A stretch of 64,000 bases of DNA from Tessaracoccus lapidicaptus (GTDB taxonomy: Bacteria > Actinomycetota > Actinomycetes > Propionibacteriales > Propionibacteriaceae). The stretch is taken from assembly GCF_001693815.1 (NCBI RefSeq), contig NZ_MBQD01000003.1, positions 1 through 64,000 of the forward strand. Reading direction: 5' to 3'. The notes under the pieces were generated by a model. That model worked only from the letters and a program-made list of their open reading frames with translations. It was not told where the DNA came from and did not search any database. Position numbers and translations under genes: made by a program. Positions 1 through 64,000 of this stretch are shown piece by piece. Numbering within the stretch: position 1 is the first letter of the stretch; each line of letters starts with the position of its first letter.

Positions 1-1
1 C

Positions 2-112
2 GTCCAACGCCGCGCCAAGACCAACCACGTCTACCTCTCCCGCCGGAAGATCAGCGATCCGAAGCGGGCAAACCCAGATGAGTCAACGACTCAAACCAAG
101 CGGGCATCTTGA
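2..112 (+). CDS. C-terminal fragment of an unidentified protein, cut by the window edge
   Basis: An open frame enters from the left edge and stops at a TGA at 110-112, giving 36 residues that are very basic and rich in Lys, Arg, Ser and Thr (it ends TQTKRAS). I do not recognise it. The low-complexity basic tail and a base composition less GC-rich than its neighbours would fit the end of a transposase or a phage-like gene, but nothing diagnostic is visible. It could also be non-coding. Confidence 0.3.
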   Translation, partial: VQRRAKTNHVYLSRRKISDPKRANPDESTTQTKRAS

Positions 113-138
113 CATGAGGCAACAGGAGCGCCCGCGGC

Positions 139-1797
139 TCACCCGCAGGTGGTGCCGTCCTCGGGGACCTCTCCGTCGAAGAGGTAGCGGTCGACGGCCT
201 CCGCGATGCACTCGTTGTCGCCGGTGACGGCGCCGTGTCCCGCGCCGTCCAGGGTGAGCAACACCCCGGACTCGAGCTGCTCCGCCATGGCCACGGCCTG
301 CTCGTACGGAGTCGCGGAGTCGCCCGTGGTGCCCACCACGAGGATGGGTGGGGCGCCGGCCGCTGTGATGCGGATCTGGGGCGCGGGAGCGGCGGTCCAC
401 GTCTCGCAGGTGTAGCTCATGCCGAGATGCGGCGCCATGAGCGGCGCGTCGTCGAAGGTGTCGCGCCACTCGTCGGGGACGGCGTCCATGCCGCGGTCCG
501 CGACGTCGGCGCACACCATGGCGGGGAAGGCGTAGGCGATGGTGTCGTACCCGCCCGGGCTGCGGCCGTTCATGAGGTCGGCGGCCTGCAGGAGCGCGCC
601 CCCGTCGCCGCCCTGGCCCTGGGCGATCACCTCGGCGAGGGTGCGGTAGGCCTCCTCGTCCTCGTAGAGGAACAGCGCGATGCCGGCGGCCGCCAGCGTC
701 TGCGTGAGCTCGCGGTCGCCGACGGGCAGGGGGCGGGCGTCGAGGCCGCTGAGGAACGCGCCGATGCCGTCGACGATGGCGTCGCGATCGTCGCCGAGGT
801 CACACAGCTCGGACTCGGCGCACCACTGCGCGAAGTTGCCCAGGGCCCGCTCGAAGCCGGCCGACTGCGGTGGGGCCTCGTCGTCGCCGGTGATGTCGAC
901 GGCCGCGTCGAGCACGAGCCGGCCCACCGAGCCCGGGAAGAGCTCGGCGTACATGGCGCCGACGTAGGTGCCGTACGAGACGCCGACGTAGGTGAGCTTC
1001 TCCGCGCCGAGGAGGTGGCGCAGCAGGTCGAGGTCGCGGGCGACGTCGATGGTCGTGAGGTGGTCGAGGAGGTCCCCGGACGCGTCGCGGCAATCCTGGG
1101 CGAAATCGGCCGATCCGTCGCGCAGCGCCCGATCCTCGGCGGCGTCGTCGGGGCTGCCGTCGAGCGCCATGAAGTCGTCCGTCTCGGCCAGGCCGCCGCA
1201 CACCACCCGGGTCGACTGCCCGGTGCCGCGGGGGTCCCACCCGACGGTGTCGTAGTTCTCCCAGCGTCCGGCGAGACGCTGCGCCATCTCCTGGCCTCCG
1301 AAGCCGGGGCCGCCGGGGTTGACGAACAGCGGGCCGCGCGACGAGTCGCCGCCGATGACGCGGCGGACGGCGATCTCGACGGCGTCACCGTCGGGATCGT
1401 CCCAGTCCAGGGGCGCGGTGACGGTGGCGCACTGGGCGCCGGAGCCGTCGTCGCACAGCGCCCAGTCGACGACCTGGGTCGCGTAGTCGGCGTGGCCGCC
1501 CAGCCCCTCGGCGAGGTCGACCTCGGGGGCCCCCTGCGGCTCGTAGGCGAGCTGGCGGTCGGCGTTGGCGCCGGGCTCGGCGGGGAACGTCTCGTGCTGG
1601 GCGACCGGGATCTCGGGCACCCCAGGCAGCCGCTCCCCGGACGGCACGGGCGACGGCGTCACCGGGCCGGGCGTGTTGGGCGAGGCCGGAACGTCGCGGC
1701 TGCGACCCCCCACCATGCCGCCGAGGAAGAGGGTCGACACGAGCGCGAGGGCGATCATGGCGAGGATCGCCTGCGTGATCCGCACCCGCCTACTCAT
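139..1797 (-). CDS. Secreted alpha/beta hydrolase, tripeptidyl aminopeptidase (SlpD/TAP-like) family
   Basis: This is an exported serine hydrolase that probably releases short peptides from the N-terminus of proteins. An N-terminal membrane-spanning signal (about residues 8-30, TQAILAMIALALVSTLFLGG) is followed by a Pro-rich linker and the alpha/beta-hydrolase fold. The oxyanion region FVNPGGPGFGG and the nucleophile elbow GVSYGTY (Ser) are clear. The C-terminal TAP-like domain carries the acid in TTGDSATP and the histidine in GAGHGAVTG, with paired cysteines near the C-terminus. The start chosen, ATG at 1795-1797, has a GGAGAGG ribosome site and overlaps the ricT stop by 8 nt (ATGAGTAG); an in-frame ATG 18 nt upstream lacks such a site. 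It gives 552 residues. It is the downstream partner of ricT in a two-gene unit. Exact substrate unknown. Confidence 0.85.
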   Translation of the reverse strand: MSRRVRITQAILAMIALALVSTLFLGGMVGGRSRDVPASPNTPGPVTPSPVPSGERLPGVPEIPVAQHETFPAEPGANADRQLAYEPQGAPEVDLAEGLGGHADYATQVVDWALCDDGSGAQCATVTAPLDWDDPDGDAVEIAVRRVIGGDSSRGPLFVNPGGPGFGGQEMAQRLAGRWENYDTVGWDPRGTGQSTRVVCGGLAETDDFMALDGSPDDAAEDRALRDGSADFAQDCRDASGDLLDHLTTIDVARDLDLLRHLLGAEKLTYVGVSYGTYVGAMYAELFPGSVGRLVLDAAVDITGDDEAPPQSAGFERALGNFAQWCAESELCDLGDDRDAIVDGIGAFLSGLDARPLPVGDRELTQTLAAAGIALFLYEDEEAYRTLAEVIAQGQGGDGGALLQAADLMNGRSPGGYDTIAYAFPAMVCADVADRGMDAVPDEWRDTFDDAPLMAPHLGMSYTCETWTAAPAPQIRITAAGAPPILVVGTTGDSATPYEQAVAMAEQLESGVLLTLDGAGHGAVTGDNECIAEAVDRYLFDGEVPEDGTTCG

Positions 1798-2641
1798 CCG
1801 CGACCTCTCCGGCACCCGCGAAGGCCGGGCGCCTCCGCGCCGTCGAACATACCGACTCCAGCGGGCAGCGGACGACCTCGCCGCCAGGATGGCGCACGCT
1901 GACTGCCCCCGCGGGCACGTGGTGGGCCGTCACGATCCCCTCCCGCCCTTCGACGTCGACCCAGTCCCCGACGGCGGGCGCGCGCAGCACGAAGTCCACG
2001 TAGAGCGGGTGTTCGTAGGTCAGGCAGCACATCAGCCGCCCGCACGCCCCAGCGATCTGGAGCGGGTTCGGCGGGAGACCCTGCACCCGCGCCAGGCGCA
2101 TGGAGACCGGATCGATGTCGTCGAGGAACGTGGTGCAGCACAGCTCGCGGCCGCACATCCCGACGCCGCCGATGAGGCGGGCGGCGTCCCGGGCGCCGAT
2201 CTGGCGCAGGTCGATCCGGGAGCCCAGCGCGCGGGCGAGGTCGCCCAGTAGCGTCCGGAAGTCGACCCGCCGCGGCGCGGTGTAGTAGACGGCGACGAGC
2301 CTGTCGAACTGGGTGGACTGGTCGACGTAGTCCACCGCCACGACCTTCATGGGCAGTCCGTGCCGGGCGATGATGTCGCGGGCCACCTCCGCGGCGTGCG
2401 CCCGCTGTGCGCGGTTCGTCTCGTCGCGCCGGAGGTCCTGCACCGTGGCCGGGCCCGGGCACAGGGGCAGACCCTCGACGGGGCCCGCGACGTCGTCGGC
2501 GGCCCAGACGACCTGGGCCACCTCCACCCCGTCGGGCGTGGGGTACCGCACCCAGTCGCCGACTCGGTACGCGCGGTCGCCGGGGTCCAGGTAGTGCAGC
2601 TGGCCGTAACGCTCGAACGCGACCGCCATCACCCGTGCCAT
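1790..2641 (-). CDS. ricT: RicT/YaaT-like PSP1-domain protein
   Basis: The 283-residue protein carries the PSP1 domain with its cysteine signature: GMCGRELCCTTF and GACGRLMCCLTYEH, about residues 165-220. In Bacillus the homologue YaaT/RicT belongs to an Fe-S protein complex that affects RNase Y and developmental phosphorelays; its role in actinobacteria is less clear. The gene lies in the same block as holB and tmk, as in many Gram-positive genomes. A TACGCT hexamer ends 6 nt before the ATG, so the mRNA is probably leaderless. The family assignment is firm; the function is inferred. Confidence 0.88.
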   Translation of the reverse strand: MARVMAVAFERYGQLHYLDPGDRAYRVGDWVRYPTPDGVEVAQVVWAADDVAGPVEGLPLCPGPATVQDLRRDETNRAQRAHAAEVARDIIARHGLPMKVVAVDYVDQSTQFDRLVAVYYTAPRRVDFRTLLGDLARALGSRIDLRQIGARDAARLIGGVGMCGRELCCTTFLDDIDPVSMRLARVQGLPPNPLQIAGACGRLMCCLTYEHPLYVDFVLRAPAVGDWVDVEGREGIVTAHHVPAGAVSVRHPGGEVVRCPLESVCSTARRRPAFAGAGEVADE

Positions 2642-2647
2642 GGGCCC

Positions 2648-2653
2648 AGCGTA
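2648..2653 (-). promoter_or_regulatory. Probable -10 element of ricT (leaderless start)
   Basis: The hexamer TACGCT on the minus strand ends 6 nt before the ricT ATG. A transcript starting the usual 6-7 nt downstream would begin at the start codon itself. Confidence 0.5.
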
Positions 2654-2674
2654 GTCAGGCCGCCAACAGGCGAA

Positions 2675-2705
2675 AGCGGCGGGCCGGTGTCCCCGACCCG
2701 CCGCT
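2675..2705 (-). terminator. Hairpin terminator after the acidic membrane-protein gene
   Basis: A perfect 9-bp inverted repeat, AGCGGCGGG / CCCGCCGCT, with a 13-nt loop lies 14 nt past the stop codon of the gene ending at 2719. There is only a weak U-rich stretch after it, so termination efficiency is uncertain. Confidence 0.5.
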
Positions 2706-2718
2706 CTCGTGCCTGAAC

Positions 2719-3843
2719 TCAGACCCGCGCCTCGCGGGCGTTCTGCCGCGCCTTGGCGAAGGCGCCGTCGATGCCCCAGCGGCCCCCGCCCAGCGTGAGG
2801 AAGACGATGCCGACGGCGAGGAGCAGCAGGTCGAGATCCCCCAGGAAGCCCTCCATGCCGTCGACGAAGGGGCTGAACTGTCCCCAGCGGATGAACGCGA
2901 GCGAGCAGCCGGCGACGATCGCCAGCAGCACGCCGACGACGCGCACCGCGAGGCCGATCACCAGCAGCACCGCCATGGCGGCCAGCCCGAAGCCGACGCT
3001 CCAGGCCACAGTCACCGGCTCGGGGATGAGCGTGCGGCCGATGAACTCGGCGGTGGCGTCGACGTCGCTGAGGATCTGGTAACCCACCACGCCCAGGATG
3101 GACGCGGTCACGAGGCGCAGCACGAACAGCCCGAAGCTGCCGAAGTGGCCCACACCGCGCGGCCGGGCGGCGGGAGCCTCCCGGACCGCGTTGGCCTCTG
3201 AGGTCGCGACCAGGCCGAGCCGCTGCGCCCGCGCCTCGCGATCGGCGCGGAGCTGCTCGGCGAGCCGCTCCTCCTCCGCGAGTTCGTCGGCGAGCCGCTG
3301 GTGCTGCGCGCCGTCGATGACCTGCGTGCGCTCAGGATCGGTGTCGCCGCGGTACAGGCCGGCCATGGCGGCCGCGCCCGCGGCGGCCCCGGCGGCGAGG
3401 GGCACAGCGGCCGGGCCGACGCCCGCGCCCGTCCCCGGCGCCACAGGGGGCAGGTGGTGCTGCGTCGGTTCGTCGAGGGCCGTCTCGTCCCGCTCGTGAA
3501 GGGTCTCCTGCTCGCCGGCCTCGGCCTCCTGCGCCGCGGTCGTGTCTTCGGCCGTCTCCTGGAACTCGGGCGACGCCGGCTCCTCGTCCCACGCATCGGG
3601 CTCGCCGGCCGGATCCGTCGGTGCCGGCTCCGGGACCGGCGTCGCGGCGGCCGGCTCCTCGATCTGGTCCGCCGGCTCTTCGACTGGCTCCGGCTGCGCC
3701 GGCGCCGGGGGAACGGGCACGGTCTGCTCCGAGGCGTAGTCGTCCCACTCGGCCGGCTCCACGGGGACGCCGTAGTCGTCCTGCTCCGCGGTCCATTCGT
3801 CGTCGCGGGGCGTCCCCTGCTGGACCCAATCGTTGTTCGACAT
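2719..3843 (-). CDS. Membrane protein with acidic Pro/Glu-rich N-terminus and DoxX-like C-terminal domain
   Basis: The 374-residue protein has two halves. Residues 1 to about 160 are acidic, low-complexity and rich in Pro, Glu and Ala (probably disordered and cytoplasmic), followed by a charged segment rich in Glu and Arg (about 175-215, possibly a coiled coil). The C-terminal 150 residues contain four hydrophobic segments (FGLFVLRLVTASILGVVG; a long segment around AMAVLLVIGLAVRVVG; LLAIVAGCSLAF; LLLLAVGIVFLTLGGGRWG) resembling the DoxX/SURF4-like membrane fold. The ATG at 3843 has an AGGGGAA ribosome site. It sits between holB and ricT but is bounded by a hairpin downstream. I infer a cell-envelope role; the biochemical function is unknown. 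Confidence 0.7.
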   Translation of the reverse strand: MSNNDWVQQGTPRDDEWTAEQDDYGVPVEPAEWDDYASEQTVPVPPAPAQPEPVEEPADQIEEPAAATPVPEPAPTDPAGEPDAWDEEPASPEFQETAEDTTAAQEAEAGEQETLHERDETALDEPTQHHLPPVAPGTGAGVGPAAVPLAAGAAAGAAAMAGLYRGDTDPERTQVIDGAQHQRLADELAEEERLAEQLRADREARAQRLGLVATSEANAVREAPAARPRGVGHFGSFGLFVLRLVTASILGVVGYQILSDVDATAEFIGRTLIPEPVTVAWSVGFGLAAMAVLLVIGLAVRVVGVLLAIVAGCSLAFIRWGQFSPFVDGMEGFLGDLDLLLLAVGIVFLTLGGGRWGIDGAFAKARQNAREARV

Positions 3844-3924
3844 CAGTTCCCCTATCGGTGGGCGGACTTCCCTCTCATCTTGGCACCGGCGCCGCGCCGC
3901 CCCCGCCGGGACACGCCCGGCCCG

Positions 3925-5073
3925 TCAGGTCCGCGACGCCCGCGACACCGACAGCAGCATGGCTTCGACCGCAAGCAGCGGGGCGACGTTGCCCTCCAGG
4001 GCCGTGCGAGCCTCGAGGATCGCGTCGAGCGCGTGGACGGTCTGTTCCGGAGTGGAGTGCCGGGCCAGCGGCTCGATCTCGTCGGCGAGGTCGGCGTTGA
4101 CCAGTTCCACGCCCGGCGCCGTCTGCACGGCCAGGACGTCGCGGTAGTAGGCCGTGAGTTCGGTGAGGACGCGGTCCAGGGCGTCCCGCTGCAGGCGCTT
4201 GGCGCGGGCCTTCTGCTGGTCCTCCAGGTCCCGCACCGCCGCCTGCGCCGATCGCGGCTTCGCGCCTCGGCCGCCCAGGCCCAGCGCCTCCTGCAGCGCA
4301 GCCATCTCCTTGGCGTCGAGCTCGGCGGTGGTCTGCGCGGCCTCCTCCGAGGCCGCCGCCACGAGGTTCTCGGCGGCGTCGAGGCAGGCCGTCATCGACG
4401 TGAGGCTGCCGGGCAGCGCCAGCACCTGGCGCCGCCGGATCCGCGCGTCCTCCGAGCGCACCAGCATGCGGGCGCGGCCGATGTGGCCCTGGGCCGCCCG
4501 GGCCGCGTGCGCGGCGAGCGCCGGCGAGGCACCGTCGCGGGTGATGAGCAGCTGCGTCACGGCGTCGTCGCTGGGCGTCACCAGCTTCACCACGCGGCAG
4601 CGCGAGCGGATGGTGACGATGACGTCATCAGGGCTGGGGGCGCACAGTAGCCACACCGTGCGCGGGGACGGTTCCTCCAAGCCCTTGAGCAGTGCGTCGG
4701 CGCCGCGCTCCGTGATGCGGTCCGCGTCCTCGATCACGACGATCTGGTGGCGGCGCTTGACCGGCGACACCCCGGCCCGACCGACCAGCGAGCGCACCTC
4801 GTCGACGCCGATCGACAGCTGCTCGGTGCGCAGCAGGGTGACGTCGGGGTGCGCGCCGGACAGCGTCGTGCGGCAGTCCTCACACCTCCCGCACCCGCCG
4901 TCGGCGCACTGGAGCGCGGCGGCGAAGGCCTTGGCGGCATTCGACCGGCCCGACCCGGGTGGTCCGACGAACAGCCAGGCGTGCGACATGGCATGCCGAC
5001 GCCCTTCGACCGCCCGGCGCAGCGTCGCCACCGCACGGTCCTGCCCGACGAGCTCCGCCCACACCTGACCCAT
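3925..5073 (-). CDS. holB: DNA polymerase III subunit delta prime
   Basis: This is a clamp-loader subunit of the replicative polymerase, acting at the fork with the dnaX product encoded at 59.1-61.3 kb. The N-terminus shows an AAA+ fold with a degenerate Walker A, GPPGSGRS, whose Lys is replaced by Arg, as expected for the non-hydrolysing delta prime subunit. A four-cysteine zinc module follows (CADGGCGRCEDC), then the Walker B/sensor region VVIEDADRITERGADALLKGLEEP and the SRC motif IRSRCRVV. The start at 5073 (MGQVWAELVGQD) is preferred because the AGG upstream is better spaced for it than for an ATG 9 nt earlier. It lies directly downstream of tmk (31-nt gap), a common actinobacterial pairing. 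Confidence 0.92.
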   Translation of the reverse strand: MGQVWAELVGQDRAVATLRRAVEGRRHAMSHAWLFVGPPGSGRSNAAKAFAAALQCADGGCGRCEDCRTTLSGAHPDVTLLRTEQLSIGVDEVRSLVGRAGVSPVKRRHQIVVIEDADRITERGADALLKGLEEPSPRTVWLLCAPSPDDVIVTIRSRCRVVKLVTPSDDAVTQLLITRDGASPALAAHAARAAQGHIGRARMLVRSEDARIRRRQVLALPGSLTSMTACLDAAENLVAAASEEAAQTTAELDAKEMAALQEALGLGGRGAKPRSAQAAVRDLEDQQKARAKRLQRDALDRVLTELTAYYRDVLAVQTAPGVELVNADLADEIEPLARHSTPEQTVHALDAILEARTALEGNVAPLLAVEAMLLSVSRASRT

Positions 5074-5104
5074 GCGGGACATCCTGCCACGCCGCGCCGA
5101 CGGC

Positions 5105-5719
5105 TCAGCCGAGCAGGCGGGCCACCCCGTCCGCGATGGCCGCGGCCAGGTCGTCGCGGCCGGAGCGCGCCGGCAGCACGAGATAGCGGTCCGGCTCCGC
5201 CGCCGCGAGGTCCAGGAAGAAGCGCCGCGCGCGCCGGTGCAGCTCGATGCCCGCGCCCTCGAGGCGGTCCTTGTCCGCGATGGCCTCGACGGCGTCCGCC
5301 GGGTCGGCGTCCAAGAGAATTGTCAGGTCGGGGCGTCGGCCGGCGACGGCCCACCAGGCGATCCGGGCCACGTCGTCGATATCCAGCGCCCGCCCGGCGC
5401 CCTGGTAGGCGATCATCGAGTCCACGTAGCGGTCGCACACCACCACCTCGCCGCGCAGCAGCGCGGGCTCGATCACCTCGTGCACGTGCTGCGCCTTGTC
5501 GGCGGCGTACATCAGCGCCTCCGCGCGGGCATCGACGTGCCCCATGGCAGGGTCGAGCACCAGGCGGCGCAGCTCGGAGCCCACCGGAGTCCCCCCGGGC
5601 TGGCGGGTGACGAGGTGGGGCGTGCCCCGGCCCGTCAACCATGCGGCGAGCCGGGCCACCTGCGTCGTCTTGCCGACGCCGTCGCCGCCCTCGAAGACGA
5701 CGAACGCGCCGCCGCTCAC
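5105..5719 (-). CDS. tmk: Thymidylate kinase
   Basis: Phosphorylates dTMP to dTDP in the cytoplasm for dTTP synthesis. The 204-residue product has the P-loop FEGGDGVGKTTQ at residues 9-20, the DRY-type motif CDRYVDSMIAYQGAGR (about 95-110), where the conserved substrate-binding region lies, and a lid region around DKDRLE. The start is the GTG at 5717-5719, which overlaps the TGA of the upstream CYTH-CHAD gene as GTGA. The same frame stays open far upstream but that extension is antisense-like shadow sequence. It is translationally coupled to its neighbour. Confidence 0.95.
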   Translation of the reverse strand: MSGGAFVVFEGGDGVGKTTQVARLAAWLTGRGTPHLVTRQPGGTPVGSELRRLVLDPAMGHVDARAEALMYAADKAQHVHEVIEPALLRGEVVVCDRYVDSMIAYQGAGRALDIDDVARIAWWAVAGRRPDLTILLDADPADAVEAIADKDRLEGAGIELHRRARRFFLDLAAAEPDRYLVLPARSGRDDLAAAIADGVARLLG

Positions 5720-7098
5720 TTCCGCGACCGCTTCTTCTTCGCCTTCGCCAGGAGCCTCCGGGCCTCGATGACCCGCTCGGGCCAGCGCTCGATGAACGCC
5801 GCGCGGGCGGCGCCGACCTTGACGCGGCGACGTTCCACGTCGCGGCCCAACTGGAACGCCTGCTGCAGGCTGACGCCGTCGAGCGCCGGCTCGCCGGCGA
5901 ACGACCCCAGCGAACAGCCGCGCAGATCGTGGGTCACGTCGCCCAGCCGGCGCAGGATGCGGCCCATGACCGCGGGGAACAGCGGGGCGGCCACCGCGGC
6001 GACCACCTCGAGCTGTTCGGCAGCCCGCAGCGCGCTCTGCCACTGCTCGTCCGACGAGTCCTCCGTGAGCGACCGGCACCGGTCCGCCAGGATCAGGGTG
6101 GCCTGCTCCGCACGCTGGAACATGACCTCTGCGGCCGGCCGGTGCGCCAGATCTCCGAGCCGCGGGGCCCGGGCGGCTCCGGCCAGCGCGTCGATGATGG
6201 TCAGCAGCGGCGACTCCGCCTCGGCAGGGGTCGCGAACGGCAGACCCTTCAGGGCCGCCTCCGTCGCCTCGCGCCACTCCGGCTCCAGCACCCACGACAA
6301 CCCGCGCAGGTCCCGGCCCATCGACCACAGCTTGGCGTTGATGTCGCCGACGTCGTCGCTCGCCGCGGCGCGCCGGGCGAGCTCCGCCCGCACGAGTTCG
6401 TCGAGGTGCCGGGTGAAGACGGCGGCCACGAACTCCTCCAGGCTGGCGTCGGGACGGATCTCCCGGGGCCGGGGGAAACTGGTCAGGCCCGTCGCCGGCG
6501 CCCCCAGCCGCTGCTGGATGGTCGGGAACTCCTCCAGCACGGTGGCGTTGACCGACTGGGCGGCGCTGAGCAGGAAGTCGCGCTGCTGGCCCGTCAGGTG
6601 CGCGGTGGGGGTGATGGTGATCTCGCGATACCGGGCGGTGGTGATCCCGCTGCGGCGGATGGTGACCTTCTCGTCGCGGACCACGGCGGCCATCTCGCCG
6701 GCGGTGGTCCGCAGCACCCACTCGTCGCGCTCACAGCGCAGCGCGGCCAGCGCCCCCAGCACCCCGTGGCGCAGCAGCGGCCGGATCAGCCGGGCGAACT
6801 CGTCCGGCAGATCTCCCGAGGCGCCCACCGGTTCGGCCCGCTCGGCCGGCAGATGGGGGGTCCAATCGGGCGCCGCGAGATACCACTCGCCGAAGCCGTC
6901 GACCACGCGGTGCGCCAGGGTCACCCCGGCGCGGAGGAGCCGCGCATCGACGACGTCGAGGATCGTCACGTCCATGGCGTAGCTCGCGGCGGGTCGGCGC
7001 AGGATGCGGGCGAGCCCGACCGCCTCCGACGTCAGCCGCGGGGGCTCCGCGCTGAAGGGGACCTCCAGGCGCAGTACCGCGCGACGCTTCTTGCCCAT
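5716..7098 (-). CDS. Divergent CYTH-CHAD protein
   Basis: The 460-residue protein begins with a CYTH-like tunnel domain. The first strand RLEVPF is a degraded version of the ExExK signature, followed by TILDVVDARLLRAGVTLAHR (the YYDTxxxxLxxxGxxLRxR-type region), a WYLAAP strand and a C-terminal strand YREITITP. The second half (about 260-460) is helical, basic and histidine-poor, resembling CHAD. It ends in a Lys/Arg-rich tail (AKAKKKRSRK). CYTH proteins hydrolyse triphosphates and CHAD domains bind polyphosphate. With the metal-binding ExExK eroded and few CHAD histidines, this one may be catalytically altered. It is the first gene of a unit with tmk. A TAGGGT -10 hexamer ends 6 nt before the ATG. 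Confidence 0.6.
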   Translation of the reverse strand: MGKKRRAVLRLEVPFSAEPPRLTSEAVGLARILRRPAASYAMDVTILDVVDARLLRAGVTLAHRVVDGFGEWYLAAPDWTPHLPAERAEPVGASGDLPDEFARLIRPLLRHGVLGALAALRCERDEWVLRTTAGEMAAVVRDEKVTIRRSGITTARYREITITPTAHLTGQQRDFLLSAAQSVNATVLEEFPTIQQRLGAPATGLTSFPRPREIRPDASLEEFVAAVFTRHLDELVRAELARRAAASDDVGDINAKLWSMGRDLRGLSWVLEPEWREATEAALKGLPFATPAEAESPLLTIIDALAGAARAPRLGDLAHRPAAEVMFQRAEQATLILADRCRSLTEDSSDEQWQSALRAAEQLEVVAAVAAPLFPAVMGRILRRLGDVTHDLRGCSLGSFAGEPALDGVSLQQAFQLGRDVERRRVKVGAARAAFIERWPERVIEARRLLAKAKKKRSRK

Positions 7099-7104
7099 GG
7101 AGAC

Positions 7105-7110
7105 ACCCTA
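7105..7110 (-). promoter_or_regulatory. Probable -10 element of the CYTH-CHAD/tmk unit
   Basis: TAGGGT on the minus strand, 6 nt from the ATG at 7098; this predicts a leaderless mRNA that also carries tmk and possibly holB. Confidence 0.5.
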
Positions 7111-7122
7111 GTGCCCGCGCTG

Positions 7123-9783
7123 TCAGGACTTCTTCGCGGCGCGGGCCTTGGTCGTCGTGGTGCGCTTGGCGGCGGGACGCTTGGCGGCCGGCTTCTTGGC
7201 CGGCCCCTTGGCGCGCTTCTCGGCGATGAGCTCGAAGGCCCGCTCGGGCGTGAGGGCCTCGGGCGCGTCGTCCCGGCGCAGGGTGGCGTTGGTCTCGCCG
7301 TCGGTGACGTAGGGGCCGAACCGCCCGGACTTCAGCACCACCGGCTTACCGGAGACGGGATCGGCGCCGAACTCCTTCAGGGGCGCCGCGGCTGCGGCGC
7401 GACCTCGGGTCTTGGGCTGGGCGTAGATCTCCAGCGCCTCCTCCAGCGTGATCGTGAACAGCTGGTCCTCCGACGTCAGCGACCGGGAGTCGGTGCCGCG
7501 CTTGAGGTACGGACCGTAGCGCCCGTTCTGCGCGGTGATCTCTGCGCCGTCCGCGTCGGCGCCGAGCACCCGCGGCAGGCTCATCAGCTGCAGCGCCGTG
7601 GGCAGGTCGACGGAGTCCAGGGACATCGACGAGAACAGGGACGCCGTGCGGGGCTTGGCGGACTTCGGTGCGTCCTCGGGAAGCACCTCGGTGACGTAGG
7701 GGCCGTAGCGGCCGTTCTTCGCGACGACGAGATGCCCCGTGGCCTCGTCGACGCCGAGCTCGCGCTCCTCGGCGAGCGGACGGCTCAACAGCTCCTCGGC
7801 GACCTCGGCCGTCAGCGCGTCCGGCGGCAGGTCGTCGGGCACGTTGGCGCGGCGACCGTCGGCCGCCTCGACGTAGGTGCCGTAGCGGCCGACCCGCACG
7901 TCGATGCCGGAGTCGCCCAGGGGGAAGGTCGACAGCGCGCGGGCGTCGATCTCGCCCAGCTCGGTGACGAGGGTCTCGAGACCGTGGTGCGCGCTGCCGT
8001 CGGGGCCCCGGTAGAACTCGGACAGCACCGTGAGCCGCTGGGCCTTGCCGGCGGCGATGTCGTCGAGCTGGTCCTCGAGCTGCGCGGTGAAGGCGTAGTC
8101 CACGAGCTCGGAGAAGTGCTCCTCCAGCAGCCTCGTGACGGCGAACGCGAGCCAGGTGGGCACCAGCGCGGAGCCCTTCTTGAAGACGTAGTCGCGCGCC
8201 GTGATCGTGCGGATGATCGACGCGTACGTCGACGGGCGGCCGATCTCCAGCTCCTCCAGCTTCGCCACCAGGGACGGCTCGGTGTAGCGCGCCGGCGGCC
8301 GGGTTTCGTGGCCCGACGCGGCGACCGCCGCCACCTCGAGGGCCTGACCCTGCGCCAGGATCGGGAGACGCGTCTGCTGATCATCTGAGGCGGAGTCGTC
8401 GTCGACGCTGACCACGTACGCCTTGAGGAAGCCGGGGAAGGTGATGGTGCGGCCCGAGGCCACCAGCGCCGCCGTCGTCACGTCGGCGCCGCCGACCTGC
8501 GCGGTGTCGAACGCGGCGTCCACCCGGATGCTGAGGGACTCGCCCTTGGCGTCGGCCATCTGGGAGGCGAGCGTGCGGCGCCAGATCAGCTGGTACAGGC
8601 GGAAGGCGTCGCCGACCAGTCCCGTCTCGTCGGGGTGGCGGAAGGTGTCGCCCGCGGGGCGGATGGCCTCGTGCGCCTCCTGCGCGTTCTTCACCTTCGA
8701 CGCGTACACGCGGGGCTGAGCGGGCAGGTACTTCTCGCCGAACAGCTCCTTCACCTGCCGGCGCGCCGCCTGGATGGCCTGGCCGGCGAGCGTCACCGAG
8801 TCGGTACGCATGTAGGTGATGAAGCCCTTCTCGTAGAGCTCCTGCGCCACGGACATCGTGCGCTGAGACGTGAAGCCCAGCTTGCGGCCGGCCTCCTGCT
8901 GCAGCGTCGTCGTCCGGAACGGCTCGTAGGGCTTGCGGGTGTACGGCTTGGCCTCGACCGAGCCGACGGTGAGGCGCGCGGAGCGCAGCGCCTCGGCGAG
9001 CCGGCCCGCGGAGGCTTCGTCGAGGATGAGGGCGTCCTGGCTGGTCAACTCGCCGGCCGCGTTGAAGTCGCGGCCCTGGGCGACCTTGGCGTCGCCGACC
9101 GTGGTGAGCCGCGCCGGGAAGGTCCGCGGGTCGGCGTCCGGACCGGCGTCCAGCGTGGTGTCGAGGTCCCAGTAGGCGGCGGGCACGAACGCGATGCGCT
9201 CACGCTCGCGGTCCACGACGAGCCGGGTGGCCACGGACTGCACCCGGCCGGCCGACAGCCGGGGCATGACCTTCTTCCACAGGACCGGCGACACCTCGTA
9301 GCCGTAGAGGCGGTCCAGGATCCGGCGGGTCTCCTGCGCGTCGACCAGATCGACGTCCAGCTCGCGGGGGTTGGTGACGGCCTCGTCGATGGCGGACTTG
9401 GTGATCTCGTGGAACACCATCCGCTTGACGGGCACCTTGGGCTTGAGCTCCTCCATGAGGTGCCACGCGATGGCCTCGCCCTCGCGGTCACCATCGGTGG
9501 CGAGCAGGAGTTCGTCGACTCCCGCGAGCTTGGCTTTGAGATCCTTGATCGTTGACTTCTTGTCGGGTGACACCACATAGATGGCGCGGAAGTCGTGGTC
9601 GACGTCGACGCCGGTGCGGGCCCACTTTTCGCCCTTGTACTTGGCCGGCACCTCTGCGGCCGACGTGGGCAGGTCGCGGACGTGGCCACGGCTCGACTCG
9701 ACGATGTAGTCCGAGCCGAGGTAACCGGCGATCTTGGTCGCCTTGGTCGGTGACTCGACGATCACGAGACGCTTGGTTGCCAT
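7123..9783 (-). CDS. topA: DNA topoisomerase I
   Basis: Relaxes negative supercoils by a type IA mechanism. The 886-residue protein opens with the Toprim domain (VIVESPTKATKIAGYLG at 7-23, acidic triad ATDGDREGEAIAWH at about 110). The active-site tyrosine lies in GFITYMRTDSV, and the family motif LEELEIGRPSTYASII follows. The C-terminus has four GRYGPY-type topoisomerase repeats (GRYGTYVEA, GRYGPYVTE, GRYGPYLKR, GRFGPYVTD) and no zinc ribbons, then an Ala/Lys-rich tail ending ARAAKKS, the actinobacterial form. The ATG at 9781-9783 starts right before the first conserved block; the long upstream extension of the frame is a shadow of the methyltransferase gene. Confidence 0.97.
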   Translation of the reverse strand: MATKRLVIVESPTKATKIAGYLGSDYIVESSRGHVRDLPTSAAEVPAKYKGEKWARTGVDVDHDFRAIYVVSPDKKSTIKDLKAKLAGVDELLLATDGDREGEAIAWHLMEELKPKVPVKRMVFHEITKSAIDEAVTNPRELDVDLVDAQETRRILDRLYGYEVSPVLWKKVMPRLSAGRVQSVATRLVVDRERERIAFVPAAYWDLDTTLDAGPDADPRTFPARLTTVGDAKVAQGRDFNAAGELTSQDALILDEASAGRLAEALRSARLTVGSVEAKPYTRKPYEPFRTTTLQQEAGRKLGFTSQRTMSVAQELYEKGFITYMRTDSVTLAGQAIQAARRQVKELFGEKYLPAQPRVYASKVKNAQEAHEAIRPAGDTFRHPDETGLVGDAFRLYQLIWRRTLASQMADAKGESLSIRVDAAFDTAQVGGADVTTAALVASGRTITFPGFLKAYVVSVDDDSASDDQQTRLPILAQGQALEVAAVAASGHETRPPARYTEPSLVAKLEELEIGRPSTYASIIRTITARDYVFKKGSALVPTWLAFAVTRLLEEHFSELVDYAFTAQLEDQLDDIAAGKAQRLTVLSEFYRGPDGSAHHGLETLVTELGEIDARALSTFPLGDSGIDVRVGRYGTYVEAADGRRANVPDDLPPDALTAEVAEELLSRPLAEERELGVDEATGHLVVAKNGRYGPYVTEVLPEDAPKSAKPRTASLFSSMSLDSVDLPTALQLMSLPRVLGADADGAEITAQNGRYGPYLKRGTDSRSLTSEDQLFTITLEEALEIYAQPKTRGRAAAAAPLKEFGADPVSGKPVVLKSGRFGPYVTDGETNATLRRDDAPEALTPERAFELIAEKRAKGPAKKPAAKRPAAKRTTTTKARAAKKS

Positions 9784-9819
9784 GGGTGTGGTCTGCCCTC
9801 CGGTCGGGAAACTCCTCGA

Positions 9820-9839
9820 ACAATAGCTGAGGGTGTCAA
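9820..9839 (-). promoter_or_regulatory. Possible topA promoter region
   Basis: On the minus strand TTGACA (9834-9839) and TATTGT (9820-9825) lie 37-56 nt upstream of the topA ATG. Their 8-nt spacing is too short for one promoter, so either hexamer may belong to a separate weak element. A GGAGGG ribosome site follows. Confidence 0.3.
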
Positions 9840-9869
9840 CGGCGCCGCCCCGCCCGGCCCCCGCGGGGG

Positions 9870-11339
9870 TCAGCGCCCGGGCAGCAGCAACTGGTCGAGC
9901 AGCGCGTCGCGCAGCGCCGGCACCACGGACGCGGCGAGCTCCGCGGCGTCCACCTCGAGGACCTGGGCCACCGCCGCGAGGACCTGCCCGACGGCCAGTT
10001 CTCCGTCGAGCGCGCCCAGGGTCGCGGCCAGGGCGGTGTCGGCCTTGAGCGCGCGGCGCAGCCCCGTCCGCTGCCGGAAGACGATGTGCTCGGGGTCGTC
10101 GGCGCCCGGGCGGCCGATGGTCTCCTGGTCGACGTCGAGGAGCCGGGGCCGCGACGCCAGGAGTTCGGCGGTGGGCATGGTCGCGGCGTCGACGGCGGCC
10201 GCGTGGCGATCGAAGACCTCGCCGACGGGCTGGGCGACGGCGTGTGGCCACGTCTCCAAGCGCAGGTGCGGCTCGGCGCGGCCCGCGGCGGTGACAAGGA
10301 TCCAGCCCATCCCGACCCCCTGGACGCCCAGACGGTCGAAGTAGGCGAGCCACTCGTCGTAGGCGGGTCGCCAGCGCGGGGTACCGGCCAGGCCGGCGTC
10401 GGCGAGCCACATCTCGATGTAGGCGTAGACGTCGAGCCGCTCCCGCTCGACGACCCAGGCGTCACACCCTCGCGGCACCCACTCACGCAGCCGGTCCTCC
10501 CACGGCCCGTCGAGGATGGCCCAGTTCGTGAGCAACTGGAGGCTTCCACCGGGGCTGAGGTGGTCGGCAGAACCCCGCACCAGGGTTTCGACGAGGGAGT
10601 CGCCGACGAAGTTGGTCTCCCGATAGGTGAGTCGCTGCGAGTCCTCCCCCGGCGGGCTCATGACGAACGGCGGGTTGGACACGATGAGGTCGAAGCGCTC
10701 GCCGCGCACCGGCTCGTACAGCGAGCCCGCGCGCAGGTCGACGGCGACGTCGTTGATCCGCGCGGTGAGGGCCGCCAGCTCGAGCGCCCGGGGATTGACG
10801 TCGGTGGCCACCACCCTCCGGGCGTGCCGGGCAAGGTGCAGGGACTGCACACCGCACCCGGTGCCGAGGTCGAGGGCCCGCTCGACGGGGCGGCGCATCG
10901 TGATCTGCGCGAGCGTCGTCGACGCGGGCGACACGCCGAGGACGTAGTCGGGCCGCGTCGGCGTCATGAGCGTGTCGAGCCCCGGGGTGGGGTCGGCCAC
11001 GATCCATCCGCTGGCGCCGTCGTCGGCGGAGCCGTACGGCCGGATGTCGATCGCGGCGCTCACGTCCGCGCCGCGGTCGCGGAGGTACCCGGCCGCGGTG
11101 AGGGCCGGGACATCGATCACGCCGGTGAGGGCGGCCGTCGGCACATCCTGCTGCAGGATGAAGAGCCGCACCAACAGCGCGAGAGCGTCGTCGGCCGGGC
11201 CCAGCGCCCTGTCAGCCGGGACCGTGGAGTTCCGCAGCAGGCCGTCCTGCCCTGCCTCCCCGATGCGGTCGAGGACAGCATCGACGGTGAAGCGGGCCGA
11301 GGTGAGAGCGTCGCGGAGCGCGGCTGCGTCGAGGGGCAT
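9870..11339 (-). CDS. SAM-dependent methyltransferase (HemK/RsmC-like NPPF type)
   Basis: The 489-residue protein has an N-terminal helical domain of about 120 residues, then a Rossmann methyltransferase core with the SAM loop LDLGTGCGVQSLHLARHARR, the acidic VVATDVNPRALELA, and the catalytic NPPFVMSP motif. That motif is typical of enzymes methylating exocyclic amines of rRNA bases or Gln side chains in release factors or ribosomal proteins. The C-terminal 170 residues resemble no domain I can name. The target is unknown. I chose the ATG at 11339 because a TAGGAT -10 hexamer ends 7 nt upstream; an ATG 9 nt earlier is possible. It is separated from topA by a short gap. Confidence 0.8.
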   Translation of the reverse strand: MPLDAAALRDALTSARFTVDAVLDRIGEAGQDGLLRNSTVPADRALGPADDALALLVRLFILQQDVPTAALTGVIDVPALTAAGYLRDRGADVSAAIDIRPYGSADDGASGWIVADPTPGLDTLMTPTRPDYVLGVSPASTTLAQITMRRPVERALDLGTGCGVQSLHLARHARRVVATDVNPRALELAALTARINDVAVDLRAGSLYEPVRGERFDLIVSNPPFVMSPPGEDSQRLTYRETNFVGDSLVETLVRGSADHLSPGGSLQLLTNWAILDGPWEDRLREWVPRGCDAWVVERERLDVYAYIEMWLADAGLAGTPRWRPAYDEWLAYFDRLGVQGVGMGWILVTAAGRAEPHLRLETWPHAVAQPVGEVFDRHAAAVDAATMPTAELLASRPRLLDVDQETIGRPGADDPEHIVFRQRTGLRRALKADTALAATLGALDGELAVGQVLAAVAQVLEVDAAELAASVVPALRDALLDQLLLPGR

Positions 11340-11346
11340 GCGCGTC

Positions 11347-11352
11347 ATCCTA
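11347..11352 (-). promoter_or_regulatory. Probable -10 element of the methyltransferase gene
   Basis: TAGGAT on the minus strand, 7 nt before the ATG at 11339. Confidence 0.45.
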
Positions 11353-11379
11353 CGAGGCCGGCATCCCCGCGCCGCATCC

Positions 11380-12429
<1,050 letters not shown>

Positions 12430-12436
12430 GGACTTC

Positions 12437-12442
12437 ACTCTA
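12437..12442 (-). promoter_or_regulatory. Probable -10 element of the aldo/keto reductase gene
   Basis: TAGAGT on the minus strand, 7 nt before the ATG at 12429; leaderless start. Confidence 0.5.
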
Positions 12443-12475
12443 GCCACGCCCGCGCGCCCGGGCCGGAGGTCGCGG

Positions 12476-12835
12476 TCAGGTGCCGGCCGTCGCGGTGCGC
12501 CGTGCCTCGCGGGGGCCGCCCGGGAAGGACGGTTCCAGGGCCACCAGGACCGAGATCTCGACGACGACGTGGCGACCCGACCCGCGCACGACGCAGCCGC
12601 TGACGGCCGCCCCGTTCCGGGTGCCGGAGGCGGCCGCCGCGGCGCACGGCGACTCGCCCTCCACGGCCGCGGCGACCGCGGCGAGCGCGGCCAGCTCCGC
12701 GGCCTGTTCCCCGTCTCGGATCAGCGCGAACCACTGGATGAGCACGCCAGCCGCAAGGAACACGGACACGACGGCGAGGCAGGCACCCGCGACGAGAACA
12801 CTCCCCGCGGCACCCCGCTCGCCCCTCCTGCTCAC
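12476..12835 (-). CDS. TadE-like pilus-locus protein (Rv3654c type)
   Basis: The 119-residue protein has one N-terminal hydrophobic segment (GSVLVAGACLAVVSVFLAAGVLIQ), then a short extracytoplasmic domain with two cysteines that could form a disulphide (SPCAAAAAS, VSGCVVRG). It matches the helicase/secretion-neighbourhood TadE-like proteins of actinobacteria, thought to be minor pseudopilins of the Flp system. The GTG start overlaps the upstream stop as GTGA, so it is translationally coupled to the preceding TadE gene. It is the last gene of the downstream Tad half-cluster. Confidence 0.75.
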   Translation of the reverse strand: MSRRGERGAAGSVLVAGACLAVVSVFLAAGVLIQWFALIRDGEQAAELAALAAVAAAVEGESPCAAAAASGTRNGAAVSGCVVRGSGRHVVVEISVLVALEPSFPGGPREARRTATAGT

Positions 12836-13188
12836 GGTCCCACTCCGGGCTCGTAGGCCGCCCATGAGTCCGCGGAGACGGTGAACCTCCCCAGCAGCGG
12901 AACGGCGACGGGGACGACGACCGCCACCCGGACTCCGTCCGACTCCTGAGACACCTCGACGGCGGCGCCGTCGGGCACCCGCTCCCGCGCCAGCTCGACC
13001 GCGGCGTCGTCGCCCCGAGCGGTCTGTCTCGCGATCTGGGCGCTGGACTCACCCGCCGCGGCCTGCGCGACGCCCAGGAGGGAGAGCCCGGCGAGGCAGG
13101 CGGTGAGCAGCGCCGCTGTCAACACCCCGATGGCCAACTCGACGGTGACCATCCCCCGCTGCGACCGGGCCCTCCGTCCCGACGTCAT
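12832..13188 (-). CDS. tadE: TadE family pseudopilin
   Basis: The 118-residue protein has the pseudopilin N-terminus: a basic leader (TSGRRARSQRG) followed by MVTVELAIGVLTAALLTACL, the Glu-containing hydrophobic stretch that prepilin peptidase recognises. The rest is a small soluble domain. It is expected to be a minor component of the Flp/Tad pilus at the membrane. It starts 10 nt downstream of the flp stop and overlaps the next gene by 4 nt, so flp, tadE and the Rv3654c-like gene form one operon. Confidence 0.8.
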   Translation of the reverse strand: MTSGRRARSQRGMVTVELAIGVLTAALLTACLAGLSLLGVAQAAAGESSAQIARQTARGDDAAVELARERVPDGAAVEVSQESDGVRVAVVVPVAVPLLGRFTVSADSWAAYEPGVGP

Positions 13189-13198
13189 GCTCGCGGCC

Positions 13199-13405
13199 CT
13201 ACCGCTGCCGTGCGACCTGGGTGAAGACGCTGAGCACCCAGTCGGTGAGGGTTTCCAGGAAGCTGTTGTCGTTGAAGACGCGCAACAGGATGAGCGCGGC
13301 GGTGGCCGCGGCGAGCAGGCCGATGGCGTACTCGACGGTGGTGAGCCCTCGCTGCGCGAGGGCACGCGCCCGGGCGGCGCGGGTGGTGGTGGCGGGCAGA
13401 TGCAT
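13199..13405 (-). CDS. flp: Flp-type major pilin (DUF4244)
   Basis: The 68-residue prepilin has a basic leader ending QRG, then LTTVEYAIGLLAAATAALILL with the conserved Glu at +5 of the mature protein, the class IVb pilin hallmark. The short tail (VFNDNSFLETLTDWVLSVFTQVARQR) carries the rest of the helix. It should be cleaved by a prepilin peptidase and assembled into a Tad pilus. A GAGAGGA ribosome site precedes the ATG. The assembly ATPase and membrane platform genes lie 3.5-6 kb away on the other side of the helicase gene. Confidence 0.85.
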   Translation of the reverse strand: MHLPATTTRAARARALAQRGLTTVEYAIGLLAAATAALILLRVFNDNSFLETLTDWVLSVFTQVARQR

Positions 13406-13553
13406 GGTGGATCCTCTCGGGCCGGGGCCGGCTGCCGGTCAGCCGACTGCACCCGTGATGGCGGGGAAGGCCTCGCAGCTTTCACGCTCCGCCCACCCTG
13501 TGGACAGATCCGCACGGACAACACCGCGTCCTGTGGACGGCGGGATCCTCGGG

Positions 13554-15803
13554 TCACCCCAGGAGGAGGGCGAGCAGCTCCGTCGCGTCAGCCTTGTCCA
13601 GCACCTGGTTGGCGTTGCCGCACTTCGGTGAGACGACGCACGCCGGGCAACCGGTGTCGCATCGGCAGGAGCCGAGACGCTCCAGGGTGGCGGCGAGCCA
13701 GCGTTCGGCGACCTCGAACCCGCGCTGCGCGAATCCGGCCCCGCCCTCCATCCCGTCGTGCACGAAGATGGTGGCGAGACCCGTGTCGGGGTGCAGGGCC
13801 GTGCTCACACCGCCGATGTCCCACCGGTCGCACGGCGCGAAGGCCGGCAGCAGGCCGATGGCCGTGTGCTCCATGGCGTGCGCCGCGGCACCCATCTGGA
13901 GCTCGGTCCAGCCGAGGCGGCTCGCCACGTGGGCGGGCACCGTCCACCACACCGCCTGGGTGGTCAGGCGGCGGTTCGGCAGGTCCAGCGGGGTCGAGTC
14001 CCACACCTCGTGCGTGACTTCGTCGCGGCGCAGGTACGCCAGCACCCGCGAGTCCAGGCACACGTCGCCGCGCACGACCTCGGTGATGCCCACGGCCCGT
14101 CGCTCGGTCTCGCGCACGATCGCGATATCGAACGACGCCTGGGCCTGCGTGTAGTACCGCGGCCTGCTGGCCACCACCAGCGCCTGACGCTCCTCCCGGT
14201 CCAGGGTCTCGACCGTGAACGTCTCCCCCTGATGCAGGTACACCGCCCCCGGGTGCACCGTCCGGTCCGCGGCCGCGGCGTCGACCATTCCGACGACGCG
14301 CCCGGTGTCCCGTTCGATGATGTCGATGGGCCGCTCCCCCAGCGACCGCAGGTTGATGAAGTCGACCGCCCGGTCCGGGCGGGTCCAGTAGTAGCGCGCC
14401 CCCCTGTCCCGGAGCACGCCCTGCGCCGCGAGCGCCCGCGCCGCGGCCTGCATGGTGGGGCCGAACCACCGCTCATCCGCGGACGAGAGCGGCAGCTCCT
14501 GCGCTGCCGCGGCCAGGTGCGGGCCCAGGACCCGGGGATTGTCCGGGTGCAGGACCGCACGCTCGACGGGGGCGTCGAAGACGAGCTCAGGATGGTCGAG
14601 CAGATACGTGTCGAGGGGATCCTCGCGCGCCAGGAGCAGCACCATTGCGTCCTGCCCGCGGCGTCCGGCGCGCCCGGCCTGCTGCCAGAACGACGACAGC
14701 CTCCCCGGGAAGCCCGAGACGAGCACGGCGTCCATGCCGGCGACGTCGACCCCGAGTTCGAGGGCGTTCGTGCTGGCCAGGCCACGCAGCCGTCCGCTGT
14801 GCAGCCCGGCTTCGAGGGCGCGGCGATCGTCGGCGAGGTAGCCGCCGCGGTAGCTCGCGATGCGGGTGGGCTCGGTGGCGAGCTCCTGGGCCGCCAGCGA
14901 CACCAGTTCCGCTCCCTGCCGCGAGGGGACGAACGCGATGGTCTGGGCTCCGGCGTCGGTCAGGCGGGCCAGGAGTTCCGCAGTGTCACTCCGCAGGGAC
15001 GACGACGGCCGCCAGAGCGCCACCGTGCGCCGGCCGTGGGGCGAGGCGTCCGTGTCCACGACGGTGACGTCGTCCACGCCGGCCAGCGCCGAGGCGAACT
15101 CGCCGGCATTGGGCGCGGTGGCCGACGACATGGCGACCACCGGCTCGGCGCCGTACTGGGCCGCGAGCCGCCGCAACCGTCTGAGCACCTGCGCGACGTG
15201 GGCGCCGAAGACCCCCTGGTAGCGGTGTGCCTCATCCACGACGATGTAGCGCAGGGAGCCGAGGAACGAGGCCCAGCGCTGGTGGGCCGGCAGCACCGAG
15301 AAGTGCAGCATGTCCGGATTGGTGAGGACCAGGTCCGCATGGTCGCGCGCGAAGCGGCGTTCCGCGGCGTCCGAGTCGCCGTCCAGGGTCCCCACCCGCC
15401 ACTTCTCGGGTCCGAGCGCCTGGGTCGCCCTGGCCTGGTCGTGCGCCAGCGCCTTGGTGGGGGCCAGGTACAGGGCGGTGTGCCGGGCCGCGGTCAGGCG
15501 GGCGCGGGTGGAGGTGACCGGCACCCCCAGCCTGCCCTCCGCCGTGGCCGCGATGATGGGAAGGAGGTAGCCAAGTGACTTGCCTGACCCGGTGGGGGTG
15601 CAGATGATCGCGTGGCGGCCGTGGAACAGCCGCTCGGCGAACTCCCGCTGATGCCGCCAGGGCGCAAGGATCCCGGCGGCCTCCAGGCGCGCGACGGCGC
15701 GGGCGGACAGCCAGTCGGGCCACGCGTCCGGTGCGCCGACGGCGGACTCGCGCACCGAAACGGCGGCCACTTCCTCTCGGCTCAGCAGACCCTCGTATCG
15801 CAC
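13554..15803 (-). CDS. mrfA: MrfA/Hrq1-type DEAD-box helicase with C-terminal zinc-binding domain
   Basis: This superfamily 2 helicase resembles mycobacterial Rv3649 and Bacillus MrfA, a repair factor for mitomycin-type DNA damage. It shows Walker A CTPTGSGKSLGYLLP, DEAH-type VVDEAHRYQG, SSATAPN, the helicase C-terminal LELGVDVAGMDAVLVSGFPG and QQAGRAGRRG. The C-terminal DUF1998 domain carries four cysteines (CRCDTGCPACVVSPKCGN) that probably bind zinc. The start is uncertain: the frame is open to a GTG at 15869, but that GTG overlaps the start of the divergent deacetylase gene, so I chose the GTG at 15803 (749 residues). It separates the two parts of the Tad locus. Confidence 0.88.
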   Translation of the reverse strand: MRYEGLLSREEVAAVSVRESAVGAPDAWPDWLSARAVARLEAAGILAPWRHQREFAERLFHGRHAIICTPTGSGKSLGYLLPIIAATAEGRLGVPVTSTRARLTAARHTALYLAPTKALAHDQARATQALGPEKWRVGTLDGDSDAAERRFARDHADLVLTNPDMLHFSVLPAHQRWASFLGSLRYIVVDEAHRYQGVFGAHVAQVLRRLRRLAAQYGAEPVVAMSSATAPNAGEFASALAGVDDVTVVDTDASPHGRRTVALWRPSSSLRSDTAELLARLTDAGAQTIAFVPSRQGAELVSLAAQELATEPTRIASYRGGYLADDRRALEAGLHSGRLRGLASTNALELGVDVAGMDAVLVSGFPGRLSSFWQQAGRAGRRGQDAMVLLLAREDPLDTYLLDHPELVFDAPVERAVLHPDNPRVLGPHLAAAAQELPLSSADERWFGPTMQAAARALAAQGVLRDRGARYYWTRPDRAVDFINLRSLGERPIDIIERDTGRVVGMVDAAAADRTVHPGAVYLHQGETFTVETLDREERQALVVASRPRYYTQAQASFDIAIVRETERRAVGITEVVRGDVCLDSRVLAYLRRDEVTHEVWDSTPLDLPNRRLTTQAVWWTVPAHVASRLGWTELQMGAAAHAMEHTAIGLLPAFAPCDRWDIGGVSTALHPDTGLATIFVHDGMEGGAGFAQRGFEVAERWLAATLERLGSCRCDTGCPACVVSPKCGNANQVLDKADATELLALLLG

Positions 15804-15835
15804 CTCACCACTGTGCCAGGCAGCACCGACAGGCG

Positions 15836-15841
15836 TAGAAT
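15836..15841 (+). promoter_or_regulatory. Candidate -10 element for the deacetylase gene
   Basis: TAGAAT ends 22 nt before the GTG start at 15864, leaving room for the GGAGG ribosome site. No convincing -35 element is visible. Confidence 0.4.
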
Positions 15842-15863
15842 CGAGGGTGTCGAGGAGGATGCG

Positions 15864-16948
15864 GTGCACCGGTCAACGGGCGCGGGTAATCCCCGCCGCC
15901 GGGCGTGGAGCGCGGTGGCGGCCGGGGCGCTGACGGCCGCCCTGATGCTCGCAGCCTGTGGGACGCCCGCCACCCGACCAGGTTCCGACGGCAGCTACAG
16001 CCCCGCTCCGACCCGGACGTCAAGCGCACCGGAGTCACCGGCCAGCCCCACGCCGACGTGTCCGCCGTCCTCGGCCGCGCCGTCGCCGTCATGCCCGTCC
16101 CCCACCCCGACCTCCTCGTGGGCCCCCACCCCATCCAACACGCCGCCCACCCCTGCCACCAGCAGCGCGGCGACGACGGCCGCGCCCAGCACGACGCGCC
16201 CGGCCTCGTCTCCCCCGGCTTCCACCTCGACGCAGGCCCCGGCGACATCCGCCCCCGCCACCCAGACCAGCAGCGCGCCGGCCGTGCCCTGGGCCGGCCT
16301 CGTGGCCGAGTGGGCGGGGCTCGATATCGAGACCTTCGACACGTCGCGCCGGGTCGTCGCGCTGACCTTCGACGGCGGCGCCTCGGCCGATGCGGTGTCG
16401 AGCATCCTGCGGACCCTCCAGGCGCAGGGTGTGCCCGCGACCTTCTTCGTGACCGGCCAGTTCGCCCGCGCCTACCCCAGCCAGACGCGGGCGATGGCGG
16501 CCGCCGGTCATCGGTGGGCAACCACAGCGACACGCATCCGTACTTCACGCAGATCCCGGACGTTGAGATCCGCGCGCAACTGGCGGCGGCGGAGCGGTCC
16601 ATCTCGGCGCTGACCGGCGCGACCACGCACCCGCTCTTCCGGTTCCCCTACGGCGACGTCTCGCCCTATGACATCGGGGTCGTCAACCGGGCCGGCTACA
16701 TCCCGATCCGCTGGACCGTGGACACGCTGGGGTGGAAGGGGACCGACGACGGCATCACCACCGACATCGTCCGGCAGCGGATCCTGGACCGGCTGCGGCC
16801 CGGCGCCGTCGTGCTCATGCATGTCGGTGCCCATCCCGAGGACGGGTCGACGCTGGATGCCGATGCGCTTCCGGGCATCATTCAGGACCTGCGTGAGCGC
16901 GGCTACGGCTTCACGACGGTGCCGGATCTGCTCGACGACGGTCGGTGA
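15864..16948 (+). pseudogene. Lipoprotein polysaccharide deacetylase (NodB family), frameshifted
   Basis: The gene starts at the GTG at 15864 behind GAGGAGG, with a lipoprotein signal ending in the lipobox LAACG. A Ser/Thr/Pro-rich linker of about 100 residues leads to a NodB deacetylase domain: VALTFDGGAS, then HSDTHPYF (metal histidines), RFPYGDVSPYDIG, DTLGWKG and VVLMHVGAHPE. The reading frame changes between the first two motifs. AAAGHR in frame 3 (to 16514) must continue as VGNHSDTH in frame 2 (from 16514), which needs one extra base near CGGTGGG. So a single base is missing. It would act on peptidoglycan or another envelope polymer if intact. Sequencing error and true inactivation are both possible; everything else in the protein is well preserved. 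Confidence 0.85.
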
Positions 16949-16953
16949 GGGCG

Positions 16954-17541
16954 TCACCCGAGCAGGTCCGTGACGAGCCCGGCCACGATCGGCACCACCC
17001 CGACCAGCACGAAGGACGGTAGGAAGCACACCATGAGCGGCAGCGCCGAGCGCACACCCACCGTTCGGGCGCGGCGCATGGCGGCGTCGGCGCCGTCCTG
17101 GCGGGCGTCCTCCGCGTGGGCCCGGAGCAGCCCCGCGGCCGATGTCCCCCAACGCTCGGCTCCGGCGATGTCCGCGGCCACCCGCCCCCACACGGGATGA
17201 GACCGCACTCCGGTCCACGCCTCGCTGGTCGCATGGCCCGCTGCTGACCTGGCGGCCACCGCCGCCAGGACCCCGGCCGTGGCCGCGGGGCTGATGTCGG
17301 CAACGACGCGCACGGCGCGGCTCAGGGGCAGACCCACCTCGAGGCAGGCGGCCAGGAAGTCCAGCGCGGCCGGCAACTCGGCGAGCTGGGCGCGGTGGAC
17401 CGCCCGCGGAGCGCGGGGGCGGCTCAGTATCCGGATCCTGAACGGCGGGTGCTGCCGCCGCCGCAGCCGCGCGGTATGCGCTGGCGCGAGCAGCCACGCG
17501 CCCACCGCCGCCAGCACCGCAGCCGGCACGAGCGTGCTCAC
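16954..17541 (-). CDS. tadC: Tad pilus inner-membrane platform protein TadC
   Basis: The 195-residue type II secretion F-domain protein has an N-terminal membrane segment, the cytoplasmic region ELPAALDFLAACLEVGLPLSRAVR typical of TadB/TadC, and a C-terminal membrane segment (LMVCFLPSFVLVGVVPIVAGL). It is shorter than many TadC proteins, as is usual for the actinobacterial version. Its GTG start overlaps the tadB stop as GTGA. It is the last gene of the ssd-tadA-tadB-tadC operon and converges on the deacetylase pseudogene with a 5-nt gap. Confidence 0.85.
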   Translation of the reverse strand: MSTLVPAAVLAAVGAWLLAPAHTARLRRRQHPPFRIRILSRPRAPRAVHRAQLAELPAALDFLAACLEVGLPLSRAVRVVADISPAATAGVLAAVAARSAAGHATSEAWTGVRSHPVWGRVAADIAGAERWGTSAAGLLRAHAEDARQDGADAAMRRARTVGVRSALPLMVCFLPSFVLVGVVPIVAGLVTDLLG

Positions 17542-18320
17542 CGCACCCCCCTCCCTGCGAGGCGGTCGACCCACAGGACGCCGCCCGCGGCCAGGACGGC
17601 GCCGCCCAAGACAAGCCACTGCCCCCACGGTCGGCCGATCAGGATGTCCATCGTGTCCACCCCGGACATGGCGCCCAGGAGCAGCGCGGCGATCGGCAGG
17701 GCTCCCATGATGCGGCCGGTGGTTCGGGCGGCCGCCAGCTCGGTTTCGACGACCGCAGCCACCCGCCGGCGGCCACGTAGGTCCTCCGCGACCCTGCCCA
17801 GGACCTCGGCGACGGGGGCGCCGGTCTGCTCGCTCAGCCGCCACGCGGCGGCCACCATTGTGAGGCCCTCATACCCGGGGGCGTCGGAGCTGCGGGAGAG
17901 TTGCCCGGCGACGTCGGTGCCGAGCCGCGCAGCCGCCGCGGCCGGCCGGAGCAGCGGGAACTCCTCCGCCGCGTTGCCCAGCGCAGCCGCGGGAAGTTGT
18001 CCGGCCCTCAGCAGCCCTGCCAGCGCCCTGGTCGCCGCGGCGCAGTCGGCGGCTCCCGCCTCCTGCGCGCGGCGCCGGCGCCCGGCGGCGCCGAGGTGAA
18101 GGACGGTGCCCGCGATCACTCCCACGGTGAGCAGCCATCCGGCCCACCGGGGAGCCACCAGCAGGGCTGCGGCGGCAGCGCCCACGGCGGCGATCGCGAC
18201 CATCCGCGACCGGACGGGGAGGGCGGCCCGGCGCGCTGCCCGCGCACCGGCCGCAACGCGCCGCTCCGGGCCGATCGCCACCGCCGCGGCCAGGGCCGCG
18301 AGCGCCGCGGCGGCGATCAT
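17538..18320 (-). CDS. tadB: Tad pilus inner-membrane platform protein TadB
   Basis: The 260-residue protein has N-terminal membrane helices (IAAAALAALAAAVAIG; MVAIAAVGAAAAALLVAPRWAGWLLTVGVIAG), the F domain (CAAATRALAGLLRAGQLPAAALGNAAEEF and EGLTMVAAAWRLSEQTGAPVAEVL) and two C-terminal helices. It pairs with TadC to form the platform turned by the TadA ATPase. The ATG at 18320 overlaps the tadA stop as ATGA. Coupled translation through the whole operon suggests fixed stoichiometry. Confidence 0.87.
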   Translation of the reverse strand: MIAAAALAALAAAVAIGPERRVAAGARAARRAALPVRSRMVAIAAVGAAAAALLVAPRWAGWLLTVGVIAGTVLHLGAAGRRRRAQEAGAADCAAATRALAGLLRAGQLPAAALGNAAEEFPLLRPAAAAARLGTDVAGQLSRSSDAPGYEGLTMVAAAWRLSEQTGAPVAEVLGRVAEDLRGRRRVAAVVETELAAARTTGRIMGALPIAALLLGAMSGVDTMDILIGRPWGQWLVLGGAVLAAGGVLWVDRLAGRGVR

Positions 18321-19459
18321 GACCCCACCAGCTCCAGCAACGCGGGGCCCTCCGGGCCGAGTGCCATCCCACCGGGACCAAGCGTGACGGCGGGCGCCAC
18401 CACCACGAGACCGTCGGACGCGCGCCGTACCAGTCCGATCTGTTCGACGCGCCGTGCGCCGCCGGCCGCTCTGCGGACGTGGATCACCACGCGCAGCGCC
18501 GCCGCGACCTGCGCGTGGCACGCCTCGCGGCCGAGCCCACCCAGCGCCGCGAGCGCCTCGAGCCGCGCCGGCACGTCCGCGACCGAGTTGGCGTGCAACG
18601 TGCCGCAGCCTCCCTCGTGGCCCGTGTTGAGCGCGGTGAGTAGGTCCGTGAGTTCGGCGCCCCGCACTTCGCCGACCACCAGCCGGTCGGGGCGCATCCG
18701 CAGGGCCTGCCGCACCAGCATGGTCAGCGGGATGGCGCCTGCCCCCTCGGCGTTGGCCGGGCGCCCTTCCAGCCTGACGCAGTGCGGGTGGTCGGGCACC
18801 AGTTCCCGTGCGTCCTCGACCAGGACCAGCCGCTCGGATGCCGGGACCTCGGCCAGCATGGCCCCGAGCAGCGTGGTCTTGCCCGACCCCGTGCCTCCGG
18901 TGACGAGGAACGGCACCCGCCCGGCGACGATGGACCGCAGCAACCTGCTCCCCTCGGGCGGCATCGCCCCCCACGCCTGGAGCTCGTCCAGGCCGACGCT
19001 GCGCGCGGCCGGGACCCGCAGCGAGATGGCGGTGCCGGGCGAGGCGACCGGAGCCAGCACGGCGTGCAGCCGGACGCCGCTGGGCAGCCGACCGTCGACG
19101 AAGGGCGAGGCATCGTCGAGTCGCCGCCCCGCCTGCGCCGCGAGCCTCACGGCGAGCCTGCGCACCTGGTCGTCGTCCAGGAACTCGACGTCGGTGCGCT
19201 CCATGCCCATGCCCCGATCCACGTAGACGTCTCTCGGGCCGTTGACCACGACGTCGGTCACGCCCGGGCGGCGCAACAGGTCGTCCAGCGGGCCGGCCCC
19301 GGCGCTCCACACCCTCAGCCGAGTGAGGGTGTCCGCGACGGTGGTGTCGGTGACGATGGCGCCGAGGGACCGCAGGGCCGCTGCGACGTCGGCCGGGGTG
19401 TAGGGCCGCCCCAGCTCGGCCAATCGTCCTTGCAGCGTGCTGAGGTCCGGCTCAGTCAC
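18317..19459 (-). CDS. tadA: Tad pilus assembly ATPase TadA (CpaF family)
   Basis: This hexameric secretion ATPase powers pilin assembly. The 380-residue sequence shows the N-terminal PGVTDVVVNGPRDVYVDRG segment, Walker A TGGTGSGKTTLL, the Asp box LVLVEDARELV, Walker B MRPDRLVVGEVRGAE and the His box TLHANSVADVPARLEAL. The GTG at 19459 is chosen because it overlaps the ssd stop by 8 nt and begins just before the conserved N-domain; the frame is open further upstream without support. Confidence 0.93.
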   Translation of the reverse strand: MTEPDLSTLQGRLAELGRPYTPADVAAALRSLGAIVTDTTVADTLTRLRVWSAGAGPLDDLLRRPGVTDVVVNGPRDVYVDRGMGMERTDVEFLDDDQVRRLAVRLAAQAGRRLDDASPFVDGRLPSGVRLHAVLAPVASPGTAISLRVPAARSVGLDELQAWGAMPPEGSRLLRSIVAGRVPFLVTGGTGSGKTTLLGAMLAEVPASERLVLVEDARELVPDHPHCVRLEGRPANAEGAGAIPLTMLVRQALRMRPDRLVVGEVRGAELTDLLTALNTGHEGGCGTLHANSVADVPARLEALAALGGLGREACHAQVAAALRVVIHVRRAAGGARRVEQIGLVRRASDGLVVVAPAVTLGPGGMALGPEGPALLELVGS

Positions 19460-20453
19460 CGCACAGCTCCCGGGCGAGCGCGCGCACCTGACGGGTGAAG
19501 CGGCGGGCCGGGCCGTCGGCCGGCGGAAGCCCCAGCTCCGCGAGTCGCGGCACGGCCCTGTCGTCGTCGACGGTGCAGACGACGGGCATCCCGAGCGCGC
19601 GGCCCACCACGGCTGCCGGCAGGCTCCGGCCCCGTCCGCGGCGGATGACCAGCTCGCTCGGCGCAACTGCGCCCGCCTCCACCCGCATGCGGGCCGCGGC
19701 CACCGAGCGGACGTCGGCTCCGACCACCAGGAGTGTGCGGTCCGGCGCCAGGAGGGGTGGCGCCGGACCGTCCACCACCACCAGCGCGTGCTGTCTGCGC
19801 AGCGCCCCGACGACGGCGGTCACCGCCTCCGGCGTGGGGGTCCGCGGCCCCTCGCGGTCCTGCGTGACGACCGGAACGCCACCCATCGACGGCAGGCCGG
19901 CCGCCAGGTCCCCCAGCTCGCCGCGCGCCGCCGCCAGCTGCGACCATCTGGCGCCCTCCGCCGACTCGATGCCCATCAGCAGATCCAGCCCGCCGCTCGA
20001 CGGCGCCAGGTCGACCACGGCGGCCGCCGTACCCCGGGGTGCCGTCATCGCGATCCCGACGGCGAGCGTGCTGACGCCCAGCCCACCCGAGGCACCGACG
20101 AGGGAGATCAGGCGACCGTTCGGCACGCCCATGGACCGGACCCCGGCCAGGGCCTCCGCGAGCCGTCCCCCGCCGTCGGGCAGCGGCAGTACGGGCAGCC
20201 CCAGGTCCGCCGAGCAGCGGGCCAGCTCGGCCGCGTCGGCGCCCACCAGGAAGGCACGGCCCGGGGGCACGGATGTCCAGCGGGCCGCCACCTCCGTGGC
20301 GACGAGCCGCAGCGCCGCGCCTGCCCACCGTTGCCTGGACTCGTCCGCGTCCCTCGCGTGCCGGAGTTCGACCTGCTGCGCGGCGGCGATGACCTCGACC
20401 GCCTCGACGACGACGGGGTCCCGGGCGCAGAGCAGCGCGTGCGTGTCAGTCAT
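19452..20453 (-). CDS. ssd: Septum-site-determining protein Ssd (CpaE/TadZ-like)
   Basis: The 333-residue MinD/ParA-superfamily protein corresponds to Rv3660c of the mycobacterial Tad locus. The N-terminal 110 residues form a receiver-like domain. The P-loop region reads LVGASGGLGVSTLAVGIA and lacks the signature lysines of an active deviant Walker A, as in the Ssd family, so it may position the pilus machinery without ATP hydrolysis. VVDLAPSSGGLDLLMG is the switch-like region. It is the first gene of the tadA-B-C operon. The ATG at 20453 matches the family N-terminus. Confidence 0.85.
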   Translation of the reverse strand: MTDTHALLCARDPVVVEAVEVIAAAQQVELRHARDADESRQRWAGAALRLVATEVAARWTSVPPGRAFLVGADAAELARCSADLGLPVLPLPDGGGRLAEALAGVRSMGVPNGRLISLVGASGGLGVSTLAVGIAMTAPRGTAAAVVDLAPSSGGLDLLMGIESAEGARWSQLAAARGELGDLAAGLPSMGGVPVVTQDREGPRTPTPEAVTAVVGALRRQHALVVVDGPAPPLLAPDRTLLVVGADVRSVAAARMRVEAGAVAPSELVIRRGRGRSLPAAVVGRALGMPVVCTVDDDRAVPRLAELGLPPADGPARRFTRQVRALARELCGD

Positions 20454-20543
20454 GCCCCCGTAGTGGGCGGTGCGGGCGACGATCTTCCACGCGGATGCCG
20501 ACCTGTGGACAACCGGCCGGTCCACCGGCGCCCGAACCCCGGC

Positions 20544-20549
20544 TACCCT
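20544..20549 (+). promoter_or_regulatory. Probable -10 element of the methyltransferase gene at 20577
   Basis: TACCCT ends 27 nt before the ATG; a GGAAGGA ribosome site lies between them. Confidence 0.4.
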
Positions 20550-20576
20550 GGTGGCGTCCAGACCAGGAAGGAACCG

Positions 20577-21320
20577 ATGAGCCGCACCGCCTTTCCCACC
20601 GACGCCCTCGACTGGCTGACGGTGTGGCACGGTGTGCGCGGCCTGGCCGTCGACGCCGAGCCCCATCTCGCCCGTCGGCTCACGGACGCCGGGCACGCCC
20701 TGTTCGCCCTGAGCGACGACGTGGACCGCGTCCCGCGGCTGTCCGGCATCCGCAACGTCACCCCCGTCGTCGGCCGGCCCGAGGCTCTTCCCATGGACCC
20801 TTTCGCGGTCGAGGTCGTGCTGGCGCACCAGTGCCTGCACCGTTTCGATCTCGAGCAGGCGCTGCCGCAGTTCGCGCGCGTGCTCAGGCCGGGCGGGTGC
20901 CTGAGCGCGTCCTATCTCATCCGCGACGACTCGGTCCCATGGGTGCGCCGGCTCGCCGCGCTCCTGCGCCGCTTCGATCCCATGGCGATGAAGGGCGATT
21001 ACGGGCACGAGGCCCTCGCGGCCCTGGACGAGAGCCGCTACTTCCCGGAGGTGGAACGCCGGGCGTTCCGCGTGTGGCGCAGCGTGAGCCGCGACGACCT
21101 GCAGAACCTCGTCCGGGCGCAGCCCCTGGCCAGCCACCTCGACGAGGCGCAACTGAGCCAACTCCTCGACCAAGTGGCGGACCTCTACGACGGCGCTGTG
21201 CGCCCGGGCGAGAGCCTGCGTCTGCCGTTCCAGCTGCTGTGTTGGCGCGCGTGGGTGTCCCACGAGGAGTTGACCTCGCCCGTCCGGCTGCCCGACAGCG
21301 GCCTGGCCATCCCCCTGTGA
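20577..21320 (+). CDS. Class I SAM-dependent methyltransferase-like protein
   Basis: The 247-residue protein resembles UbiE/Methyltransf_11 enzymes: VEVVLAHQCLHRFDLEQALPQ (post-motif II region) and ARVLRPGGCLSASYL (motif III) are clear. The N-terminal SAM loop is weak: the region TDAGHALFALSDDV stands where GxGxG would be expected, so cofactor binding is uncertain. No substrate can be named. It is divergent from ssd; the 123-nt gap contains both promoters. Confidence 0.7.
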   Translation: MSRTAFPTDALDWLTVWHGVRGLAVDAEPHLARRLTDAGHALFALSDDVDRVPRLSGIRNVTPVVGRPEALPMDPFAVEVVLAHQCLHRFDLEQALPQFARVLRPGGCLSASYLIRDDSVPWVRRLAALLRRFDPMAMKGDYGHEALAALDESRYFPEVERRAFRVWRSVSRDDLQNLVRAQPLASHLDEAQLSQLLDQVADLYDGAVRPGESLRLPFQLLCWRAWVSHEELTSPVRLPDSGLAIPL

Positions 21321-21366
21321 CGGGGCCAGGAGTGGGTCGCACGCCCACCGGCGCGCCCGAGGGCAC

Positions 21367-21372
21367 TAGGCT
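21367..21372 (+). promoter_or_regulatory. Probable -10 element of the holin-like gene
   Basis: TAGGCT, 22 nt before the ATG at 21395, followed by the ribosome site AAAGGAG. Confidence 0.45.
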
Positions 21373-21394
21373 GACCAGTGCCGAAAGGAGCACC

Positions 21395-21889
21395 ATGCCC
21401 AGTGAGCCCAGCCATCCCCTGGTCGACATCAAGGATGCCGTCTCCGACTTCGTCGCCCGCGAATCGGAACTCGCAGCGGCCGAGCTGAAGCCCGCGGCGA
21501 AGGCCGCCGGCATCGGCGCAGGCCTGTTCGCCGGCGCGGCCGTGTTCGCCTTCCACGCCATCTGGATGCTCGTCATCCTCATCGCGCTGGCCGTCGGCCT
21601 GCTGCTGTACGCCGTGACCCCGCTGGGCCCCTGGGGGTCCTTCACGCTCGGGTTCCTCATCAGCATGCTGGTGTCCGTCGCCGCGGCGCTGGTGCTGGCG
21701 GTGCTCGGCCGGAACCGGTTCCGCCGGGTGAAGAAGCCCGACGCCACCATCGCCGAGGCGAAGGCCACCCTCGACGCCGTCGTGGCCGCGGTGACCGCCC
21801 GGAAGCCGGGGGCCGACGTGACGATCCGGCCGCAGGATCTGCCGCGCTTCCGCGACGCCGACGTCAGCGGACCCACGGCGCGCCCGTGA
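21395..21889 (+). CDS. Phage-holin-superfamily III membrane protein (DUF1469 type)
   Basis: The 164-residue protein has an amphipathic N-terminal helix (SDFVARESELAAAELKPAAKAAG), two long membrane helices (about 45-75 and 85-115) and a soluble C-terminal tail. The pattern matches actinobacterial putative holin/DUF1469 proteins, which are chromosomal and not from phages; no other phage gene is nearby. Its role is unknown, probably in the cell envelope. Confidence 0.75.
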   Translation: MPSEPSHPLVDIKDAVSDFVARESELAAAELKPAAKAAGIGAGLFAGAAVFAFHAIWMLVILIALAVGLLLYAVTPLGPWGSFTLGFLISMLVSVAAALVLAVLGRNRFRRVKKPDATIAEAKATLDAVVAAVTARKPGADVTIRPQDLPRFRDADVSGPTARP

Positions 21890-21929
21890 GGCTGGCCGTT
21901 CGACGGTGCCACCTGGCAGGCTTGGCCCC

Positions 21930-22091
21930 ATGACCAAGTGGGAATACTTCGTCGCCCCGATCCTCTCGCACGTGGCGCAGCAACTGCTCAACAACTTCGG
22001 CTCGGAGGGCTGGGAACTGATCCAGCTCGCTCCCGGCCCCAACCCCGACACCCTCGTCGGCTACTTCAAGCGGCCGATCCAGGGCGCCTGA
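21930..22091 (+). CDS. Small DUF4177 protein
   Basis: The 53-residue protein starts TKWEYFVAPIL and contains NNFGSEGWELIQL, the typical DUF4177 core (WEYxxxPL ... LNxxGxEGWELV). It overlaps the following ridA gene at TGATG and so is translationally coupled to it. The same pair precedes endonuclease III in mycobacteria. No biochemical function is known. Confidence 0.85.
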   Translation: MTKWEYFVAPILSHVAQQLLNNFGSEGWELIQLAPGPNPDTLVGYFKRPIQGA

Positions 22092-22546
22092 TGCTCCCCT
22101 CCGAGCGCCTGGCCGGCCTCGGCCTCGCGCTGCCGCCGGTCGCCGCGCCCGTGGCCGCCTACATCCCGGCGACCCGCGTCGGCGGTCAGGTGTGGACCTC
22201 GGGACAGCTGCCGTCCGTCGCGGGACGCCTCGTGGCGACCGGCAAGGTCGGCGGCGCGGTGTCACCTGAGGAGGCGGCCGACGCCGCGAGGGTCGCGGTG
22301 CTCAACGCGCTGGCGGCCGCGGCGGACGTGGCCGGCGGCCTCGACCGGATCACCAGGATCGTCAAGCTCGTCGTGTTCGTGGCCAGCGAGCCGGGATTCA
22401 CCGGCCAGCCGGCGGTCGCCAACGGCGCCTCGACCCTCGTGGGCGAGGTGTTCGGCGACCAGGGCGCGCATGCCCGGTCCGCCGTCGGGGTCTCGGTGCT
22501 GCCGCTCGACGCGCCCGTCGAGATCGAGTTGGTCGTCGAGGTCTGA
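22091..22546 (+). CDS. RidA family protein (YjgF/YER057c/UK114)
   Basis: The 151-residue protein has the RidA fold features VWTSGQLPS, AARVAVLNALAAAADVAGGLDRI and a C-terminal ARSAVGVSVLPLDAPVEIELVVEV. The Arg that binds the carboxylate in enamine deaminases is represented in HARSAVGV. Canonical members hydrolyse reactive 2-aminoacrylate released by PLP enzymes. This is the longer Rv3678c-like subgroup, so deaminase activity is likely but not certain. It is coupled by TGATG overlaps to genes on both sides. Confidence 0.85.
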   Translation: MLPSERLAGLGLALPPVAAPVAAYIPATRVGGQVWTSGQLPSVAGRLVATGKVGGAVSPEEAADAARVAVLNALAAAADVAGGLDRITRIVKLVVFVASEPGFTGQPAVANGASTLVGEVFGDQGAHARSAVGVSVLPLDAPVEIELVVEV

Positions 22547-23226
22547 TGGCTGCCCCGGGTGACCCGGCGGCCATCCACGCCGCGCTGCGGGCGGCCTACC
22601 CGGACGCACGATGCGAGCTGGACTTCCGCTCCCCGCTCGAGCTGCTCGTCGCCACCGTCCTGTCGGCCCAGTCCACGGACCGGCGTGTCAACGCCGTCAC
22701 CCCCGCGCTCTTCACGCGGTTCCCGACGGCGGAGGCACTGGCCGGCGCGCCGCTGGAGGAGATCGAAGAGCTCATCCGTCCCGTGGGATTCTTCCGGAGC
22801 AAGGCCGCCGCCCTGACCGGCCTGGCCCGGCGCATCGTCGACGACTTCGACGGCCGGGTGCCGGACACGCTGGAGGACCTTGTCACGCTGCCAGGCGTCG
22901 GCAGGAAGACGGCCAACGTCGTGCTCGGCAACGCGTTCGGCGTCCCGGGAGTCACTCCGGACACGCACCTGATCCGCCTGGCCAACCGCTTCGGCTGGGT
23001 GACGAGCACCAAGCCGGACGCCGTGGAGCAGACGGTCGGGGCGCTGTTCCCGCCCGATGAATGGGTGATGCTGTGCCACCGGGTCATCTGGCACGGCCGA
23101 CGGTGCTGCCACGCGCGGCGGCCGGCGTGCGGAGCCTGCCCGGTCCGGGATCTGTGCCCGAGCCGCGACATCGGGGAGCAGGATCCGGTGCTGGCCGCCG
23201 GTCTGATCCGTGAGCCGCGCGCTTAG
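22546..23226 (+). CDS. nth: Endonuclease III (base-excision DNA glycosylase/AP lyase)
   Basis: This enzyme removes oxidised pyrimidines from DNA and cleaves the abasic site. The 226-residue sequence shows the helix-hairpin-helix LPGVGRKTANVVLGNAFG with the catalytic Lys, the catalytic Asp in VTPDTHLIRLANR, and the C-terminal [4Fe-4S] loop C-x6-C-x2-C-x5-C (CHARRPACGACPVRDLC). The ATG overlaps the ridA stop as TGATG. Confidence 0.96.
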   Translation: MAAPGDPAAIHAALRAAYPDARCELDFRSPLELLVATVLSAQSTDRRVNAVTPALFTRFPTAEALAGAPLEEIEELIRPVGFFRSKAAALTGLARRIVDDFDGRVPDTLEDLVTLPGVGRKTANVVLGNAFGVPGVTPDTHLIRLANRFGWVTSTKPDAVEQTVGALFPPDEWVMLCHRVIWHGRRCCHARRPACGACPVRDLCPSRDIGEQDPVLAAGLIREPRA

Positions 23227-23232
23227 CGCAGG

Positions 23233-23238
23233 TACGCT
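23233..23238 (+). promoter_or_regulatory. Possible -10 element of the thioredoxin-like lipoprotein gene
   Basis: TACGCT ends 8 nt before the ATG at 23247, with GGAGG in between. If this promoter is used, the mRNA would be nearly leaderless; read-through from nth would use the ribosome site instead. Confidence 0.4.
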
Positions 23239-23246
23239 CGGAGGCG

Positions 23247-23864
23247 ATGAGACTCCCCCACGCACTCGCCGTCGCCCTGGCCGTCGTCGCCCTTGCCGCC
23301 TGTTCGCCCGCGGCCTCAGGCCCGTCGGCAGACTCGGTCGCGCCGGCGGAGACGGCCGCCACGGCCCCGGCGGACCTCGCAGCGTTGCGGGAGCAGTTCG
23401 GGCTGCCGGACTGCCCGGCCACCGACGCGGCGGCGGCTCCGGTCGCCGGCGGCCTGCCCCAGACCGCCCTGCCGTGCCTCGGCGGGGACACGACCGTCAA
23501 CCTCGCCGGGCTGCCCCGCACGCCGACGATCATCAACCTGTGGGCCCAATGGTGCGGGCCGTGTCGCGAGGAGGCGCCGTTCCTGCGGGAGGGGCTGGCT
23601 GAGCTGGACGGCGTGAGCTTCGTCGGCGTCAACTACAACGACCCCAAGCCGGACTGGGCCGTGGAGTTCGCGGGGCTCGTGGGCTGGGTCTATCCCCACG
23701 TCATGGACCAGGACAAGACACTGCAGGTGCCCCTGCGGGTCCCCGGGCTGCCCACGACCTACTTCGTCGACGCCGACGGGCGGATCACGGGAGTGCACGC
23801 CGGCCCGCTGGAGTCGATCGAGCAGCTGCGCGAGCTGGCCACCACCTACCTGGGCGTCCCGTGA
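23247..23864 (+). CDS. TlpA/ResA-like thioredoxin-fold lipoprotein
   Basis: The 205-residue protein has a lipoprotein signal with lipobox ALAAC, a Ser/Ala-rich linker, then a thioredoxin fold with the redox site WAQWCGPCREEAPFL (CGPC), and a cis-Pro in VPGLPTTYFVDADGRI. It should act outside the membrane as a disulphide reductase for cytochrome c biogenesis or other exported proteins. It overlaps the NUDIX gene at its 3' end (GTGA). The arrangement nth - thioredoxin - NUDIX matches Rv3674c-Rv3672c. Confidence 0.9.
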   Translation: MRLPHALAVALAVVALAACSPAASGPSADSVAPAETAATAPADLAALREQFGLPDCPATDAAAAPVAGGLPQTALPCLGGDTTVNLAGLPRTPTIINLWAQWCGPCREEAPFLREGLAELDGVSFVGVNYNDPKPDWAVEFAGLVGWVYPHVMDQDKTLQVPLRVPGLPTTYFVDADGRITGVHAGPLESIEQLRELATTYLGVP

Positions 23865-24496
23865 GGCATCCAGCGGTCTTCCAGGAGCTGTGCCGGGCCC
23901 TCGACGCGAAGCCGGTCGTCCGGCACATCGGGCTGGACCGCAGCCCGCGTGGGGAACGCTCGGCGGCGGTGCTGATGCTGTTCACCGACGAGCCCGACCC
24001 CGCCCTCACGTTCGTCACCCGGGCGGAGACCATGCGCCGCCACGCGGGACAGATCGCCTTGCCCGGTGGCGCGGTCGACCCCACCGACCGCGACCTCGCG
24101 CACACCGCCCTGCGGGAGGCCGACGAGGAGGTGGGCCTGGCCGCGGAGCACGTGACGATCCTCGGCCATCTGCCCCCGCTGTGGGTCCCGGCGTCGCGCT
24201 ACGACGTCACCACGGTGGTCGCAGTGTGGCCCGGTGGGCATCCCTTGTTCGTGCGGGACCCGCGCGAGACGGGAGCCGTCCACGCCTTCCGGATCTCGGA
24301 GCTCGTCTCACCGGCGACGCGCGCGCTGGGGCGGCACCCCGGTGGATTCGAGGGGCCAGCCTTCGTGCTGGGCGATCAGTTCATCTGGGGGCTCACCGCT
24401 CACCTGGTGGACTGGACCCTCGACCTGGGCGGCTGGGCCGTGCCGTGGGACCGCGGCCGAGTCGAGCCGATACCCGAGCGCTACCTCCGGGACTAG
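23861..24496 (+). CDS. NUDIX hydrolase, CoA-pyrophosphatase type
   Basis: The 211-residue protein has the UPF0035-type lead-in RRHAGQIALPGGAVD and the Nudix box ending LREADEEVGL, which binds the metal. One position of the strict box (the first Glu after G-x5) is Asp here. This subgroup hydrolyses coenzyme A and related nucleotides. The GTG start overlaps the lipoprotein stop as GTGA. A bidirectional hairpin follows the stop. Confidence 0.88.
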   Translation: MRHPAVFQELCRALDAKPVVRHIGLDRSPRGERSAAVLMLFTDEPDPALTFVTRAETMRRHAGQIALPGGAVDPTDRDLAHTALREADEEVGLAAEHVTILGHLPPLWVPASRYDVTTVVAVWPGGHPLFVRDPRETGAVHAFRISELVSPATRALGRHPGGFEGPAFVLGDQFIWGLTAHLVDWTLDLGGWAVPWDRGRVEPIPERYLRD

Positions 24497-24497
24497 G

Positions 24498-24539
24498 GAC
24501 GACGGACGGCGCGCAGCCCGGCCGCGCGCCGTCGTCGTC
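24498..24539. terminator. Bidirectional hairpin between convergent NUDIX and whiB genes
   Basis: A long inverted repeat, GACGACGG-A-CGGCGCGC and GCGCGCCGTCGTCGTC, pairs along 16 bp with one bulged base and a 9-nt loop. It sits between the stops of two convergent genes. No T-run follows on either strand. Confidence 0.6.
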
Positions 24540-24547
24540 AGGGAGAT

Positions 24548-24859
24548 CTAGTGCCGTCGGGACGGCAGCACCGAGATGGGTGCGTCCGCCGTGTCGTGGT
24601 GGCTGACCAGGACGTCGTGCCACGAGGTGATGTCCGGCCTGGCGCGCAGGAGCGCCCTGCGCTCACGCTCCGTCATTCCGCCCCAGACGCCCCACTCGAT
24701 GCGGTTGTCCAGGGCCTCTGCCAGGCATTCGGACCGCACGGGACAGCCGACGCATACCGACCTCGCCCGTTTCTGGTCCTTGCCTTCCGGAAACAGAGCG
24801 TCCGCCATGTCGCGGCACTTGGCGTGCAGCGTCCATTCGCTAGCTTCGGCGAGTGACAT
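24548..24859 (-). CDS. whiB4: WhiB-family Fe-S transcription factor, WhiB4-like
   Basis: The 103-residue protein has the four WhiB cysteines (Cys15, Cys36, Cys39, Cys45; C-x20-C-x2-C-x5-C) that hold a [4Fe-4S] cluster sensing O2 or NO, followed by the turn GVWGGMTERERRALL and a short C-terminal tail. Its position beside ponA2 and the metallophosphoesterase matches mycobacterial whiB4, a redox regulator. The ATG at 24859 has an AGGGG ribosome site. An intergenic promoter with -35 TTGCGA and -10 TAGCGT lies upstream. Confidence 0.9.
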   Translation of the reverse strand: MSLAEASEWTLHAKCRDMADALFPEGKDQKRARSVCVGCPVRSECLAEALDNRIEWGVWGGMTERERRALLRARPDITSWHDVLVSHHDTADAPISVLPSRRH

Positions 24860-24900
24860 ATCCCCTGCCCTCCCTTGCGCAGTTGCTGTCGATGACTCTG

Positions 24901-24928
24901 ACGCTAGCGCATTGTGGGCGCATCGCAA
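24901..24928 (-). promoter_or_regulatory. whiB promoter
   Basis: On the minus strand, TTGCGA (24923-24928) and TAGCGT (24901-24906) are separated by 16 nt, a good fit to a housekeeping promoter. The predicted leader is about 35 nt. Confidence 0.55.
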
Positions 24929-24992
24929 CAGGGGCAATCTCTCGCTGACTATGGCCCGGGCCCGCGTCCGGGGCGTCGTCGGCACCGTCACG

Positions 24993-24998
24993 TAGACT
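24993..24998 (+). promoter_or_regulatory. Probable -10 element of the penicillin-binding-protein gene
   Basis: TAGACT ends 7 nt before the ATG at 25006, and no ribosome site precedes the ATG: a leaderless start. Confidence 0.5.
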
Positions 24999-25005
24999 GG
25001 CGGGC

Positions 25006-27414
25006 ATGAAGTCTGCCTCGCTCAGCCAGAAGGCGTACTCCGTCCTCATGTTCCTCGCCGTGAGCGTGCTGGCGGGGCTGCTCCTGTCAGGGCTGGCGGT
25101 GCCCTTCGCGGCGCTGGCGGGTGGCGGCGCCAAGATGGCGGCGGACTCACTGGAGTCCCTGCCTGCGGACTTCGAGACCCCGCCCCAGTCGGAGCGCTCC
25201 CGGATCCTCATGGCCAACGGCGAGGTCCTGGCGACCTTCTTCAACGAGAACCGGGTCTACGTCCCGCTGTCGGAGATCTCCCCGCTCATGCAGGACGCGC
25301 AGATCGCGATCGAGGATCACCGCTTCTACGACCACGGGGCCATCGACTTCCAGGGCTTCGGCCGCGCTGCCGTGAAGACCCTCACCGGAGACACCCAGGG
25401 CGCGTCCACCCTGACGCAGCAGTACGTCAAGCTCGTCCGCGTCGAGGCCGCGTCAGCCGCAGGTGACAAGGACGGCGTCCGCGAGGCGACCGAGGTCACC
25501 CTCGAGCGCAAGATCATCGAGGCGCGCTACGCGATGGCGCTGGAGGAGCGCCTCTCCAAGGACGAGATCCTGGAGCGCTACCTCAACATCGCCTACTACG
25601 GCGACGGCGCGTACGGCGTGGAGGCCGCGGCGCAGCACTACTGGGGCACGACGGCGAAGGATCTGACGCTGGAGCAGGCCGCCATGCTCGCGGGTCTCGT
25701 CCAGAACCCCGTGGCGCTCAACCCCGTCAAGAACACGGCCAAGGCGATCGAGCGCCGCAACGTCGTCCTCAACCGGATGGCCGAGCTCGGCATGATCAGC
25801 GCGGAGCGGGCGGCCGAGGCGAAGGCCGTCGCGTTCGACCCCGCCCAGGTGCGGCGCGTCCCCAACGGATGTACCGCGTCGCCCTACCCGTTCCTGTGCG
25901 ACTACGTCCGCCGGACGCTCCTGAGCGACGCCATGCCGTCGATGGGCGACACGGTCGAGGAGCGCGAGAACCTGCTCAACCGCGGCGGGCTCACCATCCA
26001 GACCCTCATCAATCCCGACGCCCAGGCCGCGGCCGAGGCGGCGGTGGCCGACCTCATCGCGCCGACCGACCCCGTCCTCGCTGGAGCGGCGCTCATCGAA
26101 CCGAAGACCGGCCTCATCGTCGCGCTGGCTCAGTCGCGGCCCAAGATGGGCACCGACGCCGGGGAGACGTACTACAACTACAACGTCGAACGCTCCATGG
26201 GCGGCGCCGAGGGGTACCAGGCCGGATCGACGTTCAAGACGTTCACGATGGCCGCCGCGCTCGACATGGGGATGACCCCGGAGCGCGAGTACAACGCGCC
26301 GGAGCAGCTACCGCTCAAAGGCATGACGTTCCGCAACTGCTCGGGGCCCTTCGAGTTCACGCAGGACCACACGGTCCGCAACTACGACCGCGGCTACGGC
26401 ACGATCGACATGATCCGGGCGGCTGAGAACTCGGTCAACACGTACTTTCTGCAGCTGGAGGCCGACGCCGGCATCTGCGCCTCCATCGACATGGCCGCCG
26501 CGGCGGGCGTGAAGATGTCGACGGGGCAGGACCTGCGGGTCAACCAGAACTTCCCGACGTTCGTGCTCGGCACGGCCGAGGTCACGCCGCTGTCGATGGC
26601 CGAGGCCTACGCGACGTTCGCCAACCGCGGCGTGCACTGCACCCCGATCATCCTGCAGTCGGTCATCACCAAGGATGGCGCCGAGCTGGCCGTGCCGCCC
26701 GCGGACTGCCAGCAGGTCATCCGCCCCGAGGTCGCCGACGGCGTCAACTACATCCTGCAGAACGTCGTCGCCGACGGCACGGGCCGCCCTGCGGCCCTGC
26801 GCGACGGCCGCCCGCAGGCGGGTAAGACCGGCACGATCAACGAGAACCAGGCCGTCTGGTTCGCCGGGTACACGCCCGAGATGGCCGGCGCCGCCTGGAT
26901 CGCGATCGACAAGACGAACCCCTGGTACGAGACGAAGAAGAAGACGCTGAAGAACGTCCGGCTCCCGAGCGGCACGTATCTGCGCGGCACCGGCGGCGGT
27001 GACGCCGGACTCATCTGGAAGGCCGCGATGGCGTCGGCGCTGGCGGACAAGCCGAAGACCGACTTCACCGCCCCCACCAGCGAGATCCTCGAGGGCGTCA
27101 AGGTACGGCTGCCCGATGTCTCGGGCATGGGTTACAACGAGGCCAAGCGCACCTTGGAGGCGGCCGGCTTCCAGACTCAGCGGCAGGGTGTCTACTCGTC
27201 GCGCCGCGAGGGCACGTTCCTCGGGATCTCCCCGAGCGAGACGGCCGTGAAGTTCTCCACCATCCGGCTCAAGGTCTCCCTGGGCCCCAAGCCCGAGCCG
27301 AAGCCCCAGCCGGAACCGGAGCCGGAGCCGACCAAGGAGCCCGAGCCGCCCAAGGAGACGAAGCCCACCAAGCCTGCGGAGAGCAAGCCGCCGGCGGACG
27401 GAGACGGCGACTGA
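25006..27414 (+). CDS. ponA2: Bifunctional penicillin-binding protein (class A PBP, PonA2-like) with PASTA domain
   Basis: This peptidoglycan polymerase and cross-linker has 802 residues. A single N-terminal membrane anchor (about 12-40) precedes the GT51 transglycosylase with the catalytic Glu in IAIEDHRFYDHGAID and the motif QGASTLTQQYVK. The transpeptidase has the SxxK serine in AGSTFKTFTMA, SVN in AENSVNTYFLQ and KTG in QAGKTGTIN. A single PASTA-like domain (VRLPDVSGMGYNEAKRTLEA) and a tail of repeated Pro-Glu/Lys dipeptides follow. The ATG is preceded at 7 nt by a -10 hexamer. It is divergent from whiB4 and overlaps the metallophosphoesterase gene by TGATG. Confidence 0.96.
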   Translation: MKSASLSQKAYSVLMFLAVSVLAGLLLSGLAVPFAALAGGGAKMAADSLESLPADFETPPQSERSRILMANGEVLATFFNENRVYVPLSEISPLMQDAQIAIEDHRFYDHGAIDFQGFGRAAVKTLTGDTQGASTLTQQYVKLVRVEAASAAGDKDGVREATEVTLERKIIEARYAMALEERLSKDEILERYLNIAYYGDGAYGVEAAAQHYWGTTAKDLTLEQAAMLAGLVQNPVALNPVKNTAKAIERRNVVLNRMAELGMISAERAAEAKAVAFDPAQVRRVPNGCTASPYPFLCDYVRRTLLSDAMPSMGDTVEERENLLNRGGLTIQTLINPDAQAAAEAAVADLIAPTDPVLAGAALIEPKTGLIVALAQSRPKMGTDAGETYYNYNVERSMGGAEGYQAGSTFKTFTMAAALDMGMTPEREYNAPEQLPLKGMTFRNCSGPFEFTQDHTVRNYDRGYGTIDMIRAAENSVNTYFLQLEADAGICASIDMAAAAGVKMSTGQDLRVNQNFPTFVLGTAEVTPLSMAEAYATFANRGVHCTPIILQSVITKDGAELAVPPADCQQVIRPEVADGVNYILQNVVADGTGRPAALRDGRPQAGKTGTINENQAVWFAGYTPEMAGAAWIAIDKTNPWYETKKKTLKNVRLPSGTYLRGTGGGDAGLIWKAAMASALADKPKTDFTAPTSEILEGVKVRLPDVSGMGYNEAKRTLEAAGFQTQRQGVYSSRREGTFLGISPSETAVKFSTIRLKVSLGPKPEPKPQPEPEPEPTKEPEPPKETKPTKPAESKPPADGDGD

Positions 27415-28322
27415 TGCACCACGCCATCCGCCCCGTCGCGGCGACGCTGGCCGTCGGCGGGGCGTGCTTCGGCTGGGGGCTGGTCGAAGCCACCGCCTAC
27501 ACGGTGCGCCGGGTGGAGTTGCCCGTGCTGCCGGCCGGGGGTCGCGAGCTGAGGATCCTGCACGTCTCGGACGTCCACCTCATGACGTACCAGCGGCGGA
27601 AGCTGGCGTTCCTGCGGTCGCTCGCGGACCTCGAGCCCGATCTGGTGCTCAACACGGGCGACAACATCGCGCAGTCGGAGGCCATCGAACCGCTGGTCAC
27701 GGCCTGGGCCGGGCTCCTCGGGGTGCCCGGTGCCTTCGTGTTCGGGTCCAATGACTATTTCCGGCCCCAGTTCCGCAATCCGGTCCGGTACTTGCTCGAG
27801 GGCAGGTCGCACGGGTCAGGGGCGCCCAAGTCGCCGACGCTGCCGTGGGAACAGCTGAGGGACCGGTTCGCGGGGCGTGGCTGGGTGGATCTCACCCACC
27901 GTCGGACGACGCTGGAGGTCGCGGGCTACCGCCTGGCGTTCCGCGGCGTCGACGACGCGCACCTCGGGCGCGACGACTACGCCACCGTCGCGGGTCCTGC
28001 CGATCCGACCGCGGACCTCAACATCGCGGTCACGCACGCGCCCTATCTGCGGCTGCTGGACGCCATGACCGCCGACGGGATGGACCTCATCGTCGCCGGC
28101 CACACGCACGGGGGCCAAGTCTGCGTGCCGGGCTACGGGGCGCTCATCACCAACTGCGACCTCGACACGGGTCGCGTGAAGGGCCTGTCGTCGCATCGCG
28201 CGGGCGGGCGCACCGCGCACCTGCACGTCTCCGCCGGCGTCGGGACGTCGCCCTTCGCGCCGTACCGGTTCGCCTGTCGCCCGGAGGTCACGCTCCTGAC
28301 GCTGGTCCCGGTTTCGCCCTGA
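27414..28322 (+). CDS. Membrane-associated metallophosphoesterase (Rv3683-like)
   Basis: The 302-residue calcineurin-like phosphoesterase shows the full two-metal motif set: HVSDVHL, NTGDNIA, GSNDYF (in place of GNHD), ITHAP-type VTHAPYL and AGHTHGGQ. An N-terminal hydrophobic segment (VAATLAVGGACFGWGLVEA) anchors it. It is coupled to ponA2 by TGATG, so a role with cell-wall or lipid phosphates is plausible but unproven. Confidence 0.9.
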   Translation: MHHAIRPVAATLAVGGACFGWGLVEATAYTVRRVELPVLPAGGRELRILHVSDVHLMTYQRRKLAFLRSLADLEPDLVLNTGDNIAQSEAIEPLVTAWAGLLGVPGAFVFGSNDYFRPQFRNPVRYLLEGRSHGSGAPKSPTLPWEQLRDRFAGRGWVDLTHRRTTLEVAGYRLAFRGVDDAHLGRDDYATVAGPADPTADLNIAVTHAPYLRLLDAMTADGMDLIVAGHTHGGQVCVPGYGALITNCDLDTGRVKGLSSHRAGGRTAHLHVSAGVGTSPFAPYRFACRPEVTLLTLVPVSP

Positions 28323-28336
28323 CGACGCCGATGGGC

Positions 28337-28342
28337 TAGTAT
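28337..28342 (+). promoter_or_regulatory. -10 element of the tRNA-Pro gene
   Basis: TAGTAT ends 25 nt before the mature 5' end, a normal distance for a short 5' leader removed by RNase P. A -35 match is weak. Confidence 0.5.
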
Positions 28343-28367
28343 CTCCGTTGGCTCTTTCAGAGCCGAT

Positions 28368-28441
28368 CGGGGTGTGGCGCAGCTTGGTAGCGCGCGTCGT
28401 TCGGGACGACGAGGCCGCAGGTTCAAATCCTGTCACCCCGA
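28368..28441 (+). tRNA. tRNA-Pro (anticodon CGG)
   Basis: The cloverleaf folds fully. The acceptor stem is CGGGGTG/CACCCCG with discriminator A. The D stem is GCGC/GCGC with loop AGCTTGGTA. The anticodon stem CGTCG/CGACG has loop TTCGGGA (anticodon CGG). The T arm is GCAGG-TTCAAAT-CCTGT. The 3' CCA is not encoded. The CGG anticodon reads CCG, the major Pro codon class in this GC-rich genome. Confidence 0.97.
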
Positions 28442-28705
28442 CGAAGGTCGAGAGAAATGGGCAAGCGCCCGTGGCTCTCGACTTTTTTCTTTCCGCAGAC
28501 TTGGCGCTTGTCCATTTCCGAGGCCGAGGAAGGGGTTGGAGGGACGAAGTCCCGGAACACCCCGACGAAGTCCGAGAGAAGTGAGCAAGCTCCCTTCCTC
28601 GGACTTGTTGCTTTCAGTGAGACTCGGAGCTTGTTCACTTCCGAGGACAAGGAGGGGGTTGGAGGGACGAAGTCCCGGAACACCCCGACGCAGACCGAGA
28701 CCGCC
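28434..28705 (+). repeat. Two tandem copies (plus a partial third) of a tRNA-tail-derived structured element
   Basis: Unit 1 (28434-28557, 124 bp) starts inside the tRNA 3' acceptor strand (CACCCCGACGAAG). Unit 2 (28558-28680, 123 bp) and a partial unit 3 (from 28681) start the same way. Each unit has a terminator-like stem; a 14-nt segment complementary to another 35-36 nt further on (28455-28468 with 28504-28517; 28579-28592 with 28627-28640); and an identical hairpin GGGAC-GAA-GTCCC near its 3' end. Between units the 14-bp helix differs at three positions and all three changes are compensated. The region from the tRNA to the next gene holds no plausible protein-coding gene. Confidence 0.8.
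28447..28488 (+). terminator. Intrinsic terminator of tRNA-Pro
   Basis: Stem GTCGAGAG (28447-28454) pairs with CTCTCGAC (28475-28482) and is followed by six T residues. The loop of about 20 nt contains a sequence complementary to a segment further downstream (28504-28517). Confidence 0.85.
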
Positions 28706-28709
28706 ACCC

Positions 28710-28715
28710 TAAGCT
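28710..28715 (+). promoter_or_regulatory. Probable -10 element of the aldehyde dehydrogenase gene
   Basis: TAAGCT ends 27 nt before the ATG at 28743, after the structured repeats; a GGGAGCG ribosome site lies between. Confidence 0.4.
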
Positions 28716-28742
28716 GGTCGGACACCGACCTCGGGAGCGACG

Positions 28743-30182
28743 ATGACCTGGACAGCGCTGCGGACCACGCACTACATCGGCGGACGTTTCACCGACGACG
28801 AGCCCACCCTCAGCGTCGAGAACCCGGCCACGGGCGAGGAGTTGGCCAGGGTCGCCGACGCGGACGCCGCCACCGCCATGGCCTGCCTGGACGCCGCCGT
28901 CGAGGCCGCCCCCGACTGGGTGGCCACCGAGCCCCGCTTCCGGGGCGAGCTGCTGCGTGCGGCCTGGGCCCGCATCATGGTGCGGGCCGACGAGTTCGCC
29001 GAGACCATGACCCTGGAGATGGGCAAGCCGCTGGCCGAGGCCCGCGGCGAGGTGACCTACGGGGCGGAGTTCCTGCGCTGGTTCGCCGAGGAGACTCCCC
29101 GCATCCACGGCCGCTACACCGTGGCGCCGGTCGGGGGCCAGCGGCTGCTCACGATGAAGCAGCCCATCGGTCCGGTCCTGGCGATCACCCCGTGGAACTT
29201 CCCGCTGGCCATGGCCACCCGCAAGCTCGGGCCGGCCCTGGCCGCCGGCTGCACCGCGGTCCTGAAGCCGGCTCAGCTGACGCCGCTCACCTCGCTGTTG
29301 CTGATGGACGTGTTCGACGAGGTCGGTGTGCCGGCCGGCGTGGTGAACTGCTTCGTGTCCTCGTCGGCCTCCACCACCACCGCTCCGCTGATCGCCGACC
29401 CGCGGCTGCGGAAGCTGACGTTCACCGGATCGACCAGCGTGGGGGTCAAGCTGCTCGAACAGGCCGCCGCCAACGTGTTGAAGTGCTCCATGGAACTCGG
29501 CGGCAACGCGCCGTTCCTGGTGCTGCCGAGCGCGGACGTCGACCGCGCGGTCGAGGGCGCGATGGTCGCGAAGATGCGCAACATCGGTCAAGCGTGCACG
29601 GCCGCGAACCGGCTCATCGTCCACCGTGACCTCGCGGAGGAGTTCACGGCGAAGCTGGCTGCCCGCGTCGGGGCGCTCACGGTCGGTGACGGGATGGCCG
29701 ACGGCGTCGACGTCGGCCCCCTGGTCTCGGCGGCGGCGCTGGACGACGTCGAGGCCATGGTGACGGAGGCGGTCGCCGACGGGGCGCGGGTCGTCGTCGG
29801 CGGGTCACGCGTCGACGGGCCGGGTCACTTCATGCGGCCCACCGTCCTGGCCGACGTGCCGCCGTCGTCGCGGTGCATCCGCGAGGAGATCTTCGGGCCG
29901 GTGGCGCCCATCGTCACCGTCGACTCGGTGGACGAGGCCGTGGCGCTGGCCAACGACACCCGCTACGGGCTGATGAGCTACGTGTTCGCCGAGAACCTCG
30001 ACGAGGCGCTCTCGACGGCCGAGCGGCTGGAGTCCGGCATGGTCGGGCTCAACTCAGGACTGGTGTCCAACCCGGCCGCGCCGTTCGGCGGCGTCAAGAG
30101 TTCCGGCCTCGGCCGGGAGGGCGGCCCGGAGGGCATCGAGGAGTTCCTCGAGATCAAGTACGTCGGGGTGTCGCTGCGCTGA
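28743..30182 (+). CDS. gabD: NAD(P)-dependent aldehyde dehydrogenase, succinate-semialdehyde dehydrogenase-like
   Basis: The 479-residue enzyme oxidises an aldehyde, most likely succinate semialdehyde, to the acid. It has the cofactor motif ITPWNFPLAMATRKLGPALAAG, FTGSTSVG, the general base in SMELGGNAPF and the nucleophile Cys in NIGQACTAANRL. LNSGLVSNPAAPFGGVKSSG near the C-terminus is typical of GabD-type enzymes. No GABA aminotransferase is nearby, so the physiological substrate is inferred from family only. Confidence 0.88.
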   Translation: MTWTALRTTHYIGGRFTDDEPTLSVENPATGEELARVADADAATAMACLDAAVEAAPDWVATEPRFRGELLRAAWARIMVRADEFAETMTLEMGKPLAEARGEVTYGAEFLRWFAEETPRIHGRYTVAPVGGQRLLTMKQPIGPVLAITPWNFPLAMATRKLGPALAAGCTAVLKPAQLTPLTSLLLMDVFDEVGVPAGVVNCFVSSSASTTTAPLIADPRLRKLTFTGSTSVGVKLLEQAAANVLKCSMELGGNAPFLVLPSADVDRAVEGAMVAKMRNIGQACTAANRLIVHRDLAEEFTAKLAARVGALTVGDGMADGVDVGPLVSAAALDDVEAMVTEAVADGARVVVGGSRVDGPGHFMRPTVLADVPPSSRCIREEIFGPVAPIVTVDSVDEAVALANDTRYGLMSYVFAENLDEALSTAERLESGMVGLNSGLVSNPAAPFGGVKSSGLGREGGPEGIEEFLEIKYVGVSLR

Positions 30183-30189
30183 GTGGGCC

Positions 30190-30801
30190 TCAGTAGTCCC
30201 GCGCGGCGCCGACGTCGTCGAGGCAGCGCAGGCCGGGCACGCCCGGCGGGATGTCGTTCTGGGTCAGGTCGCGGCACGGCATCGCGTCCTGGAACGCCAC
30301 GATGTAGTGCCAGCGGCCCTCGGTGATGCCCCAGACGGTGCGGCTGTCGCCACAGGTGGTGGACTCGTCCCCGACGACGAACCCGTCCGGGTGGACGGCG
30401 CTCACCGACACGTGAGTGGTGACGCAGCCCGTCTCGTCGGCGTAACCGATCCGGACTCCGAGGAACTCCTGGAAGGACGCGGGTAGGCCGGCCGCCGCCT
30501 CGACGTCGGCCTTCGTCGACATCGCGGCCGTCACGGCGGTCCAGGGCCCGCCCTGCGGGGTGGGTTTGGCGACGGGGCTGAGCGTCGCTGTGGGCGCCAA
30601 CTCCAGGGAGGGCTCCGGCTCTGCGGCCGTCTCCTCCGGCGCCGGCGAGGTCTCCAGCGGGGGCAGCGAGGTCGGCGCCACGGCGCTGGCCGCGCTTCCG
30701 GACGGTGTCGGAAGCGGAGCGGGGTCGTCCACGGCGGCTCCGCAGGCAGCCAGCAGCGCCACCGCGGCCAGGGCCGCGCCCGCCATCATCACATCGCGCA
30801 C
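30190..30801 (-). CDS. Lipoprotein of unknown function
   Basis: The 203-residue product has a lipoprotein signal with lipobox LLAACG, then a Pro/Ala/Glu-rich disordered linker to about residue 88, then a small C-terminal domain with six cysteines (ADETGCVTT, STTCGDS, MPCRDL, LRCLDD and others) that may form disulphides. I recognise no family. The GTG at 30801 is supported by a TACCGT hexamer ending 7 nt upstream. It converges on the aldehyde dehydrogenase gene and is divergent from pckG. Confidence 0.75.
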   Translation of the reverse strand: MRDVMMAGAALAAVALLAACGAAVDDPAPLPTPSGSAASAVAPTSLPPLETSPAPEETAAEPEPSLELAPTATLSPVAKPTPQGGPWTAVTAAMSTKADVEAAAGLPASFQEFLGVRIGYADETGCVTTHVSVSAVHPDGFVVGDESTTCGDSRTVWGITEGRWHYIVAFQDAMPCRDLTQNDIPPGVPGLRCLDDVGAARDY

Positions 30802-30808
30802 AGCCCCG

Positions 30809-30814
30809 ACGGTA
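30809..30814 (-). promoter_or_regulatory. Probable -10 element of the lipoprotein gene
   Basis: TACCGT on the minus strand, 7 nt before the GTG at 30801. Confidence 0.45.
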
Positions 30815-30863
30815 CCAGCGACCCGAACGGCGCCGCCGCCTCCTCTCACGCCGCAAAGAGGGC

Positions 30864-30869
30864 TAACGT
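30864..30869 (+). promoter_or_regulatory. Probable -10 element of pckG
   Basis: TAACGT lies 62 nt upstream of the pckG ATG, giving a leader of about 55 nt that ends with a GAGGAG ribosome site. Confidence 0.4.
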
Positions 30870-30931
30870 GGGGGTGGGCGCGCTCAACGACGACGCGCGT
30901 CCAGTAAGGCAGTGTCGCTTCGAGGAGACAA

Positions 30932-32815
30932 ATGTCCACCGCCATTGATGTCCGCCGTACCCGCGTCGACCTTCCCACCACGGGCACGCCGCCCACGCAC
31001 CCCCGCCTCCTGGCCTGGCTGGACGAGGTGGTGGACCTCTGTCAGCCGGATGCTGTCCACTACTGCGACGGGTCCGAGGACGAGTGGGCCGCGCTGGTGG
31101 CCGAGTTGGAGACCAAGGGCACCATCATCCGGCTCAACGCGGACCTCAAGCCCAATTCGATCCTCGCCCGCACCGACCCCGACGACGTGGCGCGCGTGGA
31201 GGACCAGACGTTCATCTGCTCCAAGGACGAGCGCAACGCGGGCCCCACCAACAACTGGATGGACCCCGACCAGATGCGGCGGATCATGACGCCGCTGTTC
31301 GACGGCGCCATGGCTGGACGCACGATGTACGTGATCCCCTTCTGCATGGGCCACCTGGACGCGCCGGACCCGAAGTTCGGCGTCGAGGTGACCGACTCCG
31401 CCTACGTCGCGTTGTCGATGAAGATCTTGACGCGCATGGGCGCCGAGGTGATGGCCCGCATGGAAGAGCACGACGCGGACTTCGTGCCGGCCCTCCACTC
31501 CGTCGGCATGCCCCTGACCGATTCGATGACCGACGTGCCGTGGCCGTGCAACGAGACCAAGTACATCGTCCACTTCACCGACGACCGGGTCATCTGGTCC
31601 TACGGCTCCGGCTACGGCGGCAACTCGCTGCTGGGGAAGAAGTGCTACGCCCTCAGGATCGCGTCGGTGATGGCCCGCGACGAGGGCTGGCTGGCCGAGC
31701 ACATGCTGATCCTCAAACTCATCTCGCCCGAGGGCCGCGAGTACCACATCGCCGCCGCGTTCCCGTCGGCCTGCGGCAAGACCAACCTCGCCATGCTGGA
31801 GCCCACGATCCCCGGCTGGCGGGTGGAGACGCTGGGCGACGACATCGCCTGGCTGCGGTTCGGCGCGGACGGCCGGCTGTACGCCACCAATCCCGAGACC
31901 GGATTCTTCGGCGTCGCCCCCGGCACCAGCTATGCGACGAATCCGAACGCCATGCGCACCATCGAGGGCGGCAACTCGATCTTCACCAACGTCGCGCTCA
32001 CCCCCGACGGGGACGTGTGGTGGGAGGGCATGACGGCCGAGAAGCCCGAGCAGGTCGTCGACTGGAAAGGCAGGCAGTGGCGCGGCGTCGGCGGGCCGGT
32101 GGGAGGGCGCCCGGACGAGAAGGCCGCGCACCCGAACAGCCGGTTCTGCACGCCGATCGAGCAGTGCCCGATCCTGTCCGACGACTACCACCGCCCTGAG
32201 GGCGTGCCCCTGGACGCGATCATCTTCGGCGGGCGCCGCGAGAACACCATCCCGCTCGTGACGCAGTCCCGGGACTGGCAGCACGGCGTGTTCATGGGCG
32301 CCACCTGCTCGTCAGAGACGACGGCGGCCGCCTCCGGCGCCGTCGGGGTGCTGCGCCGGGACCCGATGGCCATGCTGCCGTTCATCGGCTACCACGTCGC
32401 GGACTACGTCCAACACTGGATCAACATGGGGCGCCGCTCCAGCGCGTCGGCGCTGCCGAAGATCTTCTACGTCAACTGGTTCCGCCGCGACGCCGACGGC
32501 CGCTTCATGTGGCCGGGCTTCGGGGAGAATTCGCGCGTCCTGAAGTGGGTCGCGGAGCGGGTCGACGGGAAGGTCGACGCGGTCGAGACGCCGATCGGCT
32601 ATGTGCCGGCGCCGGGCGGCTTGGACGTCGACGGCCTCGACATCAGCGACGAGGACCTCGCCGGGGTCGTCGGATACACGGAGACCGAGTGGCGCGACGA
32701 GGTGCCGCGCATCGGCCGCTGGTTCGACACGTTCGGCTGGCGCCTGCCCCGCGAGATGGTCGACGAGCTGCGCGCGCTGGAGACGGCCTTCGGGAGGGCG
32801 CCGAGCCGGATGTGA
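30932..32815 (+). CDS. pckG: Phosphoenolpyruvate carboxykinase (GTP)
   Basis: Interconverts oxaloacetate and PEP with GTP, at the hinge between the TCA cycle and gluconeogenesis. The 627-residue enzyme has the family signature [13 protein letters not shown] (P-loop with the reactive Cys), the Mn-binding region around [20 protein letters not shown], the guanine-binding [18 protein letters not shown] and [21 protein letters not shown]. Length and motifs are normal. With malic enzyme at 46.6-48.4 kb it provides two routes between C4 acids and C3 units. Confidence 0.97.
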
Positions 32816-32824
32816 CTGCCTTCG

Positions 32825-34102
32825 TCAGTCGAGCCGGCCGAGGATGAGCCCCGGCACCTCGACGGCGGCATCGCTGTAGTCGACGGCGCCGTCGAGCGCC
32901 GCCAGCGCCCGATCGAAGCGTTCAGGGGTCGCGGTATGGAGCGTGAACAGCGGCTGACCCGCGGCGACCCGGTCGCCGGGCTTGGCATGCATCTCGACGC
33001 CGGCCACCGCCTGCACATCGTCCTCCTTGCGGGCGCGACCCGCGCCGAGCCGCCACGCGGCCACGCCGACGGCGAACGCGTCCATCCGGCTGACGAATCC
33101 CCCGCGCTCGGCCACGACCGTGTGCCGATGCTCGGCCACCGGCAGCGGCGCGTCGGGGTCGCCGCCCTGCGCCGCGATCATCCGCCGCCACACGTCCATG
33201 GCGCGCCCGTCCCGCAAGGCCGGGGCCGGGTCCACGTCCGGCTTGCCGGCGGCCGCCAACATCTCCCGGGCCAACGCCACCGTGAGCTCGACCACGTCCG
33301 CCGGGCCGCCGCCCGCGAGGACCTCGAGGGACTCCCGCACCTCCAGCGCGTTGCCGGCGGTGCGGCCCAGCGGGGTGTCCATCCCGGTGAGCAGGGCGAC
33401 GGTGGCGACGCCCGCGTCCTTGCCGAGGTCCACCATCGTGCGGGCCAGTTCGGTGGCCTGGTCCAGTGACTTCATGAACGCGCCGGAGCCCACCTTCACG
33501 TCGAGCACCAGGGCGCCGGTGCCCTCGGCGATCTTCTTGCTCATGATGGAGCTGGCGATCAGGGGGATGGCCTCGACGGTGCCGGTGGTGTCGCGCAGCG
33601 CGTAGAGCTTCTTGTCCGCCGGCGCGAGGCCGGACCCGGCGGCGCAGATGACCGCGCCGACGTCGTCGAGTTGACGGAGGATCTCGTCGTTGCTGAGGTC
33701 CGCGCGCCAGCCCGGGATCGACTCGAGCTTGTCGAGCGTGCCACCCGTGTGCCCGAGCCCCCGGCCGGACAGCTGCGGCACCGCGACGTCGAACACGGCG
33801 ACGAGCGGGGCCAGGGGCAGCGTGATCTTGTCCCCCACGCCGCCGGTCGAGTGCTTGTCCGCGGTCGGGCGGGTGAGCGACGAGAAGTCCATCCGCTCGC
33901 CCGAGGCGATCATCGCGGCGGTCCACCGGGCGATCTCGGCGCGATCCATGCCGCGCAGGAGGATGGCCATGGCCAGGGCCGACATCTGGTAGTCGGCGAC
34001 CCCGCCGGTGGTGTACGCGTCGATCACCCAGTCGATCTCCGCGTCGGAGAGCCTGCCCCCGTCGCGCTTGGTCCGGATGAGGTCAACGACGTCGAAGTTC
34101 AT
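32825..34102 (-). CDS. deoA: Thymidine/pyrimidine-nucleoside phosphorylase
   Basis: Cleaves thymidine or related nucleosides with phosphate to give base and deoxyribose-1-phosphate. The 425-residue protein carries the signature SGRGLGHTGGTLDKLES, the phosphate loop KHSTGGVGDK, and KKIAEGTGALVLDVKVGSGAFM. The C-terminal domain (GFVSRMDAFAVGVAAWRLGAGRARKED) is complete. The ATG at 34102 follows a TAGCCT -10 hexamer at 7 nt. It converges on pckG with a 9-nt gap. Confidence 0.95.
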   Translation of the reverse strand: MNFDVVDLIRTKRDGGRLSDAEIDWVIDAYTTGGVADYQMSALAMAILLRGMDRAEIARWTAAMIASGERMDFSSLTRPTADKHSTGGVGDKITLPLAPLVAVFDVAVPQLSGRGLGHTGGTLDKLESIPGWRADLSNDEILRQLDDVGAVICAAGSGLAPADKKLYALRDTTGTVEAIPLIASSIMSKKIAEGTGALVLDVKVGSGAFMKSLDQATELARTMVDLGKDAGVATVALLTGMDTPLGRTAGNALEVRESLEVLAGGGPADVVELTVALAREMLAAAGKPDVDPAPALRDGRAMDVWRRMIAAQGGDPDAPLPVAEHRHTVVAERGGFVSRMDAFAVGVAAWRLGAGRARKEDDVQAVAGVEMHAKPGDRVAAGQPLFTLHTATPERFDRALAALDGAVDYSDAAVEVPGLILGRLD

Positions 34103-34109
34103 GCGCCCC

Positions 34110-34115
34110 AGGCTA
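34110..34115 (-). promoter_or_regulatory. Probable -10 element of deoA
   Basis: TAGCCT on the minus strand, 7 nt before the ATG; no ribosome site, so a leaderless start. Confidence 0.5.
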
Positions 34116-34297
34116 CCGACGCCCCGCCCCACCGGCACGACACGCCGTCGAACTGTCCCCTGGACCGCCCTCACGCCGCCGGACCCCGAGTTGGCCCGTC
34201 ATTGGTGCTGCGGGGGTCGATCTGGCAGGATCGAAGCGCTCCAACCCCCACCCGCCGCGCCGAGCGCGTCGGGCCCCTCCTGCCCTCGGAAGTACCC

Positions 34298-35488
34298 ATG
34301 CCCAAGGAAGTCGTGCGCGCCCGCTGGGGCGTCATCCTGCTGTTCTGGCTCAACGGCGTCGCGTGGTCGTCGATCCTCCCGCGCTACCCGGAGATCAAGG
34401 CCGCGCTGGAAGCGTCGAACACCGCGTTCGGTATCGCGGTCGGGCTGGGGCCGGTGGGTGGTCTGATCGCCGGGCTCTTCACCGCCCGGTTGGTGCGGCG
34501 GTTCTCGTCGGCGACGGTGGCGACGACGACCCTGCTGCTCGGCATCCTCACCCTCAATGCGGTCGCCAACGCGCCGACGCTGGCGCTCTTCGCCGCCTCG
34601 CTCGCGACGATGGCCGCGATGGACGCCATCACCGACATCTCCATGAACGCCCACGGGCTGCGGGTCCAGAAGCTCTACGGCCGTACCATCCTCAACTCCT
34701 TCCACGGATGGTGGTCGATCGGCGCCGTGTGCGGCGGCATCCTCGGTTCGGCCGCCGCGCAGGTGGACATGCCGCTGTGGCTGCAGGCCGTCCTGGCCGC
34801 CGTCGTGTTCGGGGGCATGGCCGTGTTCGCCCGCACGCTGCTGCTGCCGGGCAAGGACCAGGCGCCCGTCGACGAGGAGGCCGCGGCCGAGCTCCGCCCG
34901 CAGCGCCGCATCCCCGCCTCACTCTGGCTGCGGCTCATCGCGCTCGGCCTGCTCGGCGCGTCCGTCGGCCTGGTGGAGGAGAGCGCCGCGTCGTGGGGCG
35001 CGATCTACATGGACGGCATGTTCGAGGTCATGCCCTTCGTCGCCGGCCTCGCCTTCGTCGCGCTCCAGGGCGCCCAGATGATCGGCCGGTTCACCGGCGA
35101 CGCCCTCGTCAACCGCATCGGCGCGCGCCCCGCGGTCACGCTGGGCGTGAGCGTGGCCGCGCTCGGGATGGGCCTGGCCGTCGCGTTCCCGCACCCGGCC
35201 TCCACCATCGTCGGCTTCGCCTGCGCCGGATGGGGCATCGCGACCGGCATCCCGTCGGCCATGCACGCGGCCGACGAACTGCCCGGCATGGCGCACGGCT
35301 CCGGGCTGACGTTCGTGACCTGGCTCATGCGGCTGGGCTTCTTCGCGGGACCGCCGCTGATCGGCATCGTCGGCGACACCGTGAGCCTACGGTGGGCGCT
35401 CATCGTGGTGCCGATCACCGCCCTCATCGCGCTCGCCCTCACCCCGGCGCTGACGCCGCCCCGGAACGCGCGGCCGACCGTCCTCTGA
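34298..35488 (+). CDS. MFS transporter
   Basis: The 396-residue protein has about twelve hydrophobic segments in two bundles separated by a charged loop (LLLPGKDQAPVDEEAAAELRPQRR). The loop 2-3 motif TARLVRRFSS and the segment DAITDISMNAHGLRVQK recall YbjJ/fucose-permease-like MFS members. The substrate is unknown. A Gfo/Idh oxidoreductase follows 18 nt downstream and may be co-transcribed, which would hint at a sugar-related substrate. Confidence 0.85.
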   Translation: MPKEVVRARWGVILLFWLNGVAWSSILPRYPEIKAALEASNTAFGIAVGLGPVGGLIAGLFTARLVRRFSSATVATTTLLLGILTLNAVANAPTLALFAASLATMAAMDAITDISMNAHGLRVQKLYGRTILNSFHGWWSIGAVCGGILGSAAAQVDMPLWLQAVLAAVVFGGMAVFARTLLLPGKDQAPVDEEAAAELRPQRRIPASLWLRLIALGLLGASVGLVEESAASWGAIYMDGMFEVMPFVAGLAFVALQGAQMIGRFTGDALVNRIGARPAVTLGVSVAALGMGLAVAFPHPASTIVGFACAGWGIATGIPSAMHAADELPGMAHGSGLTFVTWLMRLGFFAGPPLIGIVGDTVSLRWALIVVPITALIALALTPALTPPRNARPTVL

Positions 35489-35506
35489 GGTGGTTGACTG
35501 GGCCCT

Positions 35507-36553
35507 ATGACGTTCACGCTGCCCGTTTCCCGCACGCCCGACCCGATGGACGCTCCCCCGCTGCGGTGGGGCATGCTCGGCACCGGCTGGATCGCCGAAC
35601 GCTTCGTCGAGGCGCTGCACGCGCACACCCGGCAGCGTGTGGTCGTCGTGGGGTCGCGGACCGCGGAGAAGGGCGCCGAGTTCGCCGCCCGGCACGGGAT
35701 CGAGCGGAGCACCGTCGGCTACGAGGCGGTGGCGGCGGACCCGGCGGTGGACATCGTCTACGTCGCGACCCCGCACAGCGAACACCGCGACAACGCCCTC
35801 CTGGCCATCGCCGCCGGCAAGCACGTGCTGGTGGAGAAGGCGTTCACGCGCAACCTGGCCGAGGCCACCGAGGTGGTCGACGCCGCCCGCGCGGCCGGGG
35901 TCGCGGTGATGGAGGCCATGTGGACCCGCTTCCTCCCCCACATGGACGTGGTGCGCCAGGTGCTCGCCGACGGCGCCCTCGGCGAGCTCGAGACCGCGTT
36001 CGCCGACCACGGCCAGTGGTTCCCAAAGGACCCGGATTTCCGGCTGTTCGACCCCGCCAAGGCCGGCGGCGCGATGCTGGACCTCGGCGTCTACCCGGTG
36101 AGCTTCAACCACTTCGCCCTCGGCGCCCCCGGCCGCGCGCTGGCGGCAGGGACGACGGCGTTCACCGGCGTGGACCGGCAGATCTCGGCCGTGCTGACCG
36201 GATTCGAACGGCACCCGATGGCCCACGGCATCGTCACGACGACGCTGGCCGCCCTCACCCCCACCCTCGCCTTCGTCGCCGGCGACGAGGCGCGCCTCGA
36301 GATCCCCGGCCCCTTCTACGGCCCGCAGCCGGTCACCGTGACCCGGCGCGACGGCAAGCAGGCTACCTCCGAGGCGGGTCCCATCCCCGGACACGAGGGG
36401 CTGTGCTACCAGGCCGCGCACCTCGCCGCCTTCGTCGCCGAAGGCCGGCTCGAGTCCGACATCCTCCCGCTGGACGAGACGCTGGCCGTGATGGCCACGA
36501 TGGACGAACTGCGGCGCCAGGTGGGCGTGTCGCTGCCGGGCGAGACACTCTAG
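35507..36553 (+). CDS. Gfo/Idh/MocA-family oxidoreductase
   Basis: The 348-residue NAD(P)-dependent dehydrogenase has the Rossmann motif WGMLGTGWIAERFVEAL, VYVATPHSEHRDNALLAI, the catalytic-Lys motif HVLVEKAFTRN and GGAMLDLGVYPVS. It resembles the dihydrodiol/sugar dehydrogenase subgroup. Its stop overlaps the convergent ptsI stop: CTAG at 36550-36553 contains both stop codons. The substrate is not predictable from sequence. Confidence 0.88.
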   Translation: MTFTLPVSRTPDPMDAPPLRWGMLGTGWIAERFVEALHAHTRQRVVVVGSRTAEKGAEFAARHGIERSTVGYEAVAADPAVDIVYVATPHSEHRDNALLAIAAGKHVLVEKAFTRNLAEATEVVDAARAAGVAVMEAMWTRFLPHMDVVRQVLADGALGELETAFADHGQWFPKDPDFRLFDPAKAGGAMLDLGVYPVSFNHFALGAPGRALAAGTTAFTGVDRQISAVLTGFERHPMAHGIVTTTLAALTPTLAFVAGDEARLEIPGPFYGPQPVTVTRRDGKQATSEAGPIPGHEGLCYQAAHLAAFVAEGRLESDILPLDETLAVMATMDELRRQVGVSLPGETL

Positions 36554-38211
36554 GCGAGGAGTTCGGCGACCTCAGCGTCGAGCAGGTCGACGACGGCGGC
36601 GCGGGCCTGTTCGGGCCCTGTGCTCGCGAGCACCGCGTCGAGCATCGCCCGGCAGGTGTCCAGGTCGTGGCGGGCCAGCGAGACCTTCACCGAGCCCACC
36701 TTGCCGACGGCCATCGAGAGCGACGAGACGCCTGCCCCGGCCGCGACCAGGGCGAGCAGCGGGTCCCCGCCCACCTCGCCGCAGATGCCCACCGGCTTGC
36801 CCTCGGCCCCACGGACGGTGGCGACGATGAGCTCCCAGAGGGCCGGCTGCCAGCCGCTGAGCAGGTGCGCCAGGGCCCCGTTCATGCGGTCGGCGGCGAA
36901 CAGGTACTGCGACAGGTCGTTGGTGCCGATGGACGCGAAGTCGCAGGCCGCCAACAGGTGCCCGGACCGGATGGCGGCCGCGGGGACCTCCACCATGGTG
37001 CCCGCCGTCGGGAGTCCGGCGTCGCGACAGCGGGCCGCGAACCAGGCCGCCTCCTCCGCCGTGGCCACCATGGGCGCCATCACCCACACCTCGGCGCCGG
37101 TGGCCTCCCGCGCCCTCGCGAGCGCGGTCAACTGGTCCGTGAGCAGGTCGTCGCGCTCGCGCTGCAGGCGTAGGCCCCGCACGCCGAGCGCCGGGTTGTC
37201 CTCGGCGCCGAGGTCGGCGAAGGCCAAGGGCTTGTCCGCGCCGGCGTCGAGGGTGCGGACCACCACCTTGCGACCCGCGAACGCCTCGAACACGGCCGTG
37301 TACGTGGCCGTCTGCTCCTCCACGGTGGGGGCGCTGGTGCGCTCCAGGAACAGGAACTCGGTGCGGAATAGCCCTGAGCCCTCCACATCGGCCTTCGCGG
37401 CGCGCTGCGCGTCGTCGACGGTGCCGATGTTGGCCAGGATCTGGACGCGGTGCCCGTCGCGCGTGGCGCCCGGCCCCTGCGCCACGGCCTGCAGCGCGAG
37501 TCGGTGCTCGTTGCGCGCGCCCAGAACCGCGGCCACCCCCGCGTCGGGATTGACCACGACCTCGCCGGTCGCCCCGTCGAGGCCCAGCGTCTCCGGCGAG
37601 GCCGAGAGCACGCCGGTGGCCCGCACCACGGCGGGGATGCCCAGCTGGGCCGCGAGGATCGCGGTGTGGGAGGTGACGCCGCCTGCCTCGGTCACGATGC
37701 CGAGGACCCGTTCCGGGTTCAGCGTCGCGGTGTCGGCGGGTGCCAGGTCCAGCGCGACGATGATGCTGGGTTCGTCGAACTCCGGCACCCCCGGGGCCGG
37801 GCGGCCGAGGAGTCGGGCGGCGGCCCGCTGGAAGACGTCGCGCAGGTCGGTCTGCCTCTCGGCCATGTAGGCGTCAAGCCCCGCGAGGAGTGCGCAGTAC
37901 TGCTCAACAGCCAGGTAGAGCGCGTCGACGGGGCCGTGCCCGTCGGCGGCGAACGAGCCCACCGCGAACACGAGCCCCGGGTCACGGGCCATCATCGCCG
38001 TGGCCTCGAGCACCGGCTTGGCGTGCTCCTCGGCTCTCGCGGCGCGTGCCTCCATGTCTGCCGCCACCGACTCCAACGCCTCGGCCACGGCCGACTCGAC
38101 GGCCGCGGGATCGTCGGAGCGCTCACCCGGCGGCGTGATGAGCGCGGTGGTGACGACCACTGCCGGGCCGTACACGGAGCCCGGGCTGACGCCGATCCCG
38201 CGGATGCTCAT
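36550..38211 (-). CDS. ptsI: PTS enzyme I (phosphoenolpyruvate-protein phosphotransferase)
   Basis: Autophosphorylates from PEP and passes the phosphate to HPr. The 553-residue protein has the active-site His in GGVTSHTAILAAQLGIPAVV, the phosphoryl-binding GSGLFRTEFLFLER, the PEP-binding barrel segments DFASIGTNDLSQYLFAADR and the catalytic Cys in PVGICGEVGGD. Its start overlaps the ptsH stop as ATGA. It is the last gene of the operon, so this sugar system carries its own general PTS proteins. Confidence 0.96.
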   Translation of the reverse strand: MSIRGIGVSPGSVYGPAVVVTTALITPPGERSDDPAAVESAVAEALESVAADMEARAARAEEHAKPVLEATAMMARDPGLVFAVGSFAADGHGPVDALYLAVEQYCALLAGLDAYMAERQTDLRDVFQRAAARLLGRPAPGVPEFDEPSIIVALDLAPADTATLNPERVLGIVTEAGGVTSHTAILAAQLGIPAVVRATGVLSASPETLGLDGATGEVVVNPDAGVAAVLGARNEHRLALQAVAQGPGATRDGHRVQILANIGTVDDAQRAAKADVEGSGLFRTEFLFLERTSAPTVEEQTATYTAVFEAFAGRKVVVRTLDAGADKPLAFADLGAEDNPALGVRGLRLQRERDDLLTDQLTALARAREATGAEVWVMAPMVATAEEAAWFAARCRDAGLPTAGTMVEVPAAAIRSGHLLAACDFASIGTNDLSQYLFAADRMNGALAHLLSGWQPALWELIVATVRGAEGKPVGICGEVGGDPLLALVAAGAGVSSLSMAVGKVGSVKVSLARHDLDTCRAMLDAVLASTGPEQARAAVVDLLDAEVAELLA

Positions 38212-38483
38212 GCCGCGGGTTGGTCGTGGTCGATCGAGAGGAATGCGACGAGCGTGTCCAGGGCAGCCTCGGCCCCGTCGCCGTTCGCGGCCAGCGTGAC
38301 AACCTCCCCATGCTTCGCACCGAGCGTCATCACGCCCAGCATGCTGCGCGCGTCGACGGGGGGACGGCCCTCCTTCTGGATGGTCACCCTCAGGCCCAGT
38401 CCGTTGACGGTCTGGACGAACAGGTTGGCGGGGCGGGCGTGGAGGCCCGAGGCGGAGGCGATGGTGACGTCGCGGCTAGGCAT
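38208..38483 (-). CDS. ptsH: PTS phosphocarrier protein HPr
   Basis: The 91-residue protein has the phosphorylated His in ASGLHARPANLFVQ and the regulatory-Ser helix DARSMLGVMTLGAKHG. The Ser in that helix is the site HPr kinase uses in Firmicutes; actinobacteria usually lack the kinase. It sits between the egsA-like dehydrogenase gene and ptsI and is co-transcribed with both. Confidence 0.96.
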   Translation of the reverse strand: MPSRDVTIASASGLHARPANLFVQTVNGLGLRVTIQKEGRPPVDARSMLGVMTLGAKHGEVVTLAANGDGAEAALDTLVAFLSIDHDQPAA

Positions 38484-38498
38484 GACAGGGGTCCTTCT

Positions 38499-39827
38499 CT
38501 AGATCCAGATTCGGGTGAAGACGTCCTCGACGAGGTCGTCGAAGATGCCGAGCTCCCACGCCACGTCGAGCGCGGTGTAGCGGGAGCGGTAGTACATGGC
38601 GCGCGGGAACGTGGCCCGCACGTCGTCGGGAGTGAGGCCGATGTCCTCCGGGCGGGCGGAAGCTCCGGCCAGGCGAAGCTGTTCGCTCAACTCATCGGTG
38701 GCGACCAGCTGGGCGCGCAGGCGGTCCGCGACGGCGGGCCACTGGTCGACGAGCGGCTTCAGCCTGGCGTACAGCTCGTTACCCGAGGCGTACTTGGCCT
38801 TGGTCTCGCGGACCGCGTGATCCGCGAGCGCGCCGTCGAACGTGGTGCGGATGTCGGCCTCGATCTCGTCCCATGGCTGCCGGGCGTCAGCGGCGGCGCG
38901 CAGGTCGATGGCCGCGATGTCGCGGGCCAGCAGCGCCTCGTAGAACGCGCACATGGCCAGTGACCCGATGGCCACCTTGCCGCCGTGCGACAGCGGCGGG
39001 TCGAGGTCCACGCCCAGGTGGGCGAGTTCCCACAGGTGGGAGAAGTAGTGCTCGGCGCCGGAGGCCGGGCGGGTGCCGCCATAGGCCTGCATGGCCAGGC
39101 CGGACAGACACAGCCCCTCGACCAGGCCCTCGAAGGCGTCAGCGTCGCCGGCAGCCAGGGCAGCCGGCCGCGACAGTGCAGGAGCAACGCCGGACTGGAC
39201 CATCGCCCAGACGTCCTCGTCGATCGGCTCGATGCCGGTGACGTCGGCGAGGATCCAGTCAGCGCCACCGGGGATCTTCGCGGCGAGGTCGCCGTAGCCG
39301 GAGGCGGTGAGGAAGCCGGGGGCCGCGGCCACCACGTCGAGGTCCATGATGACCACGACCGGTGCCTTGCAGTTACGGGTGACCTTGACGCCCTTCTCGC
39401 TCATGGGTGCGCCGGCGCCGGTGTAGCCGTCCATGGACGCGGCGGTGCCGACGACGGCATAGTCGCGGGTCATCTCGAACGCGGCCAGCTTGACCAGGTC
39501 GTTGAGGGTGCCCGCCCCCAGCGCGATGGGGGTGGCCGCCCCCATCGCCGCCTTGATGACCTCGCAGTTGTCGTAGGAGGCATAGAGGGTGGGCCGGCCG
39601 GGGAAGATCAGCGGTGGGATCGTGGTGCAGCCAGCATCCTCCAGCGAGAACGTGAGCCGCTCACCGGCGGCTGCCCAGGTGTTCTGGTCGGCCACCACGA
39701 TGTAGGGACCGGTGCCCAGGTGGGCGGCGAGGTGTCGGCCGGATTCGGCCAGCACCCCTCGCCCCACTGCGGCGCCAGAAGTGTCGACCGCCCTCGCGAG
39801 CGCGCCGAGCAAGGCTTGGCTAGTCAC
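38499..39827 (-). CDS. Glycerol-1-phosphate dehydrogenase family enzyme (EgsA/AraM-like)
   Basis: The 442-residue member of the iron/zinc alcohol-dehydrogenase fold resembles bacterial sn-glycerol-1-phosphate dehydrogenase AraM. It shows the nucleotide-binding ALGAGTLNDLVKLAAFE, the family motif GTAASMDGYTGAGAPMSEKGVK, FLTASGYGDLAAK, and metal-ligand histidines in GAEHYFSHLWEL and LSHGGKVAIGS. In Bacillus AraM makes glycerol-1-P from DHAP; here the PTS context points to oxidation of an imported polyol phosphate. The GTG start overlaps the EIIA stop by 8 nt. The chemistry class is firm, the substrate inferred. Confidence 0.85.
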   Translation of the reverse strand: MTSQALLGALARAVDTSGAAVGRGVLAESGRHLAAHLGTGPYIVVADQNTWAAAGERLTFSLEDAGCTTIPPLIFPGRPTLYASYDNCEVIKAAMGAATPIALGAGTLNDLVKLAAFEMTRDYAVVGTAASMDGYTGAGAPMSEKGVKVTRNCKAPVVVIMDLDVVAAAPGFLTASGYGDLAAKIPGGADWILADVTGIEPIDEDVWAMVQSGVAPALSRPAALAAGDADAFEGLVEGLCLSGLAMQAYGGTRPASGAEHYFSHLWELAHLGVDLDPPLSHGGKVAIGSLAMCAFYEALLARDIAAIDLRAAADARQPWDEIEADIRTTFDGALADHAVRETKAKYASGNELYARLKPLVDQWPAVADRLRAQLVATDELSEQLRLAGASARPEDIGLTPDDVRATFPRAMYYRSRYTALDVAWELGIFDDLVEDVFTRIWI

Positions 39828-40182
39828 ACTCGAACACCACCAGCGCACCTTGGACCAGGGCGGGAGCCTCGTCCAGCCCGGACAGGTGGATGGCTCCACC
39901 CATCCGCGGCTCGGCCTCACCGTCGAAGACCAGCGTGACGTGCCCGAGGGCCGCCAGGTTCTGCTCCGCGACGTCGCCCACCGCGCTGACGGTCCACTCC
40001 TGATGGGCGATGAGGACCCGCTGGCCGACGGCGAGTGAACCGCTCAGCTCGGCCTTCTCGATGAGGAAGCAGTAGGGACGCAGCTCCTCCGGAGCGTTGC
40101 CGCCGAAGGTGATGGCCATGTTCTCCATGAGGAAGGCCGAGGCCTCCGCGCCGACTTCGAGGACGGTGGTGGTGTACGCCAT
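39820..40182 (-). CDS. srlB: PTS glucitol/sorbitol-type EIIA
   Basis: The 120-residue IIA protein of the Gut family has MAITFGGNAPEELRPYCFLI, HQEWTVSAVGDVAEQNLAALGHVTLVFDGE and a C-terminal GAIHLSGLDE. It should pass phosphate from HPr to the EIIB domain encoded next door. From memory, E. coli SrlB has its active histidine just after YCFI. Here that position reads YCFLIEKAEL with no His, and the remaining histidines are in AHQEW, LGHVTL and GAIHL. So either the site differs or the alignment is shifted. It starts 21 nt after the EIIBC stop. Confidence 0.9.
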   Translation of the reverse strand: MAYTTTVLEVGAEASAFLMENMAITFGGNAPEELRPYCFLIEKAELSGSLAVGQRVLIAHQEWTVSAVGDVAEQNLAALGHVTLVFDGEAEPRMGGAIHLSGLDEAPALVQGALVVFECD

Positions 40183-40203
40183 GGTGGTGTTCCTTTCAGT
40201 GTG

Positions 40204-41253
40204 TTAGGAAGCCGAGTACAGGCCGATGCTGGCGAGCCAGGCGATGGCGACGCGCGGCACACCGTTGAGGAAGCGCGAGTACAGCACCGCAGGCACGCCC
40301 ACCTCGATGGTCTCGGGCTCGGCCTCCGCCAGACCCATACCGACGGGAATGAAGTCGCACGCGTTCTGGGTGTTGATCGCGAACAGGGCGGGGAGCGCCA
40401 AGTGGGGCGGCACGTTGCCCTTACCGATCTCCACGCCGATGAGGGTGCCGATGATCTGCGCGATGACGGCCCCGGGGCCCAGCAGCGGCGACAGGAACGG
40501 CAGCGAGCAGATGAATCCGAGCAGCAGGAGCCCCCAGCCGGTGCCGGCGAGTGGGGTGAGCAGGTTGGAGAACCAGACGCCCAGGCCGGATGCCTGGATG
40601 ATGCCGATCAGCATGGCGACGAAGCCCATGAAGGGGATGATCGTCTGCAGCATGGTCTGCACGGCGTTCCGGGCCGCCTGGTAGAACACGGCGATCACCC
40701 TGCCGGCGCCCAGCCCGATGCTCTGCAGGATGCTCTTGCGCGGCTGGCGCGCCATCTGCTCGGTGAGCTTCAGCGGGCGTCCCTCCTCGCGTGCCGGGCT
40801 GGCGTCCGGCGAGGGCGCGGAGTGAGCGCCCCCCCCGACGGCGGCCGCGGCGGCCCCGACGGAGACGAGTTCGCGCTCGTCGGCGGGAGCCACCTGGCTG
40901 GACCCGACGGCGGAGACGTAGATGCCCTCGTTGATGTACTGGGCCAGGGGGCCGGTCTTGCCGGTGGGCACCACGTTGACGGTGGGGATCTGCTTCTTCG
41001 GGTAGAGGCCGCAGCGCAGCGATCCGCCACAGTCGATGACGGCGACGAAGTGCTCGTCGTCGGGGACCGAGGTGGTGAAGCCGTTGACGGGCGTGGCGCC
41101 GGACAGCTCAGCGATCCGGTCGACGACTTCGGGCCTGGACCCGCCGCCGACGATGTAGACGATCTTGTTCCGCTTGGCGTCGGGGGTGATGGTGAGCGGG
41201 CCGCCGTAGCCGCCGGGGCCGCGCGAGATGGTGATGGTGCGGTACTCAGACAT
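40204..41253 (-). CDS. srlE: PTS glucitol/sorbitol-type EIIBC
   Basis: The 349-residue protein starts with the IIB domain: [13 protein letters not shown] and the phosphocysteine region [19 protein letters not shown] Ser/Pro/Ala-rich linker (about 125-160) leads to the membrane part with four or five helices ([51 protein letters not shown] and others). It forms the permease with the separate EIIC. Length matches the SrlE family. It overlaps the EIIC gene by 8 nt. Confidence 0.95.
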
Positions 41254-41809
41254 GGGAGGCCTTCACTTGGGTCGAGAGGGTGACGCCCTGCTGCTTGGCG
41301 ACGAACTTCGTCGTGAAGTCGGTGACCCAGCCACCGAAGAAGTTGAGGACCGCGCCGAGCAACAGGTAGCGGACTGCGAGGTCGCCGGTGTTGAGGCCTA
41401 GCGACATGATCCCCTGGGCGATACCCATCCAGACGAACAGCTCCGCCGGGTTGTTGTGCGGGAACAGGCCGTTGCTGGTGTGCATCATCTGCGCCACCGA
41501 GGCGTAGTAGCCCGGTTTGTGCGCCTCGGGGAGGAAGCGGCCAAGCGTGAAGGCCATCGGGTTGGTGAGGAAGAACGAGCCGAAGAACGGCAGGATGAGG
41601 TAGCGGCTGATCACGTTCTTGCCCGCCTTGGCGGCGAGCTTGTTGATCCGCTCCTCACCGATGAGGGCGATCAGCGAGTTCATCGCGATGAGCAGCACGA
41701 GCACGAGTGGGACGATGCCGGTCATCCACGCGGTGAAGGTGTCAGCACCTTCGCGGAAGAGACCGATGAACCACTCCGCACCATGCACGAGATAGTCGAG
41801 AATATTCAT
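41246..41809 (-). CDS. srlA: PTS glucitol/sorbitol-type EIIC
   Basis: The 187-residue integral membrane subunit has the SrlA pattern: [44 protein letters not shown], then [26 protein letters not shown]. It binds and translocates the polyol. The ATG at 41809 has AAAGGAG 5 nt upstream. A GC-rich hairpin lies between it and gutM. Confidence 0.95.
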
Positions 41810-41862
41810 CTCAACTCCTTTCAAGGTTCGGTTCGGGGCAGCGCAGGGCGGCCCCGTCTACG

Positions 41863-41881
41863 CAGCCCCACGGTGGGGCTG
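41863..41881 (-). promoter_or_regulatory. Perfect hairpin between gutM and the EIIC gene
   Basis: CAGCCCCA-CGG-TGGGGCTG is an 8-bp perfect stem with a 3-nt loop in the 109-nt gap that separates the regulatory genes from the transport genes. There is no T-run. It may be a transcript-processing or stability element or a weak attenuator that sets different levels for the two halves of the operon. Confidence 0.4.
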
Positions 41882-41918
41882 TTGGGGTGTGGGCGACTGT
41901 GCCCGGGATGGGGGTGTG

Positions 41919-42389
41919 TCAGGGGGTGAGCGGCAACGGCTTGCGTCGCCACCGTGTGGTGAGTCGCGAGACTCCGCCGAGGGCCCGGGTGAGAGCGGTG
42001 GGCGGCTCGGGCGCCTGACCGCCGCCGCTGATAATGCGGTAGTTGTCGCGGGCGTTGGTGACGGCCTTGACCATCGACTTCCCCCAGCCGCTCGCCCGGG
42101 CGGGGTCGACGTCGGCGATGTGCGAGCCGTTGAAGGCGTCGAAGGCCCGGAATCGGGCGAGGACCGTAACGCCGTGCAGGCGCTGCCCCTCCACGATGAC
42201 GCCGTCGTCGTCGATGACGAACATGACGATCGCCCCCTGCGCGAGTCCGCCGCGGAACTTGCCCATGGCCACGCGGCCACGGCGGCGGAGCGCCACGAAG
42301 AGCCGGGTGAAGGCCTGCGTCTGCTTGAAGGACAACACGGACTGGACGATCCAGGCCAGGCCCAGGGCGACGATGAGGATCCAGAACAT
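41919..42389 (-). CDS. gutM: GutM-type activator protein
   Basis: The 156-residue protein has an N-terminal membrane segment (FWILIVALGLAWIVQSVLS) followed by the GutM core (GKFRGGLAQGAIVMFVIDDDGVIVEGQRLHGVTVLARFRAF). GutM proteins act as regulators of glucitol operons; their mechanism is poorly understood. Its ATG overlaps the regulator stop as TGATG. Finding gutM here identifies the PTS as glucitol-family independently of the EII sequences. Confidence 0.88.
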   Translation of the reverse strand: MFWILIVALGLAWIVQSVLSFKQTQAFTRLFVALRRRGRVAMGKFRGGLAQGAIVMFVIDDDGVIVEGQRLHGVTVLARFRAFDAFNGSHIADVDPARASGWGKSMVKAVTNARDNYRIISGGGQAPEPPTALTRALGGVSRLTTRWRRKPLPLTP

Positions 42390-44290
42390 CAGCGTTCTCT
42401 CTCTGTCAGGGGGTGCTTCTCAAGGACGTAGTAGAACTGTTCGAACGTGGTGACCTGGCTGAGACGCTCCAGGAGGTCCCGCCGTGCGCCGAGCCGGAGC
42501 ACCTCGTCGTAGACCTGTACGAGCACGCCCTCGCTCCGGCCCGGGTCGGAGGGGACGCCGAGTAGCACGATGAGGCGCACGCCCTCGGCGTCACCGTCGC
42601 GCGGCACCACACCGATCGAGAGCATCACGTTGGTCTGGGTCTCCAGCGCGGCGTGCGGGAAGCCGAGGAGTGGGTCCAGCCGCGTCTGCGACTGGCTCTC
42701 CCGCTGCCGAACCCGCTCCCCGAATCCACGCTCGACGAGGCCGCGGGCCTCCAGGTGTCCGGTCATGTAGTCGACGGCGTCCTCGTAGTCCGTGCCCGCG
42801 GGCAGCGCGAAGAAGTGCGCCTCGTCGAGGGAGCCGGCAAGAACCGACCCCCCACGAGGTACCCCACCGTCGAGCGGGATGTGCAGCTGGAGGCGGTCGA
42901 GCTGGCGGCTCAATCCCGCTCTATCGAGGATTCGGGTGACCCGCACCACGGGAACCTCGGCGGCCACCTCGTCGTCCCCGTTGACGACGACGAGGTCGAC
43001 CACCTTCAGGTTCTCGGGGGTGGCCTCGGCCACCTGGAAGACCTGGTAGCGCGTGGACGCGGGGAGGAGCCGGGTCAGCTGGAGCCGGACGAGTTCCGCC
43101 GTGACGCGGCCCTTCGACGTGACGATCGCCACGCGCAGGAAGGCGGGCGGCTCGGCCTCGCCGCTGTCGAGGAAGACCTGGAAGTACGTGGCCAGCAGGG
43201 CCACCTCGGAGTCGTCGACGGGGAGGCCCACCTCGGACTGGATCACCTGCGACGCCACCGTCGCCATCTGGTAGGCGACGGGGTACTCGACCCGGATGTC
43301 GCCGACGGCGGAGTCGTCCACCCAAATGCGGTAGCGCATCCGGTTGATCATGTAGGCCACGTGGCGGGCGAACTCGGACATGAACCGACGACCGGCGAGG
43401 TCGATGTCCATCTCCTCGTTGACGGCGGCCAGGACCGCGCGGACGAGCGACTCCCCGTCGCCGGTGGCCGTGAAGCGCGAGGCCGCCACCGCATCCTCGG
43501 GGGCGCGCATGCCTGCCACGGGGAGGGTGAGGAAGGTGACCTCGTCACCGCTCAGCTCCACGCCCAGCTCGGCGCTCAGGCGGGCGGCCACGGACGCTGC
43601 GAAGTCATGCGCGGGGGTGGCGGCCAGCCCCGCGTAGCGCTGGGGAAGGTAGTCGATCGTGCGCCCCATGCGGGCCCTGTCGACAGCTACCGTCGCCCAG
43701 CGCGTCAACTCGGGCGCGTAGGCCCGGTCCAGACCCGCCTCGGTCGCCATGTCGCGGACGATGGCGCCGACCTGCTCCTGCCAGGGCTCATGTGGGTAGG
43801 CCGTCGGGAAGTGCCAGCGCAGGACGTGGAGCCGCTGCTGCAGCTCCGGGCCCTCCAGCTGGAGCCCGACGTTCGGCCGGCCGCTGATGGTGAGGTCGGA
43901 CTCGGCCACGATGGCCCGGACGCGCGCGAGGTCGGCGACCACCGTCGTGCGTCCCACTGACATGGCGGAGGCCAGTTCCTCGATCCTGACCGGGACGATG
44001 GCCCGGAAGATCCTGGCCACGATGAAGGATGCGCGGGTGGCGAGGTCGTTGAAGGAGACGTCGTCCGACACTCCCCCTTTGACCGCCCGGTAGCGCGTCG
44101 GGTCGGCGATCAGAAGGCGGTACCGTCCGTCGTCCATGGTGATGGAGGCGGCCGTGCCCAGCAGGTCCTGCAAGGCGGTCACGTCTGCCGTGATCGTGCG
44201 GCGGCTGACGCCCAGATCGAGCGCCAGCTCGTCCGCGGACACGGAACGCGCCGCCTCGAGCTGATCGAGGATGGCAGCGGGTCGGCTCAT
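42389..44290 (-). CDS. PRD-containing PTS-controlled transcriptional activator (MtlR/GutR-like)
   Basis: The 633-residue modular regulator has an N-terminal winged HTH (SADELALDLGVSRRTITADV), a second HTH (IEELASAMSVGRTTVVADL), two PTS regulation domains (about 190-400, with conserved His such as EFARHVAYMINRM), an EIIB-like domain (VAIVTSKGRVTAELVRLQL, where the usual Cys is not obvious) and a C-terminal EIIA-like domain (FPHAALETQTNVMLSIGVV, His in GFPH). It should sense PTS phosphorylation and activate this operon. The ATG at 44290 is chosen because GAGGTGA lies 5 nt upstream. Confidence 0.9.
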   Translation of the reverse strand: MSRPAAILDQLEAARSVSADELALDLGVSRRTITADVTALQDLLGTAASITMDDGRYRLLIADPTRYRAVKGGVSDDVSFNDLATRASFIVARIFRAIVPVRIEELASAMSVGRTTVVADLARVRAIVAESDLTISGRPNVGLQLEGPELQQRLHVLRWHFPTAYPHEPWQEQVGAIVRDMATEAGLDRAYAPELTRWATVAVDRARMGRTIDYLPQRYAGLAATPAHDFAASVAARLSAELGVELSGDEVTFLTLPVAGMRAPEDAVAASRFTATGDGESLVRAVLAAVNEEMDIDLAGRRFMSEFARHVAYMINRMRYRIWVDDSAVGDIRVEYPVAYQMATVASQVIQSEVGLPVDDSEVALLATYFQVFLDSGEAEPPAFLRVAIVTSKGRVTAELVRLQLTRLLPASTRYQVFQVAEATPENLKVVDLVVVNGDDEVAAEVPVVRVTRILDRAGLSRQLDRLQLHIPLDGGVPRGGSVLAGSLDEAHFFALPAGTDYEDAVDYMTGHLEARGLVERGFGERVRQRESQSQTRLDPLLGFPHAALETQTNVMLSIGVVPRDGDAEGVRLIVLLGVPSDPGRSEGVLVQVYDEVLRLGARRDLLERLSQVTTFEQFYYVLEKHPLTERER

Positions 44291-44336
44291 TGTCATCACC
44301 TCACTTCGTTGTCGGTGGCTGTGCTCCGGGAGGGGG

Positions 44337-45410
44337 TCAGGCGGCTACTGTGACGCAGTCACCGAAGAACGAGTCCCACGGCACATTGACGCCGCGGTCC
44401 AGCCCCACCACCTCGTAGAGGTGGCGCAGCAGCGGGAACTGCTCCGGGTTCACGACGCCGCGCTCGGTGAGACGCTCCATCGCGGCGCCGATCACCTTGA
44501 TGGCCGCCGCACCCTCAAGGGTGACGCCGGGCATCCGGGCGGCCGCCTCGCTGAAGGTGAGGCCGGCGCCGACGAGCCGGCCACACTTGACGTTCCTGCC
44601 GCCCATGGACGTGACGAAACAATCGCCGATGCCGGGCAGGCCCAGCGGAGTGGTGGGCTCGCCGCCCAGGAGGTGCATGAAGTCGATCATCTCGATCGAC
44701 GCCTGCCCGAACAACGCCGCGCCGTAGTTGAAGTTGACGTAGCGGTCACCGGCCTCGTCGCCCATGGCGTCGAGAATGCCCGACATGAACCCGGCCCCGA
44801 ACGCGTAGCAGTTCTTGGTGGCGGCGCAGACCTCGACGCCGACGAAGTCGGAGTTGAGCCACACGTGGTAGAAGTCCGTGGCGAAGAGGTCGCGCCACAT
44901 CGGCAGCACCGAGGCGTCCTCGCCGGTGAACACCACGGACGTGTGGCGGCGCACCGCGACCTCGCCGGCGATGGACGGTCCGGCGATCGCGGAGAAGGTG
45001 AGCTGCTCACGCAGCTCAGCGGGGATCTGCCCGGCCAGGACCCTGGGGAGGATCTCGAGGTTGCCGTCGGCGTCGGCCTCCATACCCTTGGCGAGAGCGA
45101 TGACGTGCATGCCCGGGCGGAGGAGGGACGCCAACTGCTCGCCTGCCCACCGGACGCCGAAGGAATTGACTCCGCTCATCACGAGGTCCACACCCTCGAA
45201 TGCCGCAGCCGCATCTTCGAGGTGATGGGCGGTGACCCCGGCCGGCAGCGCGAGGCCGAGGTTGGGATGCACGCCCGTGGTCTGGATGGAATCGATGATG
45301 TCGCGGTCCAGGTGGGTACCCACCAGTCGCACCTGATGCCCATTGTCCGTCAGCGGCGTTGCCAGAGCGCTGGCCATGATGCCCGAACCGAGGACGACGA
45401 CTGTAGCCAT
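44337..45410 (-). CDS. Glycerol-3-phosphate dehydrogenase (NAD(P)+)-family enzyme (GpsA-like)
   Basis: The 357-residue enzyme has the Rossmann motif VVVLGSGIMASALATPLTDNG (SG-x-M in place of the usual GxGSWGTA), SGVNSFGVRWAGEQL, IALAKGMEAD, SAIAGPSIAGEVA (the GPS motif), the catalytic Lys in EVCAATKNCYAFGAG and GLPGIGDCFVTSMGGRN (the GLGD motif). All are recognisably GpsA but divergent, which suggests a polyol phosphate other than glycerol-3-P. It is the first gene of the PTS operon; a second dehydrogenase of opposite stereochemical family is seven genes downstream in order of transcription if counted to ptsI. Confidence 0.85.
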   Translation of the reverse strand: MATVVVLGSGIMASALATPLTDNGHQVRLVGTHLDRDIIDSIQTTGVHPNLGLALPAGVTAHHLEDAAAAFEGVDLVMSGVNSFGVRWAGEQLASLLRPGMHVIALAKGMEADADGNLEILPRVLAGQIPAELREQLTFSAIAGPSIAGEVAVRRHTSVVFTGEDASVLPMWRDLFATDFYHVWLNSDFVGVEVCAATKNCYAFGAGFMSGILDAMGDEAGDRYVNFNYGAALFGQASIEMIDFMHLLGGEPTTPLGLPGIGDCFVTSMGGRNVKCGRLVGAGLTFSEAAARMPGVTLEGAAAIKVIGAAMERLTERGVVNPEQFPLLRHLYEVVGLDRGVNVPWDSFFGDCVTVAA

Positions 45411-45623
45411 GTGAGCTCCCATTCTTCGCGCTCCACTGCGCGACACCGTTGTTACTGAAGGTGAGGCTGACGCTACCTGTGAACGCCCTACGTTTCTCTT
45501 CTGAACGAGTCGGCTTTCTTCCGGTTCGGCGCTCCTGACCGGCCTAATTCCCACGACCAGCGCAACGTCACGTGGCAGGGTTGGACATCATCCGGACAAA
45601 ATGGCCGGTGCGCGAGGAGACCC
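45411..45623. promoter_or_regulatory. Divergent regulatory region of the PTS operon and the HAD phosphatase gene
   Basis: This 213-nt gap separates the PTS operon (minus) from the HAD gene (plus). It contains an imperfect inverted repeat (GAACGAGTCGG ... CCGGTTC) near 45505-45535 that could be an operator, and the minus-strand ribosome site GGGAGC before the gpsA-like ATG. I could not assign a confident -35/-10 pair on either strand. It is the natural place for the PRD regulator to bind. Confidence 0.4.
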
Positions 45624-46430
45624 ATGAAGCCCATCACCGTGTCCTGGTACGACGCGTACGTCTTCGACCTCGACGGCACCATCTACCTCGGCGACGAGCT
45701 ACTGCCGGGTGCGAGGACCGTGATGGAGGGCTTGCGCGCCGAAGGCAAGGTGGTGAAGTTCCTGTCGAACAACCCCACCAAGGACCCGGTGCAGTACCAG
45801 GCCAAGCTGGAAACGCTCGGCCTGCCGACGGCCCTGGAGGACATCGCCAACACCATCGTCACCACCACCCGCTGGCTGCTCGACCACCATCCCGGAGCCG
45901 CGCTGTTCGTCGTGGGCGAGGAGCCGCTGAAGCGCGCGCTCCAGGGAGCCGGGTTCCGGCTGACGGAGGATCCCGCCGAGATCGACGTCGTCGTCGCGTC
46001 CTACGACCGCACCTTCGACTACCGCAAGCTGCAGATCGCCTTCGATGCGCTGTGGTTCCACAAGCGCGCCATCCTCATCCAGACCAACCCGGACCGGTTC
46101 TGCCCGTACCCCGGGGGTCGCGGCGAGCCGGACTGCGCGGCGATCACGGCCGCCATCGAGGCCTGCACCGGCGTGGCGTGCTCCGTCAACCTGGGCAAGC
46201 CCTCGCCGGTCATGCTGGAGGCGGCGCTGGGCGGCCTCGGGCTGGAGGTGTCGCGGTGTCTGATGGTCGGCGACCGGCTGCACACCGACATCGCGATGGC
46301 GGTCGCGGCGGGCATGCCGTCGGCTCTGGTCCTGACCGGGGAGTCGACGCGCGACGACGTCGCGGCGCTGCCGGAGGACCAGCGTCCCACCTACGTCGTG
46401 GACCGGATCGACCAGCTCCTGCCCTCCTGA
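45624..46430 (+). CDS. HAD-IIA family sugar/polyol-phosphate phosphatase (NagD/AraL-like)
   Basis: The 268-residue HAD hydrolase shows motif I DAYVFDLDGTIYLGDELLPG, motif II FLSNNPTKDP, a IIA cap domain, motif III GKPSPVMLEAAL and motif IV CLMVGDRLHTDIAMAVAAGM. Such enzymes dephosphorylate sugar or glycerol phosphates with broad specificity; AraL of the Bacillus ara operon, which also contains araM, is an example. GAGGAG precedes the ATG. Its divergent position beside the PTS operon suggests it relieves sugar-phosphate stress or completes the pathway. Confidence 0.9.
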   Translation: MKPITVSWYDAYVFDLDGTIYLGDELLPGARTVMEGLRAEGKVVKFLSNNPTKDPVQYQAKLETLGLPTALEDIANTIVTTTRWLLDHHPGAALFVVGEEPLKRALQGAGFRLTEDPAEIDVVVASYDRTFDYRKLQIAFDALWFHKRAILIQTNPDRFCPYPGGRGEPDCAAITAAIEACTGVACSVNLGKPSPVMLEAALGGLGLEVSRCLMVGDRLHTDIAMAVAAGMPSALVLTGESTRDDVAALPEDQRPTYVVDRIDQLLPS

Positions 46431-46540
46431 CCGTCCGCGAGTCAGGCCGGGATGACCTAGCTGAATGAGACCTCCCTCAGAGCAGCCCCCGAGATCTCCG
46501 TTACTCCTCAGAGTCAACGCGACTGCTTGCCCGGTGCAGT

Positions 46541-46609
46541 CACAACCCTTCGAGACGGGCCACGCCGCTTCGCGGACGGCCCTCCTCAGGGAGCGGAGGG
46601 GGACGGGCC
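46541..46609 (+). repeat. Copy of an interspersed palindromic repeat
   Basis: CACAACCCTTCGAGACGGG ... CGCTTCGCGG ... CCTCCTCAGG lies in the 214-nt gap between the convergent HAD and malic enzyme genes. A second copy with the same order of conserved blocks is at 52801-52858. The remainder of the gap (46431-46540) shows nothing recognisable. Confidence 0.6.
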
Positions 46610-46644
46610 ACGTCGCTGCGCCGGCTGTCTCGCCCCCAGCGGAC

Positions 46645-48369
46645 CTAATCGAGAACGAGTTCGGGGTAGACCGGCTGCCACATGCGGTCGAACACGTCCT
46701 GGACCGGGTTCTCCAGCTCGACGCCCGCGACGCCGTCCTCGGCCGCGGCCCTCGCCACCGCGATCGCGACGGTCGCGGACACCCGCCTGAGGTCGCCGAT
46801 CCGGGGCAGCAGCGGGGCGCCCGGCGCGCGCAGATGCACGAGCGACGCGACGGCCCTCGCCGCGGCCGCGATCATCCGGTCCGTCACGCGGCTGGCCCGG
46901 CACACGGCCACCCCGAGTCCCAGCCCGGGGAACACCAGCGCGTTGTTGGCCTGCGCGACGTGATAGACCGCCTCGTCCCGGACGACCGGGTCGAACGGCG
47001 AGCCGGTGGCCAGCAGCGCCGCCCCGTCGGTCCAGTCGAGGACGTCCGACGGCGTGGCCTCGGCCAGCGTCGTCGGGTTCGACAGCGGCATGACGATGGG
47101 CCGTGCCACGTGGGCCGCCATGTCGCGGATGATCGGCTCCGAGAAGGCGCCCGGCTGTCCGGATGTGCCGATGAGGATCGTGGGATGCACGTTGCGCACG
47201 ACGTCGGCTAGCGTGACGCGGCCGCGGCCGTCGGTGTCCCACGCGGCCACCTCGTCGGGGCGCCGCGCGTAGGGGCGCTGGAAGTCGCGCACCCCGGCGG
47301 AGTCCTCCAGGATGAGGCCGCGGCTGTTGAGGCACCAGAACCTGTCGTCGGCCTCCTGCTCGGACAGTCCCGACTCGACCATCATGTCGCGGCACAGGTC
47401 CGCGATGCCGATGCCGGCCGTTCCGGCGCCATGGATGACGATGCGCTGGTCGCGCAGCCGCTCCCCCAACCCCTTGATGGCCGCCAGCGCGGCGGCGCTG
47501 ACCACAGCCGCGGTGCCCTGCACGTCGTCGTTGAAGGTGCAGATGCGGTCACGGTACCGGGTCAGGATCGTGTGGGCGTTGGCCGCCCCGAAGTCCTCCC
47601 AGTGGATCATGGCGTGCGGGTAGAGCTTCTGCGCGGCCGCGACGAAGGCCTCGATGAACGCGTCGTAGCGCTGGCCCCGGACCCGCGCGTGCCGCAGCCC
47701 CGGGTACAGGTCGTCGTTGAGCAGCCCCAGGTTGTCGGTGCCGACGTCGAGGCCGACGGCGAGCATGCGGTCCGGGTCGACGCCCGCGCCGGCGGTGTAG
47801 AGGCTCTTCTTCCCGTGGCAGATCTGGATGCCGCCCACACCCTGGTCCCCGATGCCGAGGATGCCCTCCGAGTCGGTGACGATGATGATGTCGACGTCGT
47901 CCGCGCCCCGTCCACTGGCCTCGAGCGACTGCTCGATGGTCTCGGGAGCGTCGATGGACAGGAACACGCCGGTCAGGCGGGTGAACTGGTGGCTGAACTG
48001 CTCGATGGCGTCGCCGATCGTCGGGGTGTAGACGATCGGCATGATCTCCTCGAGGTGCTCGCTGAGCAGCCGGTAGAAGAGCACGGTGTTGCGGTCGCGC
48101 AGGGCCGTCAGCCGCCGGTACTTGGCCATCGGCGTGCGGGCGTCGAGGAACTGTTCGTAGGCGCGGTGCAGCTGGGCGTCGATGGGCGTGATGCCCGTCG
48201 GCAGCAGCCCGACGAGGCCCAGTTGCTCACGCTCCTCGTGCGTGAAGGCGGTGCCACGGTTGAGTCGCGGGGTCCACAGGATGTCTCCGCCGCGGATATG
48301 CACCTTGACCCGGGAGCCGTGGTTGCCGGGAAGGACCTCGTAACGTCGCTGTTCGGTCACAGCGGCCAC
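46645..48369 (-). CDS. maeA: NAD-dependent malic enzyme
   Basis: Oxidatively decarboxylates malate to pyruvate. The 574-residue enzyme is the long SfcA/MaeA type: N-terminal LNRGTAFTHEEREQLGL, the catalytic Tyr in MPIVYTPTIGDA, the metal site VTDSEGILGIGDQG, CTFNDDVQGTAAV and the nucleotide-binding VIHGAGTAGIGIADL. The start is the GTG at 48369 (GGAG 5 nt upstream). A second GTG at 48360 sits 7 nt after the hexamer TAGCGT and could be used from a leaderless mRNA. Confidence 0.95.
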   Translation of the reverse strand: MAAVTEQRRYEVLPGNHGSRVKVHIRGGDILWTPRLNRGTAFTHEEREQLGLVGLLPTGITPIDAQLHRAYEQFLDARTPMAKYRRLTALRDRNTVLFYRLLSEHLEEIMPIVYTPTIGDAIEQFSHQFTRLTGVFLSIDAPETIEQSLEASGRGADDVDIIIVTDSEGILGIGDQGVGGIQICHGKKSLYTAGAGVDPDRMLAVGLDVGTDNLGLLNDDLYPGLRHARVRGQRYDAFIEAFVAAAQKLYPHAMIHWEDFGAANAHTILTRYRDRICTFNDDVQGTAAVVSAAALAAIKGLGERLRDQRIVIHGAGTAGIGIADLCRDMMVESGLSEQEADDRFWCLNSRGLILEDSAGVRDFQRPYARRPDEVAAWDTDGRGRVTLADVVRNVHPTILIGTSGQPGAFSEPIIRDMAAHVARPIVMPLSNPTTLAEATPSDVLDWTDGAALLATGSPFDPVVRDEAVYHVAQANNALVFPGLGLGVAVCRASRVTDRMIAAAARAVASLVHLRAPGAPLLPRIGDLRRVSATVAIAVARAAAEDGVAGVELENPVQDVFDRMWQPVYPELVLD

Positions 48370-48373
48370 GCTA
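48368..48373 (-). promoter_or_regulatory. Possible -10 element of the malic enzyme gene
   Basis: TAGCGT on the minus strand is 7 nt from the GTG at 48360 and overlaps the alternative GTG at 48369. If used, translation would begin at 48360. Confidence 0.35.
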
Positions 48374-48405
48374 CTCCGACCACCGTGGCCGGCGACGGCG
48401 GGGCA

Positions 48406-49869
48406 TCAGACCCGCGACGCCAGGTCCCGCTCGACGCGGGTGACGGCCTGGGAGAGTTCCCGCACGTGGCAGTCCTCGTCGAAGGCCCGCATGAGGCGAC
48501 AGGTCCGCTGCTGCGACTCGGTCATGCCCTGCACCACGAACACGATGTCGCGGGCCCGCAGCTGCCTGGCCACCGCCTTGATGGCATCTGCCCCGGACGC
48601 GTCCAGGATGCGCATGCGGTGGCAGCGCAGGATCACGGCCTGGGTGCCCTCGTCCACGGCGGTGACTTCGTCGACGAAGCGGCGGGCGTCGCCGTAGAAC
48701 AGGGCGCCGTCGACGCGGAAGATCGCCACGCGTGGGCGTAGGTGCTCGTGGCCGGGCGAGAAGTCGACGTCGCCCTCGCGGGTGTTCGTCGGCAGGTTCT
48801 GCCGGGCCACGACGGAGTACGAGGCCATGTGGCGCAGACTCATGAGGGCCGCCATGCCGATGCCCAGCAGCACCGCGGCCACCAGGTCCAGCAGCACCGT
48901 GGCACCCAACGTCAGCCAGAAGGTGTTGCGGTCCGCGCGCGTCACGTGGGTGAGCGTCCGCACGAGCCGGAGGTTGATCATGCGCCCAGCCGTGACCAGC
49001 AGCACGCCGCCGAGCGCCGCCATGGGGATCCGCGACACCAAGGGCGCGAGCAGCAGCATCACGAGCAGCAGCACGACGGCGTGGGAGACCGACGCCAGCC
49101 GGGTGCGGGCCCCCGACCGCACGTTGACGGCGGTGCGGGCGATGGCGCCGGTGGCGACCACGATCGCGATCAGCGACAGCGGGAGGTGCCGGAAGAACCG
49201 GTGGCCCACGAGGTGCAGCGCGATGACGCCGGCCGCGACCACCAGTGGCTGCCAGGCACGGGTCCAGTCCGTGGCGCCGAGCGTCAGCCACGACGACACC
49301 AGCGTCGACTCCGCCTCACCGCGTTCAGTGCCGAGGATCAGCGGGAGCTGCTGCAGCCCGATGATGACGCCGATGCCGATGGTGAATCCCTCGACGACCG
49401 AGACCGGGATGAATTCGACGGCCCGTCCGACCGCCGTCAGCGCCATGGCGATGACGAGGAGGCCAGCGAGGATGGCCAGCAGCGGCACGGTGGCGACGCC
49501 GTGCTTGGCGATCACCGGGAGCAGCACGACGGTCATGGCGCCCGTCGGCCCGGACACCTGCAGGTGGCTGCCGCCGAACACCGCCGCGACGACGCCGGCC
49601 ACGATGGCCGTGACGAGCCCTGCCGCGGCGCCCACACCGGAGGCGACCCCGAAGCCGAGCGCCAACGGCAGGGCCACGACGCCGACCGTCACGCCGGCGA
49701 GCAGGTCCTTGGCCCAGGACGAGCGCAGCCCCGTGTAGTCGCGCCGCGTCGGCCACAGGCCGGCCACGCTGATGAGGTGCTGGCCGACGAGGGAGCGGTA
49801 GTGCTCCACGGCCTCTCGGGGGGTGAGCCTCGTCGCTTCGATCCTGAAATCCCTGTTGCCCACGTGCAC
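48406..49869 (-). CDS. SulP-family anion transporter with STAS domain, internally shortened
   Basis: The 487-residue transporter has the SulP N-terminal half (LLAGVTVGVVALPLALGFGVASG, GGSHLQVSGPTGAMTVVL, EFIPVSVVEGFTIGIGVIIG) and a C-terminal STAS domain (AIFRVDGALFYGDARRFVDEV ... RILDASGADAIKAV). Between them LSLIAIVVAT runs directly into GAIARTAVNVRSGARTRLA. In full-length SulP proteins these two segments are separated by roughly 90-100 residues with further membrane helices, so an in-frame internal deletion is likely and transport may be lost. An AGGAAGGGG ribosome site and a TACCCT hexamer (49883-49888) lie upstream. Confidence 0.85.
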   Translation of the reverse strand: MHVGNRDFRIEATRLTPREAVEHYRSLVGQHLISVAGLWPTRRDYTGLRSSWAKDLLAGVTVGVVALPLALGFGVASGVGAAAGLVTAIVAGVVAAVFGGSHLQVSGPTGAMTVVLLPVIAKHGVATVPLLAILAGLLVIAMALTAVGRAVEFIPVSVVEGFTIGIGVIIGLQQLPLILGTERGEAESTLVSSWLTLGATDWTRAWQPLVVAAGVIALHLVGHRFFRHLPLSLIAIVVATGAIARTAVNVRSGARTRLASVSHAVVLLLVMLLLAPLVSRIPMAALGGVLLVTAGRMINLRLVRTLTHVTRADRNTFWLTLGATVLLDLVAAVLLGIGMAALMSLRHMASYSVVARQNLPTNTREGDVDFSPGHEHLRPRVAIFRVDGALFYGDARRFVDEVTAVDEGTQAVILRCHRMRILDASGADAIKAVARQLRARDIVFVVQGMTESQQRTCRLMRAFDEDCHVRELSQAVTRVERDLASRV

Positions 49870-49882
49870 CCCTTCCTCCGAC

Positions 49883-49888
49883 AGGGTA
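49883..49888 (-). promoter_or_regulatory. Probable -10 element of the sulP gene
   Basis: TACCCT on the minus strand, 13 nt before the GTG at 49869, close to the ribosome site. Confidence 0.35.
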
Positions 49889-49926
49889 CGCCTGTGGGCA
49901 CCCGGCTCCGGACCCGGGGCGGGGCC

Positions 49927-50748
49927 TCAGCGCAGGAAGAGGGCGCGCAGGCGCAGCGTCGCGACGGTGGTGCCGATCACGATCATCACCGCGAAGTAGC
50001 CCAGGTGACCCCAGATCGAGGGCTGGATCAGCCCCGTCGTCAGCTGCCGCACCATGTCGACGGCGTGCCACAGCGGCATGGCCATGATCGCCCACTGCAC
50101 CGACTCCGGGTAGACGGAGATCGGGAAGAAGGTCGCTGAGAGCAGGAACATCGGCAGCATGACGAAGTAGACGATGTCGAGGTGCTGGAACGACTTCATG
50201 TAGCTGGTGGCCGCCAGGCCGACGGCGGCGAAACCGAAGGCCACCATCAGCGCCGCCGGGATCGCCAGCACGGCCGTCCAGGCCAGGTTCAGGCCCAGCG
50301 CCGTCGTGACGACCATGAAGCCGCAGGCGTACAGCAGGCCGCGGAAGAGGGCCATGATGATCTCGCCGAGCGCCACGTCCATCGGCCCGAGCGACGTCGA
50401 CAACATCTGGTCGTACAGCTTGCCGTAGCGCATGCGGAAGAAGACGTTCATCGTCGAGTCGTACAGTGCTCCGTTCATGGCGGAGACCGCCATGAGGGCC
50501 GGGGCAATGTACGCCGCGTAGGGCACGTCGCGGCCGTAGAAGTCGACGGTGCCGATGAGGGCGCCCAGCCCGAGGCCCATCGACAGCAGGTAGAACACGG
50601 GCTCGAAGAAACCCGTCAGCACGATGAGCCAGTTGTTGCGGGCGATGACGCGCATGCCGCGGGCCACGACGGATCGGGTGTTGCCGCCGTAGAGGCCTCT
50701 AAGGGGCGCGGGCACCCGGGGCGCCCGCGCGCGCAGTCCGACGCTCAT
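49927..50748 (-). CDS. ABC-2 type exporter permease (second)
   Basis: The 273-residue permease has six hydrophobic segments (NNWLIVLTGFFEPVFYLLSMGLGLG; AAYIAPALMAVSAMNGALYDS; LYACGFMVVTTALGLNLAWTAVLAIPAALMVAFGFAAVGLAA and others) and the ABC-2 signature region MLPMFLLSATFFPISVYPESVQW. It forms a heterodimer with the permease encoded just upstream, overlapping it as ATGA. The substrate is unknown; NodJ-type and drug or lipid exporters share this layout. Confidence 0.9.
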   Translation of the reverse strand: MSVGLRARAPRVPAPLRGLYGGNTRSVVARGMRVIARNNWLIVLTGFFEPVFYLLSMGLGLGALIGTVDFYGRDVPYAAYIAPALMAVSAMNGALYDSTMNVFFRMRYGKLYDQMLSTSLGPMDVALGEIIMALFRGLLYACGFMVVTTALGLNLAWTAVLAIPAALMVAFGFAAVGLAATSYMKSFQHLDIVYFVMLPMFLLSATFFPISVYPESVQWAIMAMPLWHAVDMVRQLTTGLIQPSIWGHLGYFAVMIVIGTTVATLRLRALFLR

Positions 50749-51587
50749 TCGTCGAGCCTCCGGCGGAACGTCCTGATCGACGACCATGCGCCCACGGCCG
50801 CCACCAGGAGGAGGAAACCGACGTGCGTGGCGACCCGGGCCGCCGATAGCACGTGCCCGTACATGGCCCAGCGGCCCAGCTCGGCGGCGTGCCACAGCGG
50901 GGAGATCCACCCGATCGGCTGGAGGTATCCGGGGAGCGTGTCGAGGGGGAAGTAGGTGCCGGAGAACAGCGTCAGCGGCACGACGACGAACCGCTCGATG
51001 AACGACAGCTGGCCGCGGTCGTCCTTCTGGGTGGCCACCCAGGCCATGACGGCGAAGCCGAACGCCACCGACAACAGCAGCCCCACGGGGAGCAGCGCCA
51101 GCGCGCGCAGCGGGTCCGCGATCCCGAACAGCACCAGCGCCGCCAGGTAGAACGCGATGACCGGCACCACGCGCAGCAGCGCCGCCACCTGCACCCCGAC
51201 CGCCATCTGGGCCGGGCTGATGGGCGTCAGACGCATCGCGGTGAAGGTGTTGAACCACTTGAAGCCACCGAACACGCCGTAGGTGTTCTCCTGCGAGGAC
51301 GTGAGCATCACCGTCGACATCACGAGAGCCGGCGCGATGAACGTGAGGTACGGCACTCCCTCGATGCCGGAGCCGCCGTCGACGAGGACCCCGAGGCCGG
51401 CGCCCAGCCCCAGAAGGTAGACGACCGGCGAACCGATGCCGGTGACGAGGAGCGTCACGAGATAGCGGCGCATCCGGTGGATGTGGTGTTCGACGACCGC
51501 CCACCAGCCCCATCGCGCGACGACGCGATGGTCGGCGGCCATGCTGCGGTCGACGGCCGGTGCGTGAGTGGTGAGGCGCGCGCTCAC
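50745..51587 (-). CDS. ABC-2 type exporter permease (first)
   Basis: The 280-residue permease has an N-terminal cytoplasmic stretch, six membrane segments (YLVTLLVTGIGSPVVYLLGLGAGLG; YLTFIAPALVMSTVMLTSSQE; ALLPVGLLLSVAFGFAVMAWVA and others) and the loop VVPLTLFSGTYFPLDTLPGYLQPIGWISPLWHAAEL typical of ABC-2 permeases. The GTG start overlaps the ATPase stop as GTGA, so the three exporter genes are one translational unit. Confidence 0.9.
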   Translation of the reverse strand: MSARLTTHAPAVDRSMAADHRVVARWGWWAVVEHHIHRMRRYLVTLLVTGIGSPVVYLLGLGAGLGVLVDGGSGIEGVPYLTFIAPALVMSTVMLTSSQENTYGVFGGFKWFNTFTAMRLTPISPAQMAVGVQVAALLRVVPVIAFYLAALVLFGIADPLRALALLPVGLLLSVAFGFAVMAWVATQKDDRGQLSFIERFVVVPLTLFSGTYFPLDTLPGYLQPIGWISPLWHAAELGRWAMYGHVLSAARVATHVGFLLLVAAVGAWSSIRTFRRRLDE

Positions 51588-52510
51588 TCGATCAGGCTCC
51601 GTCCGGTGAGGCGGAGGAAGACGTCTTCGAGCGATGACCGCCTGACGAGGGATGTGACCGGGTCCAGCCCGCGCTCGACCACGGCCTGGAGCGCGTGCTC
51701 ACCGTTGTCGGCGTACACCAGGACCCGGTCCGGCAGCACCTCATGCCGGTCCCCGATCCCCGCCAGATGGGCGGCCGCGTCGGCGTTGCGGCCGGAGCCG
51801 AACCGCACCTCGAGCACCTCGCGGGTGGAGTAGTGCCTGATGAGCGACGACGGGCTGCCCTCGGCGACGATCCGCCCCTTGTCGATGACCACGAGCCGAT
51901 CGCACAACTGCTCCGCCTCGTCCATGAAATGGGTGGTGACGACCAGCGTCACCCCCTCCTCCTTGAGCCTGAACAGCCGGTCCCAGAGGATGTGGCGGGC
52001 CTGGGGGTCGAGCCCGGTCGTGGGCTCGTCGAGGAGCATGATCTGGGGGTTGTTGATCAGGCCGCGGGCGATGGTGAGACGGCGCTTCATGCCACCGGAC
52101 AGGCCGTCGACCCGGGCGGTCCGCTTCTCCCGCAGCTGGGCGAAGTCGAGGAGTTCTTCGGCGCGCTGCTTGACGTAGGAGCGCGGCAGCCCAAAGTAGC
52201 GGCCGTACACGGTGAGGTTGTCGATGACGCGCAACTCCTCGTCGAGGAGGTCGCCCTGGGGGACGATGCCGAGCTGCGCGCGGATCTCGGGACCGTGCCG
52301 GTTGGTGTCGAGGCCGAGGACGGTCAGCTCGCCGTCGGTGCGGGTCGACGTCGCGGCGATCATGCGCATGGTCGTGGACTTGCCCGCCCCGTTCGGGCCG
52401 AGGAACCCAAAGGACTCCCCGCGGGCGATCTCGAAATCGATCCCGTCCACCGCGGTGAGGGTGCCGTAGCGCTTCGTCAGCGCGCGGGCGGTGATCACTG
52501 GCTCCGTCAC
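51584..52510 (-). CDS. ABC exporter ATPase
   Basis: The 308-residue nucleotide-binding subunit has Walker A FLGPNGAGKSTTMRM, the Q loop IVPQGDLLDEEL, signature DGLSGGMKRRLTIARGL, Walker B IMLLDEPTTGLD and the switch VVTTHFMDEAEQL. It is of the DrrA/NodI type, with a C-terminal domain of about 80 residues. The GTG at 52510 is chosen because TAGTGT ends 7 nt upstream; the frame is open further into the 38-bp tandem repeats but that part is clearly non-coding. Confidence 0.93.
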   Translation of the reverse strand: MTEPVITARALTKRYGTLTAVDGIDFEIARGESFGFLGPNGAGKSTTMRMIAATSTRTDGELTVLGLDTNRHGPEIRAQLGIVPQGDLLDEELRVIDNLTVYGRYFGLPRSYVKQRAEELLDFAQLREKRTARVDGLSGGMKRRLTIARGLINNPQIMLLDEPTTGLDPQARHILWDRLFRLKEEGVTLVVTTHFMDEAEQLCDRLVVIDKGRIVAEGSPSSLIRHYSTREVLEVRFGSGRNADAAAHLAGIGDRHEVLPDRVLVYADNGEHALQAVVERGLDPVTSLVRRSSLEDVFLRLTGRSLIE

Positions 52511-52517
52511 CCGTGCC

Positions 52518-52523
52518 ACACTA
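52518..52523 (-). promoter_or_regulatory. Probable -10 element of the ABC exporter operon
   Basis: TAGTGT on the minus strand, 7 nt before the GTG at 52510; leaderless start. Confidence 0.5.
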
Positions 52524-52584
52524 CGACACCCCACCGCCGATTCCTCCGGCCTGGCATCGTCGCGCACGAAGAGACCGCCAGTGG

Positions 52585-52742
52585 AACGCGCCCCCAGATC
52601 CCTGACGAAGCCCGCCGCCGACGGCGCACCCCCCGATCCCTGAGGAAGCCCACCGCCGCAGGCGCACCCCCCGATCCCTGAGGAAGCCCACCGCCGACGG
52701 CGCACCCCCCGACCCCTGAGGAAGCCCACCGCCGACGGCGCG
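52585..52742. repeat. 38-bp tandem repeat, about four copies
   Basis: Units starting AAGCCC-(G/A)CCGCCG at 52606, 52644, 52682 and 52720 repeat with an exact 38-bp period and only a few differences; a partial unit precedes them. The core of each is GCACCCCCCGA(T/C)CCCTGAGG. Because 38 is not a multiple of three, it is not a coding repeat. It fills most of the 350-bp gap between phoX and the ABC ATPase gene. Confidence 0.85.
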
Positions 52743-52858
52743 TGGGCTGTCTCGAAGGGTCGTCACGCAACCTCCACGCCAGACAGAGGTGAGCCAGGCC
52801 CACAACCCTTCGAAACGGCCGACGGTCGCTACGCGACGCCGACCTCCTCAGGGGAGGA
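52743..52858 (+). repeat. Interspersed palindromic repeat, copy with inverted partner
   Basis: GGGCTGTCTCGAAGGGT (52745-52761) and, 40 nt on, ACAACCCTTCGAAACGG (52802-52818) are inverted copies of the block seen at 46541. The right part continues CGCTACGCG ... CCTCCTCAGG, as in the other copy. It ends just downstream of the phoX stop codon and may serve as its terminator. Confidence 0.6.
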
Positions 52859-52860
52859 TG

Positions 52861-54900
52861 TCACCTCCGCGAGCGGTTGCCCGACGTGCGCGTCACCTGG
52901 ACGATGCTCGGACGCGGGGCGGCGACCTTGTCGCCCGCCTGGACCCGGCCGTCGGTCAGCTGGTCCGGGAAGTGCGACGTGTGGGCGCCCCATTCGCCGT
53001 CCTCTCCCGGGTGCTGCACGGCGACGAACACCGACTGGTCCTGGTCGTGGATGACCGGGCCACAGGTCTCAGCGTCGACGGGGACCGCGAGGAACTGCTG
53101 GACGCGGCCACGCTCCGGGCCAGTGAGCGTCACCTTGTGCAGGGCGTCGCTGACGCCGAGGGTGCCGGGCTGCCCGTCGGTCGAGATCCAGAGGGTGCCC
53201 TCCGAGTCGAACGCCAGGTTGTCCGGGCAGCTGATCGGCGACACCTTGTCCTTCGGGAAGCCCGCGAAGTAGGCCGAGACCGAGGACTCCGGATCGCCGC
53301 ACAGCAGCAGGATGCTCCAGGTGAAGGTCGCGGCGGCGGCGTCGTCGTCGGACTCCGTCAGCTCGATGACGTGACCGTCGCGGTTCGCGGTGACGGGGTT
53401 GGCCTCGTCGACGGCGGTGCGTCGGCTGTTGTTCGTCAGCGCCAGGTACACCTTGCCGGTGACCGGGTTGGGCTCGACGTCCTCGGGCCGGTCCATGGGG
53501 GTGGCGCCGACCTTGTCCGCCGCGAGGCGCGTGAACACGAGCACCTCCTCCGCGCTCATGCCGGGAACGTGGGAGTCGGAACCGCTCACCAGCGGGATCC
53601 ACTCGCCGGTGCCGTCGAACGCCCCGTCGGCCGGGAGAGCACCGGTGCCGGTGATCTCGGCCTGCGGCGAGTTGCCGGAGAACCGCGCGACGTACAACGT
53701 GCCGTCCTGCAGCAGCGTCATGTTGTGCGCCCGGTCACCCTCGCGGTACGTGCCCGACGAGACGAACTTGTAGACGTAGTCGTGACGCTCGTCGTCGCCC
53801 ATGTAGACCACCGCGTGGCCGGACGGGGACAGCGCGACGGCGCCGGCCTCGTGCTTGAAGCGGCCCAGCGCGGTGTGCTTGACCGGCGTCGACGTCGGGT
53901 CCTCGGGGTCCACCTCGACGATCCAGCCGAAGCGGTTGGCCTCGTTCGCGTAGCCGGGTTTGGTGAGGTCGAACCGGTCGTAGTGGAGCTCCCACCCGCG
54001 GCTCGTGGCCCGGGCGCCGATCCCGTAGCGCCCTTCCTCGTCCGAGCCGGTGCCGCGGAAGTACTGGTTGAAGTTCTCCTCACCGGACAGCACGGTCCCC
54101 CAGGGGGTGGTGCCGCCGGCGCAGTTGTTGAGGGTGCCCAGGACCCGCGTGCCGGTGGGGTCCTCGACGGTCTTGAGCAGGTCGGAGCCCGCCGCCGGGC
54201 CGCTCACGGTGAACTCGGTGAAGCCGGTGATGCGCCGGTTGCGACGGCCGCCGCGCACGTAGCGCCAGACGTCGCCCTCCTTGTCGCGGGAGAGGTCGAC
54301 GATGGAGAGCCCGTGCGCGGCGAGGGCGGCGTCGACGACGTCCTTGGGGTTCGACGCCCGGTACTCCGGGGCGAACATAATGTTCTCGTTGGTGTACTCG
54401 TGGCTCGTCACCAGATAGCCCGCCCTGTCGTTGCGGCCGTCGGAGATGATGTTGAGGTAGTCGCAGTTGTAGCCGAACTGCGTGCTCTGGGTGGCGCCGG
54501 TCTGGGCGGTTATGTCGAACTCGGGCGCGTCGGCGAACAGCGGGTCGCCCCATCGGATGATGGCGTCCCAGCGGTAGCCCTCGGGCACCGTGACCGTGTC
54601 GACGGTGCGGGCGGTGGGCGCGATCGCCGTGAAGGGCAGCTTGCCGCCGCCGCGGGGCGGGTTGCCGTAGTCAGCGGCGGCGGGCCGCCCGGCCCAGCCG
54701 ACCACGATCGCGCCGGTGACGCCCGCGCCGGCACCGAGCGCGGCACGGCGGGAGAACACCCCGCTCACGATGTCGCGGAACGACTCGGTCCCGGACGTGT
54801 TGGGGGCGGGGTGCGCGCAGGCGCTGCCGCACTTGAGTTCGCAGGTGACGGCGGATCGGTTGCCGCGGGTGTGGCCGAGCATCGGAAGCAGGCGCTTCAT
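52861..54900 (-). CDS. phoX: PhoX-family alkaline phosphatase, Tat-exported
   Basis: The 679-residue secreted phosphatase is of the PhoX (DUF839) family, which uses Fe and Ca and releases phosphate from organic esters. An N-terminal cytoplasmic stretch of about 50 residues precedes a twin-arginine signal (SRRAALGAGAGVTGAIVVGWAG). The beta-propeller body has GYNCDYLNIISDGR, TSHEYTNENIMF, GTLNNCAGGTTPWGTVLSGEENFNQYF and RPEDVEPNPVTGKVYLALTNNS, containing the acidic metal ligands. GAGGAG precedes the ATG. Three PHO-box repeats upstream indicate control by PhoP under phosphate starvation. Confidence 0.94.
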   Translation of the reverse strand: MKRLLPMLGHTRGNRSAVTCELKCGSACAHPAPNTSGTESFRDIVSGVFSRRAALGAGAGVTGAIVVGWAGRPAAADYGNPPRGGGKLPFTAIAPTARTVDTVTVPEGYRWDAIIRWGDPLFADAPEFDITAQTGATQSTQFGYNCDYLNIISDGRNDRAGYLVTSHEYTNENIMFAPEYRASNPKDVVDAALAAHGLSIVDLSRDKEGDVWRYVRGGRRNRRITGFTEFTVSGPAAGSDLLKTVEDPTGTRVLGTLNNCAGGTTPWGTVLSGEENFNQYFRGTGSDEEGRYGIGARATSRGWELHYDRFDLTKPGYANEANRFGWIVEVDPEDPTSTPVKHTALGRFKHEAGAVALSPSGHAVVYMGDDERHDYVYKFVSSGTYREGDRAHNMTLLQDGTLYVARFSGNSPQAEITGTGALPADGAFDGTGEWIPLVSGSDSHVPGMSAEEVLVFTRLAADKVGATPMDRPEDVEPNPVTGKVYLALTNNSRRTAVDEANPVTANRDGHVIELTESDDDAAAATFTWSILLLCGDPESSVSAYFAGFPKDKVSPISCPDNLAFDSEGTLWISTDGQPGTLGVSDALHKVTLTGPERGRVQQFLAVPVDAETCGPVIHDQDQSVFVAVQHPGEDGEWGAHTSHFPDQLTDGRVQAGDKVAAPRPSIVQVTRTSGNRSRR

Positions 54901-54967
54901 TGTCAGTCTCCTCAGGGGTCGGTGGACTCCCCCATCCAAGGCCACGTGGGCGGCGAGGTCCCCAACC

Positions 54968-55000
54968 TTCGGGTGACTGTTGGGTGAACGTTTGGCGAAC
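54968..55000 (-). promoter_or_regulatory. PHO box: three 11-bp direct repeats upstream of phoX
   Basis: On the minus strand GTTCGCCAAAC, GTTCACCCAAC and AGTCACCCGAA follow each other without a gap, matching the actinobacterial PhoP consensus GTTCACC with 11-bp periodicity. They end 68 nt upstream of the phoX ATG, where they can overlap a -35 region. Confidence 0.75.
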
Positions 55001-55075
55001 CCGCCTGGGGTGCCGGTCGGCGCCGGGGGCCGCCCTGGCCAGCACGAATGACAGGCGAACTCGGGTGTCGCGGCC

Positions 55076-55747
55076 CTATGAGGGCGCGACGGGGGAGTTC
55101 GACGGCGTGTCGTGCAGGTCAGCGCCGGCGAGCCAGAGGCGATGGAGCGTCGCGTCGGGGACCAGCTCGGGGTGGAACGTGCACGCCACCACCGGACCCT
55201 GCCGGACCGCGACCGGTTCGCCGTCGCGGACCGCCAGTACCTCGACGCCGGGCCCGACGCGCTCGATGCGCGGCGCCCGAATGAACACGCCCCGCATCCG
55301 ACCATCGGTCGGGTCGGCCCCGGTCCCGGTCCCGGAGGCGAGCTGACCGTCGGTCGTCGCGGGCACCGTCAGGTCCACGTCCCACTCGCCCGAGGCGAGC
55401 TGCCCCCCGAACGCGTTGCGGCGCACGGTCACGTCCAGCCCACCGACGGTGGGCAGCCCGGCGAGCGCAGCCGGGTCCGCCACCTCGTCGGCGAGCAGGA
55501 TGAGCCCCGCACACGTCCCCAGGGCCGGCATCCCCGCGTCGATGCGCGCCCGGACCGCCCCCAGGAGGCCGCTGCCGCGCGCCAGCCGCGCGATCGCCGT
55601 CGACTCCCCGCCGGGGATGACCAGGCCGGCCAGGCCGTCGAGGTCGTCGGTCCGCCGGACGCGCCGCGTGTGGCAGCCGAGACCGGCGAGGACCGCCTCG
55701 TGTTCGCGGACGGCCCCCTGCAGCGCGAGAACGCCGACTGTCACCAT
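55076..55747 (-). CDS. pdxT: Pyridoxal 5'-phosphate synthase glutaminase subunit
   Basis: Releases ammonia from glutamine and channels it to PdxS. The 223-residue protein has [26 protein letters not shown], the catalytic Cys in [13 protein letters not shown] and the His/Glu pair in [10 protein letters not shown]. It is somewhat longer than usual because of a Gly/Thr-rich insert ([15 protein letters not shown]). The start overlaps the pdxS stop (ATGGTGA); an in-frame GTG 3 nt later would overlap by only 4 nt. Confidence 0.95.
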
Positions 55748-56634
55748 CCGCGCTCGGCAAGCCGGTGGGGGGCCGGCACGTCGGCGACGTTGATGCCCAC
55801 CATCGCCTCGCCCAGTCCCCGCGACACCGCCGCGATGACCTCCGCGTCGTCGAAGTGCGTGGTCGCCTCGACGATGGCCTTGGCCCGCTTGGCGGGGTTG
55901 CCGGACTTGAAGATGCCGGACCCGACGAACACGCCGTCGGCGCCGAGCTGCATCATCATCGCGGCGTCCGCGGGCGTGGCGACGCCGCCGGCGACGAACA
56001 GCACGACGGGGAGCTTGCCATCGCGCGCGACCCGCCGCACGAGTTCGTAGGGGGCGGCCAGTTCCTTCGCGGCGACGAAGAGCTCGTCGTCGGTGCGGGA
56101 CGCGAGGGCCCGGATCTCGCCCAAGATCGTGCGCAGGTGCCGCATGGCCTCCGACACGTCGCCCGTGCCCGCCTCGCCCTTGCTGCGGATCATGGACGCG
56201 CCCTCGGTGATGCGCCGGAGGGCCTCACCGAGGTTGGTGGCCCCGCACACGAACGGCACGCGGAACCGGGTCTTGTCGATGTGGTTGACGTAGTCGGCCG
56301 GGGACAGCACCTCAGACTCGTCGATGTAGTCCACCCCGAGCGCCTCCAGCACCTGCGCCTCGACGAAGTGGCCGATCCGCGCCTTCGCCATGACGGGGAT
56401 CGACACGGCGTCGATGATGCCGTCGATGAGGTCGGGGTCGCTCATCCGCGCCACCCCGCCCTGGGCCCGGATGTCCGCCGGCACGCGCTCCAGCGCCATG
56501 ACGGCGACGGCGCCCGCCTCCTCCGCGATGCGGGCCTGCTCGGGGGTGACGACGTCCATGATGACGCCGCCCTTGAGCATCTCGGCGAGGCCGGTGTTGA
56601 CGAGGGAGCGGTCGGCAGCGAGTTCTACAGTCAT
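55741..56634 (-). CDS. pdxS: Pyridoxal 5'-phosphate synthase synthase subunit
   Basis: Makes PLP directly from ribose-5-P, glyceraldehyde-3-P and ammonia in a dodecamer with PdxT. The 297-residue TIM barrel contains [32 protein letters not shown], the first catalytic Lys in [12 protein letters not shown] and the second in [17 protein letters not shown] lies upstream of the ATG at 56634. It is divergent from the MocR-type regulator, the usual arrangement for PLP self-regulation. Confidence 0.97.
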
Positions 56635-56656
56635 GCAGTCGATCCTCGCCCCGCAC

Positions 56657-56703
56657 ACTGGACCAGACAAGAGCCAGATAGCAGTGCAGTCTAGTGGTCC
56701 AGT
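56657..56703. promoter_or_regulatory. Candidate PdxR operator in the divergent promoter
   Basis: ACTGGACCA (56657-56665) and TGGTCCAGT (56695-56703) form a perfect 9-bp inverted repeat with a 29-bp spacer, midway between pdxS and pdxR. One arm touches the -10 region of pdxR, which suits autoregulation. Confidence 0.55.
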
Positions 56704-56705
56704 TG

Positions 56706-56711
56706 TACCCT
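56706..56711 (+). promoter_or_regulatory. Probable -10 element of pdxR
   Basis: TACCCT ends 6 nt before the ATG at 56718; leaderless start. Confidence 0.5.
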
Positions 56712-56717
56712 GGGGTG

Positions 56718-58088
56718 ATGCACGACGCGCTCGCCACGGTGACCCTGGACCGGGCCACGGGGTCAGCCCCGCTGCCCACGCAGATCGCCGCGGCGCTGCG
56801 GGCGCTCGTGGCCACGGGAGCGCTGGCCTCCGGCGACGCGGTGCCGTCGAGCCGGGCGGCCGCCCGTACCCTCGCGGTCTCGCGGGGCACCGTCACGGCC
56901 GCCTACGACCAACTCGTCGCCGAGGGCTACCTAGTCGCGCGGGACCGCTCCGGTGTCCGGGTGGCCCCCCGACTGCTGGCCACCACGCCCCGGTCGGAGC
57001 CCAAGGGCCCGGGGCGCGGAGCGCCACCGCGCGTGCACGCCGACTTCACGGCCGGGGCCGAGCCGGAGCGGCCCCTCGACGACGCGGCGTGGCGCAGCGC
57101 GCTGCGGGCCGCCGTCGCCCCCGGGGGCCCGCAGCTCGAGGACGCCGTCGCGCAGCACCTGCGCCTCGTCCGGGCCATGGCGGTGCCCGCGGCGACCGTC
57201 GTCGTCACCGCGGGAGCCAGGGCCGGGCTCGCGCTGCTGTTGGGCGTGGCGGCACGCCGGTCCGGCCGGACGCCCCGGGTCGCCGTGGAGAGCCCCGGGT
57301 TCCCGGGGCTGCGGCGCGTGCTGGAGGCGCTCGCCGTCGACGTGATCCCGGTCCCGGTGCGGGAGGGCGGGATGGACGCTGCGGCGCTGGACGCCGCGCT
57401 GCCGCTCGACCTCGTCGTCGTGACCCCGAATCACCAGTTCCCATCCGGCACCTCGATGCCCGTCGCCGCCCGGCAGGCGCTCATCGCGTGGGCGACCCGC
57501 AGCGGGGTGCTGCTGGTCGAGGACGACTACGACTCCGAGTACCGGCACCTGGGCCCGCCGCTGCCCCCGCTGTGGAGCCTGGCGCCGGACCGGGTCGCGC
57601 ACCTCGGCACGTTCTCGGCCGTCCTCGGCCGTGACGTGGGAACCGGGTACCTGCTGGTCCCGCCGTCCTGGGCCGACGACCTGTCGGCGGCGCGGCAGGC
57701 CCTCGGTGCGGGCGTCGCCCCCCTGCTGCAGCGGGCCCTCGCCCGCTACCTCCAGGCGGGCGGCCTCAAGCGGCGCCTCGGGCGCGCGCGGCGTCGCTCG
57801 TCCGCCGCGGCCGAGGCCGTGGCGGGGCATCTCGACGCGCTGCGGGCCGCGGCCGGGGTGACGTCGGTCACCGACAGCGGGCACCTGCTGGTGCTCGAGA
57901 TGGGGCCGGCGGAGGCGGCCCGCGTCCGCGAGGCCTGCGCGGCCGCGGGGCTCCGGGTCGCGGACCTCGCGGAAGGATGGGCGGGTGGGCCGGGGCGCAC
58001 CGGCGTCCTGCTCAACTACGGGGGCCGCAGTCCTGAGGAGGCGACGTCCGCCGTCGCGACGCTCCTGAGCGCGCTCGCGCCCAGATGA
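56718..58088 (+). CDS. pdxR: MocR/PdxR-family regulator (GntR HTH plus aminotransferase domain)
   Basis: The 456-residue regulator has an N-terminal GntR winged HTH ([28 protein letters not shown] and [15 protein letters not shown]) and an aminotransferase-like domain that binds [31 protein letters not shown]. The usual Schiff-base Lys should lie in the [19 protein letters not shown] segment, where family members have SK; here there is no Lys, so PLP binding may be non-covalent or lost. It presumably activates pdxST when PLP is low. The ATG at 56718 (or GTG 3 nt earlier) follows the -10 hexamer. Confidence 0.9.
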
Positions 58089-58106
58089 CCGGGCAGGCCC
58101 GCACGG

Positions 58107-58760
58107 TCAGGGTGTCGCCGGGGATGAATGCGGCAGGCCCGCCTGGGCAGGCCGCGGGTCGGGCTCGAACATGGCTCGCCGCCCCTCGAAAGCCCGGCCG
58201 AGCGTCACCTGGTCCGCGTACTCCAGGTCTCCGCCCACCGGTAGTCCGCTCGCGGGCCGGGTGACCCGCACGCCGAAGTCGCGCAGCATCCGGCTGAGAT
58301 AGGCGGCGGTGGCCTCCCCCTGCGTGTCCGGATCCGTGGCGAGGATGACCTCCGACACCTCGCCGTCCGCCAGCCGCTGGAACAGCTCACGCGTGTGCAG
58401 ATCCGCCGGCCCGCGGCCGTCGATGGGCGAGATGGAGCCGCCCAGGACGTGGTACAGGCCGCGGAACTCGTTGGTGCGCTCGATGGCGACGACGTCCTTG
58501 GACTCCTCCACCACGCACAGCTGGGACCGGTCCCGACGCGGGTCGCGGCAGACGCGGCAGCGCTCCTCCTGAGACACGTTGAAGCACACCTCGCAGAACC
58601 GCGTGGACTGCTTGACGCGCCGCAGCGTGTCCGCGAGCTCGATGACGTCCTCCTCGGGGGCGTCGAGCAGGTGGAACGCGATGCGCTGCGCGCCCCGCGG
58701 ACCGATGCCCGGGAGGCGGCTCAGGGCGTCGATGAGGTCCTGGATGGGCCCTTCGTACAC
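58107..58760 (-). CDS. recR: Recombination protein RecR
   Basis: Acts with RecF and RecO to load RecA at gapped DNA. The 217-residue protein has the Hh[25 protein letters not shown], the zinc finger [16 protein letters not shown], and the Toprim domain [16 protein letters not shown], with [15 protein letters not shown]. The GTG start lies 7 nt after the ybaB stop. The ybaB-recR pair downstream of dnaX is conserved in most bacteria. Confidence 0.96.
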
Positions 58761-58767
58761 GGCCGGG

Positions 58768-59091
58768 TCAGCCGCCGAGACCGGGCATGCCCGGCATGGC
58801 GGGGAGGTCGGGCATCGCGGCGGCCGTCGCGGCGTCCGCCTCCGCCTTCGCGGCTCGGAAGGCCGCGATGACGAGCGCCGACAGGGTCTCGGTGTCCTCG
58901 GGGTCCCACGCCTCGGGCGTGATGTCGAGCTCCTCGAGGTCGCCCTTGCCGCTCACGACGACGGTGACCGCACCGCCGCCGGCCGTGCCGGTGAAGCGGG
59001 CGTCGGCCAGCTGCTCCTGCGCGCGTTGCAGGTCCTCCTGCAGCTGCTGGGCCTGCTGCATGAGGGCGTTGATGTCGAAGTCACCGAACAT
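58768..59091 (-). CDS. ybaB: YbaB/EbfC family DNA-binding protein
   Basis: The 107-residue nucleoid-associated protein has [31 protein letters not shown], the central [25 protein letters not shown] and a Pro/Met/Gly-rich tail ([14 protein letters not shown]). The ATG at 59091 is preferred: AGGAG lies 8 nt upstream, whereas two earlier in-frame starts are too close to it. Confidence 0.93.
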
Positions 59092-59139
59092 GGTCATCAC
59101 TCCTGGAATGGGTCTGGGGACAGCTTATGCGCCCGCGCC

Positions 59140-61323
59140 TCAGGCATCGTCGGCGTCGCGCACCGCGATGATCTCGGCCCCGAAGGTGCTGCTGAGCAGT
59201 TCCTCGGCGTTGTGGGCGCTGTCCAGCACTTCGTCGTCGGACGAGATGTCGACGTCTGGCTCCGGTGGCTCGGGCGCGCGGACGGGCTCGGGGGGCGGGG
59301 GCGGCGCGACGGGGGCGCCGGACGGCCGCTGGGCGGGCCGTTCCTGGGCCTGTTCCCCCGACGCGAGGACCGCGTTGATCCGCAGCTCGACGCCGATGGT
59401 CTCGATGATGGCGTCCGCGAGGACGTCCTGGCTGCCGCCGCTGCCGAAGTTGTCGCGCGGCCCGGTCTGGGCGAACCCGAGGTGGAGCACACCGTCGGCG
59501 ACGTCGAGCACCTGCGCGTGTTGGCTGAGCAGCATGAAGGTGAAGCGCCGGCGCCGCTTGACCTCCTCCAGCACGTTGGGCCACACGCGACGCAACTCCG
59601 CCGCGGTGAGCTGCCCGGGGCCGCCGTCCGGCCGGGGCCCGGCCGGGGCCGGAGGCTCAGGAGCCGCGGGGGGCGGCGCGACGGTGGATCCCGGCGGGGC
59701 GCCGGCGGGACGGCGCCGGGGCGGCTCACCGGCCGGCCGCCGCTCGGCCACGGGTTCGCGGACTGCGGCGGAAGGGGCGGGAGGAGCAGGGGCCGCGGCT
59801 GCCGGGGCCGGGGCGGGCTCCGGCGCCAGAGCGGGAGCCGCCGGAGCAGGCTGTGCCTGGCCGGAGGCTCGGCGGCTCTGGTCCGCCGGACGCTGCATCC
59901 GCACCGTGGGCTCTCCGGCGTCGGCCCAGTCCTCGACGGGGGCCGGCCCCGCCTGGCCGCCCATCATCCCGACGCGCCGTTCGAGGCGGTCCATGCGGGC
60001 ATGCAGGCCACGCTCGTCCGAGTCGGCACCGGGCAGCAGGACCCGGGCGCACATGAGCTCGAGGTGCAGCCGGGGGGCCGTGGTGCCGCGCATGTCCGTC
60101 AGGCCGGTGGCGATGACCTCCGCGGCGCGGGTCAGCTCCCCGGCGCCGAGGCCGGCCACCTGCGTCTGCAGGCGCTGCGCCTGGTCCGCGGCGACGTCGA
60201 GCAGCCCGTTGGTCGCCGCCTCGGGCACGGCAGCGAGGATGACGAGGTCACGCAGCCGCCGGAGCAGGTCCTCGGCGAAGCGACGCGGGTCCTGGCCGAC
60301 CTCGATGACCTTGTCCACCGTGCGGAACACCCCGGCGGCGTCCCCGGCGGCGAAGGCGTCCATGATCTCGTCGAGCAGGGCGTCGGGCGTGTAGCCGAGG
60401 AGAGCCGCGGCCTGGTCATAGCTGATGCCGTCATCCCCGGCGCCGCCGAGCAGCTGGTCGAGGACCGAGAGCGAGTCACGCACCGACCCGGCGCCGGCGC
60501 GCACGACGAGCGGGAGCGCGGCCTGGTCCACCGCCACGCCCTCGGTGCGGCAGATCTCGCCGAGGTAGTCGGTGAGCAGCCGGGGCGGAACCAGGCGGAA
60601 CGGGTAGTGGTGCGTGCGCGAGCGGATGGTCCCGATGACCTTCTCCGGCTCCGTGGTGGCGAAGATGAACTTGGTGTGCGGCGGGGGCTCCTCGACGAGC
60701 TTGAGCAGGGCGTTGAAGCCCTGCGTCGTGACCATGTGCGCCTCGTCGATGATGTAGATCTTGTAGCGGCTCGCGACGGGCGCGAAGTAGGCGCGCTCGC
60801 GCAGGTCCCGGGCGTCGTCGACGCCGCCGTGCGACGCGGCGTCGATCTCGATGACGTCGATGGAGCCCGGCCCGCCGCGCGCCAGGTCCTGGCAGGAGTC
60901 ACACACGCCGCACGGGGTGGGAGTGGGCCCCTCGACGCAGTTCAGGCAGCGCGCGAGGATGCGGGCCGAGGTGGTCTTGCCGCAGCCGCGGGGCCCGGAG
61001 AACAGATAGGCGTGGTTGACCCGGTTGCTGGACAGCGCCCGCTGCAGCGGGACGGTGACGTGCTCCTGCCCGATGACGTCGGCGAACGTGTCCGGCCGAT
61101 AGCGGCGGTAGAGCGCCAGCGGCGACGGCGGGGCCTCGGGACGGCGCGGCGCGGGCGCTGGGACGGCCGCGGCGGCAACAGCCGGCGCCGCCTGCGTGCT
61201 CTCCTCCGCGGGCTCGTCGTCGGGCTCGTCGAACAGCCCGGGGCCCTCCATCGGCTCGAAGTCCGGAAGGTCCGCTGAGCCGTATCCCTCGTCGAGGAGG
61301 GCGTTCTCGTACTCGTCGTCCAC
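59140..61323 (-). CDS. dnaX: DNA polymerase III subunits gamma/tau
   Basis: Clamp-loader ATPase. The 727-residue protein has an unusual acidic N-terminal extension of about 85 residues (DDEYENALLDEGYGSADLP, then Ala/Pro-rich) before the AAA+ core: YRRYRPDTFADVIGQEHV, Walker A FSGPRGCGKTTSARI, the zinc module CLNCVEGPTPTPCGVCDSC, Walker B IIDEAHMVTTQGFNALLK, and RSRTHHYPF. A Pro/Ala-rich linker (about 480-590) leads to a C-terminal tau-like domain. The GTG at 61323 lies 6 nt after a TAGGGT hexamer. A later start that skips the extension is possible but no better supported. Confidence 0.95.
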   Translation of the reverse strand: MDDEYENALLDEGYGSADLPDFEPMEGPGLFDEPDDEPAEESTQAAPAVAAAAVPAPAPRRPEAPPSPLALYRRYRPDTFADVIGQEHVTVPLQRALSSNRVNHAYLFSGPRGCGKTTSARILARCLNCVEGPTPTPCGVCDSCQDLARGGPGSIDVIEIDAASHGGVDDARDLRERAYFAPVASRYKIYIIDEAHMVTTQGFNALLKLVEEPPPHTKFIFATTEPEKVIGTIRSRTHHYPFRLVPPRLLTDYLGEICRTEGVAVDQAALPLVVRAGAGSVRDSLSVLDQLLGGAGDDGISYDQAAALLGYTPDALLDEIMDAFAAGDAAGVFRTVDKVIEVGQDPRRFAEDLLRRLRDLVILAAVPEAATNGLLDVAADQAQRLQTQVAGLGAGELTRAAEVIATGLTDMRGTTAPRLHLELMCARVLLPGADSDERGLHARMDRLERRVGMMGGQAGPAPVEDWADAGEPTVRMQRPADQSRRASGQAQPAPAAPALAPEPAPAPAAAAPAPPAPSAAVREPVAERRPAGEPPRRRPAGAPPGSTVAPPPAAPEPPAPAGPRPDGGPGQLTAAELRRVWPNVLEEVKRRRRFTFMLLSQHAQVLDVADGVLHLGFAQTGPRDNFGSGGSQDVLADAIIETIGVELRINAVLASGEQAQERPAQRPSGAPVAPPPPPEPVRAPEPPEPDVDISSDDEVLDSAHNAEELLSSTFGAEIIAVRDADDA

Positions 61324-61329
61324 GCGCCC

Positions 61330-61335
61330 ACCCTA
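61330..61335 (-). promoter_or_regulatory. Probable -10 element of dnaX
   Basis: TAGGGT on the minus strand, 6 nt before the GTG at 61323; it also supports the long N-terminus. Confidence 0.5.
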
Positions 61336-61369
61336 TTCCAGAGGCCAGACAATTCCAGGGCAAAGAAAA

Positions 61370-61460
61370 GGGCCCCTCGCGCACCCGGCAGAGCTCACTT
61401 ACCCTTGCTGCCTTCCGACCCTGGGGGGGTTGGGCGAGATACCGCCGCGCGAGGAACCTT
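61370..61460 (-). ncRNA. ffs: Signal recognition particle RNA (small, 4.5S type)
   Basis: On the minus strand the conserved domain IV loop GGGTCGGAAGGCAGCAAGGG is flanked by long complementary arms, ending with CCTCGCGC (61447-61454) paired to GCGCGAGG (61375-61382). A short T-rich run (CCCTTTTCTTT) at 61362-61372 marks the 3' end. Location next to dnaX is typical in actinobacteria. Ends are approximate. Confidence 0.92.
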
Positions 61461-61505
61461 CGCCAACCTTACCCCATGGAGGGACGGCTCCCGCCACTCC
61501 TGCCC

Positions 61506-61511
61506 TAGGCT
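61506..61511 (+). promoter_or_regulatory. Probable -10 element of the asparaginase gene
   Basis: TAGGCT ends 6 nt before the ATG at 61518; leaderless start. Confidence 0.5.
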
Positions 61512-61517
61512 CCCCGC

Positions 61518-62498
61518 ATGGTTAGTGCAGCGGATCCGGTTCTGGCCGAGGTGTGGCGCGGGGAGCATCTCGAGTGTCTCCACCACGGGGCGTTGGCCGT
61601 GACGGGCCCCGGCGGCGACACCAGGCTCACGCTCGGCGACGCGAGCTCCCCCATGCTGCCCCGATCGTCGCTCAAGCCCATGCAGGCCGTCGCGATGCTG
61701 CGCCACGGCCTCGACCTCGACGGGGCGCTCCTGGCACTCGCCGGCGCCTCGCACTCCGGAGAGCCCTTCCACCTCGACGGCGTCCGCGCGATCCTCTCCG
61801 GCGCCGGCCTGACGCCCTCGGACCTCCGGACGACGCCGGGGCTCCCCCTCGACCAGGACGCCCAGGCGGCGTGGCTGGCCGCCGGCCACGGCCGCGAGCC
61901 GCTGGCCCACAACTGCTCGGGCAAACACGCCGCGATGCTGCGCACGTGCGTGCGGGCGGGGTGGGATCCGGGCTCCTACCTCGAGCCGGCGCACCCCTTG
62001 CAGCTCGCCTGCGCGCGGGCGATCGCCGACCTGACGGGCGAGGACGCGGGCGGCCCGGTCGTCGACGGCTGCGGGGCTCCGGCCTTCGCCGTCAGCCTGG
62101 TGGGGCTGGCCCGGTCCTTCGGGCGGCTCGCGGCCGCCGCCGAGGGGCCCGAACGGCACGTCGCCGACGCCTTCCGCGCCCACCCGGAGTACGCCTCCGG
62201 GACCCGCCGCGACGAGGTGGTGCTGCACCGCGAGGTCCCCGGCCTCATGTGCAAGGTCGGGGCGGAGGGCTGCTACGCGGTCGGCCTGCCGGACGGCACG
62301 GGCATCGCCGTCAAGGTCGGCGACGGTCACCACCGCGCCACGGTGCCGGTGCTCATCGCCGTGCTCACCGCGCTCGGCCACGGCACCGCCGCCCTGTCGG
62401 CCCTCGATCCGGAGCCCGTCCTCGGGCACGGCCGGAGAGTGGGCGCCGTCACGCTCGCCGAGCCCGTGCGGGGCGCGATCGCAACGTCCCTCGGCTGA
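61518..62498 (+). CDS. Asparaginase, Rhizobium etli AnsA-like (PF06089) family
   Basis: The 326-residue enzyme belongs to the asparaginase family unrelated to E. coli AnsA/B. It has the motif LPRSSLKPMQAVAML (the Ser-x-x-Lys pair), ASHSGEPFH, HNCSGKHAAMLRTC (Cys and Lys) and VDGCGAPAFAVSL (Cys), and VKVGDGHHRA in the C-terminal half. The two conserved cysteines bind zinc in the structurally known member. It should hydrolyse L-asparagine to aspartate in the cytoplasm; no signal peptide is present. Confidence 0.92.
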   Translation: MVSAADPVLAEVWRGEHLECLHHGALAVTGPGGDTRLTLGDASSPMLPRSSLKPMQAVAMLRHGLDLDGALLALAGASHSGEPFHLDGVRAILSGAGLTPSDLRTTPGLPLDQDAQAAWLAAGHGREPLAHNCSGKHAAMLRTCVRAGWDPGSYLEPAHPLQLACARAIADLTGEDAGGPVVDGCGAPAFAVSLVGLARSFGRLAAAAEGPERHVADAFRAHPEYASGTRRDEVVLHREVPGLMCKVGAEGCYAVGLPDGTGIAVKVGDGHHRATVPVLIAVLTALGHGTAALSALDPEPVLGHGRRVGAVTLAEPVRGAIATSLG

Positions 62499-62533
62499 AC
62501 CGGCCCGGGCGGCCGGCCACTGGCCGCGTCCGA

Positions 62534-62539
62534 TAAGCT
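62534..62539 (+). promoter_or_regulatory. Possible -10 element of the antiporter gene
   Basis: TAAGCT lies 36 nt before the GTG at 62576. Confidence 0.35.
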
Positions 62540-62575
62540 GCGCGCGCCCACCGTCGCCCACCCCAGGGGTCCCTT

Positions 62576-63925
62576 GTGAACGCCGTCGTCATCTCCGTCG
62601 TCGTCATGCTGGTGCTGTCCGTGCTCCGCGTGCACGTCGTACTGGCCCTCTTCCTCGGCGCGCTGACCGGCGGCCTGCTGGCGGGGTTGGGCCTCGAGGC
62701 CACGATGGTCGCCTTCCAGGACGGCCTCGCCGGGGGCGCGAAGATCGCGCTCAGCTACGCCCTGCTCGGTGCCTTCGCCATGGCAGTGGCGCACTCGGGC
62801 CTGCCGCAACTGCTGGCCAACTGGATGATCCGCAAGCTCGACGCCGACGACCTATCCCCGTCGCACAAGGTGACCCGCTGGACCACCTTCGGCCTCATCG
62901 CGGGCATCCTCGCGATGTCGATCATGAGCCAGAACATCATCCCGGTGCACATCGCGTTCATCCCGCTGCTCATCCCGCCGCTGCTGGTCATCATGACCCG
63001 GCTGCGGCTCGACCGGCGCGCGATCGCGAGCGTCCTGACGTTCGGCCTAGTGACCACCTACATGTTCCTGCCGATCGGCTTCGGCAAGATCTTCCTCACC
63101 GACATCCTCTACGGCAACATCATCTCCTCCGGCCTAGACGTCAGCGACGTCAACCCGATGACGGCCATGGGCATCCCCGCCCTGGGCATGGTGGCCGGCC
63201 TCCTCCTCGCGGTGTTCGTCACCTACCGGCGCCCCCGCGACTACGACCCCGACGCCGTGGTCGACCATGACGCGCCCGCCGAGATCAAGCCCTACCGCAT
63301 CGCCGTCGCGCTCGTGGCGATCGTCGCGTCGTTCGGCGTCCAGACCTGGCTGACGATGGCCGGCTCCGACGCCGACCCCCTCCTCGTGGGCGCCCTGCTC
63401 GGCCTGTGCCTGTTCATCATCACCGGGGCCGTCAAATGGACCGACGCCGACGCCGTGTTCACCGGAGGCATGCGGATGATGGCGCTCATCGGCCTCATCA
63501 TGATCGCGGCCCAGGGCTTCGCGTCGGTCATGCGCGCGACGGAGCAGATCGCGCCGCTGGTCGAGGGCACGGCGGCCCTGTTCGCGGGCAACAAGGGCGT
63601 CGCCGCCATCGCGATGCTGCTCGTCGGCCTGCTGGTGACCATGGGCATCGGCAGCTCCTTCTCGACGCTACCGATCATCGCCGCGATCTACGTCCCCCTC
63701 TGCGTGTCGCTCGGATTCTCGCCCCTGGCCACGGTCGCCATCATCGGCACGGCCGGTGCCCTGGGCGATGCCGGCTCCCCCGCGTCCGACTCCACGCTCG
63801 GTCCCACCGCCGGCCTTAACGCCGACGGACAGCACGACCACATGCGCGACACGGTGATCCCGACCTTCCTGCACTTCAACCTGCCGCTGCTGGCGGCCGG
63901 ATGGCTCGCCGCGATGGTGCTCTGA
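62576..63925 (+). CDS. Na+/H+ antiporter (NhaC/YuiF-like) family membrane transporter
   Basis: The 449-residue transporter has about eleven membrane segments: VVISVVVMLVLSVLRVHVVL, the discontinuous-helix motif GAKIALSYALLGAFAMAVAHSG, AMSIMSQNIIPVHIAFIPLLIPPLL, and a C-terminal IIGTAGALGDAGSPASDSTLGPTAGLNADGQHDH that is characteristic of the family. Members are annotated as Na+/H+ antiporters or amino-acid (for example histidine) permeases; the substrate is not settled by sequence. The start is the GTG at 62576 with AGGGG upstream. Confidence 0.88.
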   Translation: MNAVVISVVVMLVLSVLRVHVVLALFLGALTGGLLAGLGLEATMVAFQDGLAGGAKIALSYALLGAFAMAVAHSGLPQLLANWMIRKLDADDLSPSHKVTRWTTFGLIAGILAMSIMSQNIIPVHIAFIPLLIPPLLVIMTRLRLDRRAIASVLTFGLVTTYMFLPIGFGKIFLTDILYGNIISSGLDVSDVNPMTAMGIPALGMVAGLLLAVFVTYRRPRDYDPDAVVDHDAPAEIKPYRIAVALVAIVASFGVQTWLTMAGSDADPLLVGALLGLCLFIITGAVKWTDADAVFTGGMRMMALIGLIMIAAQGFASVMRATEQIAPLVEGTAALFAGNKGVAAIAMLLVGLLVTMGIGSSFSTLPIIAAIYVPLCVSLGFSPLATVAIIGTAGALGDAGSPASDSTLGPTAGLNADGQHDHMRDTVIPTFLHFNLPLLAAGWLAAMVL

Positions 63926-63932
63926 GCCGCGG

Positions 63933-63972
63933 CGAGATATCGGATCTCGATGCAACCCCGCCGAGCGCGGGG
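63933..63972 (+). terminator. Weak double hairpin after the antiporter gene
   Basis: CGAGAT-ATCGG-ATCTCG (63933-63949) and CCCCGC-CGAGC-GCGGGG (63956-63972) are two 6-bp stems just after the stop codon. Neither has a T-run directly after it. Confidence 0.35.
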
Positions 63973-64000
63973 GCGTAGACAGGGTGTCAGGAGTTTTCGT

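Follow-up and report, generated by a model that had tools for sequence, protein, structure and literature searches.

The window, a stretch of 64,000 nt from Tessaracoccus lapidicaptus (contig NZ_MBQD01000003.1), contains two tandem copies of a small, structured element directly behind the gene for tRNA-Pro(CGG). We interpret these as copies of a non-autonomous mobile element whose most likely mode of movement is as single-stranded DNA, similar to the left end of IS200/IS605 elements, with an internal guide that would set the target (probability about 0.6). The mobility of the element is well supported, while guide-paired insertion is the mechanism that we infer from its anatomy.

Structure of the array behind tRNA-Pro

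The array consists of the following features, with coordinates given as positions in the window.

28368..28442 (+): tRNA-Pro (CGG anticodon), the host gene, targeted at its 3' end (ARAGORN; Rfam RF00005)
28434..28442 (+): left target site, copy 1 (CACCCCGAC), overlapping the 3' end of tRNA-Pro
28443..28557 (+): unit 1 of the element, in the long form
28446..28525 (+): hairpin 1 of unit 1, with helices P1 (28446-28449/28522-28525) and P2 (28454-28469/28503-28518) separated by a tandem GA/bulge motif
28444..28485 (+): local hairpin that unit 1 can form instead (arms 28444-28454/28475-28485), terminator-like, with a T-run on the 3' side; excludes P1/P2
28526..28531 (+): 3' extension GAGGAA (ext1-6) of unit 1, co-varying with site positions 7 and 9
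28532..28536 (+): guide GGGGT of unit 1, reverse complement of ACCCC in the left and right site
28541..28553 (+): hairpin 2 of unit 1, GGGAC-GAA-GTCCC
28558..28566 (+): second copy of the site (CACCCCGAC), shared by unit 1 (as its right site) and unit 2 (as its left site)
28567..28680 (+): unit 2 of the element, in the long form
28570..28648 (+): hairpin 1 of unit 2, with P1 (28570-28573/28645-28648) and P2 (28578-28593/28626-28641)
28655..28659 (+): guide GGGGT of unit 2, preceded by the 3' extension AAGGAG (28649-28654)
28664..28676 (+): hairpin 2 of unit 2
28681..28689 (+): third copy of the site (CACCCCGAC), closing the array on the right

An initial annotation of this DNA had described two units of 123-124 bp (28434-28557 and 28558-28680), both opening with the tRNA tail CACCCCGACG, and this division was borne out, with a third copy of the tail at 28681-28689. 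The 14-nt helices that it had placed at 28455-28468/28504-28517 and 28579-28592/28627-28640, with one G-T pair in the same place, were exact and both extend to 16 bp. The three helix differences between the two units are indeed all compensated, and their GGGAC-GAA-GTCCC hairpins are identical, as had been stated. Two features had been overlooked: a 4-bp helix (GGTC/GGCC, GTCC/GGAC) below the 16-bp helix, with a conserved GAGAG/CCGA junction, and the complementarity of the GGGGT segments (28532-28536; 28655-28659) to the tRNA tail on either side. The 272-nt stretch folds better than each of 200 dinucleotide shuffles (z -4.7).

The local hairpin at 28444-28485 had been suggested either to form a pseudoknot with the long helix or to exclude it. 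Mutual exclusion holds, in that the two folds share bases and both can form in all 14 long units from Tessaracoccus. The alternative fold is preferred over the pseudoknot, which is unlikely, because the short helix shares bases with the 16-bp helix and because its extra segment (28475-28485) is absent from the short form of the element that predominates elsewhere. In unit 1, this hairpin ends in a T-run and may stop transcription; it was not called as a terminator in a pattern scan.

Within this genome, units with a confident score were restricted to the two behind tRNA-Pro. A search against Rfam 15 gave nothing at the gathering threshold except tRNA and SRP RNA, the latter being a bacterial small SRP RNA (RF00169) at 61365-61461 on the minus strand. 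ARAGORN also called a 79-nt tRNA-Glu(CTC) at 14445-14523 on the minus strand, which had no Rfam support at the gathering score and is possibly a false call or a degenerate gene.

Units or remnants were identified behind tRNA-Pro(CGG) in seven of 39 Tessaracoccus genomes, among them Tessaracoccus caeni. Five of the seven contain 4, 3, 3, 2 and 2 units, one has a single short unit and one a decayed unit, and the remaining genomes have plain flanks behind the same tRNA-Pro. In the 14 full units from five genomes, seven pairs have changed on both sides and 97.9% of the cells pair, a level that none of 500 shuffles reached. The initial annotation had made its reading dependent on conservation of the pairing in related genomes; the pairing is conserved both in these 14 units and in relatives recovered elsewhere with covariance models.

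A dispersed family of elements

A covariance model was searched against genomes of the family, and a second model against genomes of the order and the class. Short relatives of about 80-90 nt, often in several copies each, were recovered from 50 of 198 family genomes, and the second model gave matches in 50 of 392 order genomes and 12 of 395 class genomes, in scattered genera and with a patchy distribution. Copy numbers reach more than 10 per genome. A pattern scan of named genomes gave many chance matches, and only those confirmed by the covariance model were kept. The units behind tRNA-Pro are a long form (about 115 nt) of this dispersed element of about 80-90 nt, which has a core of about 75-80 nt.

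The alignment comprises 194 copies from 57 actinobacterial genomes. The parts of the element are, in order, the site YACNNNNAC, G[C/A]AG, hairpin 1 (frequent tip GCTTGC), AAGGXA, a 5-nt guide NNNGT, TGA, hairpin 2 (frequent tip GCGAAGC), GAA and a second copy of the site. Changes on both sides were observed for 29 of 31 pairs (0 of 500 shuffles), with 94.6% paired as compared to 26-48% in slid controls; relatedness among copies inflates these counts, as well as those for guide and site given below, and the pair types nevertheless recur across many genera. The structural constraint proposed in the initial annotation was thus correct, and is far stronger than could be seen from the two units. 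The unpaired segments GAGNG, CCGAG and AAGG are also conserved, and the tetranucleotide before hairpin 1 is GCAG or GAAG in 78 of 114 cases and GTAG in one.

A few loci show deviating arrangements. In genomes G176 and G177 (L069, L181-L186, L223-L225), a larger dispersed palindrome (CCCTGCGGAGCACTGCGAG ... CTCGCAGGG) encloses the element, with some 20 copies in G176. At L075 and L214, hairpin 1 is lengthened by long inverted repeats to give elements of 178-183 nt, and in other actinomycetes (L269, L271, L282, L284-L290) pairable GATTGAGSCGAG / CGAGSCGATTGAAG segments replace the G[C/A]AG / AAGGXA junction.

The family, with members of about 80-125 bases, is apparently undescribed, and no description of it was found in the open-access literature. 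No phage or plasmid homologues of the units in the window were found by DNA similarity, and pattern scans of IMG/VR gave no matches at first and later five weak ones, which are probably due to chance.

Genomic locations and insertions into genes

The element begins inside the 3' end of a tRNA or tmRNA gene at 55 of 157 loci, with 11 kinds of host (tRNAs for Pro, Leu, Ser, Gln, His, Val, Ala, Cys, Gly and Phe, and tmRNA). At the tRNA loci it has the same sense as the tRNA, and the remaining loci are located inside or between genes, on either strand. Fourteen coding-like frames pass through an element, including that of an acyl transferase.

Two insertions into protein genes were analysed by comparison to relatives. 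The trpA gene of G179 contains an in-frame insert of net 81 bp, bordered by the short repeats GACCAC/GAGCAC, and the nadE gene of G146 one of net 84 bp, bordered by GTAGAC/GTACAC. The site is uninterrupted in more than 10 trpA relatives and in several nadE relatives that were read at the base level. A protein search with nadE gave two separate blocks, as expected from an empty site, in most of the 27 matching genomes, while the match runs across the insert in the relative G143. Since these sites are empty in relatives, the elements were inserted there, which argues against a purely RNA-level or tRNA-specific role. Likewise, the copies in and between genes in either orientation, including the in-frame inserts in trpA and nadE, indicate a mobile palindromic element rather than an RNA specific to tRNAs.

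The presence of one to four tandem copies at tRNA-Pro in some Tessaracoccus genomes and of none in others also counts in favor of mobility; no transposition event within one strain was observed, which counts against it. The initial annotation had left three options open, a small RNA, a tRNA-processing element and a mobile repeat that targets tRNA tails. The last is favored because the element is found also behind many other tRNAs and tmRNA, and in ordinary genes in both orientations; the other two find no support as a general function.

As for a hairpin required upstream of the site, there was no general enrichment and the mean fold energy was equal to that of the control. Elements at L065 (near 1501), L192 and L206 lie directly behind inverted repeats CTAGCACTC...GAGTGCTAG in their left flanks, which we take to resemble CIRCE, the HrcA operator.

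Coupling between guide and site

Each guide reads as the reverse complement of ACNNN in the site. With a model in which guide and site were not paired, the guide matched the left site at 224 of 234 variable positions (permutation mean 149, maximum 172 of 20000). In addition, site position 9 co-varies with ext3 as C-G or G-C (z 31.7), and site position 7 co-varies with X of AAGGXA as G-A, A-C or C-C (z 18), with no coupling of X to other site positions beyond that in shuffles. Because the bases before the guide track the site as well, about 8 nt of the site are represented in the element. Nearly all left copies of the site match the guide. An exact right copy is present in 40 of 75 tRNA-linked elements and in 28 of 119 others (control 4%), and right copies are often degenerate away from tRNAs.

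Among copies from the same genome with 80-90% core identity, 16 pairs, most of them from the single genome G179, have different guides, and both guides fully match their own sites in 13 of these. Copies that are more than 90% identical have kept the same guide (nine pairs). A hairpin-1 likeness of at least 0.8 was seen for 3.3% of the within-genome pairs with different sites, as compared to 0.6% of the between-genome pairs with the same site. The guide either takes part in the choice of target, with variants being selected, or is rewritten after insertion.

The hairpins contain 71 G.T pairs versus 14 A.C pairs on the plus strand, a count with some bias since the models were built on that strand. 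The plus strand probably acts in single-stranded form, because the hairpins tolerate G.T far more than A.C. The site-guide pairs are almost purely Watson-Crick, and G.T is nearly missing from them.

Proposed mechanism and alternative explanations

According to the mechanism that we propose, the element would insert just 3' of a short site, preferably at the 3' ends of tRNA and tmRNA genes, and end up flanked by copies of the site. The moving form would be single-stranded DNA of the plus strand, with hairpin 1 as the recognition structure for an HUH-type or similar enzyme. On the upstream side of the joint, about 8 nt of the target would base-pair with AAGGXA and the 5-nt guide, and the sequence of the element would thereby set its target. 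Tandem arrays could result from renewed insertion at the duplicated site or from unequal exchange. We judge guide-paired insertion of single-stranded DNA most likely because the order of the parts is that of IS608, namely target, tetranucleotide, hairpin, coupled extension and pairing segment.

More tentatively, the elements may form a natural class of mobile elements that lack genes and have a changeable DNA guide. A central segment would base-pair to about 8 nt of the target in either flank, and changes of the guide at new sites would allow a lineage to re-target across tRNA and protein genes.

No enzyme for the element was found. The Y1 transposase (PF01797) was absent from all 15 element-bearing genomes tested; Y1 transposases were identified in 19 of 195 Propionibacteriaceae genomes, and no elements were found beside the Y1 genes of the family. 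The loci L228-L257 hold Y1 tyrosine transposase genes with open frames of often 250-340 aa, a RAYT-like size. A target-primed model was rejected, since reverse transcriptase was found in 8 of 30 genomes, was missing from most of the element-rich ones and does not track the element.

Imperfect palindromes are hot spots of template-switch correction, and a mobile palindrome could therefore have inserted with a short target duplication, after which correction of its imperfect inverted repeats perfected guide and hairpins. The guide would then be a scar rather than a targeting device, as could be argued from the nearly pure Watson-Crick pairing of site and guide and from similar copies in the same genome whose different guides each match their own site. 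We consider this rather unlikely, although it is the alternative to which we give most weight: the coupling of position 7 to X is non-Watson-Crick (G with A, A with C, C with C) and would not be an outcome of templated correction, and the conserved GAGNG, CCGAG and AAGG segments are unpaired. It is improbable that the copies are REP elements mobilised by a RAYT (TnpA-REP). Their small size and dispersal, the bulged stem and the conserved G[C/A]AG at the position where REPs have GTAG would fit, but GTAG itself is lacking, the double-hairpin form is longer and the guide is variable. This explanation is already weakened by Y1 genes that neither flank elements nor occur in the element-rich genomes tested.

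Slightly less probable again is selection on the transcript of a structured RNA that belongs to the tRNA operon, be it a processing signal, a sponge or a small RNA. Such an RNA would account for the shared sense at tRNA loci, for the preference of G.T to A.C on the plus strand and for the terminator-like hairpin in all long units from Tessaracoccus, but not for copies of this element in and between protein genes on either strand. The patchy presence within the genus, a site-guide helix nearly without G.T and the lack of an Rfam match also speak against it. Direct repeats of the tRNA 3' end border each unit, as they would in an array of attachment sites left by a tyrosine-recombinase island at tRNA-Pro; such an origin is very improbable for gene-free units of 80-125 bp that occupy many unrelated sites with differing "cores" and contain matched internal guides, and no integrase-bearing version of the unit was seen.

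If the proposed mechanism is true, variable, guide-matched targeting by DNA pairing occurs naturally outside IS200/IS605, in an element of about 80 nt. The 3' ends of tRNA genes would then act as safe harbours, and new peptide segments could arise from in-frame insertions. The guide-site match also provides a directly testable handle on the spread of small palindromes that have no known transposase, a question shared with REP-like families.

Comparison with known systems

We know of no site-matched guide in the Rickettsia palindromic elements (RPEs) and of no guide-site coupling in the repetitive hairpin-forming elements of sponge mitochondria. Compared by description, RPEs resemble the element as palindromes of up to about 100 bp that are located in-frame in genes and were found in a tRNA spacer (PMC1950309). 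The element is likewise found in-frame in protein genes (trpA and nadE, whose sites are empty in relatives, and further frames including that of an acyl transferase), but in a different taxon and with a preference for tRNA 3' ends that is not described for RPEs (PMC1950309). The sponge elements are also short hairpin repeats considered mobile, but are organellar (PMC2800124).

REP/REPIN sequences and their RAYTs (PMC3733652, PMC8266576) share with the element small dispersed palindromes, a conserved tetranucleotide at the hairpin foot, some intragenic copies and heterogeneous, compensated stems; Actinobacteria are unmentioned in the survey of these systems (PMC3733652, PMC8266576). Unlike REPs and REPINs, the element is 80-125 nt long with two hairpins, a site-matched guide and a strong preference for tRNA 3' ends. 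The GTAG or CGTC tag is missing from its hairpin foot, and no RAYT gene has the repeats at its flanks.

Direct repeats of the site, of about 6-9 bp as in the element, are atypical of IS200/IS605, whose left and right sites differ. Where intact, the left and right sites of the element are the same, whereas IS200/IS605 elements lack a target duplication and have different left and right sites. A subterminal hairpin with guide bases that pair to the target is common to both, for the element as judged from co-variation alone. A Y1 HUH transposase (PF01797), in cis or elsewhere in the genome, was found in none of the 15 element-bearing genomes. Because there is no Y1 enzyme and the site is duplicated, we place the element outside IS200/IS605, despite ends that would work in a similar manner. 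In IS608, the cleavage site is chosen by bases 5' of the left hairpin, and those 3' of the hairpin engage in triplets with the cleavage-site pairing; insertion is redirected when the segment 3' of the hairpin is engineered to pair with the target (PMC5934647). The element resembles this left end (PMC5934647) in having a hairpin adjoining the joint, bases beside this hairpin that form pairs with target sequence upstream of the joint and an insertion point 3' of a short site. It differs from IS608 in having one central guide between two hairpins, a site on both sides and a set of targets that varies naturally from copy to copy.
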